In this document: in pieces, positions 1 through 64,000 of the stretch
How the letters are laid out: each line of letters starts with the position of its first letter
Position numbering within the stretch: position 1 is the stretch's first letter
DNA from: Bacteroidia bacterium
GTDB taxonomy: Bacteria > Bacteroidota > Bacteroidia > J057
Reading direction: 5' to 3'
DNA: 64,000 nt
Assembly (NCBI GenBank): GCA_033391075.1
Contig: JAWPMV010000005.1
Span: 372,001 to 436,000, forward strand
Program-made: the position numbers and the translations under genes
Notes under the pieces: model-generated
The model's input: the letters and a program-made list of their open reading frames with translations, nothing else
Told to the model about the DNA's origin: nothing
The model's database searches: none

Positions 1-690
1 ATTGAAATTGACGTAACCAATGACGAACAGGTTAAAGCAGGAGTTGCTAAGGCGCTGGAGCAAACGAAAAATATCGATGTCCTGATCAACAATGCAGCTA
101 TTGCTGTTGGAGGTCCCATTGAGGCACAAGATATGGAAGCCACTCAATTGATGTTCGATACCAACGTTTTCGGTCCTCAACGGCTCTGTCGTGAAGTACT
201 ACCCATCATGAGGGCTAATGGTGGCGGTCATGTGTTTAATGTAAGCTCTATGCTGGGTCGGCTAGTCGTACCTGGCTATGGACAATATTCTCCGACTAAA
301 TTTGCCCTGGAAGCACTCAGTGAGCAAATGTCATACGAAATGCAAGGCACGGGAGTTGGGATGACGATTATCCAACCGGGTGGCTACCCAACCAAAATCT
401 GGCAAAATCAAGCCAGCTTGACTGCTGCTTTAAAGGAGCGGATGTCCGAAGAGATGGAGCAGGTATATCCGAAGTTAACTGCCCCTATGGGCGAAGTCGC
501 TGGAGGTGCAAACCTTAAAACAGACCCCATGGATGTACCACGAGCAATAGCTGATGTGTTGGCAAGGCCTCCTAAAGATCGTCCTTTGCGCCGTGCGGTT
601 CACCCGGTAGCAAGTCCCCAAATGGCAATAAATAAGGTGTCTGCCCAACAACAGGATCTCATTTTCTCTGCCTCAGGTTCAGATGACTGA
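1..690 (+). CDS. SDR family oxidoreductase, 5' end missing
   Basis: The frame is open from the first base of the window, so the gene begins upstream and the N-terminal GxxxGxG nucleotide-binding loop is not visible. What remains shows the short-chain dehydrogenase/reductase core: an NNAA motif, an NVSS strand carrying the catalytic Ser, and a YSPTK motif (YxxxK catalytic pair). The family catalyses NAD(P)-dependent oxidation or reduction of small alcohols, ketones or sugars in the cytoplasm; the substrate cannot be read from the sequence. The C-terminal region (PQMAINKVSAQQQ) is typical of the classical SDR oxidoreductases with an extended tail. The next gene starts 227 bp downstream. Confidence 0.9.
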   Translation: MEIDVTNDEQVKAGVAKALEQTKNIDVLINNAAIAVGGPIEAQDMEATQLMFDTNVFGPQRLCREVLPIMRANGGGHVFNVSSMLGRLVVPGYGQYSPTKFALEALSEQMSYEMQGTGVGMTIIQPGGYPTKIWQNQASLTAALKERMSEEMEQVYPKLTAPMGEVAGGANLKTDPMDVPRAIADVLARPPKDRPLRRAVHPVASPQMAINKVSAQQQDLIFSASGSDD

Positions 691-760
691 TTGGGTACAG
701 CCAAAGGATACGCTTAGTGAAATTCAAAAAAAAGAAAAGTTACAACAGCTAATATGTCAA

Positions 761-779
761 TAGTGGCTATGCGCCACTA
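761..779 (+). terminator. Short hairpin after the SDR gene
   Basis: A perfect 7-bp stem (TAGTGGC / GCCACTA) with a 5-nt loop lies 70 bp after the SDR stop codon. It is followed only by a weak T run (CTGCGTTTTG), so it is at best a weak terminator. Confidence 0.3.
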
Positions 780-917
780 CTGCGTTTTGCAAGTCCGTTG
801 GATGCCAGTATGATGAAACAGTACTGCAAAATTGCCATTCAATTCAATAATTGGTGTTATTTTCAGACCAGTTTTAGGAGTTGAATGTAAAACCCTGAAT
901 GAAACCCAATCCATGCC

Positions 918-3668
918 ATGGAAGAAATAAGAAAATTAAGTACCATTCTTTTTGCTGACATAGCCGGCTATACCGCGATGATGCAAAAAGATGAACGACA
1001 TGCATTGGGAATATTGAACCAATTCAAAGAAATTTTAGAAACATACGTTCCGCAACACAAAGGCATCATTGTACAATACTTTGGCGATGGATGTCTGTTG
1101 AGTTTTGAGAGTGCTACCGATGGTGTAACATGCGCTTCAGCCTTACAATCCAGCCTTGTCCATCAGCAAATACCCGTTCGGATCGGTATGCACCTCGGTG
1201 AGGTTATTTTTAAAAATAATAACGTCTTTGGAGATGGGGTCAATATTGCCTCCCGCATTGAAACCATGGGAGTTGCGGGTTCGATCATTATATCTAAAGC
1301 CATTCGAGATCAAATCAAGAACAATAGTGCTTTTCAGTTAAGCTCATTGGGCGCTTTTCAGTTCAAGAATGTCGATACTCCCATGCAGATCTTTGCCCTG
1401 GCTAATGAGGGCCTTACGGTCCCGAAGAGACAGGAGATGAAGGGGAAATTAAAAGAAGAAGAGGGCAGTCTATTCCAGCAACTCTGGAAGAAAAGAATTC
1501 CACAGATCCTGGCAGTTTATATTTTACTTGCCTGGCTGGGCGTGCAATTGTTTGACTGGGCTTTACATCAATTTGGCATTTCGCCCCATTGGGCACAGAT
1601 ATTCTTCATTAGCATCTTGGGCCTTATTCCTTCCTTATTGGTCTATCTGAATAATCAGGAACGGGTTAGTAAAGGGCAATTAAAATTGGGAGAAAAGATC
1701 CTTTTTCCATCAAATCTAATCCTTGTAGGAGCCGTGCTATTTTTTATATTTCGCACGACGGATTTGGGTGCCACCTCCAAAGATATCACCTTCACAGATC
1801 TAGACGGAGGCGTAGTAACGAAAACCATTATCAAGGAAGAATTTAAAAAGCGGTTTCCGATATTTTCTTTTGAGCCTATGAAGAAAGATAGTGTGAATGA
1901 ATGGATTGGCAATGCGCTGGGGGTTTATATCAATTTCAAATTACGTCAAAACGAATACCTCTCTCCTTACTTCATTCAGCAGCCCTTAGATAAAATCCAT
2001 GCCCATTTAACCAAAGTAGAAAAGGTCCAACGAGCCAAAACGGCCACTGAATCTTTTTACATAGATGGTCAATACCAGGTCATCGATGACCAATACGAGG
2101 TCATCTCTGCCCTGCGAAATAGGAAATCGGGAAATCTGATCAAAGAACGGCGATTCATTAGCAATGACCTTCTGACGCTGATGGATTCTGTGGGGAGATT
2201 TATGATCCAATCTGTAGGACTTAGCCCCTCGCAAATAGAAGCAAATCCTGACCTGAGTGTTCGGGAAATGGCTACTGATAAGGTAGAAGCATTAAAGCAT
2301 TTCATTATTTCTCTAACTGGCTTAGGCGATCTCTACATAAACCTGGAAAAGGCTATTGAATTGGATTCTACCTTCGCTTTAGCCTTACAAGGCTATGCTG
2401 CTAAAAATTATTACTATCAAAGGGGAAGCCTGGAAACCAAACGGGCAATAAACCAGGCCATGCGGCACCGAAAACGATTGCCTTATGCGTATCAAATCGC
2501 TCTTAGGGTACAAAAACATTTAATCTACCGAGAGTGGGAAAAGGCAGAAGAATTGCTGAAAATCCAATTGGAAATCGAGCCTAACAATGACCTCTATAAC
2601 AATTCCCTTTTAAATGTTTATTTTAAAACGGGTCAATACGATAAACAGGTAGAACATTCCGAAGATCGATTTGCCAGAGACCCTACTCCCACAAATGGAC
2701 TCCAGTCGATTCGAGCCTTAATGGTAAATGGCCAAGCCGATAAAGTAATTGGCAGAGTGAAAAATTATTTATTATTAGATCCGCAAAATGTTTCTGCTTT
2801 AGAACTATTAACTCAGGCTTATATACTTAGCGGAGACCTGGATAAAGCAAAAAAAACCTGTGAAAAAATCATCTTAATCAATCCTGAATTAGAGCCTTAT
2901 ATTTCAAAGAATTTGGAAGCGCTAGACTATATGGAAACCCACCCCATCAATCAGGAAGACCTGTCAAAGTTTGTAGGTGTTTTTCGTAGTATTTACTCGG
3001 AACAGATTATTGAAAATCGTTTGCTTAATGGCCTCCTGTATTCAAAAGCTTTTCATCAAAATGGAATTTACTTGTATCCTGCCGGGGAAAATCAATTGAA
3101 AAGCGGAAAAATTTATGGAGGGCGTGAAATGGGCCTATTGATTAATTCGGAGGGAAAAGTTTATGGTTTTAAAAACACTGAAACTGAAAAAATAAAAAGT
3201 ACCTCTTATTATTATTATTGGAAACAAGACTCCACCATTTGGCAAGCTGAAGACTTACTAAGAAAGGGAGATTACGAAAAGGCCCAAATCGCTTACCAAA
3301 AAGCAATTGACCAACACCCAGAACATTATTATCTTCAGCAAGCTAAACAACATTTGGACTATGTTCAATCTCAATCGAAAGCGGAGCTGCTGGAAAACTT
3401 CCAAAGGTTGGTGGGCCAATATGGCGAAATCGATGTCTGGATAGAAAACGGCCTGCTTTACTACAAAAAACTGGGTATAAGCAGAAGGATTTTCCGTCCT
3501 CTCTCCAGGAATCGCTTCACTACCTTACTCAATTATGCCCATAATTATGAAATTATAGAGAAGGGCGGGCAGGTAGTCGCTATTCAGGGGTCCCACTATA
3601 ATCTGGAAAAAAGGGAATGGGAAAAATCCCCAAACTGGTATTTTGAACGGACGGAGAAATTGGATTAA
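918..3668 (+). CDS. Class III nucleotide cyclase-TPR membrane protein
   Basis: A 916-aa protein. Residues 5-160 are a class III adenylate/guanylate cyclase catalytic domain with both metal-binding Asp (D14 in FADIAGYT, D57 in YFGDG) and the transition-state Asn and Arg (N109, R113 in VNIASR). Three hydrophobic segments follow (about 194-213, 226-245, 261-279), then a FlgO/TolB-like region and a long TPR region to the C-terminus, with a lone TPR-like unit near 770-800. The architecture suggests cNMP production coupled to protein-protein sensing at the inner membrane. The two residues that select the purine base are Q53 and N102, where related bacterial proteins usually have K and D, so substrate or even activity is uncertain. 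The next gene encodes a soluble TolB-TPR-AraC protein that may be its partner. Confidence 0.88.
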   Translation: MEEIRKLSTILFADIAGYTAMMQKDERHALGILNQFKEILETYVPQHKGIIVQYFGDGCLLSFESATDGVTCASALQSSLVHQQIPVRIGMHLGEVIFKNNNVFGDGVNIASRIETMGVAGSIIISKAIRDQIKNNSAFQLSSLGAFQFKNVDTPMQIFALANEGLTVPKRQEMKGKLKEEEGSLFQQLWKKRIPQILAVYILLAWLGVQLFDWALHQFGISPHWAQIFFISILGLIPSLLVYLNNQERVSKGQLKLGEKILFPSNLILVGAVLFFIFRTTDLGATSKDITFTDLDGGVVTKTIIKEEFKKRFPIFSFEPMKKDSVNEWIGNALGVYINFKLRQNEYLSPYFIQQPLDKIHAHLTKVEKVQRAKTATESFYIDGQYQVIDDQYEVISALRNRKSGNLIKERRFISNDLLTLMDSVGRFMIQSVGLSPSQIEANPDLSVREMATDKVEALKHFIISLTGLGDLYINLEKAIELDSTFALALQGYAAKNYYYQRGSLETKRAINQAMRHRKRLPYAYQIALRVQKHLIYREWEKAEELLKIQLEIEPNNDLYNNSLLNVYFKTGQYDKQVEHSEDRFARDPTPTNGLQSIRALMVNGQADKVIGRVKNYLLLDPQNVSALELLTQAYILSGDLDKAKKTCEKIILINPELEPYISKNLEALDYMETHPINQEDLSKFVGVFRSIYSEQIIENRLLNGLLYSKAFHQNGIYLYPAGENQLKSGKIYGGREMGLLINSEGKVYGFKNTETEKIKSTSYYYYWKQDSTIWQAEDLLRKGDYEKAQIAYQKAIDQHPEHYYLQQAKQHLDYVQSQSKAELLENFQRLVGQYGEIDVWIENGLLYYKKLGISRRIFRPLSRNRFTTLLNYAHNYEIIEKGGQVVAIQGSHYNLEKREWEKSPNWYFERTEKLD

Positions 3669-3816
3669 GCTATCTTTTTGACCTGACAATCAGCATTGAA
3701 CCGTTTCTTACATGGCAAGATTACTTGCTGATTAATTAGAAAACTTATCGAAAGATATGGGAAAGGGTCGGGTACGAATTATTCAGTTAAATGCATGAAT
3801 CCTGCACCCAACAAAA

Positions 3817-3861
3817 AGCTAAACTCCATACTCTGCTGAGGCTGCCTACGAGAGTTTAGCT
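3817..3861. repeat. Inverted repeat between cyclase and regulator genes
   Basis: AGCTAAACTC (3817-3826) and GAGTTTAGCT (3852-3861) form a perfect 10-bp inverted repeat with a 25-nt loop, 76 bp before the start of the AraC-type regulator gene. It could be an mRNA hairpin or an operator; the T run needed for a terminator is absent. Confidence 0.5.
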
Positions 3862-3937
3862 AGTCGTAGCCATTTAAAAGAAAAATCATAAAAATTCAAT
3901 GTCAGTTCATAGAAGCCCTGCTAAGGTATAGAAGAAA

Positions 3938-5743
3938 ATGAACAAGCATCTACCCATATCATCATCCAATAAATCCATTGCGGTTCTCCCTTTTGTTAAT
4001 ATGAGTGCCGACCCTGAGAACGAATACTTCAGCGATGGCATTACCGAAGAAATAATCAACGCCCTAACCACCGTGAAGGGTTTGAAAGTCATAGCTCGCA
4101 CCTCCTCCTTTGCATTTAAGAATAAAAATATAGATGTGAGAACCATTGGTAATCAGTTAGGGGTACATACTATTTTGGAGGGGAGTGTCAGGAAAGTCAA
4201 AAACAGGGTTCGCATTACAGCGCAGTTAATCAGTACTGATGACGGCAGCCACTTCTGGTCAAAAAATTTCGATCGGGAGTTGGAAGACATATTTGCCCTA
4301 CAAGATGAAATAAGTTTACACATTGCTGACCAGATTCGAGAAAATTTTGGTCACCTCAATATCCCGGAATATTTAATTGAAGCGCCTACACAAAATATGG
4401 AGGCCTATGACCTTTATCTTAAAGCTCGCTACCAGCATTTATTATGGGATGGCCAGGGCATCGCAAATGCAATAGAACTCTATGAACAATGTGTAAAGCT
4501 AGACCCCTCATTTGCTTTGCCTTACTTTGGTTTGGCGTATTCTTATGCCATGTACGGATCATGGGGAAATAATAAAGCTTTGTTAGAATTGTCAGAAGAG
4601 AACCTCAGTAAAGGTTTTAAGCTGGACAAACAATCCTATATAGGGTATTTTAGTAAAGCGACATTGTCCTTTTGGGGTCAATGGGATTTCACCAATGCCC
4701 ATATATTTTTCCAAAAAGCAATAGAACTTAATCACTCCTATACGGAAGCAGAAGAAGGTTTATGTGAATTGTATACAGCAGTAGGTTATTTCGAAAGAGC
4801 CCATGGGCATGTTGATAATATATTGAAAACAAACCCTTTGTCTCCGAATCATTATTTTACCAAAGCAAATATTCACTATTTAAATGAGGAGTACTCGAAA
4901 GCGCTGGAATGTATAGAGACCTCCTTAAGCATCAATCCAGATTTTACCCATTCTATCGCATTAAAACAATTATGCTTAATTCTCTCGAAAGACTACGAAA
5001 AACTAAATAACTTCTTAAGTCAGACCCCTTTGGCTGAGAGACCAGAAGAATGCAGAGTTTTGTACAAGTTGGTCAATCCAGAAGATAAGATCGATATTGA
5101 TATCAGCAGACTCGGCTTAATGATAAAAGAAGATTTTGGGACAGCGCTTTTTCCCTGGCAACTTTTTTTGTTGGTCCATTTGGACAAACACGAACTGGCC
5201 TTGGACTTTTTGGAAGAAAACATCAGGATACGTACGGGTCAAATCATAAACTTTATGAATATTCCGCTACTTAAACCTTTACACGGGTATCAGAGGTTTC
5301 AGGAGTTACAACAAGCCACTTTCCCTATAGAACTATTACCACCAGAGCCCGAAAAACAAATACGAATTGCCCCTCCCAAAGCCTTAATGTCAGTTGCAGA
5401 AATCGACATGGTTTTAGAAACTTTGGGAAAAGAAATGAAGGAAGAAAAGTGGTTTCAAAACCCCTCTTTATCTTTACGCGAGCTAGCCGAAAACCTGAAT
5501 ATTAGCAGCAATAAGCTTTCCTGGTTGCTGAATGAACGAATGGGCCAAAATTTCAATGAATACATCAATAGTTTTCGTTTGGAGAACTTCAAAGAGATTG
5601 CCCTAAATCCTGCCAACAACCACCTTACCCTCTTAGCCCTGGCTTATGAAAGCGGCTTTAATTCTAAATCGGTATTCAATGCCTTCTTTAAAAAAGCCGA
5701 AGGGATGACACCAAAAGCCTGGCTGAGGTCCCATCAAACCTAG
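3938..5743 (+). CDS. TolB/FlgO-like - TPR - AraC-type HTH regulator
   Basis: A 601-aa cytoplasmic protein without signal peptide or membrane segment. Residues about 12-135 match the TolB-amino-terminal/FlgO-like module (SIAVLPFVNMSADPENEYF, DGITEEIINAL, ILEGSVRK, STDDGSHFWS) normally seen fused to cyclases or CadC-type regulators. Residues about 150-410 are TPR repeats. Residues about 500-600 form an AraC-family double HTH (LRELAENLNIS, then LTLLALAYESGFNSKSVFNAFF). It is expected to bind DNA and sense through the TPR region. It lies 269 bp after the cyclase-TPR gene on the same strand, which suggests a functional pair: cyclase on the membrane, related TPR transcription factor in the cytoplasm. 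Targets are unknown. Confidence 0.85.
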   Translation: MNKHLPISSSNKSIAVLPFVNMSADPENEYFSDGITEEIINALTTVKGLKVIARTSSFAFKNKNIDVRTIGNQLGVHTILEGSVRKVKNRVRITAQLISTDDGSHFWSKNFDRELEDIFALQDEISLHIADQIRENFGHLNIPEYLIEAPTQNMEAYDLYLKARYQHLLWDGQGIANAIELYEQCVKLDPSFALPYFGLAYSYAMYGSWGNNKALLELSEENLSKGFKLDKQSYIGYFSKATLSFWGQWDFTNAHIFFQKAIELNHSYTEAEEGLCELYTAVGYFERAHGHVDNILKTNPLSPNHYFTKANIHYLNEEYSKALECIETSLSINPDFTHSIALKQLCLILSKDYEKLNNFLSQTPLAERPEECRVLYKLVNPEDKIDIDISRLGLMIKEDFGTALFPWQLFLLVHLDKHELALDFLEENIRIRTGQIINFMNIPLLKPLHGYQRFQELQQATFPIELLPPEPEKQIRIAPPKALMSVAEIDMVLETLGKEMKEEKWFQNPSLSLRELAENLNISSNKLSWLLNERMGQNFNEYINSFRLENFKEIALNPANNHLTLLALAYESGFNSKSVFNAFFKKAEGMTPKAWLRSHQT

Positions 5744-5958
5744 GCCTGTTTAAAAGGTGTCAAATCTCACTTAAAGGTCCGAAATTTCATTTCAGGACGA
5801 TTCCCCTTCTTTTCCACTCCATCTTTGTCTTATCAATTCGATAAAGCAGGCTAAATACTCATCGGATGATGATTCCTTTCCTCTTCACGAAATAAACGAA
5901 CAATAAGGGGAGGTGCTTTGCAGCAATCGAAATTCTTAACAATTACGAACAAACAATT

Positions 5959-6528
5959 ATGAAAAAGACATTATTAATCTTGATTTTGTGCGGACTAGCT
6001 TTAGTCGCCAAATCTCAAGACACAAGTGTAGAAAAATCAACATTTGGAGTACAAACGGGAGTTTTAGGAATCTGGGCATATAATGAAGCAAAATTAACCA
6101 ATACCATAGCACTAAGAACAGAGCTTGGTTTTGATTTTGGTATTTGGGAAACTACTTTTTATGATGAATATGATTCTCCACTTCTGCTCACACCGGTAAT
6201 AGTTCTTGAGCCAAGATTCTATTATAACCTCAAAAAACGCTCCGAAAACTCAAAAAGAATTGACGGAAATAGTGGCAATTTTATTGCCTTAAAAACGAGC
6301 TATCATCCAGATTGGTTTGTCCTATTCAATTCTGACAATGCTCCTGTAGTAAGTGATTTCGCTATCATACCCACTTGGGGAATTAGAAGAAACATAGGGA
6401 AGCATTTTAATTTTGAAGCAGGTATTGGCGCAGGATATAGTTATACATTTGCCAAACGCGCTGGTTATTCAAAAGACAAAAGTGAAATAGAATTAAATAT
6501 GCACTTCCGAATAGGGTATAGATTTTAG
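5959..6528 (+). CDS. Secreted outer-membrane beta-barrel-like protein
   Basis: 189 aa with a cleavable signal peptide (MKKTLLILILCGLALVAKSQ). The mature part alternates polar and hydrophobic residues, contains repeated short strands ending in aromatic residues, and closes with FRIGYRF, the aromatic C-terminal residue expected for an outer-membrane barrel. No specific family was recognised. The next gene encodes a protein of the same length and style, so the two may be a related pair. Confidence 0.7.
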   Translation: MKKTLLILILCGLALVAKSQDTSVEKSTFGVQTGVLGIWAYNEAKLTNTIALRTELGFDFGIWETTFYDEYDSPLLLTPVIVLEPRFYYNLKKRSENSKRIDGNSGNFIALKTSYHPDWFVLFNSDNAPVVSDFAIIPTWGIRRNIGKHFNFEAGIGAGYSYTFAKRAGYSKDKSEIELNMHFRIGYRF

Positions 6529-6588
6529 CATAATCAAAAACGATTTTTCATAGAAGCTCAGATACGAACTAGCAATTTCCTGGAAGAT

Positions 6589-6620
6589 TAATCGAGACCT
6601 TCACAGATAAATCATGTAAT
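6589..6620. repeat. 32-nt intergenic repeat, copy 1
   Basis: Begins TAATCGAGACCTTCACAG and ends AAATCATGTAAT. It matches 7523-7554 at 29 of 32 positions. Both copies lie upstream of same-strand genes (6784 and 7611). Confidence 0.7.
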
Positions 6621-6783
6621 ACTATCCCAGCTGCGTCTTGGTTCACGCTACATATCGAAGATCATTTGTGTACCATCATATTTGAGATATCTCGGCACAC
6701 GAGCCATTTCTCTAGCCACGCCTCGATATGACAGGACTGTTTGGGAAAATTTTAGACAACTTCAAACATTTAACATATTAAAA

Positions 6784-7353
6784 ATGAAAAACTTATTAGT
6801 TTTTGTATTTACGTTTTGCACGCTTCTCTCTTATGGCCAAAATAAGACCAATCAAATGGAAAGAAAAGGATTTGTCATTGGTTTTGGAATAGGCGGTGGT
6901 GTCATCAGTATATCAGATAGCGATCAAGGAGAAGCTTTCGACAAAGCTCAAGGCGGCGGCAGTTTTCCTAATTTGAAATTGGGTTGGATGGTCAATGATC
7001 GTCTGGCTATTCTAGGAATGTATGCTGGAATGATCTACGAAAACCAAGGCAAAGATCGAAGTTTTGATGCATTAATGCCTTCTATTCAATATTGGGTGAA
7101 AGACCGATGGTGGGTAAATGCTGGTGCAGGTCTGGCTATGGATTTTCCAGCACTTTATGAAAATAACATTGAAGAGGAAGACTGGAATTTTGGTGGGGCA
7201 GTTGCATTCAGTACAGGCTATGAATTAGTGCAAAAGAAAAGCTTTGCGCTTGACCTTCAAACCCAACTGCAGATGGGATGGTCTAATTTAGATAATGGTA
7301 AAGATCGAGACGTTGTAGTGCTCTCTATTGGACTAGGATTTAATTGGTTTTAA
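6784..7353 (+). CDS. Secreted outer-membrane beta-barrel-like protein
   Basis: 189 aa from the ATG at 6784. An in-frame start 102 bp further upstream would bury the signal peptide, so the downstream ATG is preferred: it gives MKNLLVFVFTFCTLLSYGQ, a clean signal peptide. The mature chain has glycine-rich strands (GFGIGGG), many aromatic residues and ends in LGFNWF, typical of an outer-membrane barrel. No family was recognised. It sits between the similar 5959 gene and a membrane cyclase gene. Confidence 0.7.
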   Translation: MKNLLVFVFTFCTLLSYGQNKTNQMERKGFVIGFGIGGGVISISDSDQGEAFDKAQGGGSFPNLKLGWMVNDRLAILGMYAGMIYENQGKDRSFDALMPSIQYWVKDRWWVNAGAGLAMDFPALYENNIEEEDWNFGGAVAFSTGYELVQKKSFALDLQTQLQMGWSNLDNGKDRDVVVLSIGLGFNWF

Positions 7354-7400
7354 AAATTGATCCCTTAAAGTTTTAGCTTGGGGTGAATTTGTAAGCTATG

Positions 7401-7440
7401 GTCTGACAATTCAGGATTCACAATTCCTGGCTTGTCAGAC
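7401..7440 (+). terminator. Long imperfect hairpin, possible terminator
   Basis: GTCTGACAA (7401-7409) pairs with TTGTCAGAC (7432-7440), and the inner CAGGA pairs with TCCTG around an 8-nt loop, giving a 14-bp stem with one 2x2 internal loop. It lies 47 bp after the stop codon of the barrel protein. No clear T tract follows, so it may act as an mRNA 3'-end stabiliser rather than a classical terminator. Confidence 0.45.
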
Positions 7441-7522
7441 TATACGTACAAAACAACAATAACATGTCCAGCAAAAGGGAAGGCCTTTTAAGCAGATACA
7501 AACTATCAATAGCTTGCTAGAA

Positions 7523-7554
7523 TAATCGAGGCCATCACAGATAAATCATTTAAT
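7523..7554. repeat. 32-nt intergenic repeat, copy 2
   Basis: Begins TAATCGAGGCCATCACAG and ends AAATCATTTAAT. It differs from 6589-6620 at three positions and ends 56 bp before the start of the 7611 cyclase gene. Confidence 0.7.
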
Positions 7555-7610
7555 GATTTTAAAATTCATTCAAAAGTTATAGATAATCTAAAGAAAACAA
7601 GAATAACGAA

Positions 7611-8831
7611 ATGTCTGTTGATAATAGAGAGGAAACACTCTTCCATAGAATCGTTGATATCGGCCTGAACAAGGAATTTTCAGTAACCGAGAGAAGGTAC
7701 CTAAGGGTCACCAATATAGCCGCAATGCTAGGGGTTCTTTTCAACTTCCTATGGATGTCAATTGCCATATCCATTTCGGAAACAACAAGTGCGGTATGGA
7801 ATGTAATACTGGGCTTGATGTTTCTGCTGGTATTAGTTTTGAACCAGAAAGCCAGGCGGGTTACTGCTTCAGTCTGGCTTGCGATCTCAGCATATTTTTC
7901 AGTGCTCGTATTTCTTTATTTTTCAGGATATCACTCAGGGATTGCTAGCGTTTGTTTTCTGATAATCATCTTGCCCTACATGACTTTCCCGAGAAAGGCA
8001 AGATCGCTTGCCCATGGTTTCAGTTTATTGGCTTGCTTGACTTTGATTGCTACAGTTGTCTTTCAATCAGAATTCTATGCTCAACATAATGACATGGATC
8101 CTTATTTATCACAGATTGTCAATATAGGCATGACGGCATTAATTAGTCTTGCTTTGATGTGGAGCTTATCTGTGCTGATTGATAGCTCAGAAGATTCATT
8201 GATGGCAGAACAGAAAAAATCTGATGATCTTCTGCACAATATTCTACCTGCAAACATTATAAAGGACCTGAAAGAGAATGGTAAGACCATTCCAAAAAGA
8301 CACAAGAGTGTGACGATTCTATTCACTGACTTTGAAGGATTTACCCACTTAGTGGCATCTATCCCTGCAACCACCCTGGTCAATGAACTCAATGACATCT
8401 TCGGACGATTCGATGACATTATGGAGGAGACTCGCGTTGAAAAGATTGAAACAATTGGTGATGCATATATGGCTGCATGCGGCCTTGAAGGTGAAATCAC
8501 AAGCCACGCTCCTAATTGTATCAAAGCGGCAAAAAAGATGCTGTCCTATCTTGAGGAGAGGAATAAGAAGCACGAAATAAAATGGAGGATGAGGGTTGGG
8601 ATACATTCAGGAGCTATTGTAGCTGGAGTTGTCGGCAAAAAGAAGTTCGCTTACGACCTTTTTGGCGATACAATAAATACAGCCAGCAGGATAGAATCTG
8701 CAGGCGAAGCGGGTAAAATTAATATCTCCTCATCTACCTATGAACTAGTTAAGAACGACTTTTCATGTCTTTCTCGTGGAAGGATATTTGCGAAGGGAAA
8801 AGGGGAATTGGAAATGTATTTTGTAAATTAA
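7611..8831 (+). CDS. Membrane-bound class III adenylate/guanylate cyclase
   Basis: 406 aa. About six hydrophobic segments fill residues 33-190, followed by the signalling linker LLHNILPANI and a complete class III cyclase domain (about 228-400). Metal ligands D240 (FTDFEGF) and D284 (TIGDAYM) and transition-state residues N356 and R360 (TINTASR) are present, so catalysis is expected. The purine-selecting positions are mixed: E280 (KIETIGD) is the guanylate-type residue, while D349 (YDLFGD) is the adenylate-type residue. Whether it makes cAMP or cGMP is therefore open. The N-terminal membrane bundle is probably the sensor. A Crp-type cyclic-nucleotide-binding-like protein is encoded at 40.5 kb. 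Confidence 0.93.
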   Translation: MSVDNREETLFHRIVDIGLNKEFSVTERRYLRVTNIAAMLGVLFNFLWMSIAISISETTSAVWNVILGLMFLLVLVLNQKARRVTASVWLAISAYFSVLVFLYFSGYHSGIASVCFLIIILPYMTFPRKARSLAHGFSLLACLTLIATVVFQSEFYAQHNDMDPYLSQIVNIGMTALISLALMWSLSVLIDSSEDSLMAEQKKSDDLLHNILPANIIKDLKENGKTIPKRHKSVTILFTDFEGFTHLVASIPATTLVNELNDIFGRFDDIMEETRVEKIETIGDAYMAACGLEGEITSHAPNCIKAAKKMLSYLEERNKKHEIKWRMRVGIHSGAIVAGVVGKKKFAYDLFGDTINTASRIESAGEAGKINISSSTYELVKNDFSCLSRGRIFAKGKGELEMYFVN

Positions 8832-8837
8832 CCTATA

Positions 8838-8904
8838 GCTAAGAAAGTATATAGTGCATAGCTCCTTAGGGGATAACAACGCACCATATACTAGCCGTTG
8901 TACC
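8838..8904 (+). other. attC-like structured element upstream of YcxB-like gene
   Basis: Contains a 12-bp stem with one mismatch (8846-8857 with 8881-8892) enclosing 23 nt, followed by CTAGCCGTTGTACC. The end GTTGTACC (8897-8904) is the reverse complement of GGTACAAC (9432-9439) just after the next gene. The same 3' decamer CTAGCCGTTG recurs at 9487-9496. The layout resembles an integron attC site (imperfect hairpin ending in a GTT core), but no integrase is in the window. Confidence 0.45.
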
Positions 8905-8915
8905 AAAAATAAAAT

Positions 8916-9431
8916 ATGGGAAAAATAGAAATAGAATCCCAAATAGGCTTCAAGGAATACATGAAATTAATGTATGCCCAAACATATCGAAAACCAATTA
9001 TGATTGGGATTACAGTTGTTGGCGTATTTTTGCTTTTCTTATCGGTATGGAATGCAATAGTTTTTGATAAATGGGAAGAGATTCCTAATCGAATGTTGAT
9101 ATTTGGATTTGCCTTAAGTGTCTTACTTCCTCTATCAATTTATTGGATTGCTAAGAGGAATTTTAACTCTGATCCAAGGATTGGAGAAAAAATGATTTAC
9201 TCATTCGAATTAGAACAATTCCACATTCTTGGAGAATCATTTAATAGCTCAATGACATGGGATAAAGTTTATAAAATCCAGGAATTGAAAAATTGGATAT
9301 TAATTTATCACAATAAAATGATTGCAAGTTTAATCCCCAGGCCCTCTTTTTCAGATGAGGAATACTTAAAGTTTAGGGAAATAATCTCAAAGCACCCAAA
9401 TCTTGAGTCAAATTTGAAAAAGGTTAAGTAA
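8916..9431 (+). CDS. YcxB-like membrane protein
   Basis: 171 aa. Two hydrophobic segments lie at about 30-52 and 65-85. They are followed by a C-terminal domain with the pattern of the YcxB-like family: MTWDKVYKIQELKNWILIY, then IPRPSFSDEEY. The function of this family is not known; it is a small inner-membrane protein with a cytoplasmic beta-rich tail. The gene fits exactly between two attC-like elements: GTTGTACC precedes it and GGTACAAC starts right at its stop codon. This is the arrangement of an integron gene cassette. Confidence 0.75.
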   Translation: MGKIEIESQIGFKEYMKLMYAQTYRKPIMIGITVVGVFLLFLSVWNAIVFDKWEEIPNRMLIFGFALSVLLPLSIYWIAKRNFNSDPRIGEKMIYSFELEQFHILGESFNSSMTWDKVYKIQELKNWILIYHNKMIASLIPRPSFSDEEYLKFREIISKHPNLESNLKKVK

Positions 9432-9509
9432 GGTACAACATAAGCTTCAGCACAGTAAGCCTCTGAAGCGGCTGTCCGGATTCTCGCTAGCCGTTGGCGG
9501 TAATTAAAT
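9432..9509 (+). other. attC-like structured element after YcxB-like gene
   Basis: Starts with GGTACAAC directly after the stop codon. It contains the inverted repeat GCTTCAG (9444-9450) / CTGAAGC (9463-9469) and ends CTAGCCGTTGGCGGTAATTA. The decamer CTAGCCGTTG is shared with 8891-8900, and CGGTAATTAAA is shared with 11630-11640. The size (about 65-70 bp) and the opposed AAC/GTT ends fit attC sites. Confidence 0.45.
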
Positions 9510-9518
9510 CTAATACCT

Positions 9519-10745
9519 ATGAAAATTGGAATAGTAGGCGGCTCAATTGCAGGTTGTTCTGCAGCCACCCTTTTAATGAAAGAAGGCCATGAGGTAACGG
9601 TATTTGAACGGTCTAATAAGACCTTAGTCGGCCGCGGAGGAGGAATTGGGACTACACCTACCCTAATGCAGCAAATCCTAGAAGATGGCCTTATCAAAGA
9701 TGGTTTTGCCCACTTCCAAATAAACAAAATGCCGTTAGTCGGCAAGAGCAATGAGGCAGAACCTTATGGGAAAATTGCCTGGGCCGTACCCATGAACTTT
9801 CATGTATTCCAATGGAATGAACTCTGGAAAAACCTTCGAGCCAATGTTCCTGACAAAGGGTATCGGGCTGGTACCAAAATAGTACATGCCCGATCAATTG
9901 AAGACGGGAAGGTAGAACTGACTACCCAATCAGACGAGAAGCTGCAGTTCGACCTTGTTTTATTTGCTGATGGCTATAACTCAATGGGTCGAAGGCTTCT
10001 TTTTCCAGAGAAGAAATTGAAATACAGAGGTTATGTACTTTGGCGAGGTCTCCTCTCTGAATCTGAAATGCTAGACACTTCTATCCTAAAAGATGAAATA
10101 CTGCGATTGTCCTATGATGGTGAGCCCGGCCATAATGTCGTCTATTTCATCCCGAACGAGAATGGATCTGTTGAAAAAGGTGAACGTGTTTTCAATTGGG
10201 CTGCTTATATGCCCATTCCAGAACCCGAATTGGATAAACTTATGACTGATAAACAGGGACAAATTCGATTCGGAACCCTCCCTCCGGGAAACCTTACCGA
10301 AGAAAACGAAGCACAGCTGAAAGACCGCCTGACTAAAAACATTCCTGACTACTATGCAGAAATAGTACACAAAACCGAAGACAGTTATATCCAAGTCATC
10401 TATACACTTGACTTGGACAGTTATCGTAAAGGAAGAATGTGTCTTATTGGAGATGCCGGGATATTTGTCCAGCCTTTTACAGGTTCGGGAGTATTCAAGG
10501 GCTACAACAACGTTAAAGATCTGGTCAATTGCCTGAAGGAAGAAAGTAAGCTTGATAATGCGCTAGAAAAATGGAGTAAGCTGCAACTCAAGACTGCTAA
10601 ACGACTTTTAGCTTTGGGAGAACAGATGGAAAAGACATATATCTGGGAGCAATTGGACTTTTCAAAGGTGGATGAGGAAACCACCAAGAAATGGTGGGAA
10701 GCATCCGTTACTTTTCCTGAAACCTTTAATTATCAAAAAGGATAA
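9519..10745 (+). CDS. FAD-dependent monooxygenase
   Basis: 408 aa, group A flavoprotein hydroxylase-like. The N-terminal Rossmann motif is IGIVGGSIAGCSAATLL (residues 3-19) with the acidic residue E30 closing the ADP-binding fold. The second FAD motif is GDAGIFVQPFTGSGV near residue 312, matching the GD...P...G pattern of the family. The enzyme should hydroxylate or epoxidise an organic substrate with NAD(P)H and O2 in the cytoplasm; the substrate is unknown. It starts 19 bp after an attC-like boundary. The following lipoprotein gene lies 140 bp downstream. Confidence 0.9.
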   Translation: MKIGIVGGSIAGCSAATLLMKEGHEVTVFERSNKTLVGRGGGIGTTPTLMQQILEDGLIKDGFAHFQINKMPLVGKSNEAEPYGKIAWAVPMNFHVFQWNELWKNLRANVPDKGYRAGTKIVHARSIEDGKVELTTQSDEKLQFDLVLFADGYNSMGRRLLFPEKKLKYRGYVLWRGLLSESEMLDTSILKDEILRLSYDGEPGHNVVYFIPNENGSVEKGERVFNWAAYMPIPEPELDKLMTDKQGQIRFGTLPPGNLTEENEAQLKDRLTKNIPDYYAEIVHKTEDSYIQVIYTLDLDSYRKGRMCLIGDAGIFVQPFTGSGVFKGYNNVKDLVNCLKEESKLDNALEKWSKLQLKTAKRLLALGEQMEKTYIWEQLDFSKVDEETTKKWWEASVTFPETFNYQKG

Positions 10746-10885
10746 AATAAAAAACACCTCCAAGAAGGTATACCATCAATTAAAACTGAGGATTATACCA
10801 AAGCCTTAGCATTTATTTAAGAGGGGCCCGAATAAGCTAAAAAAGGCATTAAAAAGAAGTAAATACATTTAAAATCTAGGTAAAG

Positions 10886-11479
10886 ATGAAAAGTCAATTT
10901 GTAATATTTTTTGCGATAGTAATGCTTAGTGCTTGTAACAGCCCAAGGAATTCGGGCATTACCCAACAACCAACTTTAGCTGATTATCAAGTTGGCGAAA
11001 AATGGGTTTGGAAATATAAAGGTGTAACAACGGAAGGTGAAATACGCTCGGAAGGAGAAGATACAAGAGAAATAATCAGCCTTGATGGCGTTTTAAGCAT
11101 GACGATAGGAAATGATACCATTTCCCTTACAGACATCGTTAAGCCTGAAGAAAGCAAAACACCTAAGTACGACTGGCCTCTGGAAGTGGGTAAAAAGTGG
11201 AAATATGAAAACAATTGGACAAGTCAAGATGGAACTACGGGAAACCAAAATCAAGATGCTGAGATATTATCATACCAAGAAGAAACGGTAGAAGCTGGAA
11301 CATTCATGGCTTACACGATTAAATACACAGGTAAAACCACGAATTCCAGGGGATATAATGCAAATGAAGAAGAGCTTTGGTTGTATGCACCTACCCTGAA
11401 AAATTTTATTAAACTTATTCAAACTCAAGATGATTTTTCGTACGTAGAGGAATTAATCGAGTATTCAAAACCTGAATAA
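10886..11479 (+). CDS. Lipoprotein of unknown function
   Basis: 197 aa. The type II signal peptide MKSQFVIFFAIVMLSAC places the lipidated Cys at 17, so the protein is anchored in the envelope. The mature region is beta-rich, with repeated W/Y-containing strands (YQVGEKWVWKYKG, VGKKWKYENNW) like the beta-sandwich lipoproteins common in Bacteroidota. No catalytic motif was seen. It may be co-transcribed with the FAD monooxygenase. Confidence 0.75.
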   Translation: MKSQFVIFFAIVMLSACNSPRNSGITQQPTLADYQVGEKWVWKYKGVTTEGEIRSEGEDTREIISLDGVLSMTIGNDTISLTDIVKPEESKTPKYDWPLEVGKKWKYENNWTSQDGTTGNQNQDAEILSYQEETVEAGTFMAYTIKYTGKTTNSRGYNANEEELWLYAPTLKNFIKLIQTQDDFSYVEELIEYSKPE

Positions 11480-11565
11480 ATCTCTTTAAAGAAATTGACT
11501 GTACTTATCTGGTTATGCCAAAACTTTAGTCTGAAAATATTAGAAACGATAGAACTAAAACACAC

Positions 11566-11641
11566 GCTAAGAATGTATATGCAATAATTGCTTCCTATCT
11601 TAAGTAACTCCACATATACCAGGCCTTATCGGTAATTAAAA
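11566..11641 (+). other. Third attC-like structured element
   Basis: GCTAAGAATGTATAT (11566-11580) matches GCTAAGAAAGTATAT at 8838-8852 at 14 of 15 positions. GTATATG (11575-11581) pairs with CATATAC (11613-11619). The 3' end GGCCTTATCGGTAATTAAA resembles the end of the 9432 element and shares CGGTAATTAAA with it. The element ends 11 bp before the next start codon, as the others do. The GTT core is degraded here. Confidence 0.35.
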
Positions 11642-11652
11642 TAAATTAAGCA

Positions 11653-12576
11653 ATGAAAAGCCCTATCGTTAGCGTCTTAGTACTCGTATCTATCATTTTT
11701 TCAAGTGCTTGCAATCCAGAGAAATCAAACACTAAAGAGGATGATCCTATAATAGAGAAGGGTAATTATTTTGGTCAAAAACCACCTGGGTTAATACCCG
11801 AAATTTTTGCTCCTGGCATCGTTTCTATTGAGGGAAGGTTCGAAGGCACTACTTCCTTTTCTTCGGATTTGACTGAAATGTATTTTGCAGCTGATAACAA
11901 AGACGAAGAAACATCTATCTATTTCTCAAAACTCGAAGATGATACATGGACTCCCATAAAAAGAGTAAGTTTTACTAATGGAGGAAAAAAGGAAGAAATG
12001 CATCCATTTGTTAGCCCTGATGGTAAAAGGATATATTTCACAGCTATGGACTCCGCCTTTGCAGATGAAAAAATTTGGTATGTAAACCGTTTAGAGGATT
12101 CCTGGAGCGATGCGATTCTTCTTGATTCACCGATAAATGACGAGCTGGTGTTTTTTCCTAATCAGGCTGAAAACGGGGACCTTTATTATTTCAATTTGTC
12201 AAAGTTCAATACCTATTATGCTCCCAATAAAAATGGTGAGTTTCCCGAAACAAGGGAAGTTGACCTTGAATTTGGTCATCATGCATTCATTTCGCCATCT
12301 CAGGATTACTTGATAGTAACAGCACCCAGCGATCAAGAAGAGGGAAGAAAGGATAATGATATGTATGTTTATTTTAAAAAGGAAGACGGAACATGGGCAC
12401 CCCCCCAAAATCTTGGAAATACCATAAACACTACTTTAAATGAAAAAGGTCCAAGAATTACTCAAGACGGCAAGTATTTATTTTTTGGCAGGGATGAAAG
12501 AGATATAGAGCCGGGGCTATCAAATATCTATTGGGTTAGCACAGAAGGTATAGATAGCCTAAGAGCAATACAATAG
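11653..12576 (+). CDS. PD40 beta-propeller lipoprotein
   Basis: 307 aa with a lipobox (IIFSSAC, Cys 20). The mature chain has several WD40-like/PD40 blades: FSSDLTEMYFAAD, VSPDGKRIYFTAM, ISPSQDYLIVTAP and ITQDGKYLFFGRD. These match the family known from TolB-like and OmpA-associated lipoproteins. It is probably a periplasm-facing binding or scaffold protein; no partner gene is adjacent. Confidence 0.85.
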   Translation: MKSPIVSVLVLVSIIFSSACNPEKSNTKEDDPIIEKGNYFGQKPPGLIPEIFAPGIVSIEGRFEGTTSFSSDLTEMYFAADNKDEETSIYFSKLEDDTWTPIKRVSFTNGGKKEEMHPFVSPDGKRIYFTAMDSAFADEKIWYVNRLEDSWSDAILLDSPINDELVFFPNQAENGDLYYFNLSKFNTYYAPNKNGEFPETREVDLEFGHHAFISPSQDYLIVTAPSDQEEGRKDNDMYVYFKKEDGTWAPPQNLGNTINTTLNEKGPRITQDGKYLFFGRDERDIEPGLSNIYWVSTEGIDSLRAIQ

Positions 12577-12708
12577 AATTACTTAAGCTCCAGGAATGAG
12601 CATGCTTGGGCACAATAAATAAAACCGAAACAACATAAGCCAAACGCCATCCTCAGCTGAGGCTATGAACAAGGCAAAGCTAAACCTTACCACAAGCATC
12701 CAGGAACA

Positions 12709-13389
12709 ATGAAAATCTTCTACCTCATATCCCTAATTTCGAGCATAGCCTTATCCTCTTGTAGCGTACAAAGCACTGGACAAAAGATTGAATGGGGGAA
12801 AAAATCCATGTCTTCGTCTAATAATGATTTAGCGAAGTCTATCTTAAAGTTCTCTACATCTGTGCTCAAAGAAAATTTAATAGTTAGCGTTCATGATCGA
12901 GTTCCTACCTTTTATTGGGATATACAAATGATTTTCGAAGCTGACGACTTCAAGTCCGACCATTTCAACAGCTACACCTCTTATTCCGATAAACAAGTTT
13001 TTGATGAACCTATTGACGAAAATTACAAGGGCGTCATGCTATTTGTAGCCACTTATAAAGACCTGGCGAGTGCCCTACATGCATTTCAAGAACTCAAGAC
13101 TCGTACTAAAATTCGAATAGAAGAACTTGAAGGACAAGCGGGATTATTAGTAGAGCAGGTACGGATTTTTGAAAGAATTAGAAGCTCAGGAGGCTTGTTA
13201 ACACAAAAAGACCAATATGTTTTTTACCTACTAGAATCTTGTGAAGCACCTCCAATTGGCGCAAGTTGGGATGAGTATGAAAAGCTGTTTCTGAGCTATA
13301 TTACTGAGAAAAATGAGGAAATCGAGATAATCAATGCCGATTGCAAAAAGGATGCATTCTTAGTTCAAAAAATAAAAGCAAAGAGCTAA
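12709..13389 (+). CDS. Lipoprotein of unknown function
   Basis: 226 aa. The lipobox ALSSC places the modified Cys at 18. The remainder is mixed alpha/beta with a helix rich in E and K at residues 125-155 and three further Cys (C184 region and near the end) that might pair. Not recognised. It is preceded by a 132-bp gap containing the palindrome CCTCAGCTGAGG (12651-12662). Confidence 0.7.
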   Translation: MKIFYLISLISSIALSSCSVQSTGQKIEWGKKSMSSSNNDLAKSILKFSTSVLKENLIVSVHDRVPTFYWDIQMIFEADDFKSDHFNSYTSYSDKQVFDEPIDENYKGVMLFVATYKDLASALHAFQELKTRTKIRIEELEGQAGLLVEQVRIFERIRSSGGLLTQKDQYVFYLLESCEAPPIGASWDEYEKLFLSYITEKNEEIEIINADCKKDAFLVQKIKAKS

Positions 13390-13654
13390 GAATGTAAATA
13401 AAATCATAGCCGTCAGTCGGCAGGCTGCGCTTCAGATAATTTTTGACATTTACGATTTCATGCGAACTTTATAAAGGATAAATTAGACTTCCGACAAGTC
13501 CGATCAGCAGCTAAAGTAGTCGCCTGAAGCATAGCTGGGTCTTGTGCGCAACTATAACAATCAATAAGGCAAAAAGGCTGACTAAAGGAGAACCGCATTT
13601 TATTACTTCAGCATGGCTCTTTATAGCGATATTAGCATATAGATTGACCCTGAG

Positions 13655-14449
13655 ATGAAACAAAGATTAATCATATTAAATCTGATTTCTATTCTGGTTG
13701 TTGCATTCGGCCTGACAACTTTTCTTCATGAATTTGCTCATGCCATTGCAGCAAAATTAGGTGATGTTAATCCAACCTTATTTCACACCTATGTTTCCTT
13801 TGATAATTCAACAACTCCCCTAAGCCATGAGCTTTTTATTCTCTCCAGTGGTCCTTTAGTTTCCTTTTTTCAAGCGATTCTATTTTTTAGCCTCTTGCGC
13901 AAAAAAAGCAAAATAGACCTTATTGGATGCTTCTACTTATGGATGGAAATAATAGGGATGCTTGTTTTTCTAGGATACATTATGATGGGGCCATTTATAC
14001 CATATGGTGACACTGGAAAAATATATAGCCTTCTAGCTACTCCAACTTATGTTTCTTTTTCACTCGCAGCTTTAGCCTTGATCACCATAATCCTTTTCTT
14101 TCGGAAAAGAGCGCCATTATTCATCGATTTTCTGTCTGATTTGAGGAACATTTCAGGACTTGAAAAATCAACTTCTTTTTTCAAATTCTTTATTTTACCG
14201 CTTCTTGTCAGTACAATAATTAATACTTTAATTTCTTTACCAGCACCTACGATGGTGAGTATAGCCTTCCCTCTCTTCCTTCCTTTGACAATGATTCCAA
14301 CAGCAATTAGAATTGGTACATCCGATTGGGGATTTGTAAAAAAATCAACTGGGGAGACTGCCTTTTCAAGAATTACTTACTGGCCAATCATTTCAATGAT
14401 ATTAATCATCATCATTTCAAGAATTTTAGAAAGAGGGATTAACCTATAA
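13655..14449 (+). CDS. M50-like HExxH membrane protein
   Basis: 264 aa with about six hydrophobic segments. The first segment carries FLHEFAHAI (H25, E26, H29), the zinc-binding HExxH of site-2-protease-type M50 metallopeptidases. The FILSSGPLVSFFQA stretch resembles the conserved glycine region that follows in this family. The second metal-ligand motif (NxxPxxxxDG) is not seen, so it may be a divergent or non-proteolytic relative. A paralogue with the same HEFAH and SGPL motifs is at 21736. Confidence 0.7.
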   Translation: MKQRLIILNLISILVVAFGLTTFLHEFAHAIAAKLGDVNPTLFHTYVSFDNSTTPLSHELFILSSGPLVSFFQAILFFSLLRKKSKIDLIGCFYLWMEIIGMLVFLGYIMMGPFIPYGDTGKIYSLLATPTYVSFSLAALALITIILFFRKRAPLFIDFLSDLRNISGLEKSTSFFKFFILPLLVSTIINTLISLPAPTMVSIAFPLFLPLTMIPTAIRIGTSDWGFVKKSTGETAFSRITYWPIISMILIIIISRILERGINL

Positions 14450-14465
14450 AAAGTATGAAGGAAAA

Positions 14466-14549
14466 TATTTAGCAGATGCTAGAGAAGCAGCTAATATTGT
14501 TAAATCGACTTTAAAACAGTCGTTTCTTAGTGAGAGTTTCTGCTAAATA
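14466..14549 (+). repeat. Structured intergenic inverted repeat
   Basis: TATTTAGCAGA (14466-14476) and TCTGCTAAATA (14539-14549) form a perfect 11-bp stem around 62 nt. An inner CGACT / AGTCG pair lies within the loop. It sits between the HExxH gene and mltG and may be a leader structure or another boundary element of the kind seen at 8838, 9432 and 11566. Confidence 0.45.
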
Positions 14550-14581
14550 AAATAAGTTCAATTAAACCTTAAAAAAATTAA

Positions 14582-15646
14582 ATGGTCAGAAAGATTTTAT
14601 GGGGAGTATTAATTATTGCTGTGATAGGAGGTGTTTTTGCTTATCAGAAATACACAAGCATCCTCTCTCCAAATGTCCCTGACAAACTAGAGAATAATAT
14701 TGTTCTCATTCCCTCTAAATCTTCATTTAATGAAGTCCTAGAAATTCTCCATAAGAATAAGCAAATCATAGATACCATTTCATTTCGAGAAGTATCAGAA
14801 ATGATGAGCTACAAAAAAAGTATCATGAGGGCTGGCAGATACAAAATTACTCCCTCCTGGAGCAATCGTTCTTTAATCAGTCATCTTCGAGCAGGAAAGC
14901 AGGAAGCCGTAAATTTAGTATTAAATCATGGCTGGCTATTAGAAGATGTTGCGGCAAAAGCCTCTCAATTTATTGAAGCCGATTCAACTGATTTGATTCA
15001 TCTATTTCGTAATGAAAAATACATCCAGGAATCAGGACACACTTCTGAAAGCTTGATGAGTCTCTTCATTCCGAATACATATGAATTTTATTGGAATACA
15101 GATGAAACAGCATTCTTCGAAAGAATGATTAAAGAACACAACAGATTCTGGAATACGAATGAAAGACGTTCAAAAGCCGAAAAACTGGGAATGACACCTA
15201 CAGAGGTATACACCTTAGCCTCAATTGTTGAAAGAGAAATATCAAAAAATTCTGAAAAGAAACGAGTTGCAGGCTTATACCTAAATCGAATTAAGGTAGG
15301 GATGAAGTTAGATGCGGACCCTACAGCAAAATTTGCTACAAAAGACTTTAAAGCGACCAGGATTTTATACAAACATATCCGTTTCGATTCTCCCTATAAT
15401 ACCTATTTGCACCCGGGACTTCCTCCTGGCCCCATAAGTATGGCATCAATGAAGAGTATTGATGCTGTTTTGGATTCGGAAAAGCATAATTTTTATTATA
15501 TGTGTGTAGATCCGGATAATCCCGGATATCATGTTTTCGCAGAAGACCTAAGTGAACATAATAGAAATGCCAGAAGATTCCATCGCTGGTTAGATAGCCT
15601 AGAGAAGGAAAAGAAAAAGAATTTAAAAACCATCAACACAAACTAG
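14582..15646 (+). CDS. mltG: Endolytic transglycosylase MltG
   Basis: 354 aa, the usual length. One N-terminal membrane anchor (about 5-20), a LysM-like segment (about 40-110) and the YceG catalytic domain follow. The catalytic Glu is E217 in TLASIVEREI, equivalent to the conserved Glu of E. coli MltG. The downstream motifs DADPTAKFA, SPYNTYLHPGLPPGPI and NPGYHVFAEDL are all present. It cleaves nascent peptidoglycan glycan strands at the outer face of the inner membrane and so limits their length. It is the most clearly housekeeping gene of this part of the window. Confidence 0.97.
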   Translation: MVRKILWGVLIIAVIGGVFAYQKYTSILSPNVPDKLENNIVLIPSKSSFNEVLEILHKNKQIIDTISFREVSEMMSYKKSIMRAGRYKITPSWSNRSLISHLRAGKQEAVNLVLNHGWLLEDVAAKASQFIEADSTDLIHLFRNEKYIQESGHTSESLMSLFIPNTYEFYWNTDETAFFERMIKEHNRFWNTNERRSKAEKLGMTPTEVYTLASIVEREISKNSEKKRVAGLYLNRIKVGMKLDADPTAKFATKDFKATRILYKHIRFDSPYNTYLHPGLPPGPISMASMKSIDAVLDSEKHNFYYMCVDPDNPGYHVFAEDLSEHNRNARRFHRWLDSLEKEKKKNLKTINTN

Positions 15647-15696
15647 TCCCAATTCTCCACTGAGGCTACGCACTGAAGTTTTAACCAATTCATCAA

Positions 15697-16221
15697 ATGT
15701 TAAAAGGGTACCTAACAATAACAATTTTACTAATTGTAGATGTCGTTTTGTATCTCACGAGTGGAATCTCGCTGATTGGACAAATAAGTGATAAAGTTCT
15801 TTTTTGGACCTGGCTAATCCTGACAGCAATAGTCATTATCAAATACTTCAAGCGCAGGCTGATCAAGGGCTATTTAGTATTTCTTGGAATTTTATTGATG
15901 CTGAGCCTATTCCCAATGGCCTTACCTTTTCTTTCGATTTTCTCCTTTGCCACAGAAAATGATTATGAAGTTCAGATTGAAAACTATCGCTTAAGAGAAG
16001 GAGTCAAAAGCGCGATAGCAATTCCAAAAATCTATTTGCTGCAAGAATGGGGATTTCTGGAAAAGGAAATAGGGGAAACGAACTTTACTATAGAAATTGA
16101 CAATCAGTATTATAAGATAGATGAGATTGAAGAAATCTCCCTATCAGAAGAGAAGGATAGCCTGAGTTTTGAATTTAGGCTTAAAGAAAAAAGTGCATAT
16201 AGAAAATTTAAAAAAGAATAG
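15697..16221 (+). CDS. Small membrane protein of unknown function
   Basis: 174 aa. Three hydrophobic segments (about 4-22, 34-48, 58-80) precede a charged C-terminal domain of about 85 residues rich in E and K with alternating strands. The gene starts 50 bp after mltG and may be co-transcribed. Not recognised. Confidence 0.65.
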   Translation: MLKGYLTITILLIVDVVLYLTSGISLIGQISDKVLFWTWLILTAIVIIKYFKRRLIKGYLVFLGILLMLSLFPMALPFLSIFSFATENDYEVQIENYRLREGVKSAIAIPKIYLLQEWGFLEKEIGETNFTIEIDNQYYKIDEIEEISLSEEKDSLSFEFRLKEKSAYRKFKKE

Positions 16222-16449
16222 AATACAGCGGCATTGCATATATTGGCTACACTTACTGAATGATCGCACAGCACCTAAAGCAGGCCACGATTTTACAAGA
16301 AATAACATCCGGATTGTAGAATCCTTTAATAACGTCCTCTACCTAATGTTTTTCTCATAGGCTACCCTCAGAACATAGCTGCCTCAGGAAGTCTACAGAA
16401 AATTGGGCCAAATGAGATCGATAAATTTACAAAAGTCAAATACGAAATT

Positions 16450-16806
16450 ATGCTAACAGACATCCATCCGAAATTACCCATGCGAGACAAAGAGATTACG
16501 AGAGAGTTTTATGCAAAACGTTTAGGATTTCAAGAGCTTGGAAGTGTGGATTATGAGGCTTATCTGATGATGAAATGCGACCAGATCCAACTTCATTTCT
16601 TTGAATTTAAAGAACTTGATCCAAAAGAAAATTATGGACAGGTCTATATCAGAACGGAGAAGATTGAGCAGTTTTACAAATCTTTGTTGGATAGAAAAAC
16701 ACCTATTCACCCTAACGGAAAACTGGAAACCAAAGCCTGGGGACAAAAGGAATTTTCAATCCTTGACCCAGACAGCAACCTTCTGACATTTGGAGAAAGT
16801 ATTTAG
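16450..16806 (+). CDS. VOC family / bleomycin-resistance-like protein
   Basis: 118 aa, the size of a single vicinal-oxygen-chelate fold protein. The N-terminus (HPKLPMRDKEITREFYAKRL) has the usual start of the first beta-alpha-beta-beta-beta unit. HFFEFKELDPKENYGQVYIR and FSILDPDSNLLTFGE match the conserved strands and the DPDGN-type turn. Members bind drugs or act as glyoxalases or dioxygenases; this one looks like the bleomycin-binding subgroup, but its ligand is unknown. Confidence 0.88.
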   Translation: MLTDIHPKLPMRDKEITREFYAKRLGFQELGSVDYEAYLMMKCDQIQLHFFEFKELDPKENYGQVYIRTEKIEQFYKSLLDRKTPIHPNGKLETKAWGQKEFSILDPDSNLLTFGESI

Positions 16807-16968
16807 AAATAAAAAGGCCTCACTCAAGTAAATGCTATATTTCTCCCTACCTGTCCTCTTACATATATAATATTTCGCTCTATGCTGTCAAGGATATTTC
16901 TACATAATAATGAAGCTATATCGAAAAATGAGTAGCCTAAGAGCAAATAGTCTATATAAATTAGAGAT

Positions 16969-17505
16969 ATGAATAAAGAAGATCAGCTGCCAGAAATCAT
17001 TTACAGGAAGTTGGAGAGATCAGACATAGAGAAGTATCACGAAATAAGATTGAAGTGTTTACAAGAACATCCCAATAGTTTTGGAAGCACTTATGAAGAA
17101 GAGATCAAGAAAGAGAAGTTTAAATTTGATGAATTCATCGCTAGAGAAGATGCAGAAAGTTTTATGCTGGGCGCTTTTAAAAAAGAGGAGTGTATAGGAA
17201 TATGTGGATTTATCAGAGAAGAAGGAAAACGAACCCAACACAGAGGACATTTGGTCCAGATATATGTAAAAAAGCAATACCAGGCGAAAGGAATAGGGAG
17301 TGAACTAATCTCGAGGACGATTATGGAAGCTTTTAATGAAGAAGGACTTGAGCAAATCTTATTAGGGGTAATCACTGAAAATGAACAGGCGAATAGGGTC
17401 TATGAGAGACTGGGATTCAAAGAATACGGCAGGATTAAAGAATTCCTCAAGTTGGAAGACAAATATTTAGACAAACGCATGATGATAAGATATAAAGAGA
17501 GATAA
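16969..17505 (+). CDS. GNAT family N-acetyltransferase
   Basis: 178 aa. The acetyl-CoA-binding motif A is visible as VQIYVKKQYQAKGIGSELI (QxxGxG pattern), followed by motif B (VITENEQANRVYERLGF). The N-terminus starts the fold with IIYRKLERSDIEKYHEIR. It transfers an acetyl group from acetyl-CoA to an amine; the acceptor cannot be predicted. Confidence 0.93.
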   Translation: MNKEDQLPEIIYRKLERSDIEKYHEIRLKCLQEHPNSFGSTYEEEIKKEKFKFDEFIAREDAESFMLGAFKKEECIGICGFIREEGKRTQHRGHLVQIYVKKQYQAKGIGSELISRTIMEAFNEEGLEQILLGVITENEQANRVYERLGFKEYGRIKEFLKLEDKYLDKRMMIRYKER

Positions 17506-17816
17506 ATCATCGAAGGTGCAAAGCAGGATTACAATTTTTTACAGGTATGAATCTCAAGTTCTGGATTCACCTGATAATAATACGCTCGGTTCCGGATAGA
17601 AAGAAGGAGCTTTTCCCAATGAAGTAGCAATCGATTTTGATAGGATGGAAATGAAGGGCTTTGAGTAACCTAAGGCCTTTACAATTTTTTACAGTCTTTT
17701 TACACTTGATAACTCAGACTACCGATTCTATATGATAGTTTTGAAATAGGATCCTATTGATATCCTTCAAATACCAAAGATTGGGGAAAGCATCAAGCAA
17801 TTGAAAAGACCATAGC
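17506..17816. other. Gene-free leader with TTTACA elements
   Basis: This 311-bp gap holds no supported gene. It contains a partial array at 17528-17543 (ATTACA and TTTACA, 10 bp apart) and the complete array-promoter at 17678-17743, described separately. Confidence 0.6.
17678..17743 (+). promoter_or_regulatory. Triple TTTACA array and TAnnTTTG box (site A)
   Basis: TTTACA occurs at 17678-17683, 17688-17693 and 17699-17704 (steps of 10 and 11 bp). After exactly 31 nt comes TAGTTTTG (17736-17743), matching the Bacteroidota -7 box TAnnTTTG. No TTG stands at the normal -33 distance, so an activator bound to the array probably replaces it. The same layout precedes the genes at 29140 and 42919. 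It should drive the 17817 gene and perhaps the propeller gene behind it. Confidence 0.6.
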
Positions 17817-19601
17817 ATGACTAAAAATCTTCTATACATAATTCTTATCCTGCTGCCACTTTCGCTAGCTGCTCAGGAAAAACCGAAAAGTATTGAGCGA
17901 TTTGTGGATGAAATAGACAAAAAAATACCGCAAATGCTGGAAGATTTTTCTATTCCCGGAGCAGCTCTTGCCCTCATGGTGGATGGGGAGATTGTTCTTA
18001 AGAAAGCTTATGGCTTTGCCAATATTGAAAAAGGACTCAAGGTTGACATGCAAACCGGCTTTAATGTTGGCTCAATCTCTAAGACGGTAGCAGCCTGGGG
18101 AGTAATGAAATTGGTAGATGAAGGCAAGCTCGAGCTTGACAGTCCTGCAGAAAGGTATTTGACAAGATGGCACCTTCCCACATCAGAATTTGATTCAGAT
18201 GAAGTTACCATCAGAAGACTCCTAAGCCATACGGCAGGCTTATCACTACCGAGTGTCTCAGCAGAACATTCTTTTGACGATCTGCCGAGCATTGTAGAAT
18301 GGTTGAATGGTAAAAACGAAGGACTTGGGCCCGTGGAAATTATCCTGGAGCCTGGTAGCAAATGGGAGTATTCGGGAGGTGGCTATGGGCTGCTTCAACT
18401 TATCATGGAGGAAGTTAGCGGACAAAAATTTGAAGACTATATGCAAATGGAGGTTCTAGATCCTCTTGGAATGACCAATAGCAGCTTCAAAATAGACGAA
18501 AAAATAAGGGATCGATCTGCTACCCCCTATGATGCATTCGGTGAACCGACCAAATTTGGACTTTATACTGTTCAGGCTGCAGCTGGATTGCATACAACGC
18601 TTGAGGATTTTATACGATTTGCCTATGTCAGCCTTCCTGAACACAAGGAGCATACAAAATATAACCGCCTGTTGCCTCCGGAAACGGTCCGGCAAATGCT
18701 GGAGCCTTCTCCAAATACTACTATCAGAGCCTGGAAATATGGATTGGGATATCAATCCGTTCATCTGGAAAATTCAAATATCTTCATCGGACATGCAGGA
18801 TCCAATATCGGCTGGGAAGCCAATTTCAGGATTGATGCCCCTTCAAAAACAGGCTTCATCATCCTCACCAATGGAGGAGCCGGAGGCAATATTTGCAACC
18901 CCATGTTTTGCGAACTAATCAATTGGAAATCCTCCAAAGCAAGCGGAGATGACTGCTGGCCCAGATTATCTATCGCAAACCTATTGTACCCAATCATTGA
19001 AGACAAAGGAACAGAGGATTTACATGCGAGCTACACAAACTTAAAAAAAGAACAATCAGAAGCCTATGATTTCTCTGAAAGCCAATTAAACAATCTGGGC
19101 TACCATTATATGGCAAAAGAGGAATTCGAAAAAGCAATTGCTGTTTTTAAGCTGAACACAGAGGTATTTCCCTATGCTTCCAACGTCTATGATAGCTATG
19201 GAGAAGCACTCTTAGCTAATGGATCTAAAAAGGAAGCCGTTGAGAACTACAAATATTCCATACGCTTGAATCCTGAGAACCAAAACGCCCTTAACATTCT
19301 GAAGAAATTGGGAGAATCCTTGGAGGATATTCATTTGAAGCTTCCGCTCGAACATCTCGAATTATTGGAGGGCGAATACCTTGCGACTTCAGGTACAGAT
19401 AAAATAATTCGATATGCAGTTAGGAATGGGGAATTCTTGCGCGTCTACAAAGATAGTGACTTCACAAGCCGGCTCCTTCCGATTGCCAGGAATGAATTTG
19501 TATATATGGGTAGAGGCTTACATGTTGTTTTTGATACCAAAGACCCTAATTCGATAATCCTGAAGGTTCCGGGAGAAGGGGAATTCAAGAAGATAAAGTA
19601 A
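17817..19601 (+). CDS. Beta-lactamase-family serine hydrolase with TPR tail
   Basis: 594 aa with a signal peptide ending in SLAAQ. Residues about 24-370 are a class C beta-lactamase/penicillin-binding-like domain. The catalytic Ser-Lys is S86-I-S-K89 (GSISKT), the tyrosine motif is YSG at 185-187 (the usual third residue is Asn), and GHAGSN near 340 stands for the KTG-like box. TPR units follow at about 420-510, then a beta-rich C-terminal domain. It acts in the periplasm; members are esterases, peptidases or beta-lactamases. The TPR segment closely resembles that of the 29140 protein. It has the site A promoter, and a propeller lipoprotein gene follows 140 bp downstream. Confidence 0.92.
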   Translation: MTKNLLYIILILLPLSLAAQEKPKSIERFVDEIDKKIPQMLEDFSIPGAALALMVDGEIVLKKAYGFANIEKGLKVDMQTGFNVGSISKTVAAWGVMKLVDEGKLELDSPAERYLTRWHLPTSEFDSDEVTIRRLLSHTAGLSLPSVSAEHSFDDLPSIVEWLNGKNEGLGPVEIILEPGSKWEYSGGGYGLLQLIMEEVSGQKFEDYMQMEVLDPLGMTNSSFKIDEKIRDRSATPYDAFGEPTKFGLYTVQAAAGLHTTLEDFIRFAYVSLPEHKEHTKYNRLLPPETVRQMLEPSPNTTIRAWKYGLGYQSVHLENSNIFIGHAGSNIGWEANFRIDAPSKTGFIILTNGGAGGNICNPMFCELINWKSSKASGDDCWPRLSIANLLYPIIEDKGTEDLHASYTNLKKEQSEAYDFSESQLNNLGYHYMAKEEFEKAIAVFKLNTEVFPYASNVYDSYGEALLANGSKKEAVENYKYSIRLNPENQNALNILKKLGESLEDIHLKLPLEHLELLEGEYLATSGTDKIIRYAVRNGEFLRVYKDSDFTSRLLPIARNEFVYMGRGLHVVFDTKDPNSIILKVPGEGEFKKIK

Positions 19602-19741
19602 TAGAGACTAATTTGCTTATAGCAGGCAGGAAAGCTCTCTAAAGCAGACTTTAGTATAAAAAATATGATATTCTTAGCGACTAAACTCAGCTAAGACCTA
19701 TAGCACAGCAAGCTTTTAATAGAGCAAAAGAACAGAAGAAC

Positions 19742-20866
19742 ATGGCAACATATTTCTACCAGAAGCTATTTTACATCTTGCTTTTAGCTGGATTCACGAT
19801 GAATTCCTGCAAAGGCCAGGTGAATACAAGCACGACCAGGGAGTCAGTAAAAATTCCAAAAACTGGCCCGGAAATCATAGGAACTCCTCCCCCTCCGAAT
19901 CCAGAACATAATCCATACAATGACTCCAATCTTGTAAGCCAGTATATTAGAGCCATTTTTGAGGATTCTAAAGGGAATTACTGGTTCGGTCCAGCTGGCC
20001 AGAGTGTCGCCAGATATGATGGGGAAACCCTGGAATACTTCAGTAAGGCTGCGTTTTTTCAGGGCAACAATAAAATAGAGGGCGAAAATGGTCATAGCGT
20101 TCATGCGATAGCTGAGGACAAACTTGGCAATATATGGTTTGGAACAAACCTGGGGGTCATCAAATATGATGGGGAAAGCTTTAGAAGCTATGAAGAAAAT
20201 CAGGGACTAAACAATATCAGAATTGGTCGAAAAAGTATTCTCTCAGACAAATCAGGGGAGCTTTGGGTTGGTACTCATGCAGGTGTTTTTCGATATCTTC
20301 CCTCTGCTGACAGCCTGGGAGGTCAAAGCTTTTCGCAATTTCGCTTGCTTCCCCCTATACATGTAACAGATATCATGGAAGACAAGCAGGGAAATATATG
20401 GTTTGCTTCACAAAATCAAGGGGTCTTTCGGTATGATGGAAAAGCAGTTGAAAACCTTAAAACAAAAGAAAGCCTGGGCGATAATTATGCAGGGGGCCTG
20501 GCAGAAGATAAGGAAGGAAATATCTGGTTTACGATGAGAGATGGGATTTGCCGATATGATGGAGAAAGTTTTAGAAGTTATACAACTGAAGACGGATTAG
20601 GAGGAAGTGAAATTTGGGGGATATTAATAGAAAAATCGGGCATTATATGGATTACCGCCAGAGGTAGCACCACGAGATTTGATCCGTCTCTTCCTCATTC
20701 AAATCCAAAAGCATTTACTGTCTTTACCGTTGCAGATGGACTTAATTGTTGTGTGCAAAGTATGCATCAAGACAGATCCGGTAATATGTGGTGGGGTACG
20801 GGGCAAGGACTTTATCGATTTGATGGCAAAGGCTTTTATCAAGTTAAACAAGATGGCCCCTGGTAG
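19742..20866 (+). CDS. Two-component-regulator-type beta-propeller lipoprotein
   Basis: 374 aa with a lipobox (FTMNSC, Cys 23). The mature protein is made of repeated Reg_prop blades of the form EDKxGNIWFG...YDG...F (EDKLGNIWFGTNLGVIKYDG, EDKQGNIWFASQNQGVFRYD, EDKEGNIWFTMRDGICRYDG), enough for one seven-blade propeller. Such blades normally form the periplasmic sensor of hybrid histidine kinases; here they stand alone on a lipid anchor. The 42919 protein is a paralogue, with the same N-terminal HNPYND-type linker and the same GPW C-terminus. Confidence 0.92.
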   Translation: MATYFYQKLFYILLLAGFTMNSCKGQVNTSTTRESVKIPKTGPEIIGTPPPPNPEHNPYNDSNLVSQYIRAIFEDSKGNYWFGPAGQSVARYDGETLEYFSKAAFFQGNNKIEGENGHSVHAIAEDKLGNIWFGTNLGVIKYDGESFRSYEENQGLNNIRIGRKSILSDKSGELWVGTHAGVFRYLPSADSLGGQSFSQFRLLPPIHVTDIMEDKQGNIWFASQNQGVFRYDGKAVENLKTKESLGDNYAGGLAEDKEGNIWFTMRDGICRYDGESFRSYTTEDGLGGSEIWGILIEKSGIIWITARGSTTRFDPSLPHSNPKAFTVFTVADGLNCCVQSMHQDRSGNMWWGTGQGLYRFDGKGFYQVKQDGPW

Positions 20867-20972
20867 TAAAAAGGAAAGGAGACAAAAAATAGATGGGAAA
20901 TAATTACAATTGAGTGCAACCTATTCCGGGGCAAAAGACAACTATCCTTAGTAAAGGATAAATTCAATTGCC

Positions 20973-21551
20973 ATGAATAAGCTCAATGTTAACTTAGCTT
21001 TCCTAAAAAACTGCTGGATCTCCATATTCTTATTGATCAGCCTCCATAATTTAGAATGTGTAGGGCAATCATCTGAAAAAGTCCTGATCGCGGATTCTAG
21101 CATGAATCATCCTGACATAGAGAGTATTCTGGAGCTACCCTATTTTGAAAACAAGGTAGTATTCGTTGACTTTTGGTATACAAGCTGTTCTCCTTGTTTA
21201 CAAGAATTCCCCTTTACACCAGATCTAAAAAACAGATTTAAGGACCAGGAACTTTCCTTTTTATATATCTGTGTTCCAACTACTGCTAAATGGAGCATAA
21301 AAAATGAAAAGACCTGGAGAGAATTAATAGAGAAACATAAATTGGAAGGTATACATGTAAAGGTTACCGATGCTTTTGCTGAGAATTTTTGGGAGAGTCA
21401 TAAAGATTCTATTTCAGAAGATCTATTATATGCCTATCCAACATATTTACTTATAAATAAGCAAGGGGAAATAGTAAACTTCAGAGCCCCTCGTCCTTCG
21501 AAAAAGGAAATACTCTATCAGCAAATCGATAAACTACTCATTGAAGATTAA
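20973..21551 (+). CDS. TlpA-like thioredoxin-fold protein
   Basis: 192 aa. An N-terminal hydrophobic segment (about 12-30) acts as signal or anchor. The thioredoxin fold carries FVDFWYTSCSPCLQEFPF, a CxxC redox site near residue 72, and the cis-Pro segment YPTYLLINKQGEIV. It is expected to reduce or oxidise disulfides in the periplasm. The gene stands alone behind the propeller lipoprotein gene (106 bp). Confidence 0.88.
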   Translation: MNKLNVNLAFLKNCWISIFLLISLHNLECVGQSSEKVLIADSSMNHPDIESILELPYFENKVVFVDFWYTSCSPCLQEFPFTPDLKNRFKDQELSFLYICVPTTAKWSIKNEKTWRELIEKHKLEGIHVKVTDAFAENFWESHKDSISEDLLYAYPTYLLINKQGEIVNFRAPRPSKKEILYQQIDKLLIED

Positions 21552-21735
21552 AGCTGAAGGAAGGCCGATTTATTTGTAAGATATTGACCTTAGCCCCTAC
21601 TCTCCCCCATCCACTAATTTGAAGACTCCAAACCTCCTACAAAACGACTGCCTTGAATGGGGCAATAAGAGCCTAAGCATTTCAAAGCATTGCTGTAGAC
21701 TATAGGTACAGTGGGAACATACATAATCAGACAAG

Positions 21736-22281
21736 ATGACAAAAAAGATCAATCTCAGCTATATCGCATACCTATCTCTGGCAGTCTTCCTGAGTTGCTT
21801 TTTTCACGAATTTGCCCATTGGATTACGGGTGAATTGCTGGGAAATAAAATGTCCATGTCCATGAACACGGTCTCCCCGATTTCCGGTACTTATAAACAT
21901 GCTTGGCATGCGAATATTATAACGATTTCCGGACCTTTATTTACCCTTGCTCAGGCAATTGTATTTTACTTTATCCTAAATAAAAACAAAAATCTGAATC
22001 TATATCCCTTTCTGTTTTTCCCATTTGTCTATCGATTTTTTGCCGGCCTGGCCAATATGTTTGAAGCAAATGATGAAGGGAGATTTGGTCTATCCTTTGG
22101 ACTTGGCTTATATACGCTTTCCATCCTCATTAGCAGCTTCCTCTTCTTCCTCATTTTTAAATTCTCCCGGGATAACAAAATCGGGCTAAAATTTAACCTG
22201 ATAAACTTCTTACTTTGCTCAATCTTCCTACTCCTGGTCGTCTTTGTAGACCAATATTTCAAAATTAAGATCATTGGCTAG
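21736..22281 (+). CDS. M50-like HExxH membrane protein, short
   Basis: 181 aa with about five hydrophobic segments. CFFHEFAHWITGEL carries the HExxH (H24, E25, H28), and ISGPLFTLAQAIVFYF matches the corresponding stretch of the 13655 protein, so the two are paralogues. It is shorter at the C-terminus than that protein and lacks a visible second metal motif. Proteolytic activity is uncertain. Confidence 0.68.
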   Translation: MTKKINLSYIAYLSLAVFLSCFFHEFAHWITGELLGNKMSMSMNTVSPISGTYKHAWHANIITISGPLFTLAQAIVFYFILNKNKNLNLYPFLFFPFVYRFFAGLANMFEANDEGRFGLSFGLGLYTLSILISSFLFFLIFKFSRDNKIGLKFNLINFLLCSIFLLLVVFVDQYFKIKIIG

Positions 22282-22330
22282 GGTAGGATAAAACTTATTG
22301 GCGTTCAAAAAATTTAGCGATTTTAGCCAA

Positions 22331-23404
22331 ATGAAAAGTCAATTACTTTTTACCCTTATATCAATCACTTGTTTTTTTCTGCCGGCAGATGAACAAATAA
22401 AAGTTTCCTGGACCAATTTCTTAGGAGATGAAATAGAGGACATTTATGGCATTGCCTCTAAAACATACTTCTATGAAGACGGAAAATTGCAAAAACTGGA
22501 GTTCCGCGATAAGAAAGGGCAGCTAATTTCTGAAGATAAATTTAGCAGTTTTTATCCTGCCGAATTCAGGTATACCTATGATTCTCAAGGGAATTATGTA
22601 AGTCGAGAAGCATATAATAATTCCGGGGACTTGATGGACCTTGATGGATATTACGATTCTTCCATCTTGAGATTTATCTATAATTCCAGCAATCAATTAG
22701 TAGAAAGACAGACGCTCGATAAGGAAGGAAAGCTTTTGGAAATGGGAGATTCAAAAATTGCAGTCATAAAATATATATATGATGAGCAAGCTCGCCTGAC
22801 ATCCGCCAGCAATTATGATGGATCGGGAAATGCCCTGGCAAATATTGCAAGGTATAAGTATCTGGAAGATGGGAAATTAAATAAGACCCAATTTCTGAAC
22901 CTGTCCAATACCCTGATGTCGGAAATAGAATTTCAATATAGCGAGCATGGATTCTTGAAAGCTTATACACAAGTGTATCCCGAAGAAAACGAAACATACA
23001 GCCTTCAGTTTTCTTATGTAGACTCGGTATATACAACTCTTGATATCCATTCAAAACAAACAGGCATAAATAAGACCAAAAAAAGAGGCGTAAAAATGGA
23101 CCTGGAGGCCTGGTATATGGAAGATTCTTTATTGCTGAATACCCCATTTCAATATCCGGGGGAAGGGGAATTTAAGATTTCCATAGGTCCTGATGGAACA
23201 GTTGAAAATCTTGAACCCATCACTGTAAGGGCTCCCAATGAATTTAAACAAGAGGTTTATGAGTTGTTCAGAAGGGTGAAACTCAAGAAGAAAAAAGGGA
23301 TAAGAACTCCTGATACCCTAGGCCAGGTGGTGATTTCTATTCTGGAACCCTATTCAGGATTCGAGTTAATAGAATTTTTGAAAAACCCTCAACCCAATGA
23401 TTGA
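22331..23404 (+). CDS. Secreted YD-repeat-like protein with TonB-C-like end
   Basis: 357 aa from the ATG at 22331. A TTG 33 bp upstream is also in frame, but the ATG gives a proper signal peptide (MKSQLLFTLISITCFFLPA). The middle consists of imperfect repeats of the type FYEDGKLQKLEFRDKKGQL and YTYDSQGNYVSREAYNN, resembling MORN/YD/RHS-like tyrosine-aspartate repeats. The last 80 residues (GPDGTVENLEPITVRAPNEF to LGQVVISI) resemble a TonB C-terminal-like fold. The protein is probably periplasmic or surface-exposed; no function is assigned. Confidence 0.72.
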   Translation: MKSQLLFTLISITCFFLPADEQIKVSWTNFLGDEIEDIYGIASKTYFYEDGKLQKLEFRDKKGQLISEDKFSSFYPAEFRYTYDSQGNYVSREAYNNSGDLMDLDGYYDSSILRFIYNSSNQLVERQTLDKEGKLLEMGDSKIAVIKYIYDEQARLTSASNYDGSGNALANIARYKYLEDGKLNKTQFLNLSNTLMSEIEFQYSEHGFLKAYTQVYPEENETYSLQFSYVDSVYTTLDIHSKQTGINKTKKRGVKMDLEAWYMEDSLLLNTPFQYPGEGEFKISIGPDGTVENLEPITVRAPNEFKQEVYELFRRVKLKKKKGIRTPDTLGQVVISILEPYSGFELIEFLKNPQPND

Positions 23405-23654
23405 GAGTTTGCTGTGCGCATCGCATCGACTCCTCCCCTTGCCTACCAACCTATAGCCGCAGGCATCATCCAGGCTATTCCTGATGAACTCAATCATTTT
23501 TGCGTCCAACAGCTTTGCAGCTTTATTGAATAAATTTGGTGTCCATTTCGACAGGATGTATAAGCACTTTGATATCCTTGATCACAATTAATGGTGCAAG
23601 CTGAGCATCTGATATAGATTGGCTGCATGATTAACAATCTTTATCCACCTCATC

Positions 23655-24626
23655 ATGCAAAAAATATCCAAACTCTTCAGCTATTTGGCAAAAGCTATCG
23701 GACTCCTTTTGACCCTGGTAATTCTTGCGGGTTTTATATTCCGCCTATTTGCTCCTGAAGCAAAACCTCAGGGAGAATTTGTTGAGATGGGAGCTTTTGA
23801 CTTACACATACATGCTACGGGAGAAAAAAGCCATAAACCGAGCCTTGTGATTGAAACGGGCCAGGCCTTGCCTGGCGAACATTACCACTGGTTGAGTGAA
23901 GGACTAAAAGATAGTTTACGGGTTATCCGCTATGACAGAGCCGGAATCGCATACAGCGACTTGAGTGGAACTCCCCGGGACCCGAAGACCATCGCTCATG
24001 AGTTGCATGAGTTATTAGAGAAATCGGGAGAATCTCCCCCCTATATATTGTTGGGGCACTCCTTTGGGGGGCTTTTTATCCGCGTCTATACTCAGCTCTA
24101 TCCCGATGAAGTTGAAGGCATGATTTTTCTTGATTCCAGTCATCCGGATCAACGTGAGAGGCTCAATTATCCCAAACAAAAGGATTTCTCCTGGATCTTA
24201 AACACAGCAGCAGTTTTAGGCGATATGGGTATTCTCGGTCTATTTGATCGACTTAATGGCTCTATATTTTATGTTGAAGATTTTCCAGATGAAGTCAATA
24301 ATCGTTTTCATGACTACACCCTGGACGGAAAATACTACCGTGGATACAGGGATGAAATAAAGTGGGAGTCTTACGTTTATGAGCAGGCCCGGGAAACAAA
24401 GGATTTTGGATCACTGCCCATTAGGGTATTTACGGCCAATAAAAGATACAATGGAGATGAGGCAAAGCCCGAATGGATAGAACTGCAAAAAGAGATTGCC
24501 GGACTTTCAACAGATGGGAAGCATTTCTTACTAAATGGTCATCATAATAGTGTGTACACAACAAAAAAGAATGCGGATATTGTATGTCATGAAGTCCTGA
24601 AGCTTGTCAAGGAATTAGGCTACTAA
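23655..24626 (+). CDS. Alpha/beta hydrolase, membrane-anchored
   Basis: 323 aa. One N-terminal transmembrane segment (about 9-33) anchors an alpha/beta hydrolase domain. The nucleophile elbow is LLGHSFGGLF (Ser near 137), the oxyanion-side strand is VIETGQALPGEHYHW, and the catalytic His is likely in LLNGHHNSVY. RYDRAGIAYSD is a typical family motif. The substrate is unknown. A 250-bp gap without a recognisable gene precedes it. Confidence 0.9.
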   Translation: MQKISKLFSYLAKAIGLLLTLVILAGFIFRLFAPEAKPQGEFVEMGAFDLHIHATGEKSHKPSLVIETGQALPGEHYHWLSEGLKDSLRVIRYDRAGIAYSDLSGTPRDPKTIAHELHELLEKSGESPPYILLGHSFGGLFIRVYTQLYPDEVEGMIFLDSSHPDQRERLNYPKQKDFSWILNTAAVLGDMGILGLFDRLNGSIFYVEDFPDEVNNRFHDYTLDGKYYRGYRDEIKWESYVYEQARETKDFGSLPIRVFTANKRYNGDEAKPEWIELQKEIAGLSTDGKHFLLNGHHNSVYTTKKNADIVCHEVLKLVKELGY

Positions 24627-24823
24627 ATGGATGGATATTCAACGAATCAGCTAAGCATACCTAAAAAGTCAGAAAACCGAAATTGAGAAATGCGCCAGCT
24701 AGAAAGTAGGACCTTATTTTGACTAAACTTATGCGCTTCTCTTTAAGCAGATTAACTTCCACACGCAACCTAAACTTCTCACAGCCGTACATCTGATAAT
24801 TTTTTCACCTGTACTTCCAAATT

Positions 24824-25606
24824 ATGATTCAACAAGAATTTGCCCTTCAAGCAAAAAAAATCTGGAGCAAAGAGGAAAACGTCATCGGATTGGCGGTGGG
24901 CGGTTCATGGCTGGTGGATGAGATCGATGAATTCTCAGACCTTGACCTGATCCTTGTTACCAGGAACAAAGTTTCTGATGATAGAGATCAAATGTTTGCA
25001 TATGCAAAAAGCCTGGGAAATTATCTTTCAGGATTTACGGGCGAACATGTGGGGGAGCCCCGATTGTTGATTTGTCTCTATGACAATCCCCTATTACATG
25101 TAGATATCAAATTCCTGACTCTTGAGGAATTTAACGACCGAGTGGAAAATCCTCATCTACTCCTGGACAAAGAAGGGCAATTGCAAAAAGCCCTGGATAA
25201 TTCAGAAGCACATTTCCCTATGCCGGATTACCAATGGATCGAAGATCGATTCTGGACCTGGATACACTATGCTTTATTGAAAATTGGGAGAGGCGAATAC
25301 TTCGAAGCCTTTGACTTCCTGGGATTCCTGAGAATGCTGGTTTTAGGTCCCTTACTTCATATGAAAAACGGGAATTTGCCTCGCGCAGTGAGAAAGGTTG
25401 AAATGGATTTGGATAGCCAGGATTTGGAGGCTCTCAAAGCTAGCATACCTAGCTATGATCGGCAAAGCTTATTGGATAGTTTCAGACAGGCCATAACTTT
25501 ATACAGACAATTGAGAAATACGCTTTTTGATGAAAGCATCCGGCAGCACAAAGTGACAGAGAAGAAGGTATTGGAATATTTTGATGAAATTGAGCAGAGG
25601 AAATAA
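24824..25606 (+). CDS. Nucleotidyltransferase-domain protein
   Basis: 260 aa. The polymerase-beta-type nucleotidyltransferase motif is visible as GGS at 26-28 and SDLDLIL (D39, D41), with a further acidic residue in LHVDIKF as the likely third metal ligand. A helical C-terminal domain follows, as in aminoglycoside adenylyltransferase-like proteins. Such enzymes transfer NMP from NTP to a small molecule or protein. The target is unknown, and antibiotic resistance should not be assumed. Confidence 0.85.
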   Translation: MIQQEFALQAKKIWSKEENVIGLAVGGSWLVDEIDEFSDLDLILVTRNKVSDDRDQMFAYAKSLGNYLSGFTGEHVGEPRLLICLYDNPLLHVDIKFLTLEEFNDRVENPHLLLDKEGQLQKALDNSEAHFPMPDYQWIEDRFWTWIHYALLKIGRGEYFEAFDFLGFLRMLVLGPLLHMKNGNLPRAVRKVEMDLDSQDLEALKASIPSYDRQSLLDSFRQAITLYRQLRNTLFDESIRQHKVTEKKVLEYFDEIEQRK

Positions 25607-25667
25607 ATTGCAGGATGATTCCTGAATCCATAATCAGCATAGATATGCATACCTATACATTCACAAT

Positions 25668-26075
25668 ATGATAGGCGGTGGTGCTGGAGCCTCAGCAGCA
25701 GGATTGCTGCTTATTCTCTTGCTTGCTTTATCATTTATTAGTGCATCCTTAGCATTGATTGAAATAAAGAAGCAATTCAAGGCTAGTCGTGTGCCCATTG
25801 CATTGGGGCTTGTGTTTACCTTATTATCATTGGCCCTTAGTTTCTATTTTTCAAAGCTTGAGTTCTTCGCCGCTATTTTATTATTGATCATTTATCTCGC
25901 TGGTGGAGTTTTATGGAGGCCGATAAGTTGGAACTGGACCACTAAACTAGTAGGTCCACATTCAAAGCTTCTATCGCATGTCGTATTCACTATATTTTCC
26001 CTTATTCTTGTAACAGCCTCTCTTGCGGCAATAATATTATGTATAAATTTATTGGCGTATCTGGGGAGCAACTGA
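25668..26075 (+). CDS. Small membrane protein
   Basis: 135 aa with four predicted membrane segments (about 8-28, 43-60, 66-82, 105-130). It has a glycine/alanine-rich N-terminus (IGGGAGASAAG). No family recognised. It is 61 bp after the nucleotidyltransferase gene and 82 bp before a hydrolase gene. Confidence 0.65.
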   Translation: MIGGGAGASAAGLLLILLLALSFISASLALIEIKKQFKASRVPIALGLVFTLLSLALSFYFSKLEFFAAILLLIIYLAGGVLWRPISWNWTTKLVGPHSKLLSHVVFTIFSLILVTASLAAIILCINLLAYLGSN

Positions 26076-26157
26076 CCTGAATAAATTTGCGAAACAGATT
26101 CATATTCACGAAACAAAGGTATAGCTTCTTTACTCCAAATTAAATCTTACACCCGCC

Positions 26158-27114
26158 ATGTCCATAAAACTGCGCCTACTCCTCTGGTATGTAAACACCT
26201 TCAGAAAGACTGATCTTAGCATTTCACCTGCCCAGGCAAGAATAGATAATGCAAGGACGCTGGCACTTTTTAGGAAAATCATAGACTATGCCCCGATTGA
26301 TTTAGCAGAAATCAGGGATGAGCAAATTTCGGTGCGAGATGGAGAAGAAATTTCGGTGCGCGTATACCGCCCATCTAATCAGCAAAATTTGCCCCTGATC
26401 GTTTTCTATCATGGAGGAGGTTTTGTATTGCGATCTATTGAATCCCATGATTTAGTATGCCGCAGAATATCCAGAGATAATCAGGCTGTAGTTGTATCGG
26501 TGGGATATCGTTTAGCCCCGGAACATAAATTCCCCATCCCTCATCAGGATTGTTATGATGCTACGCTTTGGGCAGTTAAACATGCTGAACAATTAGGCGC
26601 AAATCCGGATGAGCTCATCGTCATGGGAGACAGTGCAGGGGGAAATCTTGCTACGATCGTAAGCATTTTGGCCAGAGATTTAGGGGGACCAAGCATAAAG
26701 AAACAAGTACTCATTTATCCTTCTGCTGACGCTCGACTGAATCATCCTTCTATCGACACCTATGGAAGAGGCTATTTCTTGACACGGCCTCTCATGCAAT
26801 GGTTTGTGGACCATTACAAAAGCAAAGAGGAAGACATCCTCAATCCCCTCATGTCTCCTTTGTTAACCGAAGATTTATCCAATCTACCCCCTACCTTCCT
26901 CTGTACGGCAGCTTTGGACCCCTTAAAAGATGAAGGAGCAGCTTATGCAAAAAGACTACAAGAAGCCGGGAATCAGCTTGAATTTAAGGAATACCCCAAC
27001 GTTATTCATGGCTTCTTTAATATGCCTAAAGTCTCTAAAGAAAGTTTGGAGGCACATAGGGATGTTCAGAACTTTTTAGCGGCAGAGGTAAAAGAATCTG
27101 TTCGGAATACTTAG
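26158..27114 (+). CDS. Alpha/beta hydrolase, hormone-sensitive-lipase type
   Basis: 318 aa. It shows the HSL-family oxyanion motif HGGGF near residue 90 and the nucleophile elbow GDSAGG near 159. The acid is likely in AALDPLKDEG, and the His is in VIHGFFN near 285. Family members hydrolyse short acyl esters or lactones. No signal peptide is seen, so it is probably cytoplasmic. The following gene begins 24 bp downstream, indicating an operon. Confidence 0.94.
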   Translation: MSIKLRLLLWYVNTFRKTDLSISPAQARIDNARTLALFRKIIDYAPIDLAEIRDEQISVRDGEEISVRVYRPSNQQNLPLIVFYHGGGFVLRSIESHDLVCRRISRDNQAVVVSVGYRLAPEHKFPIPHQDCYDATLWAVKHAEQLGANPDELIVMGDSAGGNLATIVSILARDLGGPSIKKQVLIYPSADARLNHPSIDTYGRGYFLTRPLMQWFVDHYKSKEEDILNPLMSPLLTEDLSNLPPTFLCTAALDPLKDEGAAYAKRLQEAGNQLEFKEYPNVIHGFFNMPKVSKESLEAHRDVQNFLAAEVKESVRNT

Positions 27115-27138
27115 TTAGATAATCTAAAATTAACATCT

Positions 27139-27699
27139 ATGGGGCTTGATGTTCTGCTAAGCTGTGACAAGAATAAGGAGATGCGTAATGATCCGAAGCA
27201 CAAACACGGAACGAGCTCTTTGAGTAGTTCTTTTTGTCGCTTATTGACGGATAGTTGGAATATTCAACATGAGGAGCTCCACCTTATTCAAATTGGGAAA
27301 ATATACAGCATAGATACTTCGATATTCTTCAGTTTGATGGAAAGCCCCGAAGAGGACTATGAATACAGATTACCGTATGCAAAATCAGAGCAGGAACGCC
27401 AACTTATCCTAAATGAAATCAAGATGAAGGAAGAGAAACTAGCCCATAATTTTCCTAAGGTCCGGGAAACACTTCTTTCCCTCATCGAAAAACTTCAGGA
27501 TATCCCAAATCTGCCCCAATTGCTGAAAGAGTCCCCAAATGAACAATCAGCTTTAGCCTCATATTTTGCTGACTTCAACTCAAACCCGGGAGACGGATAT
27601 ATAGGGAATAATTTCGGGCAGGATTTGCGTAGTTTCAAGAAATATCTGGAACTAGCTGCTAGCTATGGTGCGACCCGTGTGTGGTTCTCCTTTGGCTAA
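27139..27699 (+). CDS. Unrecognised cytoplasmic protein
   Basis: 186 aa, soluble, starting MGLDVLLSCDKN. It has a helical central region rich in E, K and L (about 85-130) and ends with ASYGATRVWFSFG. No motif recognised. The 24-bp gap to the upstream esterase gene suggests co-transcription. Confidence 0.65.
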   Translation: MGLDVLLSCDKNKEMRNDPKHKHGTSSLSSSFCRLLTDSWNIQHEELHLIQIGKIYSIDTSIFFSLMESPEEDYEYRLPYAKSEQERQLILNEIKMKEEKLAHNFPKVRETLLSLIEKLQDIPNLPQLLKESPNEQSALASYFADFNSNPGDGYIGNNFGQDLRSFKKYLELAASYGATRVWFSFG

Positions 27700-27772
27700 G
27701 AAATCAAAGACTTTGAGGAAGTAAGCGAATCTGATGCTGGCCTTGGATACCTGAATATAAAAGAATACTAAA

Positions 27773-28594
27773 ATGAAAAAGAAGCTGGACTACCAGGAAA
27801 GAGAGATAGCCAACATATTTGATGAAGTCACCCTCTGGTCAGCCCCATTCGGCAGGCTCTTGCTAGAACATATGCCTATGCAAGCGGGGGCCACAGTTTT
27901 GGACATCGGCTTTGGTACAGGTTTCCCTTTGATAGAATTGAGCCAGCGCTTTGGGGAGAAATCCCAAATCTATGGCATAGATATCTGGAAAGAGGGTATT
28001 CATCGAACACAGGAAAAAATTGACACCCTCGAGCTGAGCAATATTGAAATTCTGGAAGAAAGTGCTGAAAAAATCCGACTAGAGGATAAGCACATTGACC
28101 TCATAACCTCAAACCTGGGTGTCAATAATTTCGATCGGAAAGAGGAGGTTTACCAGGAAATTCACCGTGTGCTGAAAAAAGGAGGAAAATTGGCCCTTAC
28201 CACCAATCCGATTGGCACCTTCGAAGAACTCTTTGATCTCTTTGCTACTATTTTCAAAGAGAAGAAGTTCTTGGTCGAAGGAAAGAAGCTGGAAAAATAT
28301 ATCAAACATAGAAATACAGCGGAAGGCATCATCTCGGAATTTGACCAATTTGGATTCAAACTCACGAAAGAAATCTCAGATGAGACCAATCATAGATTTG
28401 TCGATGCAGAAGCCCTGTTAAATCACAGTTTGATGCGGATCGGCTTCCGGGCATCCTGGGATAATTTACTTGAGGAGATGGATAAAAACCTTTTCTATGA
28501 AGATTTGCTCAAGAGAATCGGGAAAATTATTGAAACCGAAGGAGAATTTAGCATAAGAATCCCCATGCTCTACCTCGAATTTGAAAAAGTTTAA
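27773..28594 (+). CDS. SAM-dependent methyltransferase
   Basis: 273 aa. Class I methyltransferase fold with motif I VLDIGFGTGFPL (about 40-51), an acidic residue after the second strand (YGIDIW), and the DLITSNLGVNNF and LKKGGKLALTT segments typical of the methyltransferase-11 type. The C-terminal half is an extra alpha-helical region. The methyl acceptor is unknown. Confidence 0.92.
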   Translation: MKKKLDYQEREIANIFDEVTLWSAPFGRLLLEHMPMQAGATVLDIGFGTGFPLIELSQRFGEKSQIYGIDIWKEGIHRTQEKIDTLELSNIEILEESAEKIRLEDKHIDLITSNLGVNNFDRKEEVYQEIHRVLKKGGKLALTTNPIGTFEELFDLFATIFKEKKFLVEGKKLEKYIKHRNTAEGIISEFDQFGFKLTKEISDETNHRFVDAEALLNHSLMRIGFRASWDNLLEEMDKNLFYEDLLKRIGKIIETEGEFSIRIPMLYLEFEKV

Positions 28595-28763
28595 AGATAT
28601 TTCCATCCGCAAATGAAGATAAACGTGGGCTTCAGTGGCTCCCATATAAGCTTCAAAATAAATTAAAGCTTTGCTTTCCTCCGACTGTCTTTAGGAAGGG
28701 AAATCTAGTCTGCTGCAAACTTCCTCTTGCCCAATGCTAACAATAGGCTGAACGAATCATAAA

Positions 28764-29012
28764 ATGATAGGAATATTAGTCTCCCTTGCCATTTCCTGGC
28801 TACTCCTTTATCTACTGGAAAAGAAAAATCTTTGGGTTCTGGGATTTTTACCCAAGCAGAAAAGCTTAAGGGGTTTCTTTCTGGGATGCATATTTTCGGC
28901 TTTGCTATGTATATTTTTAAACTACTTCGAAGCATTCCTGAATCAACTGTATGAAAAAGGGATTCTGGAGAAAATACAGACAAAAAATGGAGACCTGTGG
29001 AAGAAAATTTAA
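28764..29012 (+). pseudogene. Truncated CPBP-type membrane protein gene
   Basis: 82 codons. The translation (SLAISWLLLYLLEKKNLWVL, then RGFFLGCIFSALL) looks like the first two membrane segments and linker of a CPBP intramembrane protease of the type found elsewhere in Bacteroidota. The frame then ends after a lysine-rich stretch. The motifs that would hold the EE and His residues are absent. It is probably the 5' remnant of a deleted gene, although a small membrane protein that is still expressed cannot be excluded. Another CPBP-like gene lies at 31363. Confidence 0.5.
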
Positions 29013-29061
29013 AGCTGGAAATCATGCCCTATTCCCACACATTCATCCTCTCTTTCAAAGT

Positions 29062-29127
29062 TTTACACTCCTTTAACAATCTTTTACAAAGAAAAAGATA
29101 AAGGGGCTTGCATTCGGTTTATGTTTG
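29062..29127 (+). promoter_or_regulatory. Triple TTTACA array and TAnnTTTG box (site B)
   Basis: TTTACA at 29062-29067, TTTAACA at 29072-29078 and TTTACA at 29083-29088 are spaced about 10.5 bp apart. The -7-type box TATGTTTG (29120-29127) follows after exactly 31 nt, and the ATG of the serine hydrolase gene is at 29140. The geometry is identical to sites A and C. No -33 TTG is present. Confidence 0.6.
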
Positions 29128-29139
29128 GGAAAAATACTT

Positions 29140-30618
29140 ATGACGACCTCCTATTTCCCGCACAGCCTCATTTCCCTATTAACTTTCTTCTTTTTAGCTT
29201 CCTGCCAGGGAGAATCCCAGCTAAAAGCCCAAAACGAAAAGCTTTCCTCCAAAGCTGAACAGATTGAAAATCTCATAGGCCTGTATTCGGACTATGGAGG
29301 CTTCAATGGATCTGTTTTAGTGGCGCATGAGGGAAAAATCTTGTATAAAGGAGGATACGGCAAGGCGAATATGGAATGGGACATTCCTAATGAGCTTGAT
29401 ACCAAGTTTCAAATCGCTTCTGTAAGCAAGCAGTTCACGGCTATGCTGGTTATGCAGCTGGTTTCAGAAGGCAAATTGGATCTACATGAGCCCATTTCTA
29501 CTTATCTTCCTGATTACCCTACAGAAAAAGGAGATCAAATAAACATTCACCAATTACTGACCCATTCTTCTGGTGTCCCCAATGCCCAGGGAAAGGATAA
29601 AGCTTTTCTCCCAAAAGATATGGTCAATCAGTTTGCAAATGACAAGCTGGAATTTTCTCCAGGAGAGAAATTTGGCTACAGCAATTCTGGTTATGTGCTC
29701 CTGGGATATCTGATGGAGACCCTAACAGAAAAAAGCTATGAGGAGCTCTTGAAGGAGCGAATTTTCGAGCCCCTTGGCATGGAAAATTCCGGATTCTACC
29801 GACACCGGGCTATTATCAATAAAATGTCCTCCGGCTATGTCAAAGGTTTTGGCGATTTTTTCGATATGGATAATACCGATGAATCTTCGGCTTATTCTGC
29901 AGGAGGGATTTATGCAACGGTAGAAGACCTGTATGTATGGGATCAGGCTTTGTATACAGAGAAACTCCTTCCTCAAGCCTACAAAGATCAGCTTTTCACG
30001 AAACACATAGCTGATCCGGGCTATGGAGGGCATTATGGCTATGGTTGGGAATTGATCGACAGAAAAGTAGGGGATAGCGATAGCCTCATAGAAACGATCA
30101 GTCATGGAGGGAGGATTGGGGGCTATTTAGCATCTATCAGAAGAATGCCTTCCAGCCGTTCCAGCATCATTTTACTAAGCAACACCAATTACGCCTTCCT
30201 CAATTCAATTTCTAAAGCAATTACCGGGATATTATACGATAAGCCATACAGCTTACCCCTAAAACCCCTGGCCTTATTTATGAATGAAGTCATAGAAAAA
30301 GAAGGCATCGATAAAGGTATTTCCTATTACAAAGAGCATAAAGATTCGGATGAGTATTATGTCTCGGAGCAGGAACTCATAATTGCAGGCTATAAAAAAC
30401 TGCATGCAGGTAATGCCGAAGATGCTGCCAAAATATTCAAATTGAGTATACAGGTATTTCCTGATAGAGATAATCCCTATGACAGTTATGCGGAAGCCCT
30501 GATGGAATTAGGCGAAAGGGAAGAATCAATTAAATTCTACAAAAAATCGCTGGAGATAAATCCCAATAACCAAAATGCCGTAAGAATGATAGAGAAGTTG
30601 GAAAGAGATGAGCCCTGA
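29140..30618 (+). CDS. Beta-lactamase-family serine hydrolase lipoprotein with TPR tail
   Basis: 492 aa from the ATG at 29140; an in-frame TTG 15 bp upstream lies inside the predicted promoter box. The lipobox FFLASC puts the lipidated Cys at 22. The serine hydrolase domain has S94-V-S-K97 (SVSKQF), YSN in FGYSNSGY, and SHGGRIGGY as the KTG-equivalent. TPR units occupy about 400-490. Paralogue of the 17817 protein. It is expected at the periplasmic face of a membrane, hydrolysing an ester or peptide bond. It is first in an operon-like run with the 30653 lipoprotein gene and the 31363 membrane protein gene, all behind site B. Confidence 0.93.
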   Translation: MTTSYFPHSLISLLTFFFLASCQGESQLKAQNEKLSSKAEQIENLIGLYSDYGGFNGSVLVAHEGKILYKGGYGKANMEWDIPNELDTKFQIASVSKQFTAMLVMQLVSEGKLDLHEPISTYLPDYPTEKGDQINIHQLLTHSSGVPNAQGKDKAFLPKDMVNQFANDKLEFSPGEKFGYSNSGYVLLGYLMETLTEKSYEELLKERIFEPLGMENSGFYRHRAIINKMSSGYVKGFGDFFDMDNTDESSAYSAGGIYATVEDLYVWDQALYTEKLLPQAYKDQLFTKHIADPGYGGHYGYGWELIDRKVGDSDSLIETISHGGRIGGYLASIRRMPSSRSSIILLSNTNYAFLNSISKAITGILYDKPYSLPLKPLALFMNEVIEKEGIDKGISYYKEHKDSDEYYVSEQELIIAGYKKLHAGNAEDAAKIFKLSIQVFPDRDNPYDSYAEALMELGEREESIKFYKKSLEINPNNQNAVRMIEKLERDEP

Positions 30619-30652
30619 CTTACTCAGCACATAGCCCTAAACACAATTATCC

Positions 30653-31360
30653 ATGATGGGAAGACTGCTCCTAATTTTTGCCACGATTTGCTTATGTACT
30701 TGTAAAAGTCCTCCTGCGAAAGAAAATGACAGCAGCCGAATCAAGCCGGATTCAGAAATAGAAGAAGGCTTCACGGCATTAAATCTCGAAGAATACCTTT
30801 CTGGTCATTTGCTCATAGGTAAAAAATCTAGCCTGAAAGGGCTTACCGCTCTCCATATAAAAGGGGATCGATCTTATGAATTTGATGAAAGGGGAAATAT
30901 CCTTGCTGTCTATGACATCAGCAATAATTATACGGTTTACAGCTATGATGACAAGGATCGATTGGTCAAGTTTGAAATCAAACAACATACGCCTGCAGAA
31001 ACCTATCATGAAGTGCTGTATACCTATTCGGGGACAGATTCGGTCATAGAAATCCAGAAGTCTTCAATAACCGATGGGGAAATGCGCTTAAGCGAAGCAG
31101 TCAAAGAGCATATTTCTCTCGATGCAGAAAGAGTAAAAGAGCTCTATTTCCTTAAAGAAAAAGACCATGAATTTTATATACATGAGGAGAAAGGCGAAAT
31201 CCTGACTTATGAGGAAGATATGATATTCTGCTGTGGGGTACTTATGAAGGGGCAAAACAAATTGACCTATTTCATCAAGCAAAATGGGCGAATTGACAGC
31301 CTCATAATTAGAAGTATGGAAGAAGATAATGAGATGAAATTTGAATATGAGTACGACTAA
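30653..31360 (+). CDS. Lipoprotein with YD-type repeats
   Basis: 235 aa. The lipobox ICLCTC places the Cys at 17. The body carries tyrosine-rich strands (YEFDERGNILAVYDI, VYSYDDKDRLVKFEI, EVLYTYSGTDSVIE) like the repeats in the 22331 protein. No enzyme motif. It starts 34 bp after the serine hydrolase stop codon, and its own stop is 2 bp before the next gene, so it sits inside an operon. Confidence 0.75.
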   Translation: MMGRLLLIFATICLCTCKSPPAKENDSSRIKPDSEIEEGFTALNLEEYLSGHLLIGKKSSLKGLTALHIKGDRSYEFDERGNILAVYDISNNYTVYSYDDKDRLVKFEIKQHTPAETYHEVLYTYSGTDSVIEIQKSSITDGEMRLSEAVKEHISLDAERVKELYFLKEKDHEFYIHEEKGEILTYEEDMIFCCGVLMKGQNKLTYFIKQNGRIDSLIIRSMEEDNEMKFEYEYD

Positions 31361-31362
31361 GT

Positions 31363-32022
31363 ATGGAGCATGAAACTCAAGCCTCCTCCGAGCGCAGAAA
31401 ATGGCTGGAAATTGTAGCGGTAGCACTGACCGGTTTGGGCAAACCTATCTTTATGGACTTCCTGGACTGGCGCTTCTTCTACATCGCTACGGCTTGTTTA
31501 GGCTGGGCGGCATACATATTATACCGAAGCAAAAGTAGCCCGGGTATTTTGCAGTATTGGGGATTTCGCAGGGATAATTTCAAAGAGGTGTTCATGCTGC
31601 TCCTCCCCTATGTTTTATTGGCAAGTCTAGTTTTTGTCTTGCTGGGCCATTGGAGGGGAAGTCTAAACCTCTCCTGGCATATTCTTCCCATTATGTTGAT
31701 CTATCCCATTTGGGGTGTCATTCAGCATTTTCTCATCCTGGCACTTTTTGGGGGAAATTTGCAGGAACAAATGCGTTACCCTATTCCCAAATGGCTCATT
31801 GTAATCCTTACTGCCTTCCTTTTTGCCATTGTACACTATCCCTTTCCCTTACTCATCGCAGGAACTTTTGTCCTCGCTCTTGTCTATGTCCTGGTTTATC
31901 TAAAATCACGCAACCTTTGGGTCCTCGGCATGTACCACGGCTTTCTGGGAGCTGTCTTTTTCTACAGCATTATGGAAAGAGATCCCTGGCTAGAGATATT
32001 TGGAGCATTGGGTTTGGCTTAA
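31363..32022 (+). CDS. CPBP-like intramembrane protein
   Basis: 219 aa with about six to seven membrane segments. The CPBP (Abi) family pattern is recognisable in FLFAIVHYPFP (motif FxxxH) and GMYHGFLGAVFF (final His motif). The position of the catalytic EE motif reads PIWGVIQHFLILAL, without the double Glu. It may therefore be an inactive or divergent member. It is the third gene of the run behind site B, starting 2 bp after the previous stop. Confidence 0.75.
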   Translation: MEHETQASSERRKWLEIVAVALTGLGKPIFMDFLDWRFFYIATACLGWAAYILYRSKSSPGILQYWGFRRDNFKEVFMLLLPYVLLASLVFVLLGHWRGSLNLSWHILPIMLIYPIWGVIQHFLILALFGGNLQEQMRYPIPKWLIVILTAFLFAIVHYPFPLLIAGTFVLALVYVLVYLKSRNLWVLGMYHGFLGAVFFYSIMERDPWLEIFGALGLA

Positions 32023-32123
32023 GGATTAAATTTTCTCTTTTTTGAGGCCAGAACATTGGATTTTTCGAACGGGAACTATGAAGCTATACGTTTTGCATTC
32101 AGAGAGATAAAAATTTGTTTCCT

Positions 32124-32378
32124 ATGTCAAGCCTCTCCAATAAATTCTTCGAAAACAAATGGGTCAGAATCGGCCTCTACTTCGTATCTATCCTGGGAAT
32201 AGGAGTCACGCTCGCAAATGGCTTCATCGATGGAAATTGGCCCCAAAGCTTCAGTGAAATCCTGATACCCCTACTGCTCGCTGTATATGTGATCCTGGAT
32301 ATTCTCCGAATGCAGGAAAAAAAGAAAGAATTAGCAAAAGAAGAAGAGGGTAAAATCGATGAAATAGGGAAGAATTGA
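32124..32378 (+). CDS. Small membrane protein
   Basis: 84 aa from the ATG at 32124 (an in-frame TTG lies 9 bp upstream). There are two membrane segments (about 14-32, 44-63) and a very charged tail (QEKKKELAKEEEGK). Not recognised. It may be the last gene of the 29140 operon. Confidence 0.6.
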   Translation: MSSLSNKFFENKWVRIGLYFVSILGIGVTLANGFIDGNWPQSFSEILIPLLLAVYVILDILRMQEKKKELAKEEEGKIDEIGKN

Positions 32379-32629
32379 AGTCCCATGAAAAGCTCTGTTC
32401 TTTATCCAAATCGGAGCAGTCTGATTCAGCTGAAATTTTAGTAAATTAGCTTTCCCTCCATTTTTGAAGTTCTTGTGAAGGAAATTAGGCCTGAATGAAT
32501 TAAGAGGGGCAAACCCCGCCGCTGAGAAATAGGAATTACGACCTTCCCCTTTACTTAAATACATTGTAAAGACTTTCCTCCCATCTTATCTACACGAAAG
32601 CCACTATCTCTGTTTAATCAAAAAAAGAG

Positions 32630-33760
32630 ATGATGAAACGCATAGTACAGAGTATCGTCTTACTGGTAGTCATGAGTAGCACTTACTCACAAGTAGACAA
32701 GTTTACAATCGGTGAGATCCACAGCTTTACGTCCGAGATTCTGAAGGAAGAACGAAAAATTGCCCTTTATCTCCCACAAGACTACCAGCAATCCGGCAAA
32801 AATTATCAAGTGCTATACCTCCTGGATGGTGAGTGGAATTTTCCTTTTGTGGCTAGTCTTTCAGAAAAATTAGTCGCAAGTGGCGATATGCCCCCTTTAA
32901 TCATTGTAGGCATCCTCAATAACAACAGAAATAAAGACCTGACACCGCCGGGAAAAAATGACAATAAGACAAGATTTGGCGGAGGCGAATTTTTTCTCAA
33001 ATTCCTGACAGAAGAACTCAAACCCTGGATAGAAGAGAAATACAGAACCCATCCCTACAGTATCCTCGCAGGACATTCCTTTGGAGGCTTATTCAGCATC
33101 TATGCTATGATGAAACAGCCGGATCAGTTTCAAGCCTTTATCTCTCTGAGCCCCAGCTTAGGGAGAAATGGTGAACAGCAAATTCGAATAGCCCAGGATT
33201 TCTTTCCGCAAAAAACGTCCTTTCCCAAGAGTTTGTACCTGGCTATCGGGGATGAAAGTGGCTATACCTACAGCAGCTCTCAAAAATTCCAGAAACTCCT
33301 TCAAAAGAAGCTTCCGGAGGAAATGAGGTTCAAATTTGAACTCCTGAATGAGGAAAACCATGTATCCATGACCATTGGAGGCTTTGTTCATGCTTTGAAG
33401 TTCCTGTATGAAGGCTATAATCCCGAACACTTAGGCAAGCTGGATGAGATTTTTTTAGTAGAAAGCCATTATGAAGATCTATCGAAAAGATATGGCCATC
33501 TTATCCCGATACCGGAACAATTTTACCAAACCTTCACTGCTGAACAGATTTCATTCAGGGATTATGAGTATGCCCTCTACATTCTGAGTAAATACAAAGC
33601 CGCTTATCCCCTATCCCTGGAGATGCTCGCTCAATATGCGACTGTTTACCTCTTAAAAGGAGAGTTTGAGGAGGCGAAAAAGTATTATATGCAATTGAAG
33701 GATCAGGGAGTAGAAGATGAAAATTTGGAAAAAATCCTGCAACAAATAGATCGGAAATAA
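32630..33760 (+). CDS. Secreted esterase (putative esterase family) with TPR tail
   Basis: 376 aa with a signal peptide ending TYSQ. The domain is the Fes/esterase-D-like fold: YQVLYLLDGEWNF, ILAGHSFGGLFS (nucleophile Ser near 147), and the acid and His further on (LAIGDES and NHVSM). A short TPR-like region forms the C-terminus (about 320-375). Similar Bacteroidota proteins hydrolyse siderophore or acyl esters in the periplasm. ATG codons at 32630 and 32633 are both possible. Confidence 0.9.
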   Translation: MMKRIVQSIVLLVVMSSTYSQVDKFTIGEIHSFTSEILKEERKIALYLPQDYQQSGKNYQVLYLLDGEWNFPFVASLSEKLVASGDMPPLIIVGILNNNRNKDLTPPGKNDNKTRFGGGEFFLKFLTEELKPWIEEKYRTHPYSILAGHSFGGLFSIYAMMKQPDQFQAFISLSPSLGRNGEQQIRIAQDFFPQKTSFPKSLYLAIGDESGYTYSSSQKFQKLLQKKLPEEMRFKFELLNEENHVSMTIGGFVHALKFLYEGYNPEHLGKLDEIFLVESHYEDLSKRYGHLIPIPEQFYQTFTAEQISFRDYEYALYILSKYKAAYPLSLEMLAQYATVYLLKGEFEEAKKYYMQLKDQGVEDENLEKILQQIDRK

Positions 33761-33860
33761 AGTCCTGCCTGAAAATCCTGCTAATGTGATTTCTACCGTG
33801 AAATCATTTTTGGGTGTATCTTCGAATACTGAATCATAGCACAGATTTCAACGCACAATA

Positions 33861-34463
33861 ATGAAATACTTTCTCCTCATAGCTTCATCTATCCTTTTTA
33901 CTAGCTGCAATCCTTCCCCGAATCAAAAAAAGGGCGAAGTCTTAGAATCACTCGATACAGTCTCCAAAATGGAGCAGATACAGCTGAAAGCAATTCCAGA
34001 AACCCATTCCCCAAAAATAGACCTGGATGCTGCTTTAGCGGATGAATTAGATGATCACCTAACTGATCTTCGGGAGGGAGTACTTGGACTATGCTGCTAT
34101 GACCTATTGGAGGTTCGTTTGAACTATGACTACTTCAGGGAATCAGTTGAAATCAGTGAAAAAGATAGCATGGAAATCAAGGTATATCGGGGAGGAAAGT
34201 CATTTTTCAAAACCTACTACAACGATCACCCAAAAGTAATGAGTGTAATCCTGTTTTCAGGCAGACTTCTGGAGAATGAAGCAATTGCAAATCCAGAGAT
34301 TCAATTGGGAATGCCTAAAAACCAACTCTTGAATCTCTTATTTAAACCGAGTCCCTTGTTTGACAAGTTTACTCAAATGGATATTTATGAGAATGAATAC
34401 GGAGATGCCTATACATCCTATGTATTTGCAGGAGATAGCCTTGCAGAGATTCATTTTCATTAG
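33861..34463 (+). CDS. Lipoprotein of unknown function
   Basis: 200 aa. Lipobox ILFTSC, Cys 16. Two adjacent Cys (LCCYDLLEV) lie mid-chain. The C-terminal half (PEIQLGMPKNQLLNLLF, then YEDAYTSYVFAGDSLAEI-like strands) resembles the small beta-rich BamE-type fold only loosely. Not recognised. Confidence 0.7.
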   Translation: MKYFLLIASSILFTSCNPSPNQKKGEVLESLDTVSKMEQIQLKAIPETHSPKIDLDAALADELDDHLTDLREGVLGLCCYDLLEVRLNYDYFRESVEISEKDSMEIKVYRGGKSFFKTYYNDHPKVMSVILFSGRLLENEAIANPEIQLGMPKNQLLNLLFKPSPLFDKFTQMDIYENEYGDAYTSYVFAGDSLAEIHFH

Positions 34464-34600
34464 GGGGATGAAGGAACAAACAAGCTTTGAGGACAGCATC
34501 CAATCCAACTTTCTCTACTCCTTTCTTCAAATAATGCAACCCTTGTCCCAAAAATTCCCTCCTTCAAAAAGGATTTATTCACAGCAAAACTACCACCAAC

Positions 34601-35455
34601 ATGAATAAACGTTATACACTTGTATCCCTTTTCTGCTTTGTCATCCTTTTCGCTTACCCACAATCAGAAAATAGTCCAGAGGAATACACCTACGATAAGC
34701 AAAACAACCTAAAAATCTATTGCGTCAAACCCGCGGATTTCGACCCGGACAAACAATATCCGGCCATCCTCATTTTTCATGGCGGAGGTTGGTCCATCGG
34801 TGAAGCATCCTGGGGCTTTGGCAGTGCAAAACATTATGCAAGCAAAGGAATGGTCGCTTTTTCGGTGCAGTATCGACTTCAGGATTCCACGACTATCATT
34901 ACTCCCTATGAGTCTGTACTCGATGCACAAACCGCTATTCGTTGGGTCAGAAATCATGCTGAGAAATTTGCAGTGAATCCCGATATGATAGCTGCCTATG
35001 GTTGGTCTGCAGGCGCTCATCTGGCCGCTTGTGCAGCAGTTTTCGAAAATCTCCACAAGCCCGACGAAAAAATTTCCAGTGCCCCCAATCTTTTAGCCTT
35101 AAAGTCCCCGGCCCTATCTCTCATGTTGTATCGCAATTTTCAGAGCAGACTGGGAGATAAGATTGCAGTGGAAAAGCTTTCACCTGCCGAACATGTTAAC
35201 TCTCATACCCCTGCAAGCATCATTGTTATCGGAAAAACAGATACCGTAACTCCTCTGGAGGGCTCAGAATTGTTCCATAAAAATATGCAGGCCAATGGAA
35301 ATGATTCGGAATTGCATGTATATGATGGTGTAGGTCATTTATTTACCCCATCTACTGAACCCGATGATGACTGGCCAAATCCAGATAAGAAAGTCGTTCA
35401 GCAAGCTCAGGACGCCATAGATGCTTTTCTCCTGAAACATGGTTATATTAAGTAA
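34601..35455 (+). CDS. Secreted alpha/beta hydrolase (BD-FAE/acetyl-esterase-like)
   Basis: 284 aa with a signal peptide (about 1-20). Motifs: HGGGWSIG near 62 (oxyanion hole), GWSAGAHLAA near 135 (nucleophile Ser), the acid in IIVIGKTDTVTPLEG, and the His in YDGVGHLF. The arrangement matches acetyl-xylan/feruloyl-type or kynurenine-formamidase-like hydrolases of the BD-FAE group. It is probably periplasmic and may deacetylate a carbohydrate. Confidence 0.92.
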   Translation: MNKRYTLVSLFCFVILFAYPQSENSPEEYTYDKQNNLKIYCVKPADFDPDKQYPAILIFHGGGWSIGEASWGFGSAKHYASKGMVAFSVQYRLQDSTTIITPYESVLDAQTAIRWVRNHAEKFAVNPDMIAAYGWSAGAHLAACAAVFENLHKPDEKISSAPNLLALKSPALSLMLYRNFQSRLGDKIAVEKLSPAEHVNSHTPASIIVIGKTDTVTPLEGSELFHKNMQANGNDSELHVYDGVGHLFTPSTEPDDDWPNPDKKVVQQAQDAIDAFLLKHGYIK

Positions 35456-35495
35456 GCAAGACTGCATATTCTCCTGGCAATGAACCTTCCCTGAT

Positions 35496-35945
35496 TTGAT
35501 TCAAAAACTCGATCACAAAAACAGATCAATAGCCAAAGAGATACAAAGCCTCTTTTATGCTTCTTATTTGGTCGAAGCAAAAATTCTGGGGGCAAAAGAA
35601 TTTCCCCCTCTTGAGCGGAAGCTCGAAGATTATATCTATGCGGATACAGAATTTTATGGCTATTGGAAAGGAGAAAAAATTGCAGGGATTATCGAAATAA
35701 CAAAGGGAACAGTTAGCACTGAAATAGATAGCCTGGTCGTACATCCTGATCATTTTCGACAAGGAATCGCTAAACAGCTCCTAGATTTTGTGTTTAAAAA
35801 CTTTGATTCAAAGCTATTCAGGGTCGAGACAGGTGCGGAAAATGAGCCCGCGGTAAAATTGTATGAAAAAGTAGGCTTTCGGGAAGAACGACAATGGGAC
35901 ACCTTCTTTGGGATACGAAAAGTCAGCTTTATCCTGGAAAAATAG
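35496..35945 (+). CDS. GNAT family N-acetyltransferase (TTG start)
   Basis: 149 aa. Motif A is DSLVVHPDHFRQGIAKQLLDF (R/QxxGxA), and motif B is ENEPAVKLYEKVGF. The only in-frame start that keeps the fold is the TTG at 35496: a stop codon lies 15 bp upstream, and the next ATG would remove most of the domain. The N-terminus (IQKLDHKNRSIAKEIQSLF) matches a Bacteroidota/Firmicutes GNAT subgroup. Substrate unknown. 40 bp after the esterase gene. Confidence 0.88.
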   Translation: MIQKLDHKNRSIAKEIQSLFYASYLVEAKILGAKEFPPLERKLEDYIYADTEFYGYWKGEKIAGIIEITKGTVSTEIDSLVVHPDHFRQGIAKQLLDFVFKNFDSKLFRVETGAENEPAVKLYEKVGFREERQWDTFFGIRKVSFILEK

Positions 35946-35992
35946 TCTGGTCTTTTCTTTAACAATATGCCGATATAGCCGTTATTGCTATT

Positions 35993-36040
35993 AGATGTCC
36001 GTACCGGATATCTACTATAATTCTACGCTTATCTAGCGTA
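35993..36040 (+). promoter_or_regulatory. Two hairpins before the LytTR gene
   Basis: AGATGTCCG (35993-36001) pairs with CGGATATCT (36005-36013) around a 3-nt loop with one G-T pair. TACGCT (36024-36029) pairs with AGCGTA (36035-36040) around a 5-nt loop. They fill the leader of the LytTR gene. They may terminate the GNAT transcript or be operators; no strong T tract follows either. Confidence 0.4.
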
Positions 36041-36055
36041 AACAATCAGGAATGC

Positions 36056-36922
36056 ATGGCCAGCAACTCATTGTTTAGGGATGACCTACGAATTATGAAT
36101 CTCCAGAACCTCCTGAAAACCCCTTTTCCAAGGCCCAGGTGGAATAAAAAGAATTTGCTCTGGCTGTCTCTCATCGGGATGAGCTGTAGCCTATTTATTA
36201 TCCTATTCAAGCCTTTTGGGATTGAGAATGTAAATAAACAATGGTATTACGATCTCGTAATCCTGAGTATGGGAATCCTATTCATAGGTTCCTATCTTTT
36301 TATTGAAGGGCTCATCCCTAAACTCTTTCCTGGATTGTATAAAAACTGGAGCTTGTGGAAAGCCATTTTATGGTATAGCCTGGTGATGCTTTTTACAGGA
36401 GGAGTCTTATTTCTGTATAAAAGCTTCCTGGCAGGATTTAGTGACTTTACCCTGAGCGAGTATTTTTTTGTCATTGGCCGAACAGCCCTCATTATATTGA
36501 CGGTTTCATTTTTCTCCCTCGGCCTCTATCAATACTTCAATAGAAAGACGCTTTCTGTCTTATCAAGTAGCGAAGCCTATGTTCTTACTTCTTCCCTGGG
36601 CAAATCTCTCAACATATACCCCAAAGATATTCTATACATCAGCAGTGATGATAATTATGTAGACATCCATTACTTGCAAGACGGGCTTCGAAAAAAAGAA
36701 GTGCTCCGAGCCAGTTTGAAAAACGTAGAAGCCCAAGTCGTCAATGTGATGAATCCCATTTATCGCTGCCACAGGAGTTACCTCATTAATGCAGATCAGG
36801 TAGAAATCCAAAACAGTAGCTCTAGAAATATGCGCCTATCCCTCAAAGGATATGAGGATGAGATACCGGTTTCCCGCCAATATGTAGACCGCATCAAAAA
36901 AGTCCTGTCTACTGACCCCTAA
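36056..36922 (+). CDS. Membrane-anchored LytTR transcriptional regulator
   Basis: 288 aa. Four membrane segments (about 33-50, 64-84, 100-122, 137-157) precede a LytTR DNA-binding domain (about 185-285) with IYPKDILYISSDDNYVDIHY, VLRASLKNVEAQV, IYRCHRSYLIN and YEDEIPVSRQYVDRIK, all typical. No phospho-receiver is present, so the membrane bundle probably senses directly. A second in-frame ATG at 36095 is an equally good start. It is the only LytTR protein in the window and a candidate, not proven, binder of the TTTACA arrays at sites A-C. Confidence 0.92.
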   Translation: MASNSLFRDDLRIMNLQNLLKTPFPRPRWNKKNLLWLSLIGMSCSLFIILFKPFGIENVNKQWYYDLVILSMGILFIGSYLFIEGLIPKLFPGLYKNWSLWKAILWYSLVMLFTGGVLFLYKSFLAGFSDFTLSEYFFVIGRTALIILTVSFFSLGLYQYFNRKTLSVLSSSEAYVLTSSLGKSLNIYPKDILYISSDDNYVDIHYLQDGLRKKEVLRASLKNVEAQVVNVMNPIYRCHRSYLINADQVEIQNSSSRNMRLSLKGYEDEIPVSRQYVDRIKKVLSTDP

Positions 36923-37022
36923 AAGCTGTTCATTCGCCACATAGCAAGATAAAGGCATGTAATTCTATCATCTCTTTGATTCATTTGTGTACGTCAAATC
37001 ACAAATGTTTAATCAATACCCT

Positions 37023-37832
37023 ATGAAAAATTTGCTGGCCTCAATCCTGATTTTTCCGTTTTTATTTCAGTTTCATCTTGTATTGGCTCAACCCATGCTC
37101 AAGGATGAAAAGAAAAAAGAAATTAGTGCAGTCGAAATCATCGAAAGCTATGTGGCTGATTATCGAAAGGACCGATATGCGGCCGAAGCTATGACTTTCG
37201 GAATCGAAATTCCGGAAGAAGGAAGCTGGACCGTCAAGGTAAGCGGGGAAAAAATTGGTGATGAATGGGAGGTATTGCTCACAGAAGGTATACCCGATAC
37301 CAAGACCTTCATTTACAAAATAGAATCAGAAACTTTGCAAGGCATATATGAAGGGAATCTCAATGCGCTGACCGCACAGGGAAAAGCCTTTTCCGGAGAT
37401 TATACGCCCATGAGCATATATATGATGGAAGGATTCGAGCCTACCATGCAAGAGTACAATAAGATCAATCCTTTTTCCTTCCATTTTTGGACCAAAGGTT
37501 TTCCAGAGATTGTACCCTTCGGCGAGGGACTGACCCGAAAAGCTCATGGTTCCAATTTTGTAGTTTTCTATTATGAGAAAGGTTTGCGTACGGCCTGGTA
37601 TCGGGTCTTACCTCAGGAGAAAGTCAGACATGATCCCCGAGAGCAAGCCATGCCTTTCCCGATGATGGTAGTTGGGATAAAAGGCACAACAGAAGGAGAA
37701 GTGGATGGAAAGCGAGTAAGTCTTCCGGCAGGGAATACCCTCTTCATTCCTCCCAATGTTCACCACAAATGGTGGAATGAAACGGACGAAGCAACCGAAG
37801 CGATTCTGATCATGTTTGGAGATGGTGCCTAA
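37023..37832 (+). CDS. Secreted protein with SCP2-like and cupin domains
   Basis: 269 aa from the ATG at 37023, chosen because it gives a signal peptide (LLASILIFPFLFQFHLVLAQ); an upstream in-frame start does not. Residues about 30-130 resemble an SCP2-like lipid-binding sheet (SWTVKVSGEKIGDEWEVLL, then MSIYMMEG). The last 80 residues form a cupin-2 barrel (GTTEGEVDGKRVSLPAGNTL, then IPPNVHHKWWNE). The cupin His residues suggest metal or small-ligand binding. The function is unknown. Confidence 0.72.
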   Translation: MKNLLASILIFPFLFQFHLVLAQPMLKDEKKKEISAVEIIESYVADYRKDRYAAEAMTFGIEIPEEGSWTVKVSGEKIGDEWEVLLTEGIPDTKTFIYKIESETLQGIYEGNLNALTAQGKAFSGDYTPMSIYMMEGFEPTMQEYNKINPFSFHFWTKGFPEIVPFGEGLTRKAHGSNFVVFYYEKGLRTAWYRVLPQEKVRHDPREQAMPFPMMVVGIKGTTEGEVDGKRVSLPAGNTLFIPPNVHHKWWNETDEATEAILIMFGDGA

Positions 37833-37854
37833 TTCTACCTAAAGCTTACAGTTC

Positions 37855-37884
37855 CTGGCCGTACTAAAATAATCGTACGGCCAG
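37855..37884. terminator. Bidirectional hairpin between convergent genes
   Basis: CTGGCCGTAC (37855-37864) and GTACGGCCAG (37875-37884) form a perfect 10-bp stem with a 10-nt loop, between the convergent cupin and VWA genes. It is followed by TATTT on the plus strand. Probably a shared terminator, although the T tracts are short. Confidence 0.65.
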
Positions 37885-37910
37885 TATTTAGCTTTACCCC
37901 ATGAAATGGA

Positions 37911-39614
37911 TCAGAAATCGAAAAACCTTTCCAGAATTTGCCCTACTTCGATGCGGGCCCTAAACTCCCGAGGAGTCGATCCCGCCAGTCTTATCGGCTC
38001 AAGGAAAAACTCATAATTGCCAGGCAACAATACAATTTCTCGGGGCTCGCTGGATGAACTTCCGGAAATCCGCTTATTGTAAATGGTTTTTCCATTCGAT
38101 TTTATCAGGAGATCGAACGTTTGAGATTTCCCTTCATGCTCTCCTCCAATCCGTATTTTCCCCGTTTCAAAATCGTGTTTCAATTCGATCTTTTCCCCTG
38201 ACATAATTTTTACTTCTTTTTCTACATACTCCCAATTCTCTCCGTGAATATGTCTGGGCCGATATCGAACCTCATAGCTTCCGGGGCTTAGTTTTTCGCT
38301 CAAAGGATTTGAGTTAGGAGAGGTATAGGTCCTTCCCCCTCCTACGGATTTTTTCTTTTCAGTATCCAGTGAATTAACATGAATCACACAATCCCAGAGT
38401 TCCCCATTATTAGTGACAAGAATAGACAAATCTCCGTACTCGAAATTATGCGAGAGTTTTAGGCTTTCTCTCGAACGTACTTCCACATGCTCAAAACTAT
38501 ATGCTTTTGCTGCTCCTTCTATTTTTCCGGCAGAAAGATGGACATCATAGAGACCCGGACTTAATTCTTCGATCAGGGGATTGCTTTTCTCGGAGGTATA
38601 GGTCCTTCCTCCCCCTACACTTTTGCTTTCGTCTGCAGCCGTAATATTAACTACACAATCCCAAATCGCTCCATTAGCTGTAGTAAAGACGGAGATTTTT
38701 CCTGCCGTAAAATCTAGTGCTACTTCTTTGATTCCTTGCTCGGGAACAATCACTTCTTTTTCCCAGATTGACTGGGCTTCTGTTCCCAATGGAATGGCCT
38801 GGATATGATACTTCCCGGGAGGAATGCGGAACATAGCAGGATTGCTTTCTTCCTCTCTATATGTCCTCACAGAAATAAAATCCTTATCCTCATTTAAGCG
38901 GTAGATTTTCACTGAAGCATCATGTAAGTCTCCATCTTTGCTGACTTTCACACTCAATCTTTCAGGCAGTACTTCCTCTTCCAAGTCTACCGCTCTTTCA
39001 AGTGCTTCCCTCAATTCAGCTCCATTTGCTGCATCCAGGTACAATCCATCTCCAGCTTCAGCAGCACATTCCAAAGCCAACTTATCCGATTCCCCGATAT
39101 CAAAGCCTACGATATGCAAGACAAAATCAACCCCTGCTTCCTTCGCAGCTTTTACCACCGCACATAAATCGCCCCCACATGACTCGGCTCCATCGCTCAC
39201 AAGAATAATAGTAGCTTGTTCGCCTCGGGTTTTGAGTTTTTCAATTACCTGCAAAGCCGTATTTGCCAAAGGAGTTTTGCCTAGCGGTTGAATCTCTGCC
39301 AAAATTTGATTGATCTGCTCCCGATTGCCGGGTTCAGCCTCCATAAATTGCTCTATATCTTCACAATCACTCTTTCGTCTATGCCCATAAGCTACCAGTG
39401 ACATGGGCTGTTCAGGAGCCATTTTTTCTGTGAGCTCAGCTACCACTGATCTGGCAATCGCAATTTTGGCTTTCCCATCGATTTGTCCCCACATACTTCC
39501 ACTCCCATCCATAATCAGAATGATAGGCTTCAATTCCTGATTTTCTACCTCCTGTGCATACGAAACAAAGGGAAGACATAAGATCAAAAAAAGACTATAA
39601 ATAATGGATTTCAT
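37911..39614 (-). CDS. Secreted VWA-domain protein with repeated beta domains
   Basis: 567 aa; the ATG at 39614 is used because it starts the signal peptide (SIIYSLFLILCLPFVSYAQ). A von Willebrand A domain (about 28-205) has a complete MIDAS: DGSGSMWG (D36), TPLANT, and SDGAESCGG. It is followed by two closely similar units of about 85 residues, each with W-D-C-V-(V/I)-x-(I/V), GGGRTYTS, NPL and LSPG motifs, and by a more divergent unit before and after them. The fold should bind metal and protein ligands at the envelope. First minus-strand gene in the window. Two of the repeat units also share near-identical DNA around 38330 and 38598. Confidence 0.88.
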   Translation of the reverse strand: MKSIIYSLFLILCLPFVSYAQEVENQELKPIILIMDGSGSMWGQIDGKAKIAIARSVVAELTEKMAPEQPMSLVAYGHRRKSDCEDIEQFMEAEPGNREQINQILAEIQPLGKTPLANTALQVIEKLKTRGEQATIILVSDGAESCGGDLCAVVKAAKEAGVDFVLHIVGFDIGESDKLALECAAEAGDGLYLDAANGAELREALERAVDLEEEVLPERLSVKVSKDGDLHDASVKIYRLNEDKDFISVRTYREEESNPAMFRIPPGKYHIQAIPLGTEAQSIWEKEVIVPEQGIKEVALDFTAGKISVFTTANGAIWDCVVNITAADESKSVGGGRTYTSEKSNPLIEELSPGLYDVHLSAGKIEGAAKAYSFEHVEVRSRESLKLSHNFEYGDLSILVTNNGELWDCVIHVNSLDTEKKKSVGGGRTYTSPNSNPLSEKLSPGSYEVRYRPRHIHGENWEYVEKEVKIMSGEKIELKHDFETGKIRIGGEHEGKSQTFDLLIKSNGKTIYNKRISGSSSSEPREIVLLPGNYEFFLEPIRLAGSTPREFRARIEVGQILERFFDF

Positions 39615-39710
39615 CTGTTTATCTTTGAAAGACAAGTTCTCATTGCCGAGACTTTCATGAAATCCCTCATATGGGGTAATCCTTTATATCTGAACACAAT
39701 TTTATCATAC

Positions 39711-40061
39711 ATGAAAACCAAAATTCCTTTTTATACGCATCAGGAAGACGGAGACTTTGCGATTATTGCAGCCATTGATAGCAATGAATTATTAGAGACG
39801 TATTATCCTTTTTTCGAAAAGCATGGGTATGAAGGCAATGGATATTGCTGGGAAGGGCACATCATTCAGATTTTGGAGAAAGAGGATAAAAATTTATTGG
39901 ATCACCTAGAATTTGATCCGGAAGGTAGTGGCTTTTATGCTTATGCAGATTCAGAATCAACTCAGAAAAAATTTATGGAGATTCTGGGGCCTATTTTCTC
40001 TGACTTAAGTCTGCTGGAAACCTATGTAACTTCTGCTGATAGAAGTCGTATCGACGATTAA
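39711..40061 (+). CDS. Imm51-like immunity-type protein
   Basis: 116 aa from the ATG at 39711 (an ATG at 39657 is in frame but gives an unlikely hydrophobic extension). GYEGNGYCWEGHIIQILE and LEFDPEGSGFYAYADSES resemble the Imm51 family of polymorphic-toxin immunity proteins. No toxin gene is next to it. It is the first gene of a tight run: the SRPBCC gene starts 18 bp after its stop codon. Confidence 0.6.
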   Translation: MKTKIPFYTHQEDGDFAIIAAIDSNELLETYYPFFEKHGYEGNGYCWEGHIIQILEKEDKNLLDHLEFDPEGSGFYAYADSESTQKKFMEILGPIFSDLSLLETYVTSADRSRIDD

Positions 40062-40079
40062 TCGATTGGCATATCTCTT

Positions 40080-40520
40080 ATGGAAAACAGTTACAAGACC
40101 AGGCTTGAAATACAATGCTCTGTTGAACGTTTTTTCACAGCTATCAGTCAACAATTGGGCGATTGGTGGGGAAAGCAGGATAAGGGGATTGAAGGAGTAG
40201 GAACAATCTTCACGGTTTCCTGGGGCGAACCCTGGTATCAATTCAAAGTAATCAAATTCATACAGGATCAGGAAATGATCTGGGAGTGTATAGATGCCAA
40301 TCAGAAGATCAAGGGATTGACAGGAGTTGAAAAAGAATGGGTGGGGACCAAAGTCCACTGGAAGCTGGAAGGCCTCTCAGAGAATCAAAGTCGCTTAATT
40401 TTTCAACATGAAGGCCTGGTCCCGGATTTCCTTTGTTTCAATTTTTGTTCCTCGACCTGGGAACACTTTCTGAAAGACAGCCTTCGCAATTATTTAGAAA
40501 CTGAAAAATCAGAAGCATAA
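40080..40520 (+). CDS. SRPBCC/AHSA1-like protein
   Basis: 146 aa. START-like fold opening with YKTRLEIQCSVERFFTAIS, then QLGDWWGK, GTIFTVSWGEPWYQFKV and the C-terminal helix WEHFLKDSLRNYLE. This matches the activator-of-Hsp90-homologue (AHSA1) type. Members bind hydrophobic ligands. It lies between the Imm51-like gene and the Crp-like gene (9 bp gap), so the three are probably co-transcribed. Confidence 0.85.
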   Translation: MENSYKTRLEIQCSVERFFTAISQQLGDWWGKQDKGIEGVGTIFTVSWGEPWYQFKVIKFIQDQEMIWECIDANQKIKGLTGVEKEWVGTKVHWKLEGLSENQSRLIFQHEGLVPDFLCFNFCSSTWEHFLKDSLRNYLETEKSEA

Positions 40521-40529
40521 TTTCACACC

Positions 40530-41093
40530 TTGATGAAAGCCATTCTACAATCCTTCCAGTTGCTTACCGAAGAGGAAATTGAAGCCTTTCAAGACATGCT
40601 GGTTCCCAAAAGATTAAAAAAAGGGGAATACTTTATACAGGAAGGAAGGGTTTGCAGGGAAATTGCTTTCATAAGCTCGGGCTTTTTCAGATCTTACTAT
40701 TTTTCTTCCAGCGGAGAAGAACTCACCTATTGCTTCACCTTCCAACAATCCTTTCTGGCGGCATATTCCTCCTTTATAACTCAAGAGCCAACCCAGGAAA
40801 ATATTCAGGCCATGATGGAGGTAGAGATGTTGACGATTTCAAGAGAAAAAATCATAGCCTTGGAGAATAGCAGTTCCAATTGGTTGAAGGTATTCAAACG
40901 CATGGCGGAAGAAGAATATGTAAAAATGGAGAAACGTATCTTCCTATTGCAGAAAGAAAGTGCGGAGACTAAATACCAGGACCTCTTGAAACATCATCCG
41001 GATTACCTCAATCTCATTCCCCTGAATTACCTCGCCTCCTACCTGGGAATCACCCAAAGACACCTGAGCAGAATTCGGGCTTCTGCGAATTAG
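40530..41093 (+). CDS. Crp/Fnr family regulator
   Basis: 187 aa, the usual length of Bacteroidota Crp-like proteins. A cyclic-nucleotide-binding-type jelly roll (about 10-115: LKKGEYFIQEGRVCREIAFI, GFFRSYYF) is followed by a dimerisation helix and a winged helix (LIPLNYLASYLGITQRHLSR). The phosphate-binding cassette of true cAMP receptors (GE...RxA) is not conserved, so it may bind another ligand or none. It probably regulates its own operon, which continues with a quinone reductase and a hydrolase. Confidence 0.9.
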   Translation: MMKAILQSFQLLTEEEIEAFQDMLVPKRLKKGEYFIQEGRVCREIAFISSGFFRSYYFSSSGEELTYCFTFQQSFLAAYSSFITQEPTQENIQAMMEVEMLTISREKIIALENSSSNWLKVFKRMAEEEYVKMEKRIFLLQKESAETKYQDLLKHHPDYLNLIPLNYLASYLGITQRHLSRIRASAN

Positions 41094-41148
41094 ACAAATG
41101 TCCTTTTGTCCAGGATAGCCTCTGTTTTTCTTTGCTGAAAAGTAAAGA

Positions 41149-41727
41149 ATGAAAAAAATCCTCATCATCAATGGACATCCAGATAAAGAAAGTTTCAACT
41201 ATGCACTTTCAAGAGCCTACCAAGAAGGCGCGAGCTTAACAGATGCCCAAATTTCTCAACTCAATTTGGCTGAATTGAAATTTAATCCCAACCTTCAATA
41301 CGGCTATAGAAAACGAACAGAATTAGAACCAGATCTACGGGATGCAATTCAAAAAATAAAAGAGGCAGATCATCTTGTATGGGTCTTTCCCATGTGGTGG
41401 TACAGCATGCCAGCCCTCATGAAAGGCTTTATTGATCGAAGCTTTCTCCCGGGTATAACCTTCGAAAACATCAAGGGCAAGGCTTTCCCCAAAAAACTTC
41501 TGAAAGGGAAATCAGCCAGACTCATTATTACTGCCGATACGCCCAGATGGTATGACCGTATCTTTATGAGAAGCCCTGCGATCCGACAATTCAAAAAAGG
41601 GACCCTCGAATTCTGTGGGATCAAAGCGGTAAAGCTGACCTACATAGCAGTTATTAAAGGCTCTACTCAGGAATTCCGGGAAAAATGCTTGAAAAAGATT
41701 CGTTCTCTGGGGGAAAATTTAAACTAA
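41149..41727 (+). CDS. NAD(P)H:quinone oxidoreductase-like flavoprotein
   Basis: 192 aa, flavodoxin-like fold. ILIINGHPDKESFNYALS opens the FMN/FAD phosphate loop. WVFPMWWYSMPALMKGFIDR and FEFKKGTLEFCG-like segments match the NQO1/MdaB/Kef-ancillary family. It reduces quinones by two electrons with NAD(P)H. It is placed 55 bp behind the Crp-like regulator gene, a common arrangement for redox-stress operons. Confidence 0.9.
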   Translation: MKKILIINGHPDKESFNYALSRAYQEGASLTDAQISQLNLAELKFNPNLQYGYRKRTELEPDLRDAIQKIKEADHLVWVFPMWWYSMPALMKGFIDRSFLPGITFENIKGKAFPKKLLKGKSARLIITADTPRWYDRIFMRSPAIRQFKKGTLEFCGIKAVKLTYIAVIKGSTQEFREKCLKKIRSLGENLN

Positions 41728-41775
41728 AGCTGTCTTCATCTAGTCTTTTATGCCTGAAGACATACATCCCGCAAG

Positions 41776-42816
41776 ATGAAAAAACTTAGCTGGCTTTTAC
41801 TAGTAGTTGTTTGCTACCTCCCCTCTGTCGCTCAAATGCCCAAAGACATCTTTGAGTTTGAATTCGAAGGATACAAGATGCATGGCGTTTTGAATATGCC
41901 TGAAGATAAGCAGCCGAAAGGTATTGTTTTGATCGTTCATGGTTCCGGTCAAACCAATGCCGTAGCACAGGATTGGTATTCCGATGTTCGCGCACAAATG
42001 CTCAGATCAGGCTATGCGACCTATATGTGGGATAAAAGAGGCTGTGGAAAGAGTGAAGGAAACTTTGATAACAATCAAACGGTCCAGAACAGTGCAGAAG
42101 AAGTGATTGCAGCTATCGAGGCCCTAAAAGCAGGGAAGATTCCTGGCACCAATGTCATCGGGCTCTGGGGAATAAGCAGAGCCGGTTGGATCAATCCTTT
42201 GGTTATCAATCAATATAAAGGGATTAAATTCTGGATTTCAGTTAGTGGGGTGGATGATAAAGAGAACTTTGGCTATTTGTTGACCAAAAACCTTAGAATC
42301 AATGGACATCCCAAAGATAGCGTGAAATTATTGGTGGAAGAATGGACCAGAGGTAATGAGATTGCATTTCATGGAGGTAGCTATGAGTCTTATCTGGAAG
42401 CGACAAGCAATATTCGTAAAACCCCTTTTTTATTGCGATTTAGCAATGGGGAGGGCAGTGAAGCAGGTTATTACCAATGGCAGGAAAGCTTTATGAAGCA
42501 GAATTGGGATTCAATTACCCGGCTTCCGGTCTATATCGAAAACTTTGAAGACATCCTTTCACAGATCGATTGTCCGGTTTTGGCATTGTTTGGGGAAAAA
42601 GACATGAATGTCGATTGGCAAAAAACAAAAGCGCTTTATAAAAGAAGCCTGGGACAACACGTAGACCTGGAGATTCAATCCTTCCCAGACGGCAATCACA
42701 ATTTATTCAGATGCAAAACCGGAGGCTTCTATGAGATTCAGGATGATAAGCTGGGCTGGAACAGATGCGAGGGATTCCTAGAAGCTATGGGAGAATGGCT
42801 GAAGCAATTTGATTAG
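41776..42816 (+). CDS. Secreted alpha/beta hydrolase
   Basis: 346 aa with a signal peptide (about 1-19). The domain shows IVLIVHGSGQTNAVAQ (oxyanion region), YMWDKRGCGKSEG, the nucleophile elbow GLWGISRAGWI (Ser near 136), the acid in LALFGEKDMNVDW, and the His in DGNHNLF. Similar to dienelactone/prolyl-oligopeptidase-type esterases of Bacteroidota. It is the last gene of the 39711-42816 run. Confidence 0.9.
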   Translation: MKKLSWLLLVVVCYLPSVAQMPKDIFEFEFEGYKMHGVLNMPEDKQPKGIVLIVHGSGQTNAVAQDWYSDVRAQMLRSGYATYMWDKRGCGKSEGNFDNNQTVQNSAEEVIAAIEALKAGKIPGTNVIGLWGISRAGWINPLVINQYKGIKFWISVSGVDDKENFGYLLTKNLRINGHPKDSVKLLVEEWTRGNEIAFHGGSYESYLEATSNIRKTPFLLRFSNGEGSEAGYYQWQESFMKQNWDSITRLPVYIENFEDILSQIDCPVLALFGEKDMNVDWQKTKALYKRSLGQHVDLEIQSFPDGNHNLFRCKTGGFYEIQDDKLGWNRCEGFLEAMGEWLKQFD

Positions 42817-42835
42817 TACAGGCTAAAAAGTTCTT

Positions 42836-42901
42836 TTTACTTCTCCTTTACACTATTTTACAAAACTGTCTCAGTCATAGAAAGACTTCCTTTTATCTTT
42901 G
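42836..42901 (+). promoter_or_regulatory. Triple TTTACA array and TAnnTTTG box (site C)
   Basis: TTTACT (42836-42841), TTTACA (42847-42852) and TTTACA (42857-42862) are spaced 11 and 10 bp apart. TATCTTTG (42894-42901) follows after 31 nt, and the propeller gene starts at 42919. The geometry equals sites A and B, and again there is no -33 TTG. Confidence 0.6.
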
Positions 42902-42918
42902 TAGGAAAGATATTTCCT

Positions 42919-43992
42919 ATGAAGAAGTTCCTCATATACTTCCTGTTTATTCTCTTAACTTCTCTCTTTGCTTGTAGCCTTCCACAGAGCTCTCACCTTT
43001 CGGAAGAACAAACAAGTGAGAAAGCTGTGGAGAAGAAGGATTCTATTCCTGCCAATTACTATGGCGATCCTATGTGGGATCCCACTGCTAAAGACAAAAT
43101 TCTACCAGTAGTGCGACGGATTTTCCAGGATAGCAGAGGAGATCTTTGGTTCGCTGGAGATTGGGTAGTTCGCTACAACTATGATTCTCTTGAGGTTTTC
43201 AATAGTGAAGATGATTTTCGACGGCTTGTTGTTAGGGAAATAAAAGAAGATCAGAAAGGAAATATCTGGTTTGGAACCTCAGGCGGTATCCTGAAATATG
43301 ATGGCAAATCCTTTCAGACCTATTCAGAAAAGCAAGGATTGATCGACAATGATGTGTGGAGTATGGAAATCGATAGCAAAGGAAACATTTGGGTAGGAAC
43401 GATTGAGGGCCTGAGTAGATTCGATGGAGAAAAGTTTAGGGATATTGATTTACCCGAAGCAGAAGAAGATTCAACAAGAGGAGTAACAAGTACTCAGATT
43501 GTTCATAGCATCATGGAGGACAGCAAAGGACAGATGTGGTTCGCAACCAATGGAGGTGCATATATTTATACAGCTGATTCCCCCCTCAAAAATATATCAG
43601 AAGAAGAGGGTTTACCTAGCAAGTTTGTAAATGATATCCTGGAGGATAAATCAGGAAATATTTGGTTTTCCACTAACCATCAGGGGATATGCCGTTGGGA
43701 TGGGAAGAATTTCACTTATTTTTCAGAAAAAGAAGGAATAAAAGGCACAGAAGCCTGGAGCCTCTATGAAGATCAATCCGGCAATATCTGGTTTCCCATC
43801 AAAGGCCATGGCATGTATCGATACGATGGTAAAAGATTTACCAACTTTCACAAAAAAGAAGGACTGAAAGAAAATGCCATGCATACTAGCTGGGAAGACA
43901 AAGAAGGAAACCTATGGTTCGGAGGTTTTATGGCCCTCTATCGCTTTGATGGCAAAAACTTTACTCCTATTGATAAAAATGGTCCCTGGTAA
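42919..43992 (+). CDS. Two-component-regulator-type beta-propeller lipoprotein
   Basis: 357 aa with a lipobox (TSLFAC, Cys 19). Reg_prop blades repeat along the chain: EDQKGNIWFGTSGGILKYDG, DSKGNIWVGTIEGLSRFDG, EDKSGNIWFSTNHQGICRWD, EDKEGNLWFGGFMALYRFDG. It ends NGPW, as the 19742 paralogue ends DGPW. Probably a lipid-anchored seven-blade propeller that binds a ligand or partner. It is controlled by site C, shared with the serine hydrolase genes, and may work with those enzymes. Confidence 0.92.
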   Translation: MKKFLIYFLFILLTSLFACSLPQSSHLSEEQTSEKAVEKKDSIPANYYGDPMWDPTAKDKILPVVRRIFQDSRGDLWFAGDWVVRYNYDSLEVFNSEDDFRRLVVREIKEDQKGNIWFGTSGGILKYDGKSFQTYSEKQGLIDNDVWSMEIDSKGNIWVGTIEGLSRFDGEKFRDIDLPEAEEDSTRGVTSTQIVHSIMEDSKGQMWFATNGGAYIYTADSPLKNISEEEGLPSKFVNDILEDKSGNIWFSTNHQGICRWDGKNFTYFSEKEGIKGTEAWSLYEDQSGNIWFPIKGHGMYRYDGKRFTNFHKKEGLKENAMHTSWEDKEGNLWFGGFMALYRFDGKNFTPIDKNGPW

Positions 43993-44085
43993 ATAAGAAT
44001 ACCTGAGCTTTCTGAAAGAAATGTCATAAAATTTGCTTGAATTTAGGAGAATAGAGGATGACCTTTCCTCTGAAACCCTCCTATT

Positions 44086-44703
44086 ATGCGATTGATTCTT
44101 ATAGATCCCAAAGTCGAACTATGCACTGCCTGGGAAGAAGCCTTTTCAGATCATCCAGAAGTTGAAATCAGATGTGGCTACTTCGAAACTGTCGAATCCT
44201 TTGATTGTATGGTGAGTGCAGCCAATTCTTTTGGGCTCATGGATGGAGGAGTGGATCTCGCCATTATCAATTTCTTTGGAGAGCAACTGGAAAAAAGAGT
44301 ACAAAGGCACATAATTGATCAGTACTTCGGCGAGCAACCCATAGGAACGAGTTTCATATTTCCTACCCTTCATCCCAGGCATCCTTTTATCGCACATACA
44401 CCCACCATGCGTACTCCTATGGCCATCACTGGGACAGATTATGTTTACCTGGCTATGAAAGCCCTTCTGGAAGCCGTTTGGAGACATAATCAGAGCGAAG
44501 AAGTTAAGATTGAATCCATCCTCTGTCCAGGCTTAGGTACTTCAACTGGAAGAATGCCATTCAAAGAAGCCGCCCGCCAAATGGCTTTGGCCTACAAAAA
44601 TTTCAAAAATCCTCCGCTGGGTATCGACTGGAGATATGCGGCAAAAAGACAAATGGAAATCAAGTACGGCGGTAATCTCTACCATAAATTCAGGAAAGAC
44701 TGA
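44086..44703 (+). CDS. Macro-domain protein
   Basis: 205 aa. The ADP-ribose-binding macro fold is indicated by VSAANSFGLMDGGVDLAII (residues about 44-62, like the NxxxxxMxGGVDxAI loop) and by LCPGLGTSTGRMPFKEAARQ for the second binding loop. Such proteins bind or hydrolyse ADP-ribose derivatives. The last six codons (KFRKD plus stop) lie inside the first unit of a 102-bp tandem repeat. Confidence 0.82.
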   Translation: MRLILIDPKVELCTAWEEAFSDHPEVEIRCGYFETVESFDCMVSAANSFGLMDGGVDLAIINFFGEQLEKRVQRHIIDQYFGEQPIGTSFIFPTLHPRHPFIAHTPTMRTPMAITGTDYVYLAMKALLEAVWRHNQSEEVKIESILCPGLGTSTGRMPFKEAARQMALAYKNFKNPPLGIDWRYAAKRQMEIKYGGNLYHKFRKD

Positions 44704-45169
44704 AGAGTATCCTAAGCAAGCCTGTCATTGCGAGCCCAAATTTTGGGCGAAGCAATCTCCTTGAATATTAATAGTATTCTACACCTTAAATTCAGGAAAG
44801 ACTTAAGAGTATCCTAAGCAAGCCTGTCATTGCGAGCTCAAATATTGGGCGAAGCAATCTCCTTGAATATTAATAGTATTCTACACCTTAAATTCAGGAA
44901 AGACTTAAGAGTATCCTAAGCAAGCCTGTCATTGCGAGCCCAAATTTTGGGCGAAGCAATCTCCTTGAATATTAATAGTATTCTACACCTTAAATTCAGG
45001 AAAGACTTAAGAGTATCCTAAGCAAGCCTGTCATTGCGAGCCCAAATTTTGGGCGAAGCAATCTCCTTGAATATTAATAGTATTCTACACCTTAAATTCA
45101 GGAAAGACTTAAGAGTATCCTAAGCAAGCCTGTCATTGCGAGCCCAAATACTGGGCGAAGCAATCTCCT
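44685..45169 (+). repeat. Tandem array, 102-bp unit, 4.75 copies
   Basis: Units start at 44685, 44787, 44889, 44991 and 45093; the fifth breaks off after 77 bp. Each begins TAAATTCAGGAAAGACT and contains CCTGTCATTGCGAGC, a small palindrome (GCCCAAATTTTGGGC in copies 1, 3 and 4) and GGCGAAGCAATCTCC. Only a few substitutions separate the copies. Unit 1 overlaps the end of the macro-domain gene and has TGA where the others have TTA. Confidence 0.95.
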
Positions 45170-45233
45170 GGGTTTAGATTGCTTTTTTGAGTCAAAGAGA
45201 TTGCTTCGCCGGAAGTTCCGGCTCGCAATGACA
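45131..45233. repeat. Inverted copy of the GTCATTGCGAG element
   Basis: TGTCATTGCGAGCC (45131-45144) pairs with GGCTCGCAATGACA (45220-45233), and GGCGAAGCAATCT (45154-45166) pairs with AGATTGCTTCGCC (45198-45210). The last repeat unit and this inverted copy form a long branched hairpin, typical of a dispersed palindromic (REP/MITE-like) element. It fills the rest of the gap before the 45329 gene. Confidence 0.85.
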
Positions 45234-45328
45234 AGCAAAATCCTGGTTTGCCTTATTCAATTCTCCTCAATTCCTCCAAACACAGTCAAGCAGATTTTTC
45301 TTAGCTTGTCCGTACAATCAACGGAAAG

Positions 45329-46498
45329 ATGAAAAAGCTACTCCTCTCCCCTATTATCCTCCTCTGCTTCTTTGCCTGTGAACAGAAAGCGGAGATTGAA
45401 CTTGGCCCTGATGAATTCAGGGTATATGGAACGGTAAAAGGGCTCGACTCAGACTTCATGCTCTTCGATGGTAGAGATGCAGAAGGTGGCCGCATATTCG
45501 ATACCATTTGGGTGAAAAATGAATCTTTCGACTATACAGGAAAAGTCTATGAATTGTCTCATCTCAATATATGGCCCCAAATCAAGCGGGTAAATAAATG
45601 GGTGGATGACGGCAAAGCCTACATTCCAACTCCTTCAGCCAAATTTCAGTTTTTCGCCCAGGAAGGAGATCAAATTGAGTTTACCGGTAAGATCGGAGAT
45701 TTTGTAGATGCTTATCCTTCAGGAAGCTCAGCCAATGAGGGCCTGGCAAAACTCAATAAGCAGACCTTTCCTTTGACTAGTAAGGGGGGAGATTTGATCG
45801 TCCAATGGGAAGAGGAAAAAGATACCACAAAACATGCAGCGATACAGGCTATTATGGAAGAGACGGAAGCGGAATTATTGGAGCAGAAACGAAGCTTCAT
45901 CAAAAGCCATCCTAATTCCACTGCCGCCGCCTGGGCCCTCCTTGACATGACCATTCGATCAGAAGTAGAGATGGAGGAAATCATTTCCTTATTCGAAGGC
46001 CTGGACAGAAATAGCCTGGCAGAGCAAAGTTTCTACCTCGCCATGGATCAGCGAATCGAAGGCTACAAAAAAACGGCAGTTGGCCAGCCTGTGCCTAATT
46101 TTGAGGCCCGGGATGCGGTCAATGGGAATTCATTTAGCATGAAAGCCCTAAGAGGAAAATACGTTTTAATTGACTTTTGGGGAATCTGGTGTGGCCCCTG
46201 TGTAAAGGAAATGCCCAAAATCAAATCCTATCAGGAAAAATATGCAGATGATTTGGTTGTCGTAGGGATAAATCAGGGAGATAGTGAAAAGCGGATCAAA
46301 GATTTTGTGGCAAAAAATGAATATGCCTGGACCCAAATCATGGAAAAAGAAGCGGATTTGGTGGCAAAGTTTTCCGTCGCAGGTTTCCCCACCAAATTGC
46401 TCATTGATCCTGAGGGAGAAATCATCCATCGTCAACTTGGAAATGAGGGTGGAATATTGGAGGTTTTGGATAAGAGGCTTTCAGGTGAAAATTCATAG
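45329..46498 (+). CDS. TlpA-family disulfide reductase lipoprotein
   Basis: 389 aa. Lipobox CFFAC, Cys 17. Residues about 25-240 form a DUF4369-like beta domain followed by helices. The thioredoxin domain at about 255-385 has LIDFWGIWCGPCVKEMP (CxxC near 288) and the cis-Pro loop FPTKLLIDPEGEI. It is expected to reduce disulfides at the periplasmic side of a membrane. It is followed 49 bp later by an unrecognised gene. Confidence 0.93.
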   Translation: MKKLLLSPIILLCFFACEQKAEIELGPDEFRVYGTVKGLDSDFMLFDGRDAEGGRIFDTIWVKNESFDYTGKVYELSHLNIWPQIKRVNKWVDDGKAYIPTPSAKFQFFAQEGDQIEFTGKIGDFVDAYPSGSSANEGLAKLNKQTFPLTSKGGDLIVQWEEEKDTTKHAAIQAIMEETEAELLEQKRSFIKSHPNSTAAAWALLDMTIRSEVEMEEIISLFEGLDRNSLAEQSFYLAMDQRIEGYKKTAVGQPVPNFEARDAVNGNSFSMKALRGKYVLIDFWGIWCGPCVKEMPKIKSYQEKYADDLVVVGINQGDSEKRIKDFVAKNEYAWTQIMEKEADLVAKFSVAGFPTKLLIDPEGEIIHRQLGNEGGILEVLDKRLSGENS

Positions 46499-46547
46499 TC
46501 CTAAATAGGGATTCAAACTTGCATTTATTTTAAGGGTCTTTTTTTAG

Positions 46548-47300
46548 ATGAAAACACAGAATTTGACAGCTGCTGAATGGATTTACCTCCTAAAACCTAT
46601 TCAAGCCTGGCCCCATAAATTCATAGCATATACCTTTCTGGAACTACTTTTTCTGGGAGCCTTAAAACTTGAGACTCGGAAAGCCCATTATCATGGACCA
46701 CGAGACCCTCGAGTGGGAGGCATCATGCATTACGTTGATTTTGGTCCCTATCTAGATAAATTTCACTATCACAGGCATCAGACCTTATTCCTCCAGCACA
46801 TAAAAATTCATGGGGAAAGTAGCCTGGGAGATATAATGAAAAGCTTAAGATCCAGACTAGGTGGGGAAAATGGAAGCCAAATTATCAACCATTACATCAT
46901 TCCACAATTGCAGGATAAAGCAGTCCTTTGGTCTCCGTATAGTGTTGTCCATCTTTGTCAGATCTTTATTTCCCAACTAAGCCGCAGAAAAAAACTATTG
47001 AGGAAATCTCTGGAGTCTTTAGATATCTATGATTTACAGCAAAATAGTAAACACCTGATCCTCTCGGATTTTGGTCCTCTGCTCCTCTTTGATGAATGCA
47101 AAATCACTCAGCAGGCTATGGGCCAAAAAATGAGCTTTAAACTCCAGGAAAAAGGGGTCTTCTATGATTTTCGACTAAAAGAAAAGGAAAAAGACCTGGA
47201 AGTCTTTTTCCCAGCCTTTCCCATCCGCAACCTGATGAAAATTTGTAAAAAGTATTTTCCTCCCATCTACTTGGAAGCAGATGTTGATTTCCTTTCATAA
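46548..47300 (+). CDS. Unrecognised cytoplasmic protein
   Basis: 250 aa, no signal peptide. The N-terminal part (TAAEWIYLL, HKFIAYTFLELLFLGALKLE) and the region ESSLGDIMKSLRSRLGG look like winged-helix or four-helix segments; the remainder is basic and aromatic. Not recognised. A decayed copy of its N-terminal 35 residues follows at 47376-47495. Confidence 0.68.
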   Translation: MKTQNLTAAEWIYLLKPIQAWPHKFIAYTFLELLFLGALKLETRKAHYHGPRDPRVGGIMHYVDFGPYLDKFHYHRHQTLFLQHIKIHGESSLGDIMKSLRSRLGGENGSQIINHYIIPQLQDKAVLWSPYSVVHLCQIFISQLSRRKKLLRKSLESLDIYDLQQNSKHLILSDFGPLLLFDECKITQQAMGQKMSFKLQEKGVFYDFRLKEKEKDLEVFFPAFPIRNLMKICKKYFPPIYLEADVDFLS

Positions 47301-47375
47301 GACTCCCTGGCAGGAAGTCACAACTTATTCATATCAGAAAGTCTTTGAAGAACAATCTCTAAAGACATAATCTAT

Positions 47376-47495
47376 GGATGCACCCAAATTCAGTTGGCAG
47401 CAGGATTCTTCCTCAGGTATCCTATAAGCTACAAAGCTCATGAACTTATTGCTTATCCTCTGCTCGAGCTTCTTTGTTTGGGGGTCTTGAAATAG
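47376..47495 (+). pseudogene. Decayed paralogue fragment of the 46548 gene
   Basis: Read from 47376 the frame gives CTQIQLAAGFFLRYPI, then HELIAYPLLELLCLGVLK and a stop. It aligns with residues 3-41 of the 46548 protein (TQ, AA, PI, H, IAY, LELL, LG and LK conserved) with a one-residue gap. The start codon is lost and a stop ends it after LK. It is the remnant of a tandem duplicate. Confidence 0.7.
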
Positions 47496-47576
47496 AAAAG
47501 CTCTACGCAGCATTTGATTGTTGGAATAATCTAAATTTTCATATATTAGAAAAGCCACACAATCAAAACGACGCCC

Positions 47577-49469
47577 ATGAATGCTAGAAATCTATCTGTT
47601 TTTGGCAACTTCTTTATTGTTTTCCTCATTGCCTTAGGAACAGGTCTTACAGCCATATTTTTCAGCAAAGACAACCTCATTGTTTTTCTCCAGCTGAGCA
47701 TTATCGCCTATTTCTCTTTCTTACCTGCCTGGATTTATCTCCAATTCATTTCCACTAAAGGGAAAACACTCTGGGATGAATATGTCCTGAACTTATACAG
47801 GCTACGTATTGATCATTTTGCCTACCTTCCCCAACCTCCTACCTATTCCCTTTATTATCATTCCTGGAAAGATAGCCATGAAAGTGTCAGCCATCACTAT
47901 GACAAAACCAAGTTGGAAAACAAAGAGAATAATCATCTCTGGGAAAATATCTACCAAAAGAAATTTGAAAGTCTGTATGGAGTGGCTCCCGTTGACGATT
48001 TTGAGTTAATGGGAAATGACTTCAAAAAGCTTATTTCGCTAAAAGGGGAAAGCCTCTACTTTATGGGGCCGGTAATGGTCGCGACTTTAATCATTTCAGT
48101 CTGCTGGACCCTGGTAGTAGAGCCGCTGGGAGTTTCCAATATGGAGTTTATGGAAATAGCTGGAGCGGAAAAGAGGTTTTCTGAAATTTTCAGTTTCAAT
48201 TTCCAGACCTTCAAATTTGGGATTCTGGGTGCCTATTTCTACATCCTTCAAATGCTCATCAGGAGGTTTTTTCAAAATGACCTTCGTAGAAATGCCTATG
48301 TAAGTGTCATTATGCGCTACATAGTAGTGATTTTACTGGTTTGGGTAATGGATGTATTACTAAAAAACACCTATTTGGAAACCTATACAAATACCCTCGC
48401 ATTCGTGGTAGGAGTATTTCCACATATTGGATGGAAAGTCATTGTCTCCCTGATTAAACTTCCCGTAAAAATTGTAGTTCCCAGTCTTCAACAAGACTAT
48501 CCCTTGAGTGATTTGGATGGATTGAATATTTGGTATGAATCCCGCCTACTGGAAGAAGGAATAGAAGATATGCAAAACCTGGCAACGGCAAACCTGGTGG
48601 ACTTGATGTTAAACACCCGAATACCCGTTGAAAGATTGGTTGATTGGGTAGATCAATCTATCCTGTATCTGCATTTGGGGACGCAGGAGAAAAACGAGGC
48701 AAAACACAGAAAAATTCTGCGTCAGCACGGGATCAGAAATGCAACAGACTTAGATGATATATTTTTCAATGATGAAGGTGAATTGAATACCAAATTGACC
48801 GAAAATAAAATTTCCGAAGCAAGCCTCAAACGCATTGCAAATGATCCCCTTATTCATATTCTGGACTCGGGGCCAAATGGAGCACCGGTCCTGCTTTCGA
48901 TAATTAAAGCGCTTAAAAGATCTCCCAATCTTTATCATATCCGCCAATGGAAACGGTATTCACAGGATCAAATGGAGCTCTTTGAAATGATTAAGAAAGA
49001 TGAGCGTCTGCAATTGAAGCTCCAGACAGAAGGAGTTATCCAGAATATGCATACCGAACTATTTCATTTACTCAATGGCCTGAAAGAAGAGGAAGCTATT
49101 GAAGCTGAAATGAGTCAAAAAATCATGAGTCCTATCAACACATATCTCCATGATATAAAAAATAAGCCCCTCACGCATATAGAATTTATCAATAAAAGTG
49201 ATAATACTTTATTCCTGCTTTGGATAGATCAGGATAAAAAAGTCATTCCCTATACCGAGATTCGTCCGAAGGCATCCCATAAGCAACAGACCTTTAAGGA
49301 ACATAAATGGGTGATTAGAAAAGAAAAAGAAGGAAATACCCTGTATGAAGCAATAGGTGAAAAAGAAGATACGCAGCTCATCTTTGAGAATGATAGAATC
49401 TTTAAAAATGGCAAGGAGATCCGGGAAAAAGTTCCAAAAAAGAAAACTCCCGCTGCACCTAAGGGCTAG
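47577..49469 (+). CDS. Large membrane protein with helical C-terminal region
   Basis: 630 aa. Six membrane segments (about 11-29, 33-55, 162-183, 212-232, 241-262, 272-290) precede a soluble half. Residues about 313-410 contain GLNIWYESRLLEEGIEDMQ, NLVDLMLNTRIPVERLV and DQSILYLHL, followed by an RKILRQHGIRNATDL-type helix-hairpin-like stretch, a pattern I associate with membrane proteins of unknown role. The C-terminus is basic. No enzyme motif. 276 bp after the 46548 gene. Confidence 0.75.
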   Translation: MNARNLSVFGNFFIVFLIALGTGLTAIFFSKDNLIVFLQLSIIAYFSFLPAWIYLQFISTKGKTLWDEYVLNLYRLRIDHFAYLPQPPTYSLYYHSWKDSHESVSHHYDKTKLENKENNHLWENIYQKKFESLYGVAPVDDFELMGNDFKKLISLKGESLYFMGPVMVATLIISVCWTLVVEPLGVSNMEFMEIAGAEKRFSEIFSFNFQTFKFGILGAYFYILQMLIRRFFQNDLRRNAYVSVIMRYIVVILLVWVMDVLLKNTYLETYTNTLAFVVGVFPHIGWKVIVSLIKLPVKIVVPSLQQDYPLSDLDGLNIWYESRLLEEGIEDMQNLATANLVDLMLNTRIPVERLVDWVDQSILYLHLGTQEKNEAKHRKILRQHGIRNATDLDDIFFNDEGELNTKLTENKISEASLKRIANDPLIHILDSGPNGAPVLLSIIKALKRSPNLYHIRQWKRYSQDQMELFEMIKKDERLQLKLQTEGVIQNMHTELFHLLNGLKEEEAIEAEMSQKIMSPINTYLHDIKNKPLTHIEFINKSDNTLFLLWIDQDKKVIPYTEIRPKASHKQQTFKEHKWVIRKEKEGNTLYEAIGEKEDTQLIFENDRIFKNGKEIREKVPKKKTPAAPKG

Positions 49470-49644
49470 TAAAGTAAGTCAGCTACAGATTTGCTGAGCA
49501 TCCCTGCCAAATTTTACAATCCTTCGTGTTTCCTATTGCTGAATTATTTATTTTGAGCAAGAGGACCTTCCTCATTTATTCTACTACTATCATTTTTGGT
49601 TAAATCTGGAAATTTGGCCAAAAAAGAATTTTCATACGAAACCT

Positions 49645-51108
49645 ATGAAGGATCAAAAAACTACTCCCAAAAATTCCCGCCGATCATTTATCAAGAATAC
49701 GGCAATTGCCTCTTCCTTTTTTATTGTTCCCAGACATGTACTGGGAGGTGTAGGGTATACTGCACCCAGTGATCAATTGGTTCTGGCTGCCATAGGTGCT
49801 GGAGGAAAAGGTAGCAGTGATATCTATAATGCGTCTGTGAAAGGGAGAGAGAAAGTGATTGCACTCTGTGATGTGGACTTTTCTGGTTCTGCCAAACGCT
49901 CAGTGAAAAATTTCCCGGATGCAAAACGATATGCAGACTACCGGGAAATGCTGGATAAGGAAAAAGACATAGATGCAGTTACCATTTCTACTCCGGATCA
50001 TGTTCACGGACCGGCCGCAAAATTTGCCATGGACAGAGGCGTTCATTGCTATGTCCAAAAGCCGATGACCCACAATATTCGGGAAGCTCGTATTCTCACC
50101 GAGCTTGCCAGAGAAAATAAGATCGTAACCCAAATGGGAAATCAGGGAGGCTCTAATCCCCTACTGGGAATGGTCCAAAAATGGATAGATGATGGAGCAA
50201 TAGGTACCGTTTCCAAGGTTCAGGTTTGGACAAATAGGCCTGTATGGCCTCAGGGCTTTGCTATGCCCGAACCGGATGAATCTGCCAAACCCGATGATTT
50301 ACACTGGGATCTTTGGTTAGGACCCTCTAAAACTATGCCTTTCACTCCCAATCTCCATCCCTTCAATTGGAGAGGATGGTGGGATTATGGGACAGGCGCA
50401 CTGGGTGATGTAGGTTGCCACCTCATTGACATTCCTTTCCGCACACTCGGACTTAAATATCCTACAGATGCTGAATGCAGTGTAGGTTCTGTCTATACCA
50501 AAATGTGGAATGCCGACTATCATCCGGAAGGTTGTCCTCCTTCATCTTTCATTACCCTGCACTTCGATGCAACAGAGAAAACAGGATCAAGAATTGAAAT
50601 GACCTGGAGTGATGGAGGGATCAGGCCTTCGCATCCGGAGATTATTCCCCCCAACAATGATATAGGAGGAAAAGACAGCAAAAATGGCGTACTCATCATT
50701 GGCGATAAAGGCATTATTTCCACCAATATCAATGACAGCTCCCCCCTCATGCCTAAACTCTACCTCAATGACGGAACAACTGATTTTGGGCCAGAGGTAG
50801 AAAAATTGGAAGAGCCAGAATACGGACACCAACGCAAATGGGTAGATGCCTGTAAAGCCGGCTTCGGTAGTGAAGAACATAAGGCCCTGACTTCATCTTT
50901 CGATTATGCAGGCCCTATGACAGAAACCGTGCTTATGGGTAATCTGGCTATTCGTAGCTATATGCTCAGAAAAGAAAATGACAAAGGTGCTATGGATTTC
51001 TATGCCCGTAAAAAACTCCTGTGGGATGGAGAAAACATGCGCATTACCAATCTCGAAGAAGCCAATCAGTTTGTGGGTCGTACCTATAGAGAAGGCTTCG
51101 AAGTATAA
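49645..51108 (+). CDS. Gfo/Idh/MocA family oxidoreductase, secreted
   Basis: 487 aa with a twin-arginine-type signal (RRSFIKNTAIASSFF). NAD(P)-binding segment LVLAAIGAGGKGSSDI, catalytic-site motif HCYVQKPMTHN (the EKP motif reads QKP here), and the C-terminal WWDYGTGALGDVGCHLIDIP region typical of the Bacteroidota/Planctomycete-type secreted members. These act on sugars or glycosides in the periplasm. The Q in place of E in the EKP motif is a recurring variant in this subgroup. Terminator 51119-51151 follows. Confidence 0.93.
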   Translation: MKDQKTTPKNSRRSFIKNTAIASSFFIVPRHVLGGVGYTAPSDQLVLAAIGAGGKGSSDIYNASVKGREKVIALCDVDFSGSAKRSVKNFPDAKRYADYREMLDKEKDIDAVTISTPDHVHGPAAKFAMDRGVHCYVQKPMTHNIREARILTELARENKIVTQMGNQGGSNPLLGMVQKWIDDGAIGTVSKVQVWTNRPVWPQGFAMPEPDESAKPDDLHWDLWLGPSKTMPFTPNLHPFNWRGWWDYGTGALGDVGCHLIDIPFRTLGLKYPTDAECSVGSVYTKMWNADYHPEGCPPSSFITLHFDATEKTGSRIEMTWSDGGIRPSHPEIIPPNNDIGGKDSKNGVLIIGDKGIISTNINDSSPLMPKLYLNDGTTDFGPEVEKLEEPEYGHQRKWVDACKAGFGSEEHKALTSSFDYAGPMTETVLMGNLAIRSYMLRKENDKGAMDFYARKKLLWDGENMRITNLEEANQFVGRTYREGFEV

Positions 51109-51118
51109 AATTGCATAG

Positions 51119-51151
51119 ACTCCCCGGCATGTTTGCCTCCTGCCGGGGAGT
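51119..51151 (+). terminator. Strong hairpin terminator after the oxidoreductase gene
   Basis: ACTCCCCGGCA (51119-51129) and TGCCGGGGAGT (51141-51151) form a perfect 11-bp GC-rich stem with an 11-nt loop, 11 bp after the stop codon, followed by ATTTCATTCCTTT. It separates the oxidoreductase gene from the PQQ dehydrogenase gene. Confidence 0.8.
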
Positions 51152-51186
51152 ATTTCATTCCTTTAACGTATCTCAGCCTCTTCCTT

Positions 51187-53280
51187 ATGCCTGCTTTTCC
51201 TAAGACCATAGCATTTCTGTTATGCCTGCCTATTTTGTTTTATTCCTGCTCCGAACCTAAAATTCCTGTCGGTGCAGAGGCTGATTGGGCGCATTATCTG
51301 GGACATCCCAGCAGCAATCAATATAGCCTCCTCAAGCAGATCAACAAGCAAAATCTTGACAAACTTAAAGTAGCCTGGACCTTCGATACTGGAGACAGTG
51401 CCAATTATCAGGTAAATAATCTCATCGTGAAGGGAGTGCTTTTTACAGCTACTCCTCATAGTCGGGTGATAGCTTTGGATGCAACTAAAGGAGAAGCTAT
51501 CTGGACCTTTGATCCTGATGAGGTCAAAGGAGAATTGGCCGATCGGGACCAAAGAGGAGTAGCCTATTGGCAGGATGGAGAAAAGGGAAGGATTTTGACC
51601 TCCAAAGGTCCCTGGCTTTTTATGCTGGATGCGGAAACAGGAAAATTGGTGGAGTCTTTCGCGGAAAAGGGTGCTATGCACCTTGGAGGAAATATGGACC
51701 TCGAAGGAAGACCTGATGTTTCCCTCAATACGCCCGGACATGTGTATAAAGATATGCTGATCATGGGGGCGAATGTGGGCGAGGACACCCCAGGTGCGGT
51801 AAGAGCTTTTGATTTGAAAACTGGAGAACGAAAATGGATCTTCCATACCTTTCCCAGAGTAGGTGAAGTCGGTTCTGATACCTGGCCTGAAGACTATCTG
51901 GAAACAAGTGGGGGAGCTTCAGATTGGTCTGGACTTGCTATCGATACTGCTAGAGGAATCGTGTATTCTTCAACTGAGACCGCCGGACCAGATTTTTACG
52001 GAGGAGAGCGATATGGCGAAAATCTATTTGCCAATTCATTGATCGCACTGGATGCCCATACAGGAGAAAGAATTTGGCACTTTCAATTTGTTCATCATGA
52101 CATGTGGGACATGGATTGTCCTACTCCTCCTACCCTCTTGACAGTAAAACATGAAGGCAAAATGCTGGATGTAGTAGCTCAGGGTACTAAAATGGGCTTA
52201 TTATATGTATTTGATCGGGTAACGGGTGAACCGCTTTGGCCCATAGAAGAAAAAGAAATGGCCCCTTCTGAAATCGCAGATATCAAGTCCTGGCCTAGCC
52301 AGCCCTTTCCGACAGCCCCACCACCGCTGACCCGTCAACTCTACACGGAAGCAGATTATTCTGACATTTCACCCAAAGCCGCCCAACTCAGTAAGGATGT
52401 TTATGAAAGAGGGGGAAGCCAAGGCTCTTTCCCCGCACCAAGTTTGGAGCAAAGCATCATATTCCCAGGCTTTGATGGAGGTTTCGAATGGGGCGGTTCA
52501 GCAGCAGACCCTAACGGCATCCTTTATGTCAATGTCAATGAGATGCCCTGGTATTATCAGCTCATTCCTACCAAAACGGATAATGCAGAATCCATGCAAG
52601 CCGGAGAAGCCTTATATAGAGGAAATTGTTCTTCTTGTCATGGGATAGATCGAAAAGGGGATCCAGGAGGTGGATTTCCTGCTGTGGATGCTGTTTCTTC
52701 AAAACTGGATCGAAAAGCAGTAATGGCCCTGATCAATTATGGTGGGGGGAGAATGCCTGCGTTTAAGCAGTTGAGCGATGAGCGTAAAAATATGATCGTA
52801 GATTATTTATTTGGAAAGGATACCCCTGAACTTCCTCCCAATGCTCAGCTTGATCCCTATGTATTTGCTGGCTTCAAACGCTTTCTGGATGATGAAGGTT
52901 ATCCTGCCATCAAGCCTCCCTGGGGCACCCTCAATGCTGTGGACCTGAATACGGGTACAATCAAATGGAAGGTTCCTTTGGGAGAGTTTGAGGAGTTGAC
53001 GGAAAGAGGAATCCCCATTACGGGTACTGAAAATTATGGCGGTCCGGTTGTTACGGCCAGTGGCTTGATTTTTATCGCAGCCACTACAGATAAAAAGATC
53101 CGTGCTTTCGATGCAGAAACAGGTGAGATGCTTTGGCAACATGATTTGCCTTTTGATGGGCATTCGACTCCCAGTATCTATATGGCCAATGGCAAGCAGT
53201 ATGTGGTTGTCTCCGCAGGAAATTCGAAACTGAATCCTGTGAAAGGCGGAATGCTGGTGGCTTTTGCCTTGGAGGAGTAG
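51187..53280 (+). CDS. PQQ-dependent dehydrogenase with cytochrome c domain, lipoprotein
   Basis: 697 aa from the ATG at 51187. A TTG 54 bp upstream is in frame but falls inside the terminator hairpin. Lipobox ILFYSC, Cys 21. PQQ beta-propeller blades (LDATKGEAIWTFDP, LDAETGKLVESFAEK, FDLKTGERKWIFH, LDAHTGERIWHFQ) are followed near residue 480 by a heme c site CSSCHG with a likely distal Met in GGRMPAF. The last propeller blades then resume after the cytochrome domain (DAETGEMLWQHDLPFDG). It oxidises an alcohol or sugar in the periplasm and passes electrons to its own heme. The resemblance is to quinoprotein glucose-dehydrogenase-like enzymes. Confidence 0.95.
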   Translation: MPAFPKTIAFLLCLPILFYSCSEPKIPVGAEADWAHYLGHPSSNQYSLLKQINKQNLDKLKVAWTFDTGDSANYQVNNLIVKGVLFTATPHSRVIALDATKGEAIWTFDPDEVKGELADRDQRGVAYWQDGEKGRILTSKGPWLFMLDAETGKLVESFAEKGAMHLGGNMDLEGRPDVSLNTPGHVYKDMLIMGANVGEDTPGAVRAFDLKTGERKWIFHTFPRVGEVGSDTWPEDYLETSGGASDWSGLAIDTARGIVYSSTETAGPDFYGGERYGENLFANSLIALDAHTGERIWHFQFVHHDMWDMDCPTPPTLLTVKHEGKMLDVVAQGTKMGLLYVFDRVTGEPLWPIEEKEMAPSEIADIKSWPSQPFPTAPPPLTRQLYTEADYSDISPKAAQLSKDVYERGGSQGSFPAPSLEQSIIFPGFDGGFEWGGSAADPNGILYVNVNEMPWYYQLIPTKTDNAESMQAGEALYRGNCSSCHGIDRKGDPGGGFPAVDAVSSKLDRKAVMALINYGGGRMPAFKQLSDERKNMIVDYLFGKDTPELPPNAQLDPYVFAGFKRFLDDEGYPAIKPPWGTLNAVDLNTGTIKWKVPLGEFEELTERGIPITGTENYGGPVVTASGLIFIAATTDKKIRAFDAETGEMLWQHDLPFDGHSTPSIYMANGKQYVVVSAGNSKLNPVKGGMLVAFALEE

Positions 53281-53529
53281 ATTTAGGCATTCGGTCATCT
53301 CGAAGCTTGGGTTGTTCCGGACTTGAAGCGCTGAGAGATCTAGTATTTTTCTCGTTTAATACAAGATTTCCTGGCACACTGTCCAAGCACCGTCCGTCAT
53401 CGAAATGATTTATATTTTAATTATTACTTCCAAAAGCTGTCATCCCGGAATCTATTAGATATCCGGGACCTCTAGCGTATTCTTGACTTTACTAGAGATC
53501 CCGGCTCTTGTATTAAGGCCGGGATGACA
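53281..53529. repeat. Intergenic palindromic elements
   Basis: TGTCATCCCGG (53438-53448) and CCGGGATGACA (53519-53529) are perfect 11-bp terminal inverted repeats. Between them is an inner hairpin CCCGGA / TCCGGG (53444-53449 / 53462-53467). The left part (53295-53341) contains GGTCATCTCGAAGC and GAGAGATCT, the form of a second dispersed repeat family. The whole lies between convergent genes and resembles MITE/REP elements. Confidence 0.7.
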
Positions 53530-53544
53530 TACCATGTGATAATC

Positions 53545-54669
53545 CTAAACCACCCTCTCCAAAATCCCTTTCAAACCCTCATCTATCCTCGCCAGGCCTT
53601 CTTCCAGATAATCTTTGGTAGAACCCGCCCCCATTCTCACAAATCCCTCCATACCAAAACAAGTTCCGGGTACAATAAAGACCGAATGATTTTTCCTCAG
53701 ATAATCAGACAACTCCTCCGATCCCATATCCAAATGATATTGAAAAAACACCATCCCAGCCGCTTTGGGTGGGCTGAATGAAAAAACGTCCGGATACTGC
53801 AAGGCCCAATTCTGTAGAACGTCCAGGTTTTTAAGCAACATGGAAATATTACGCTGACGGATTTTTTGTCGCATCTCTTCCTCCAATGCTATTTCGGCTA
53901 CCCTATGACTCAAAACAGAGGCCGTGATAGAAGTATAATCATGATAAGCCCAGGCGGTATCTATGATTTCCTTGGGTCCGATCAACCAGCCAATTCTCAA
54001 TCCCGGTAAAGCATAGGCCTTAGATAAACCTCCATTTACAATGGCTTTATCATAGCGCCCATAAAAACTGGGCCTTTCTACTCCATCCAATTCAGCTCCT
54101 CGGTAAACCTCATCCGCATATACCCATGCACCTACTTTTTCAGCAATCGCAATGATGCGATCCATTTCTTTTTCAGTTAGGGTATAACCAGTCGGATTAT
54201 TGGGATTGCAGATAGCAATCATTTTCGTCTTCTCATTCACCTGGGATTCCAATTCCTCAAGATCAGCTGCCCAATCGTTTTCTTGCCTGAGGTGAAAGGC
54301 TCTGGGCTTGGCTCCTATTTCCTCTGCAATCCCCCATATCTGCATATAGTTAGGGAGCATCATAACTACTTCATCTCCGGGCTTTAGCAAGCTATGACAG
54401 GCTACAAAATTAGCTTCCGAAGTACCATTGGTCACGACTACCTGTTCGAAATTTGCAGCCGGATACATAGCTGCTATCCGCTTGCGTAAAGAAATACTCC
54501 CATTTGTCTGACCATAGCCCAGAGTCAGCTGTAAAATATCCGCTTGTTGTTCCTCGTTTAAGAGTTCATGTAAGGAATAGGGGTGGAATCCACTTTCAGT
54601 AAGGTTATAATCCACTGTATTTTCGTACAGCGATTGAATTCGTTCAAGCTCAAAAACAGGAATATTCAT
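53545..54669 (-). CDS. PLP-dependent aminotransferase, class I/II
   Basis: 374 aa. Fold type I motifs: NGTSEANF, NPNNPTGYTL (N157 region), YADEVYRGAEL (D186, Y189) and the PLP-Lys in GGLSKAYALPGLRIGW (K217). Arg in the carboxylate-binding region is in VRMGAGST near the C-terminus. It transfers an amino group between an amino acid and a 2-oxo acid, or acts as a C-S lyase-like relative. Minus strand, divergent from the 54806 gene (136 bp apart). The promoter area contains direct repeats of TTTAGTAT (54674-54700). Confidence 0.94.
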   Translation of the reverse strand: MNIPVFELERIQSLYENTVDYNLTESGFHPYSLHELLNEEQQADILQLTLGYGQTNGSISLRKRIAAMYPAANFEQVVVTNGTSEANFVACHSLLKPGDEVVMMLPNYMQIWGIAEEIGAKPRAFHLRQENDWAADLEELESQVNEKTKMIAICNPNNPTGYTLTEKEMDRIIAIAEKVGAWVYADEVYRGAELDGVERPSFYGRYDKAIVNGGLSKAYALPGLRIGWLIGPKEIIDTAWAYHDYTSITASVLSHRVAEIALEEEMRQKIRQRNISMLLKNLDVLQNWALQYPDVFSFSPPKAAGMVFFQYHLDMGSEELSDYLRKNHSVFIVPGTCFGMEGFVRMGAGSTKDYLEEGLARIDEGLKGILERVV

Positions 54670-54805
54670 ATTTTTAGTATTTTATCTAATTTATTTAGTA
54701 TATTTGCTAAAAACTCTTAAGGGAATTTCAAATTAATTTAGCAACCGCAATTGTCAAACACTAGCGACTAAGGACATTTGCTCTCACACACAAATATTCA
54801 CAATT

Positions 54806-55804
54806 ATGCGATTTATGAAAATCTTCCTTTCTATCCTGGGTGTTTTGCTCCTTGCTATATTAGGCATGGTCATATTCGCCCCTACAAATGTAGCGGTAGA
54901 AACTTCGGAAGTAATACCTGCAAGCAAAACTATGGTATTCCAGGAGGTTTTAACCTTCAAAGCCCGAGACGCCTGGAATCCCTGGACAGATATGGACCCC
55001 AATATCAAACAAGAAATTATCGGAGAAGATGGTACCGTAGGTGCCAAATACCGTTGGGAAGGCAATTCGGATGTAGGAAGTGGAGAACAGGAGATCACGG
55101 CCATTGAAGGTATGGATAAGGTGGACACAAAGCTCATTTTTACAGCACCCTGGGAGTCTGAAGCAGACACCTATATGAAGCTTGAAGAAGTAGAGGGAGG
55201 AACCAAAGTAAGCTGGGGCTTTAGCAGTGAAGCTCCCCGACCAACCAATGCAATGATGCTTTTTATGAAAGGAGCTATCGAAAAGGATTATAATAAAGGC
55301 CTGAAAAGACTCAAAAAACTAATAGAAGACAATCCTATGAGCTTTGAAATTAGAGAAAAGGAAATGCCCGAGACCTATTACGTAGGCAAAAGGAGCACAA
55401 TTAATATGGCTGATATCACAGCCTACTTTACAGAGGTATTCCCTGCAGCTTTCGCTTATGTAGGGAAAAGTGGAATCAATGCTACAGGAAATCCTATGGG
55501 TCTTTACTATTCTTATGCGGAGGATGGTAGCTCAACTGATTTGGCAGCGGTCATTCCGATTGAAAATGGAAATATTGTTGGAAGTGATTTTGACTTGATT
55601 ACCATTCCTGCAGGCAAAGCCCTGGTGATGGATTATTATGGTGATTATAATGCCATCGATAAAGGCCATGACGAATTTGAAGCCTATCTCCTAAGAAAAG
55701 GATTGAAAAGAAAATTTCCAGTTGCGGAGCAATACATTACCGATCCGACGACTGTAGACGATCCCTCAAAGATATTAACGCAGATCACCTACTGGTTAGA
55801 GTAG
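54806..55804 (+). CDS. SRPBCC - GyrI-like (effector-binding) fusion protein
   Basis: 332 aa. An N-terminal membrane segment (about 4-24) is followed by a polyketide-cyclase/SRPBCC domain (about 30-172: VIPASKTMVFQEVLTFK, GTVGAKYRWEGN). A GyrI-like small-molecule-binding domain occupies about 178-332 (FEIREKEMPETYYVGKRS, YYSYAEDG, KALVMDYYGDYNAID). Such fusions are common in Bacteroidota; both domains bind hydrophobic small ligands. A TATATTTG box at 54699-54706 could be its promoter. Confidence 0.88.
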   Translation: MRFMKIFLSILGVLLLAILGMVIFAPTNVAVETSEVIPASKTMVFQEVLTFKARDAWNPWTDMDPNIKQEIIGEDGTVGAKYRWEGNSDVGSGEQEITAIEGMDKVDTKLIFTAPWESEADTYMKLEEVEGGTKVSWGFSSEAPRPTNAMMLFMKGAIEKDYNKGLKRLKKLIEDNPMSFEIREKEMPETYYVGKRSTINMADITAYFTEVFPAAFAYVGKSGINATGNPMGLYYSYAEDGSSTDLAAVIPIENGNIVGSDFDLITIPAGKALVMDYYGDYNAIDKGHDEFEAYLLRKGLKRKFPVAEQYITDPTTVDDPSKILTQITYWLE

Positions 55805-55845
55805 GCATCCTGCATCATCCCCTGATACGATAAACTTAGATTCTC

Positions 55846-55880
55846 AAGGGCTTACGATCTGATCGTAGGCCCTTTTTCAT
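55846..55880 (+). terminator. Rho-independent terminator after the 54806 gene
   Basis: GGGCTTACGAT (55848-55858) and ATCGTAGGCCC (55862-55872) form an 11-bp stem with one G-T pair and a 3-nt loop, followed by TTTTTCATTTTTT. Flanking A and T bases extend it by two pairs. It fits a classical intrinsic terminator. Confidence 0.88.
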
Positions 55881-56026
55881 TTTTTCACCTTTTGCTCCCT
55901 ACATGCTAAGCTAAATTATCTTCAAATAGAGATCTCCCGGCTTGAATGGATCGAATTTCAAGCCTAACTTTAGGAAATGGATTCGGAGCCTTATATTCGG
56001 ATACCCAAAATTTATCAATTAAAACT

Positions 56027-57007
56027 ATGTCTACTAACAGAAGAGCTTTCTTACAGAATGGTGCCCTATTAGGCTCAGGGCTAATACTTTCCCCCTGGCT
56101 ACTCAATTCATGCGCAGGAGAAAAGACAAGTTCAGACAAAAAAGATGCTGGTATGGAGGAAATGGCAGATGCTACTTCCATGTTCTTCAACATATCTCTT
56201 GCCCAATGGTCTTTACATAAGGCCCTATTCTCTGGCAAAATTGACAATCTCGATTTTCCAGCTATTACCAAAAATGAATTTGGAATCGAAGGAGTAGAAT
56301 TTGTAAATCAGTTTTTCAAGGATAAAGCCAAAGACCAAAGCTACCTGGGAGACCTGAAAACTCGCTGTAGCGACAATGGAGTTACTCCCCTCATTATCAT
56401 GATAGATGGAGAAGGTGGGCTGGGAGATACCAATGAAGCCAAAAGAAAAGAAGCTGTAGAAAACCATTATAAATGGGTAGAAGCTGCCAAATTTCTGGGT
56501 TGTCATTCGATCCGTGTAAATGCCTATGGAGAAGGTACAGCTGAAGATGTGAAGGCAGCAGCCATTAGTGGACTGGGAGCCGTTGCGACTTTTGCTAGTG
56601 ACATGGACATAAATGTGATTGTCGAAAACCATGGAGGCTATTCCTCTAATGGAACCTGGCTATCAGATGTAATGAGTCAGATCGCCATGGATAATTGCGG
56701 CACTTTGCCTGACTTTGGAAACTTTTGTATCAAGCGGGGAGAAAATGGATGTGAAGAGGAATATGATCGTTATCAGGGAGTCCTGGAACTGATGCCTTTC
56801 GCCAAAGCCGTTTCAGCAAAATCACATGACTTCAATGATGCCGGAGATGAGATCCATACCGACTATATGAAGATGATGAAAATCGTTAAGGACGCTGGTT
56901 ACAAAGGTTGGGTAGGTGTGGAATATGAAGGGAGTGAACTTGACGAATACGCAGGAATTAAAGCCACCAAAGCCCTACTCGAAAAAGTAGGTAAAGCTCT
57001 GGGATAA
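56027..57007 (+). CDS. Sugar phosphate isomerase/epimerase-like lipoprotein
   Basis: 326 aa from the ATG at 56027; the earlier in-frame start would displace the signal. Signal [14 protein letters not shown] has the twin-arginine look and ends in the lipobox LLNSC (Cys 29). The TIM-barrel (AP-endonuclease 2/xylose-isomerase-like) core shows [34 protein letters not shown] (metal-ligand Glu), SAKSHDF and GWVGVEYEG. Commonly found with Gfo/Idh/MocA oxidoreductases, as here at 49645, in periplasmic sugar metabolism. Hydrophobic and Tat features suggest export. Confidence 0.9.
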
Positions 57008-57034
57008 AACAGAACATAAATATTCACTATATGA

Positions 57035-57067
57035 AGGGACAGATTATATTCTGTCCCTATTTTTTTA
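57035..57067 (+). terminator. Hairpin terminator between convergent genes
   Basis: AGGGACAGA (57035-57043) pairs with TCTGTCCCT (57050-57058) around a 6-nt loop, followed by ATTTTTTTAAT. It terminates the isomerase gene and abuts the stop codon of the minus-strand acyltransferase gene. Confidence 0.85.
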
Positions 57068-58144
57068 ATAAAAATACTTTTTCAACCGCAAAAAAGGCTT
57101 CTCCAAAAGCAGATAAGACAGCCAACTGATCAGAATCGAAAGACTCAAACACAAGAGTCCAAAGAGATAAGATTCGAGATAGCCTCCTGCTTCAGCCAGA
57201 AATTTTTCCCAAAGCTGTAAACACAAAGCGATGACTATGGTATGGTAAACATACAGACCATAAGTATATTTCCCCAAAATGCTGATTAATGCTTCATCAG
57301 AAATGCTCAAACTGGCGTCCTCCGGTATAAACAAAACAAGAATCCACATAAAGGCGATGCCCAACAGCAAAGGCCCAAATACGAAATGGATTTGTCCGGA
57401 AAAATGAGGATAAACAAATACAAGGATCAGGATAAAGAGAAGCATGATCCGGGAAGTAAAGGTAGCATATCGGGGAAAGCGAAAACTATCCCTTTTTTCC
57501 GTCAGCAAATATGCCGGCAATGCTCCTACTGCAAATAGATCCAGATTTGTAAGAAGGTCGAGACTGTCCCATCCTTTTTGAAAGAACACAAAGCGGGATA
57601 ATAGTGAAATTAAGATGGATACAAATAGCAAATAAGGAAGCTTCTTTGAAGGAAGAAAATAGAGTGTGATTCCCCAAAACAGATAGAAATGCTCCTCAAT
57701 GCAGAGCGACCACATTACTCCCAGTGGAGCAACATTGGGAGATTCTCCCAGCAAAATCATCCGATAATTCTCCAAAAAGCCCAGACTCATCCACCAATTG
57801 GGTTCATAACCGGCATCAGAAGCAGTCAAACCGAGAATCCCCAGAATCCAGGGTGTCAAAAAAGCAAATAGAATCATGGCATAATACAAGGGCCAGATTC
57901 TCAGGATTCGTCGAAGAAAGAAATTCTTAAGGTTTAGCCTAGCCTTAGCTTCCTTTTCCTCCAGGATAATATGGGTAATCAGGAAGCCACTAAGTACAAA
58001 AAAGAACATTACCCCTATGCCTCCTCCGGCTTTCAGGTAGGAGAATAATGGGAAGTTGGAGATGGGTAAATGAAAAAGAAAGACCTTGAAAAAGGCCAGG
58101 AAACGTAAGGCGTCAAAACTTTTAAAATATCTTTTCTTTTGCAT
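57065..58144 (-). CDS. Acyltransferase 3 family membrane protein
   Basis: 359 aa with about ten membrane segments. The OafA/YrhL-type motifs are present: FDALRFLAFFKVFLFHLP (catalytic His region), FFFVLSGFLITHIILEEKE and RRILRIWPLYYAMI near the N-terminus, and SLCIEEHFYLFW. It transfers an acyl group from a cytoplasmic donor to an extracytoplasmic sugar. It diverges from the Kazal-Hint lipoprotein gene 67 bp away. Confidence 0.94.
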   Translation of the reverse strand: MQKKRYFKSFDALRFLAFFKVFLFHLPISNFPLFSYLKAGGGIGVMFFFVLSGFLITHIILEEKEAKARLNLKNFFLRRILRIWPLYYAMILFAFLTPWILGILGLTASDAGYEPNWWMSLGFLENYRMILLGESPNVAPLGVMWSLCIEEHFYLFWGITLYFLPSKKLPYLLFVSILISLLSRFVFFQKGWDSLDLLTNLDLFAVGALPAYLLTEKRDSFRFPRYATFTSRIMLLFILILVFVYPHFSGQIHFVFGPLLLGIAFMWILVLFIPEDASLSISDEALISILGKYTYGLYVYHTIVIALCLQLWEKFLAEAGGYLESYLFGLLCLSLSILISWLSYLLLEKPFLRLKKYFY

Positions 58145-58211
58145 CTACGCAGCAAAAGAACGGATTGCTCCGTTTAAATTCAAAACAGCCAAACACAAAA
58201 AATATCCAGCT

Positions 58212-59078
58212 ATGAAATTTTCCCTTATAAAACTCTCTCTCTTTTTATCAGTTCTGCTACTTTTTTCCTGCGAAGAAGAGGCCCTGAATCCTTCGGTCAA
58301 TTTCCCGGATTTCAGCAATTGTAACTGCGATTTTGAAAGTAGAGACTTTGTCTGCACATCAGAAGGAAACTGGTACAGGTCTGAATGTTTTGCGGAATGT
58401 TTGGGAGAAGATATGAATTTAATTACCGCTGACTCCTGTGATCTTACTTCATTCGATCCTGCGGACACCCTGAGCTGGCCGATACAAATCATATGTCATC
58501 CCGTTTTACCTTTGCCTCCTGTAGTCTCCATCCTGAGCGACAGTACCAAAATATTTGAAATCAATGATTCGACTTTTGTACGAGGCGTAGAAGGCAGATG
58601 CCTTTGTCTTTCGCCCGAAACAATGATTGCAACTCCCGAAGGTGAAAAAGCAGTTTCCAGCCTCAAAGAAGGAGATTGGGTCATTACCCAAAACCTCTCC
58701 AAACAAATAGAAGCTCAACCTATCATTTGGTTTAGGAAAGCGCAGGTTCTTGACGACCATAAAATGCTACACCTATGCCTGGAAGATGGCAAGGAAGTAC
58801 GACTGAGCCCTTCACATCCAGATCAGTCCTACAATGCTATGAAAAAATTGAAAGTCGGGGATTATTATAATGGAGTTCGCATTCTTTCCAGCCAAGTACT
58901 ACCGTATGGAGAAACCCATACCTGGGATATTCTTCCTGGAGGAACAACGGGACTTTATAAGGCAAATGGGATTTGGGTAGGAAGTACACTTTTCAGTCCA
59001 ATTGTGGGCTATACTCAAAGAGAAGTTGATCCGACAGGCTGTACCACGCCTGGAGGTGGAATAGTCTCAAATCCCTAA
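58212..59078 (+). CDS. Lipoprotein with Kazal-like and Hint domains
   Basis: 288 aa from the ATG at 58212; the longer frame upstream overlaps the divergent gene and lacks a signal. Lipobox LLFSC, Cys 20. Residues 37-76 have six Cys in a Kazal-like pattern, with C48-x6-Y55-x3-C59-x3-C63 as the core. Residues about 132-260 are a Hint (hedgehog/intein) fold: C132 starts LSPETMIATPEGEKAV, LKEGDWVITQN follows, and LSPSHP (H202) is the block-B His with Ser in place of Thr. The terminal ANGIWVGST lacks the intein Asn. Self-cleavage at C132 would release the Hint part from a lipid-anchored Kazal domain. Its 3' end overlaps that of the minus-strand kinase gene by 12 bp. Confidence 0.8.
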   Translation: MKFSLIKLSLFLSVLLLFSCEEEALNPSVNFPDFSNCNCDFESRDFVCTSEGNWYRSECFAECLGEDMNLITADSCDLTSFDPADTLSWPIQIICHPVLPLPPVVSILSDSTKIFEINDSTFVRGVEGRCLCLSPETMIATPEGEKAVSSLKEGDWVITQNLSKQIEAQPIIWFRKAQVLDDHKMLHLCLEDGKEVRLSPSHPDQSYNAMKKLKVGDYYNGVRILSSQVLPYGETHTWDILPGGTTGLYKANGIWVGSTLFSPIVGYTQREVDPTGCTTPGGGIVSNP

Positions 59079-59564
59079 ATAGGACTTCAGGGCTTCCATA
59101 TCTGTTTTGCGGTTTCCCGACAAGCGATAAACTTCCATCTCTTCCGGGGGAAGACCATGCCTTTGGTATGCGCCCCAGATATACTGAATGTACCACTCAG
59201 GTTCTCTGCCCCATCTTACGTCTAGCCTCTTTCTATCGAGAAACACGGTCCTTGGTATCTCGACAAAAATGCTTCGGTCGTATGCTGCATTGATTTCGGG
59301 GAAAGCAAAAGTGAAGATTCCTTCCAGAATCACGATTTCATGTTCTCTTCTGGCCTGCTCTATGGTGCTTTTCCACCTGGGCAGGTCTATGGATTCAGGG
59401 ACTTCCCAGTCAATATGCTTCTGTATCATCGGGATGTCTTTTTCTGCTTTGACAAAGTCATCCTGATGGAGCAAAATCACCTTTCGCTCTTTGTACAAAC
59501 CCTTTATCCGCTTTGCCAGCTTCGTTTTGCCTGATCTACTGAGTCCGCCTATCCCGATCAACAT
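59067..59564 (-). CDS. Uridine kinase-like P-loop NTPase
   Basis: 165 aa. Walker A motif IGIGGLSRSGKTKLAKRI (G-x-S-R-S-G-K-T) at the N-terminus, followed by LLHQDDFVK, which resembles the nucleoside-binding acidic motif, and IVILEGIFTFAFP as the Walker-B-like strand. The size and motifs fit the uridine kinase/nicotinamide riboside kinase branch. It phosphorylates a nucleoside or related substrate in the cytoplasm; the substrate is not certain. Confidence 0.82.
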   Translation of the reverse strand: MLIGIGGLSRSGKTKLAKRIKGLYKERKVILLHQDDFVKAEKDIPMIQKHIDWEVPESIDLPRWKSTIEQARREHEIVILEGIFTFAFPEINAAYDRSIFVEIPRTVFLDRKRLDVRWGREPEWYIQYIWGAYQRHGLPPEEMEVYRLSGNRKTDMEALKSYLGI

Positions 59565-59645
59565 ACTGATAAGTTTGGGCTAAGGTACTAAAAAGGAAGA
59601 TTTTCCAGAACTTGCCTTTCCCCTCAATAAATAGCAAATTCGATC

Positions 59646-60947
59646 ATGAGAAGATTCCTCCCCTTTTTTATTCTACTCATATTTCAAATTCCCTTTATGA
59701 GCCACGCTCAGAATGATTTTATCCGTATTGAAAACGGAAAATTTATCTTGCAAAATCAGCCCTATTATTTCCTCGGAACAAACTTTTGGTACGGAATGAA
59801 TTTAGGTTCGGAAGGCGAAGGTGGAGATCAGGACAGATTGTTGCGAGAACTTGATCAACTCAAGGAACTGGGCGTAAAGAATCTACGGGTGATGGCTGCT
59901 AGTGAAGGTCCAGATGATGAACCCTGGCGGATGCTACCAAGCCTCCAACCAGAAGCGGGTAAGTATAATGAGCAGGTATTGAAAGGACTCGATTTTCTTC
60001 TGGCTGAAATGGCAAAACGCGATATGTATGCAGTCGTTTGCCTGAATAATTTCTGGCCCTGGTCAGGTGGCATGTCTCAATACAAAGCCTGGACAAAAAA
60101 GAAGAAAATCCCCTACCCTCCTCCAGCAGAAGGAGGAAATTGGGCGACTTACCAAACTTATACAGCTGATTTTTATAGCAATAAGGAAGCAAAATCGCTT
60201 TTCGAAGATCATATTAAATTCATTCTTGGAAGAAAGAATAGTATAAATGGTCTTGCCTATGTGGATGATCCCCATATCATGGCCTGGGAAATTGCCAATG
60301 AAGCCAGAGGCATCCTGAAGCCCAGAAAATATCGAAAGTGGATCAAGGAAACCGCCAGCCTGATCAAAAGTCTGGATCCCCATCATCTCTTAACCACGGG
60401 AAGCGAAGGCTATACTCCTTCCAAACTTGCTGGGACCCATGCGAAAAAGGACAATAAATTCAAGCATATAGATTATCTGACTGTTCACATCTGGATTCAG
60501 AATTGGGGTTGGTATGACCCCAACGATCATGATAAAACTTTTCCTAAGGCAAAGGAGAAAGCTTTAAAATATTTGAACAGGCATATTACGGCAGCGGAGG
60601 AATTAGGCAAACCCCTGGTTATGGAAGAATTTGGCATTGCGCGTGATGAAGATGACCATAATCCGGCTGCTACTACTGAGGCACGGGATGCCTATTATCA
60701 ATATATGTTTGAAGAAGTTTATAGCAGGGCAAAAGCGGGTTCAACACTCGTGGGATGTAATTTCTGGGCATGGGGGGGAGAAGGAAGGCCTCGAGCACCC
60801 CATGCGATCTGGAAAGCCGGAGATGAGTTTATCGGCGATCCTCCGCATGAATACCAGGGATGGTATTCGGTTTATGATACAGATCGGACTACTTTGGAAG
60901 TGATAGAAACTTATGCTCGAAAACTAGAGGCCCTGGGTAAACCCTAG
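59646..60947 (+). CDS. Glycoside hydrolase family 5 enzyme (mannanase-like), secreted
   Basis: 433 aa with a signal peptide ending SHAQ. The GH5 TIM barrel shows the acid/base Glu E219 in MAWEIANEARG and the nucleophile E328 in LVMEEFGI. LTVHIWIQNWGW and NFWAWGGEGRP are further conserved barrel-end motifs. The architecture resembles endo-beta-mannosidases of the GH5 subfamily 7 type, but the substrate is not fixed by sequence alone. It stands beside a sugar isomerase and a PQQ dehydrogenase in a carbohydrate-themed region. Confidence 0.94.
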   Translation: MRRFLPFFILLIFQIPFMSHAQNDFIRIENGKFILQNQPYYFLGTNFWYGMNLGSEGEGGDQDRLLRELDQLKELGVKNLRVMAASEGPDDEPWRMLPSLQPEAGKYNEQVLKGLDFLLAEMAKRDMYAVVCLNNFWPWSGGMSQYKAWTKKKKIPYPPPAEGGNWATYQTYTADFYSNKEAKSLFEDHIKFILGRKNSINGLAYVDDPHIMAWEIANEARGILKPRKYRKWIKETASLIKSLDPHHLLTTGSEGYTPSKLAGTHAKKDNKFKHIDYLTVHIWIQNWGWYDPNDHDKTFPKAKEKALKYLNRHITAAEELGKPLVMEEFGIARDEDDHNPAATTEARDAYYQYMFEEVYSRAKAGSTLVGCNFWAWGGEGRPRAPHAIWKAGDEFIGDPPHEYQGWYSVYDTDRTTLEVIETYARKLEALGKP

Positions 60948-61248
60948 CCTCTGGGTTAGCGGCAAAACGAAAATACTACAATTGCACAAGAACACTACAT
61001 AGTCCGGGAGAAAGGAATATGACCTATTCCGGAGATGCATTGAATATGACTGCCCGCATATTGGCTAAGTGCAAAGAATACCAAAGAAATCTCCTGATCT
61101 CCTGATCTCCTGATCTCATGATCTCATGAGATTTGATATCCAAACTTGAACAATACAAAGCCATCTCTTTTGAACGCATGGGTTCGGTTTTGCTAAGAGG
61201 AAAAAGCGAGTCCATCGACATTTATGCCATCAACAAAGCATAAATATC
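60948..61248. other. Gene-free gap with an 8-bp tandem repeat
   Basis: No supported gene. At 61091-61130 five 8-bp units (three CTCCTGAT, CTCATGAT, CTCATGAG) lie head to tail. Read on the minus strand, 61130-61200 gives a short in-frame peptide ending in FVLFKFGYQIS, which resembles the closing strand of an outer-membrane barrel. It might be a decayed gene end; I do not claim more. Confidence 0.45.
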
Positions 61249-61752
61249 CTAAAACTCATAGCCCAAATGAATCCCGGAAAACATTTCGGCATGTTCCCCC
61301 AAGAGGCCTCCAATCACCGGCCCCAAATGGAAGTGATTTCCAATGAATATATTGATCTCTGATTCGATATAGGCTGAGACCGTAAGTGATTCCTCTTCAT
61401 TCCCCAGAGTAAAATTGGGACCAGCATTGAAGGTAATCCATTTGGCTGGTTTATAACTCCCAATCAAGGCAAGTTCATGTCCCAATTCGCCCGCTTCCTC
61501 ATATTTCAGGGTGTAACCGACTCCTAGCGCCCAATGATGATTAAACCAATAGGTAAGGTGCAACTCATTTCCCCAAAGCCTTTCCTCTGCAGCTTCACTT
61601 CCGGGCTGAAAAAAATGCAATCCGGAAAAAACAATTTCCCAGGCTCCTTCTGCTTGATGTGTCTTTTCGGATTTGTCGTGTTCCTGAGCAAAACAAAAGG
61701 ATCCTACAAAAAGCAGGCTTATAAGGATTAAGTAGTGGCGAAACGTCATCAA
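61249..61752 (-). CDS. Outer-membrane beta-barrel-like protein
   Basis: 167 aa with a signal peptide (SLLFVGSFCFAQ). Mature chain with alternating strands (HLTYWFNHHWALGVGYTLKYE, LALIGSYKPAKWITFNAGP) and the terminal segment HLGYEF with a C-terminal Phe. No family recognised; the length suggests a small eight-stranded barrel. ATG codons at 61752 and 61749 are both possible. Confidence 0.75.
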   Translation of the reverse strand: MMTFRHYLILISLLFVGSFCFAQEHDKSEKTHQAEGAWEIVFSGLHFFQPGSEAAEERLWGNELHLTYWFNHHWALGVGYTLKYEEAGELGHELALIGSYKPAKWITFNAGPNFTLGNEEESLTVSAYIESEINIFIGNHFHLGPVIGGLLGEHAEMFSGIHLGYEF

Positions 61753-62020
61753 ATGCAGGGTTTATAGGATTAAATATCCCACAAAAATAGCGGGCGAAAT
61801 CCTACCCGGCTGTCGCCATTTACACGCAGAGCTAAATTTTTAGAAAAAATTGTATTGAGCTGTTTAGATGAATGAAAGGTATTCGTCTTATCTAAATGAG
61901 TTTGGACAAAGTCGACTACAGCTCCATTTCTAATTCGATTTAATGCGCATCAATCATTTCCCTTTCTCCTAAGAAAGAGATTGGGAATCCTATTAAGCTT
62001 TAGTCACAATCAACAATTCT

Positions 62021-62590
62021 ATGAAAACCATTTTTATTAAAGCATTACAATTCACTCTCCTTGGTCTATTATTCGCATGTGCACCTTTAGAAGAGGCTGA
62101 GGAAATCATCAAGCAGGAACCTCTGAAAATTATAGTCAATGGTAAGGACGTTCAGGTGAACTCGAAAGGACTGGAAGGTCCTTTTGACAAAGGGAAATGT
62201 GGCTGCACCTTTACCTCAGAAGTAAGCGCCAATCTTATTGGAAAAAATTGGATCACAATCTTTACCCTAACAGCAAATGGTGCTTTCTCAAGTTGGGTTA
62301 CTCAGGGTAGTTCTACAACTGAGAATCCAAGAAGCTTTTTCTTGGGTGATGTATTGAAAAACCAAACTGTAGAAATCACCCACCTGATGAATTATGACGA
62401 TCCTGTTCCTTTCAATGAGCAAGGATGGATCAAGACCAAAATAGCTTGTGAGAAGGCTCCTCCTGTTACTTATAGTGCCAAAATTCCTCCTTTTAACAAT
62501 ACAGGAGGTGTTCCAGTGCACGTTCTAAAGTTTGCAAAAATCACCTTCGAATGCGGAACCGAGGATGCATTGGAAAATTTACCCGACTAA
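62021..62590 (+). CDS. Lipoprotein of unknown function
   Basis: 189 aa. Lipobox GLLFAC, Cys 20. The mature region is beta-rich with five further Cys (KCGCTF, KIACEK, FECGTE). Not recognised. The strong hairpin at 62615 terminates it. Confidence 0.75.
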   Translation: MKTIFIKALQFTLLGLLFACAPLEEAEEIIKQEPLKIIVNGKDVQVNSKGLEGPFDKGKCGCTFTSEVSANLIGKNWITIFTLTANGAFSSWVTQGSSTTENPRSFFLGDVLKNQTVEITHLMNYDDPVPFNEQGWIKTKIACEKAPPVTYSAKIPPFNNTGGVPVHVLKFAKITFECGTEDALENLPD

Positions 62591-62614
62591 TTCTTCAAAC
62601 GATTGTATATCAAA

Positions 62615-62643
62615 AGACCCTCTCAGCTATGCCGAGAGGGTCT
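62615..62643. terminator. Bidirectional terminator
   Basis: AGACCCTCTC (62615-62624) and GAGAGGGTCT (62634-62643) form a perfect 10-bp stem with a 9-nt loop between two convergent genes, followed by CTATTTG on the plus strand and TTTTGATA on the minus strand. Confidence 0.85.
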
Positions 62644-62685
62644 CTATTTGTAATAACACGTTACCTAAAATATTCTTATATCTTT

Positions 62686-63276
62686 TTAGCCGGCATAGGC
62701 CATCTGGTATTTCTGACTTCCCGTATAAAGCTGGTCCATATCGCTTTCCTTGAGCAAATCCACCCGCAACTTTTTCTTGGCCCTGAACAGACGAATTTTA
62801 ACCGCTTCCTCCGAAATCCCAAGGTCATTAGCTGTTTCTGAGGTTGAAGCTCCCATCACCAGGCGCTGCACGACTACTGACTTATATTTTGGAGCCAGGC
62901 GTGATATGGCACGATCCAGTTGATTCCTGATCTCCGTATTTATCACCTGGTGTTCTGTAGTAGGTGCTAATGGGAAATCTGCTTTATTAAAGTTGTTCTG
63001 ATACTTGCGGAAAAGCCCCTTGCGACGGTTGGATTGCTTACATTCGTTGATCATGATGCGAATCAACCAGCTTTTGAAGGACGAATCTCCCCTGAACTTG
63101 TGCAAGTTTTCAAAAGCTTTCAGAAAAGTAGTCTGGATCATATCTTCTACCTCTCCTCCTTCGAACAGGTAATAGTGCCCCACTTTGCGCAAATAGCTTG
63201 TATATTTTTTTACCAGTTTTTCAAACTCTTCGGTTTTCCCTGAGAGGACGTTTTTGATGGTTTCTTGCTCAGTCAT
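62686..63276 (-). CDS. ECF-type RNA polymerase sigma factor
   Basis: 196 aa. Region 2 is FRGDSSFKSWLIRIMINECK with the preceding VEDMIQTTFLKAFENL (D-x-x-Q-x-x-F). Region 4 is LAPKYKSVVVQRLVMGAS, then ETANDLGISEEAVKIRLFRAKKKL, the recognition helix. No anti-sigma gene is adjacent on either side in this window. It directs RNA polymerase to a specific promoter set; targets unknown. Confidence 0.95.
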   Translation of the reverse strand: MTEQETIKNVLSGKTEEFEKLVKKYTSYLRKVGHYYLFEGGEVEDMIQTTFLKAFENLHKFRGDSSFKSWLIRIMINECKQSNRRKGLFRKYQNNFNKADFPLAPTTEHQVINTEIRNQLDRAISRLAPKYKSVVVQRLVMGASTSETANDLGISEEAVKIRLFRAKKKLRVDLLKESDMDQLYTGSQKYQMAYAG

Positions 63277-63685
63277 AACGGTTATTTTTTCTAGTTTAAG
63301 GTTAGATCATTTGAAGAAAAAAGAGGATGTTTTCTCCCGGGCTTTCAATATTCTTGAAAGCTTGCTGCGCAAAGCGTCATATTTTTTACACTTATGCGTC
63401 TTCTTCGAATGTGATTGTTTTTATGTCTTTGGAAGGCAAGGTGGATATCGTGTATGATTATTTGTGTACCCTTGTGCTTACCAACGACTGCAAATAGCTA
63501 TGATTTTCCCTTAAGATCAATCCTCCTTTGGGGGGAAATTCAATTCTGAAAATTCCCCCCAAAGGGGGATGGATGGCAGTCAGAAAATTCTCAACTTGTA
63601 GGTCCAATTAGCAGCTTTATATATGTTAATTTATATATCTGGGAAATAGCATATATATTTAATAAGCACAGTATATATTAATAGT
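63277..63685. other. Gap with palindrome and AT-rich promoter region
   Basis: 409 bp without a gene. A long hairpin (63520-63570) pairs ATCCTCCTTTGGGGGGAA with TTCCCCCCAAAGGGGGAT around a short loop, with one G-T pair; this is the form of a dispersed palindromic element. 63618-63682 is AT-rich with several TATATA steps (TTATATATGTTAATTTATAT) and precedes the last gene. Confidence 0.7.
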
Positions 63686-64000
63686 TTGAGTTTCATACAC
63701 CATACTTTCTATAAAATCCCTTTAAAAGGGCTACAAGCTTCAGGCTTATTTGCACTCTCTCAATTAGGAAAATACTCACTAGCTAGTTTTCTGCTTTTGG
63801 TATTTTTCGGAATCGCAAATGAGGTATTGGCACAGAGAAACAGTTTTTCTGGTGAAGTTCTCCTTCCCAGGGATCATTCACCGAGGGTCGGCAAGTTGCA
63901 TGCCTATGATGATGCCCCGCATGACGAACTGGATATTCGGGACGTTCATGTGGTTTTACATCCGCTGGATTTCGATGCCAGGACCAGCCCCATGGAAAAT
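63686..64000 (+). CDS. Secreted protein, 3' end missing
   Basis: The frame is open from before 63686 to the end of the window (105 codons from the TTG at 63686). No ATG is present in this part, so the start is uncertain. A hydrophobic signal-like segment SLASFLLLVFFGIANEVLAQ lies at about 40-59, followed by RNSFSGEVLLPRDHSPRVG and HVVLHPLDFDA. The rest is outside the window. It is likely an exported protein; no family is claimed. Confidence 0.6.
   Translation, partial: MSFIHHTFYKIPLKGLQASGLFALSQLGKYSLASFLLLVFFGIANEVLAQRNSFSGEVLLPRDHSPRVGKLHAYDDAPHDELDIRDVHVVLHPLDFDARTSPMEN

Follow-up and report, generated by a model that had tools for sequence, protein, structure and literature searches.

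Three arrays of TTTACA half-sites, A, B and C, in the window (the whole stretch of 64,000 nucleotides analysed here) are very probably operators of a single membrane-anchored, one-component regulator of the OmpR/PhoB type, and are placed so as to activate the genes behind them. The array keeps a fixed spacing to a TAnnTTTG box and, in many genomes, neighbours a gene whose product joins a winged helix to one membrane helix. This protein would bind the array and activate transcription. To our knowledge, few operators are known in Bacteroidota beyond those of sugar use and ECF sigma factors. Here, a DNA signature spotted by eye led to a regulator, an operator and a regulon, and to a candidate pathway for envelope sensing in a major phylum. 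The features of the window are as follows.

17678..17704, plus strand: site A operator, TTTACA at 17678, 17688 and 17699 (steps of 10 and 11)
17736..17743, plus strand: site A -7 box, TAGTTTTG, 31 nt past the array
17817..19601, plus strand: site A target, a serine hydrolase (Beta-lactamase family) with TPR and an apparent signal peptide
19742..20866, plus strand: Reg_prop propeller gene
29062..29088, plus strand: site B operator, TTTACA at 29062, TTAACA at 29073, TTTACA at 29083 (steps of 11 and 10)
29120..29127, plus strand: site B -7 box, TATGTTTG, 31 nt past the array
29140..30618, plus strand: site B target, a serine hydrolase lipoprotein with TPR
42836..42862, plus strand: site C operator, TTTACT at 42836, TTTACA at 42847 and 42857 (steps of 11 and 10)
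42894..42901, plus strand: site C -7 box, TATCTTTG, 31 nt past the array
42919..43992, plus strand: site C target, a Reg_prop propeller lipoprotein

Arrays and boxes were read directly from the sequence, and the arrays were also found by a model. This reading confirms the first-pass annotation, which had reported three arrays with steps of 10-11 bp lying 31 nt from TAnnTTTG, none of them with a TTG at -33: a TTG 17-22 nt 5' of the box is absent in A, B and C, and occurs at chance level among all arrays with a box (7/72). Two half-sites deviate by one base: TTTACT, which opens the array of C, and the middle one of B (TTAACA at 29073, previously given as TTTAACA at 29072). Sites A-C, like the other aligned arrays outside a distant clade, thus consist of hexamers of about 6 bp repeated in the same orientation every 10-11 bp, as expected of an OmpR/PhoB-type operator. 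The Reg_prop gene behind the site A target lies on the same strand after a gap of 140 nt and possibly shares its transcript. For the site B target, the ATG at 29140, 12 nt past the -7 box, is the likely start, since the TTG chosen by the ORF caller (29125) falls within the box itself.

Unbiased evidence for the spacing comes from the distance counts in the window and genome-wide; on the target side, the array end lies 31-32 nt from the -7 box, a tally that is biased when taken from the alignment of loci, as the script permitted 30-33 nt only and favoured 31-32. In the window, TTTACA is followed 25-40 nt on by TAnnTTTG four times, and all four occurrences have a distance of 31 nt. One of these, TTTACA N31 TATTTTTG (43587-43631, minus strand), is a lone half-site within the propeller gene of site C and is probably accidental. 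In the whole genome of the organism (9.49 Mb), TTTACA N21-41 TAnnTTTG has 65 matches against 27 for a reversed-pattern control, with a peak at 31 nt (9 of the 65; the next-best distance has 6), and four of these nine lie within these 64 kb. Requiring two half-sites and the box leaves 4 matches vs 0 in the control, and three half-sites and the box with up to three mismatches leaves 5 vs 1.

A sequence-only model was trained on six sites, with pattern searches alongside. It returned at least seven sites in this genome at E 4.6e-5 or better, six being the training set and site G new, and the next match stood at E 0.51. Weak sites may have been missed, since scoring covered 150 of the 3119 first-look candidates. 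Nine matches at E 0.5-10 were left uncounted, of which three loci (L070-L072) were inspected. One of them, L071 (C1:6495742), carries a distinct array of TTAAC/TTTAAC in steps of about 11 bp, 21 nt ahead of TACCTTTG. It is flanked by a divergent sensor-kinase-like gene and a secreted-protein gene, with an OmpR-type gene 2 kb off (C1:6493284), and may be the operator of the adjoining kinase/OmpR-type system. Sites A, B and C lie on contig C5; the other four lie on C1, together with the regulator gene.

C1:6188465 (main contig): site D, 32 nt between array and box, located between its own target and the divergent regulator gene
C1:6187508-6188425, minus strand: regulator gene, 306 aa, divergent from the site D target
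C1:6678360: site E
C1:7041832: site F, box TAACTTAT
C1:4473196: site G

The first-pass annotation had proposed searching the whole genome and its relatives for the pattern, and had expected the regulon to be small and to consist of envelope proteins belonging to paralogous families. This expectation is supported: downstream of each of the seven sites lies a gene whose product looks exported, as judged by eye from the N-termini, and paralogues of window genes are among them. The targets of A and B are serine hydrolases with TPR, those of C and G are propeller lipoproteins (for G, as read from the sequence and not from a Pfam scan), and that of F is a secreted amidohydrolase. Those of D and E are TonB_C-type secreted proteins, by weak Pfam and NCBIfam matches just under the curated cut-offs.

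Evidence for the identity of the binding protein comes from what lies beside the array in this and other genomes. The model found matches at E <= 0.01 in 26 of 149 genomes, this one included, and at E <= 1e-3 in 11 of 149. A divergent regulator gene adjoins the array at site D and at four further loci (L079, L082, L085 and L086), where the neighbouring proteins are about 300 aa long and have basic residues after a single hydrophobic helix; at L087 the array lies upstream of the regulator gene itself. A profile of six regulators, run on the same 149 genomes, detected a full-length regulator in at least 21. Among the matches listed, 10 of the 11 genomes with an array at E <= 1e-3 encode it, vs 11 of the remaining 138 (Fisher p 3e-9, or 2e-8 with this genome removed, kinship being ignored). 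A full-length regulator is found, again among the matches listed, in 4 of the 15 genomes with weaker arrays (E 0.001-0.01), so that adding these gives 14/26 vs 7/123. In one draft assembly of 1670 contigs (G004), arrays are present and a full-length regulator was not found.

The association also holds when starting from the protein. A TTTACA triple with up to three mismatches lies upstream of 18 of 20 full-length regulators (L134 and L136 being those without) vs 0 of 9 ordinary OmpR-type genes, a count from which L132 was excluded for having 35 bp of upstream sequence. Moreover, protein sequence alone was used to pick an independent set of 80 loci (the best 80 of at least 579). It spans Flavobacterium, Chitinophaga, Mucilaginibacter, Pedobacter, Algoriphagus, Saprospiraceae and others, and 79 of its loci were testable (L210 was excluded). 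Chitinophaga pinensis, Ulvibacterium marinum and Marivirga atlantica are among the carriers listed by the protein search. Within 300 bp upstream, these best-scoring loci carry a perfect triple in 39/79 cases, one with at most one mismatch in 60/79, at most two in 69/79 and at most three in 75/79, leaving four loci with no triple within three mismatches. The corresponding counts are 0, 0, 0 and 9 of 790 in dinucleotide shuffles and 0, 1, 1 and 2 of 78 in the 300 bp behind the gene. A triple with up to two mismatches together with TAnnTT at +31/32 occurs at 62 of the 79 loci, against 0/790 shuffles and 0/78 regions behind the gene. The loci are related by descent and hence not independent.

Eleven of the 80 loci scored poorly and were left out of the site alignment, though they are included in the 79-locus count. 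In a distant clade the arrangement becomes TTTACA N3 TTTACA N6 TTTACA, that is, steps of 9 and 12 with the outer distance of 21 kept (37/76 aligned sites), and a weak fourth half-site is visible in some loci only. Many regulator-divergent targets of this clade (L172-L216), from different genera, have a near-identical signal-peptide leader (MKKVIYALILPLVVVSGLVFANREIKN and close variants); a block of promoter and leader may thus have spread recently or been reused.

A stricter pattern, two exact half-sites followed by N31-32 and TAnnTTTG, has 16 matches in the 22 genomes that carry the regulator; they are spread over 13 of these genomes, and 12 of the matches adjoin a divergent regulator. Across 395 genomes of the phylum, this pattern occurs 15 times, in 11 genomes, with four of the matches in the genome of the window; 10 of the other 11 do not lie within an ORF of at least 70 aa. 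Of these 11 matches, three (L248, L250 and L251) adjoin a regulator, and four (L244, whose gene reads as a serine hydrolase, L245, L246 and L247) have a third half-site and an apparently exported protein downstream. The remaining four (L249, L252, L253 and L254) are probably chance matches and were set aside, since no third half-site is visible and L254 lies inside a long ORF. As most regulator-bearing genomes searched have one neighbouring target under the strict pattern, the genome of the window appears to have an enlarged regulon. Whether one can generalize to a phylum-wide cysteine-domain regulator, sensor first and winged helix last, that activates exported proteins via a three-half-site operator, with at least seven sites here, several of them before paralogues, is in our judgement evenly balanced.

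The regulator itself starts with an N-terminal signal sequence and a periplasmic-type domain some 125 residues long. A single membrane helix follows, and the C-terminus is formed by a PF00486 winged helix, at residues 229-302 of 306 in the protein encoded here. PF00486 is the sole Pfam domain in the two regulators scanned (this one and that of L087), and alignment places the same domain in the others. No receiver domain was detected by Pfam in these two proteins, and the NCBIfam matches are confined to the C-terminal part. The membrane helix was assigned from sequence and model, and the predicted topology would put the sensor outside and the winged helix in the cytoplasm. A predicted structure for the protein of L149, which shares 50% identity with the one encoded here (43 rows), has a mean pLDDT of 84, with helices at 4-21 and 169-195 and the winged helix at 203-298. 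Its Foldseek matches are OmpR/PhoB-family domains, including KdpE, PhoB, YycF, CadC and ToxR. The periplasmic part modelled alone reached fair confidence (pLDDT 85, pTM 0.80) and had no Foldseek match at E <= 0.001, the best being 0.024. In a second look by VIA the highest Z was 7.0 (3wqy_A, rmsd 4.1, 99 aligned; tRNA-editing domains), a value that, according to the tool's documentation, unrelated models also reach, and no fold is therefore claimed. A recognition helix region VGR[TS][LV]DVF[IV]SKLRK, with close variants, is common to both regulator clades. Eight genomes were checked for copy number: seven have one regulator each and the eighth has two (E <= 1e-40).

On these features we propose the following mechanism. 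Winged helices would bind in head-to-tail orientation to the TTTACA half-sites, which follow one another at about one helical turn. Given a transcription start some 7 nt past the box, the array would occupy roughly -72 to -46. The periplasmic domain would sense an envelope signal, and RNA polymerase would then be recruited to promoters without a -33 element; recruitment is the most likely mode because the array ends 31-32 nt ahead of the -7 box. The signal may involve thiols or redox state, considering that the three periplasmic cysteines are mostly conserved (positions 105, 127 and 136, kept in 39/43, 43/43 and 37/43 proteins). Sites A, B and C are not adjacent to the regulator gene; they are tied to it by a motif and spacing identical to those of site D, and would thus likely answer to the same protein. 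A family that binds in pairs would not be expected to use three half-sites, which counts against this proposal.

The regulator could instead bind the array as a repressor, or mainly for its own promoter, its targets being turned off. The geometry on the regulator side lends this some weight. At loci among L148-L168, a TAnnTTTG box starts 12-13 nt ahead of the regulator's ATG; this holds for 20 of 22 close named loci and also for the regulator gene at site D. In 12 of 20 relatives the box starts 12 nt ahead of the ATG. This -7 box is about 26 nt from the array edge, so that the array sits between two divergent promoters; the position of the box also suggests that the regulator mRNA is leaderless or near-leaderless, with a start at or near the start codon. 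Nevertheless, both the fixed 31-32 nt to the target boxes, held also at sites far from the regulator, and the lack of a -33 element fit upstream activation. Repressor sites more often overlap the -7 box. We regard this alternative as unlikely.

Candidates for another binder exist within the window itself, which encodes the following proteins.

3938-5743: AraC-type regulator
36056-36922: LytTR regulator
40530-41093: cyclic-nucleotide-binding (Crp-type) protein

The window also encodes two proteins with adenylate/guanylate cyclase domains (918-3668 and 7611-8831), alongside the cyclic-nucleotide-binding protein, and an ECF-type sigma factor with Sigma70 regions 2 and 4 (62686-63276, minus strand).

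One of the three regulators, or an ordinary OmpR-type response regulator, could occupy the arrays. LytTR operators consist of two boxes about 21 bp apart, and the outer half-sites of the array are likewise 21 bp apart; moreover, besides the single full-length regulator, the genome has ten further matches to its winged-helix domain alone. Against this, no such gene adjoins arrays in other genomes and the membrane regulator does, the regulator genes beside arrays belonging to a family other than LytTR, and the arrays at A-C share their sequence and spacing with the one at D, which lies beside the membrane regulator. None of 57 window proteins scanned has an OmpR/PhoB winged helix, and a search of the genome with the regulator gave no match within the window. 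Binding by another protein is accordingly a poor prospect, and the LytTR, AraC-type and Crp-type proteins are disfavoured, as nothing links them to the array. The first-pass annotation had named these three as possible activators: the genes exist, and the gene that does adjoin an array is of the OmpR/PhoB type and on another contig. Its broader idea of a dedicated DNA-binding protein on half-sites one helical turn apart gains from the regulator found beside the array in dozens of genomes, and its suggestion of an activator agrees with the position of the array ahead of the -7 box. Finally, that these are chance runs of spaced TTTACA words in AT-rich upstream DNA is next to impossible, frequent as the word is (59 in the window, both strands), being already contradicted by the reversed-pattern control, with 0 matches in this genome, 0 in the 22 genomes and 0 in the 395 (vs 15 real), and by 0/790 shuffles with a triple at two mismatches.

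Regulation by the membrane-anchored protein finds partial precedents in known systems, and no description of such a regulator or operator was found in the titles and abstract openings of the open-licence literature. In Bacillus, PhoP sites read TTHACA N5 and WalR/YycF sites TGTWAH N5 (reverse complement), and thus share a near-identical hexamer, the direct repeat and an 11 bp step with the array, whereas both are cytoplasmic two-component proteins of another phylum. A reading of the sites as a Pho regulon, on account of the half-site's resemblance to that of Bacillus PhoP, was dropped because none of the seven targets is phosphate-like. Within Bacteroidota, RprY (NF051850) is the best NCBIfam match to the winged helix in all four regulators scanned, but it has a receiver domain and a kinase, and the regulator encoded in this genome, scored over the whole protein, reaches 87 bits vs a family cut-off of 370. 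In E. coli, KdpE binds TTTATA N5 TTTACA at kdpFABC (PMC3264566). It has an OmpR/PhoB winged helix and recognizes AT-rich hexamers of 6 bp, repeated in the same orientation after one helical turn, of which the second is identical to our half-site. Binding through the same kind of winged helix would account for the hexamer and step of the array; KdpE differs in using two half-sites rather than three and in being a phosphorylated cytoplasmic response regulator. In architecture the regulator resembles ToxR and CadC, one-component proteins with a single membrane helix, an OmpR-type winged helix and a periplasmic sensor, several of them with periplasmic disulfides (PMC9214523). Structure comparisons detected no relation between their periplasmic domains and that of the regulator. 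ToxR and CadC carry the winged helix at the N-terminus and the sensor at the C-terminus, whereas the regulator presented here has the reversed order, signal sequence first, and would therefore represent a second way to build a membrane-tethered OmpR-type regulator.
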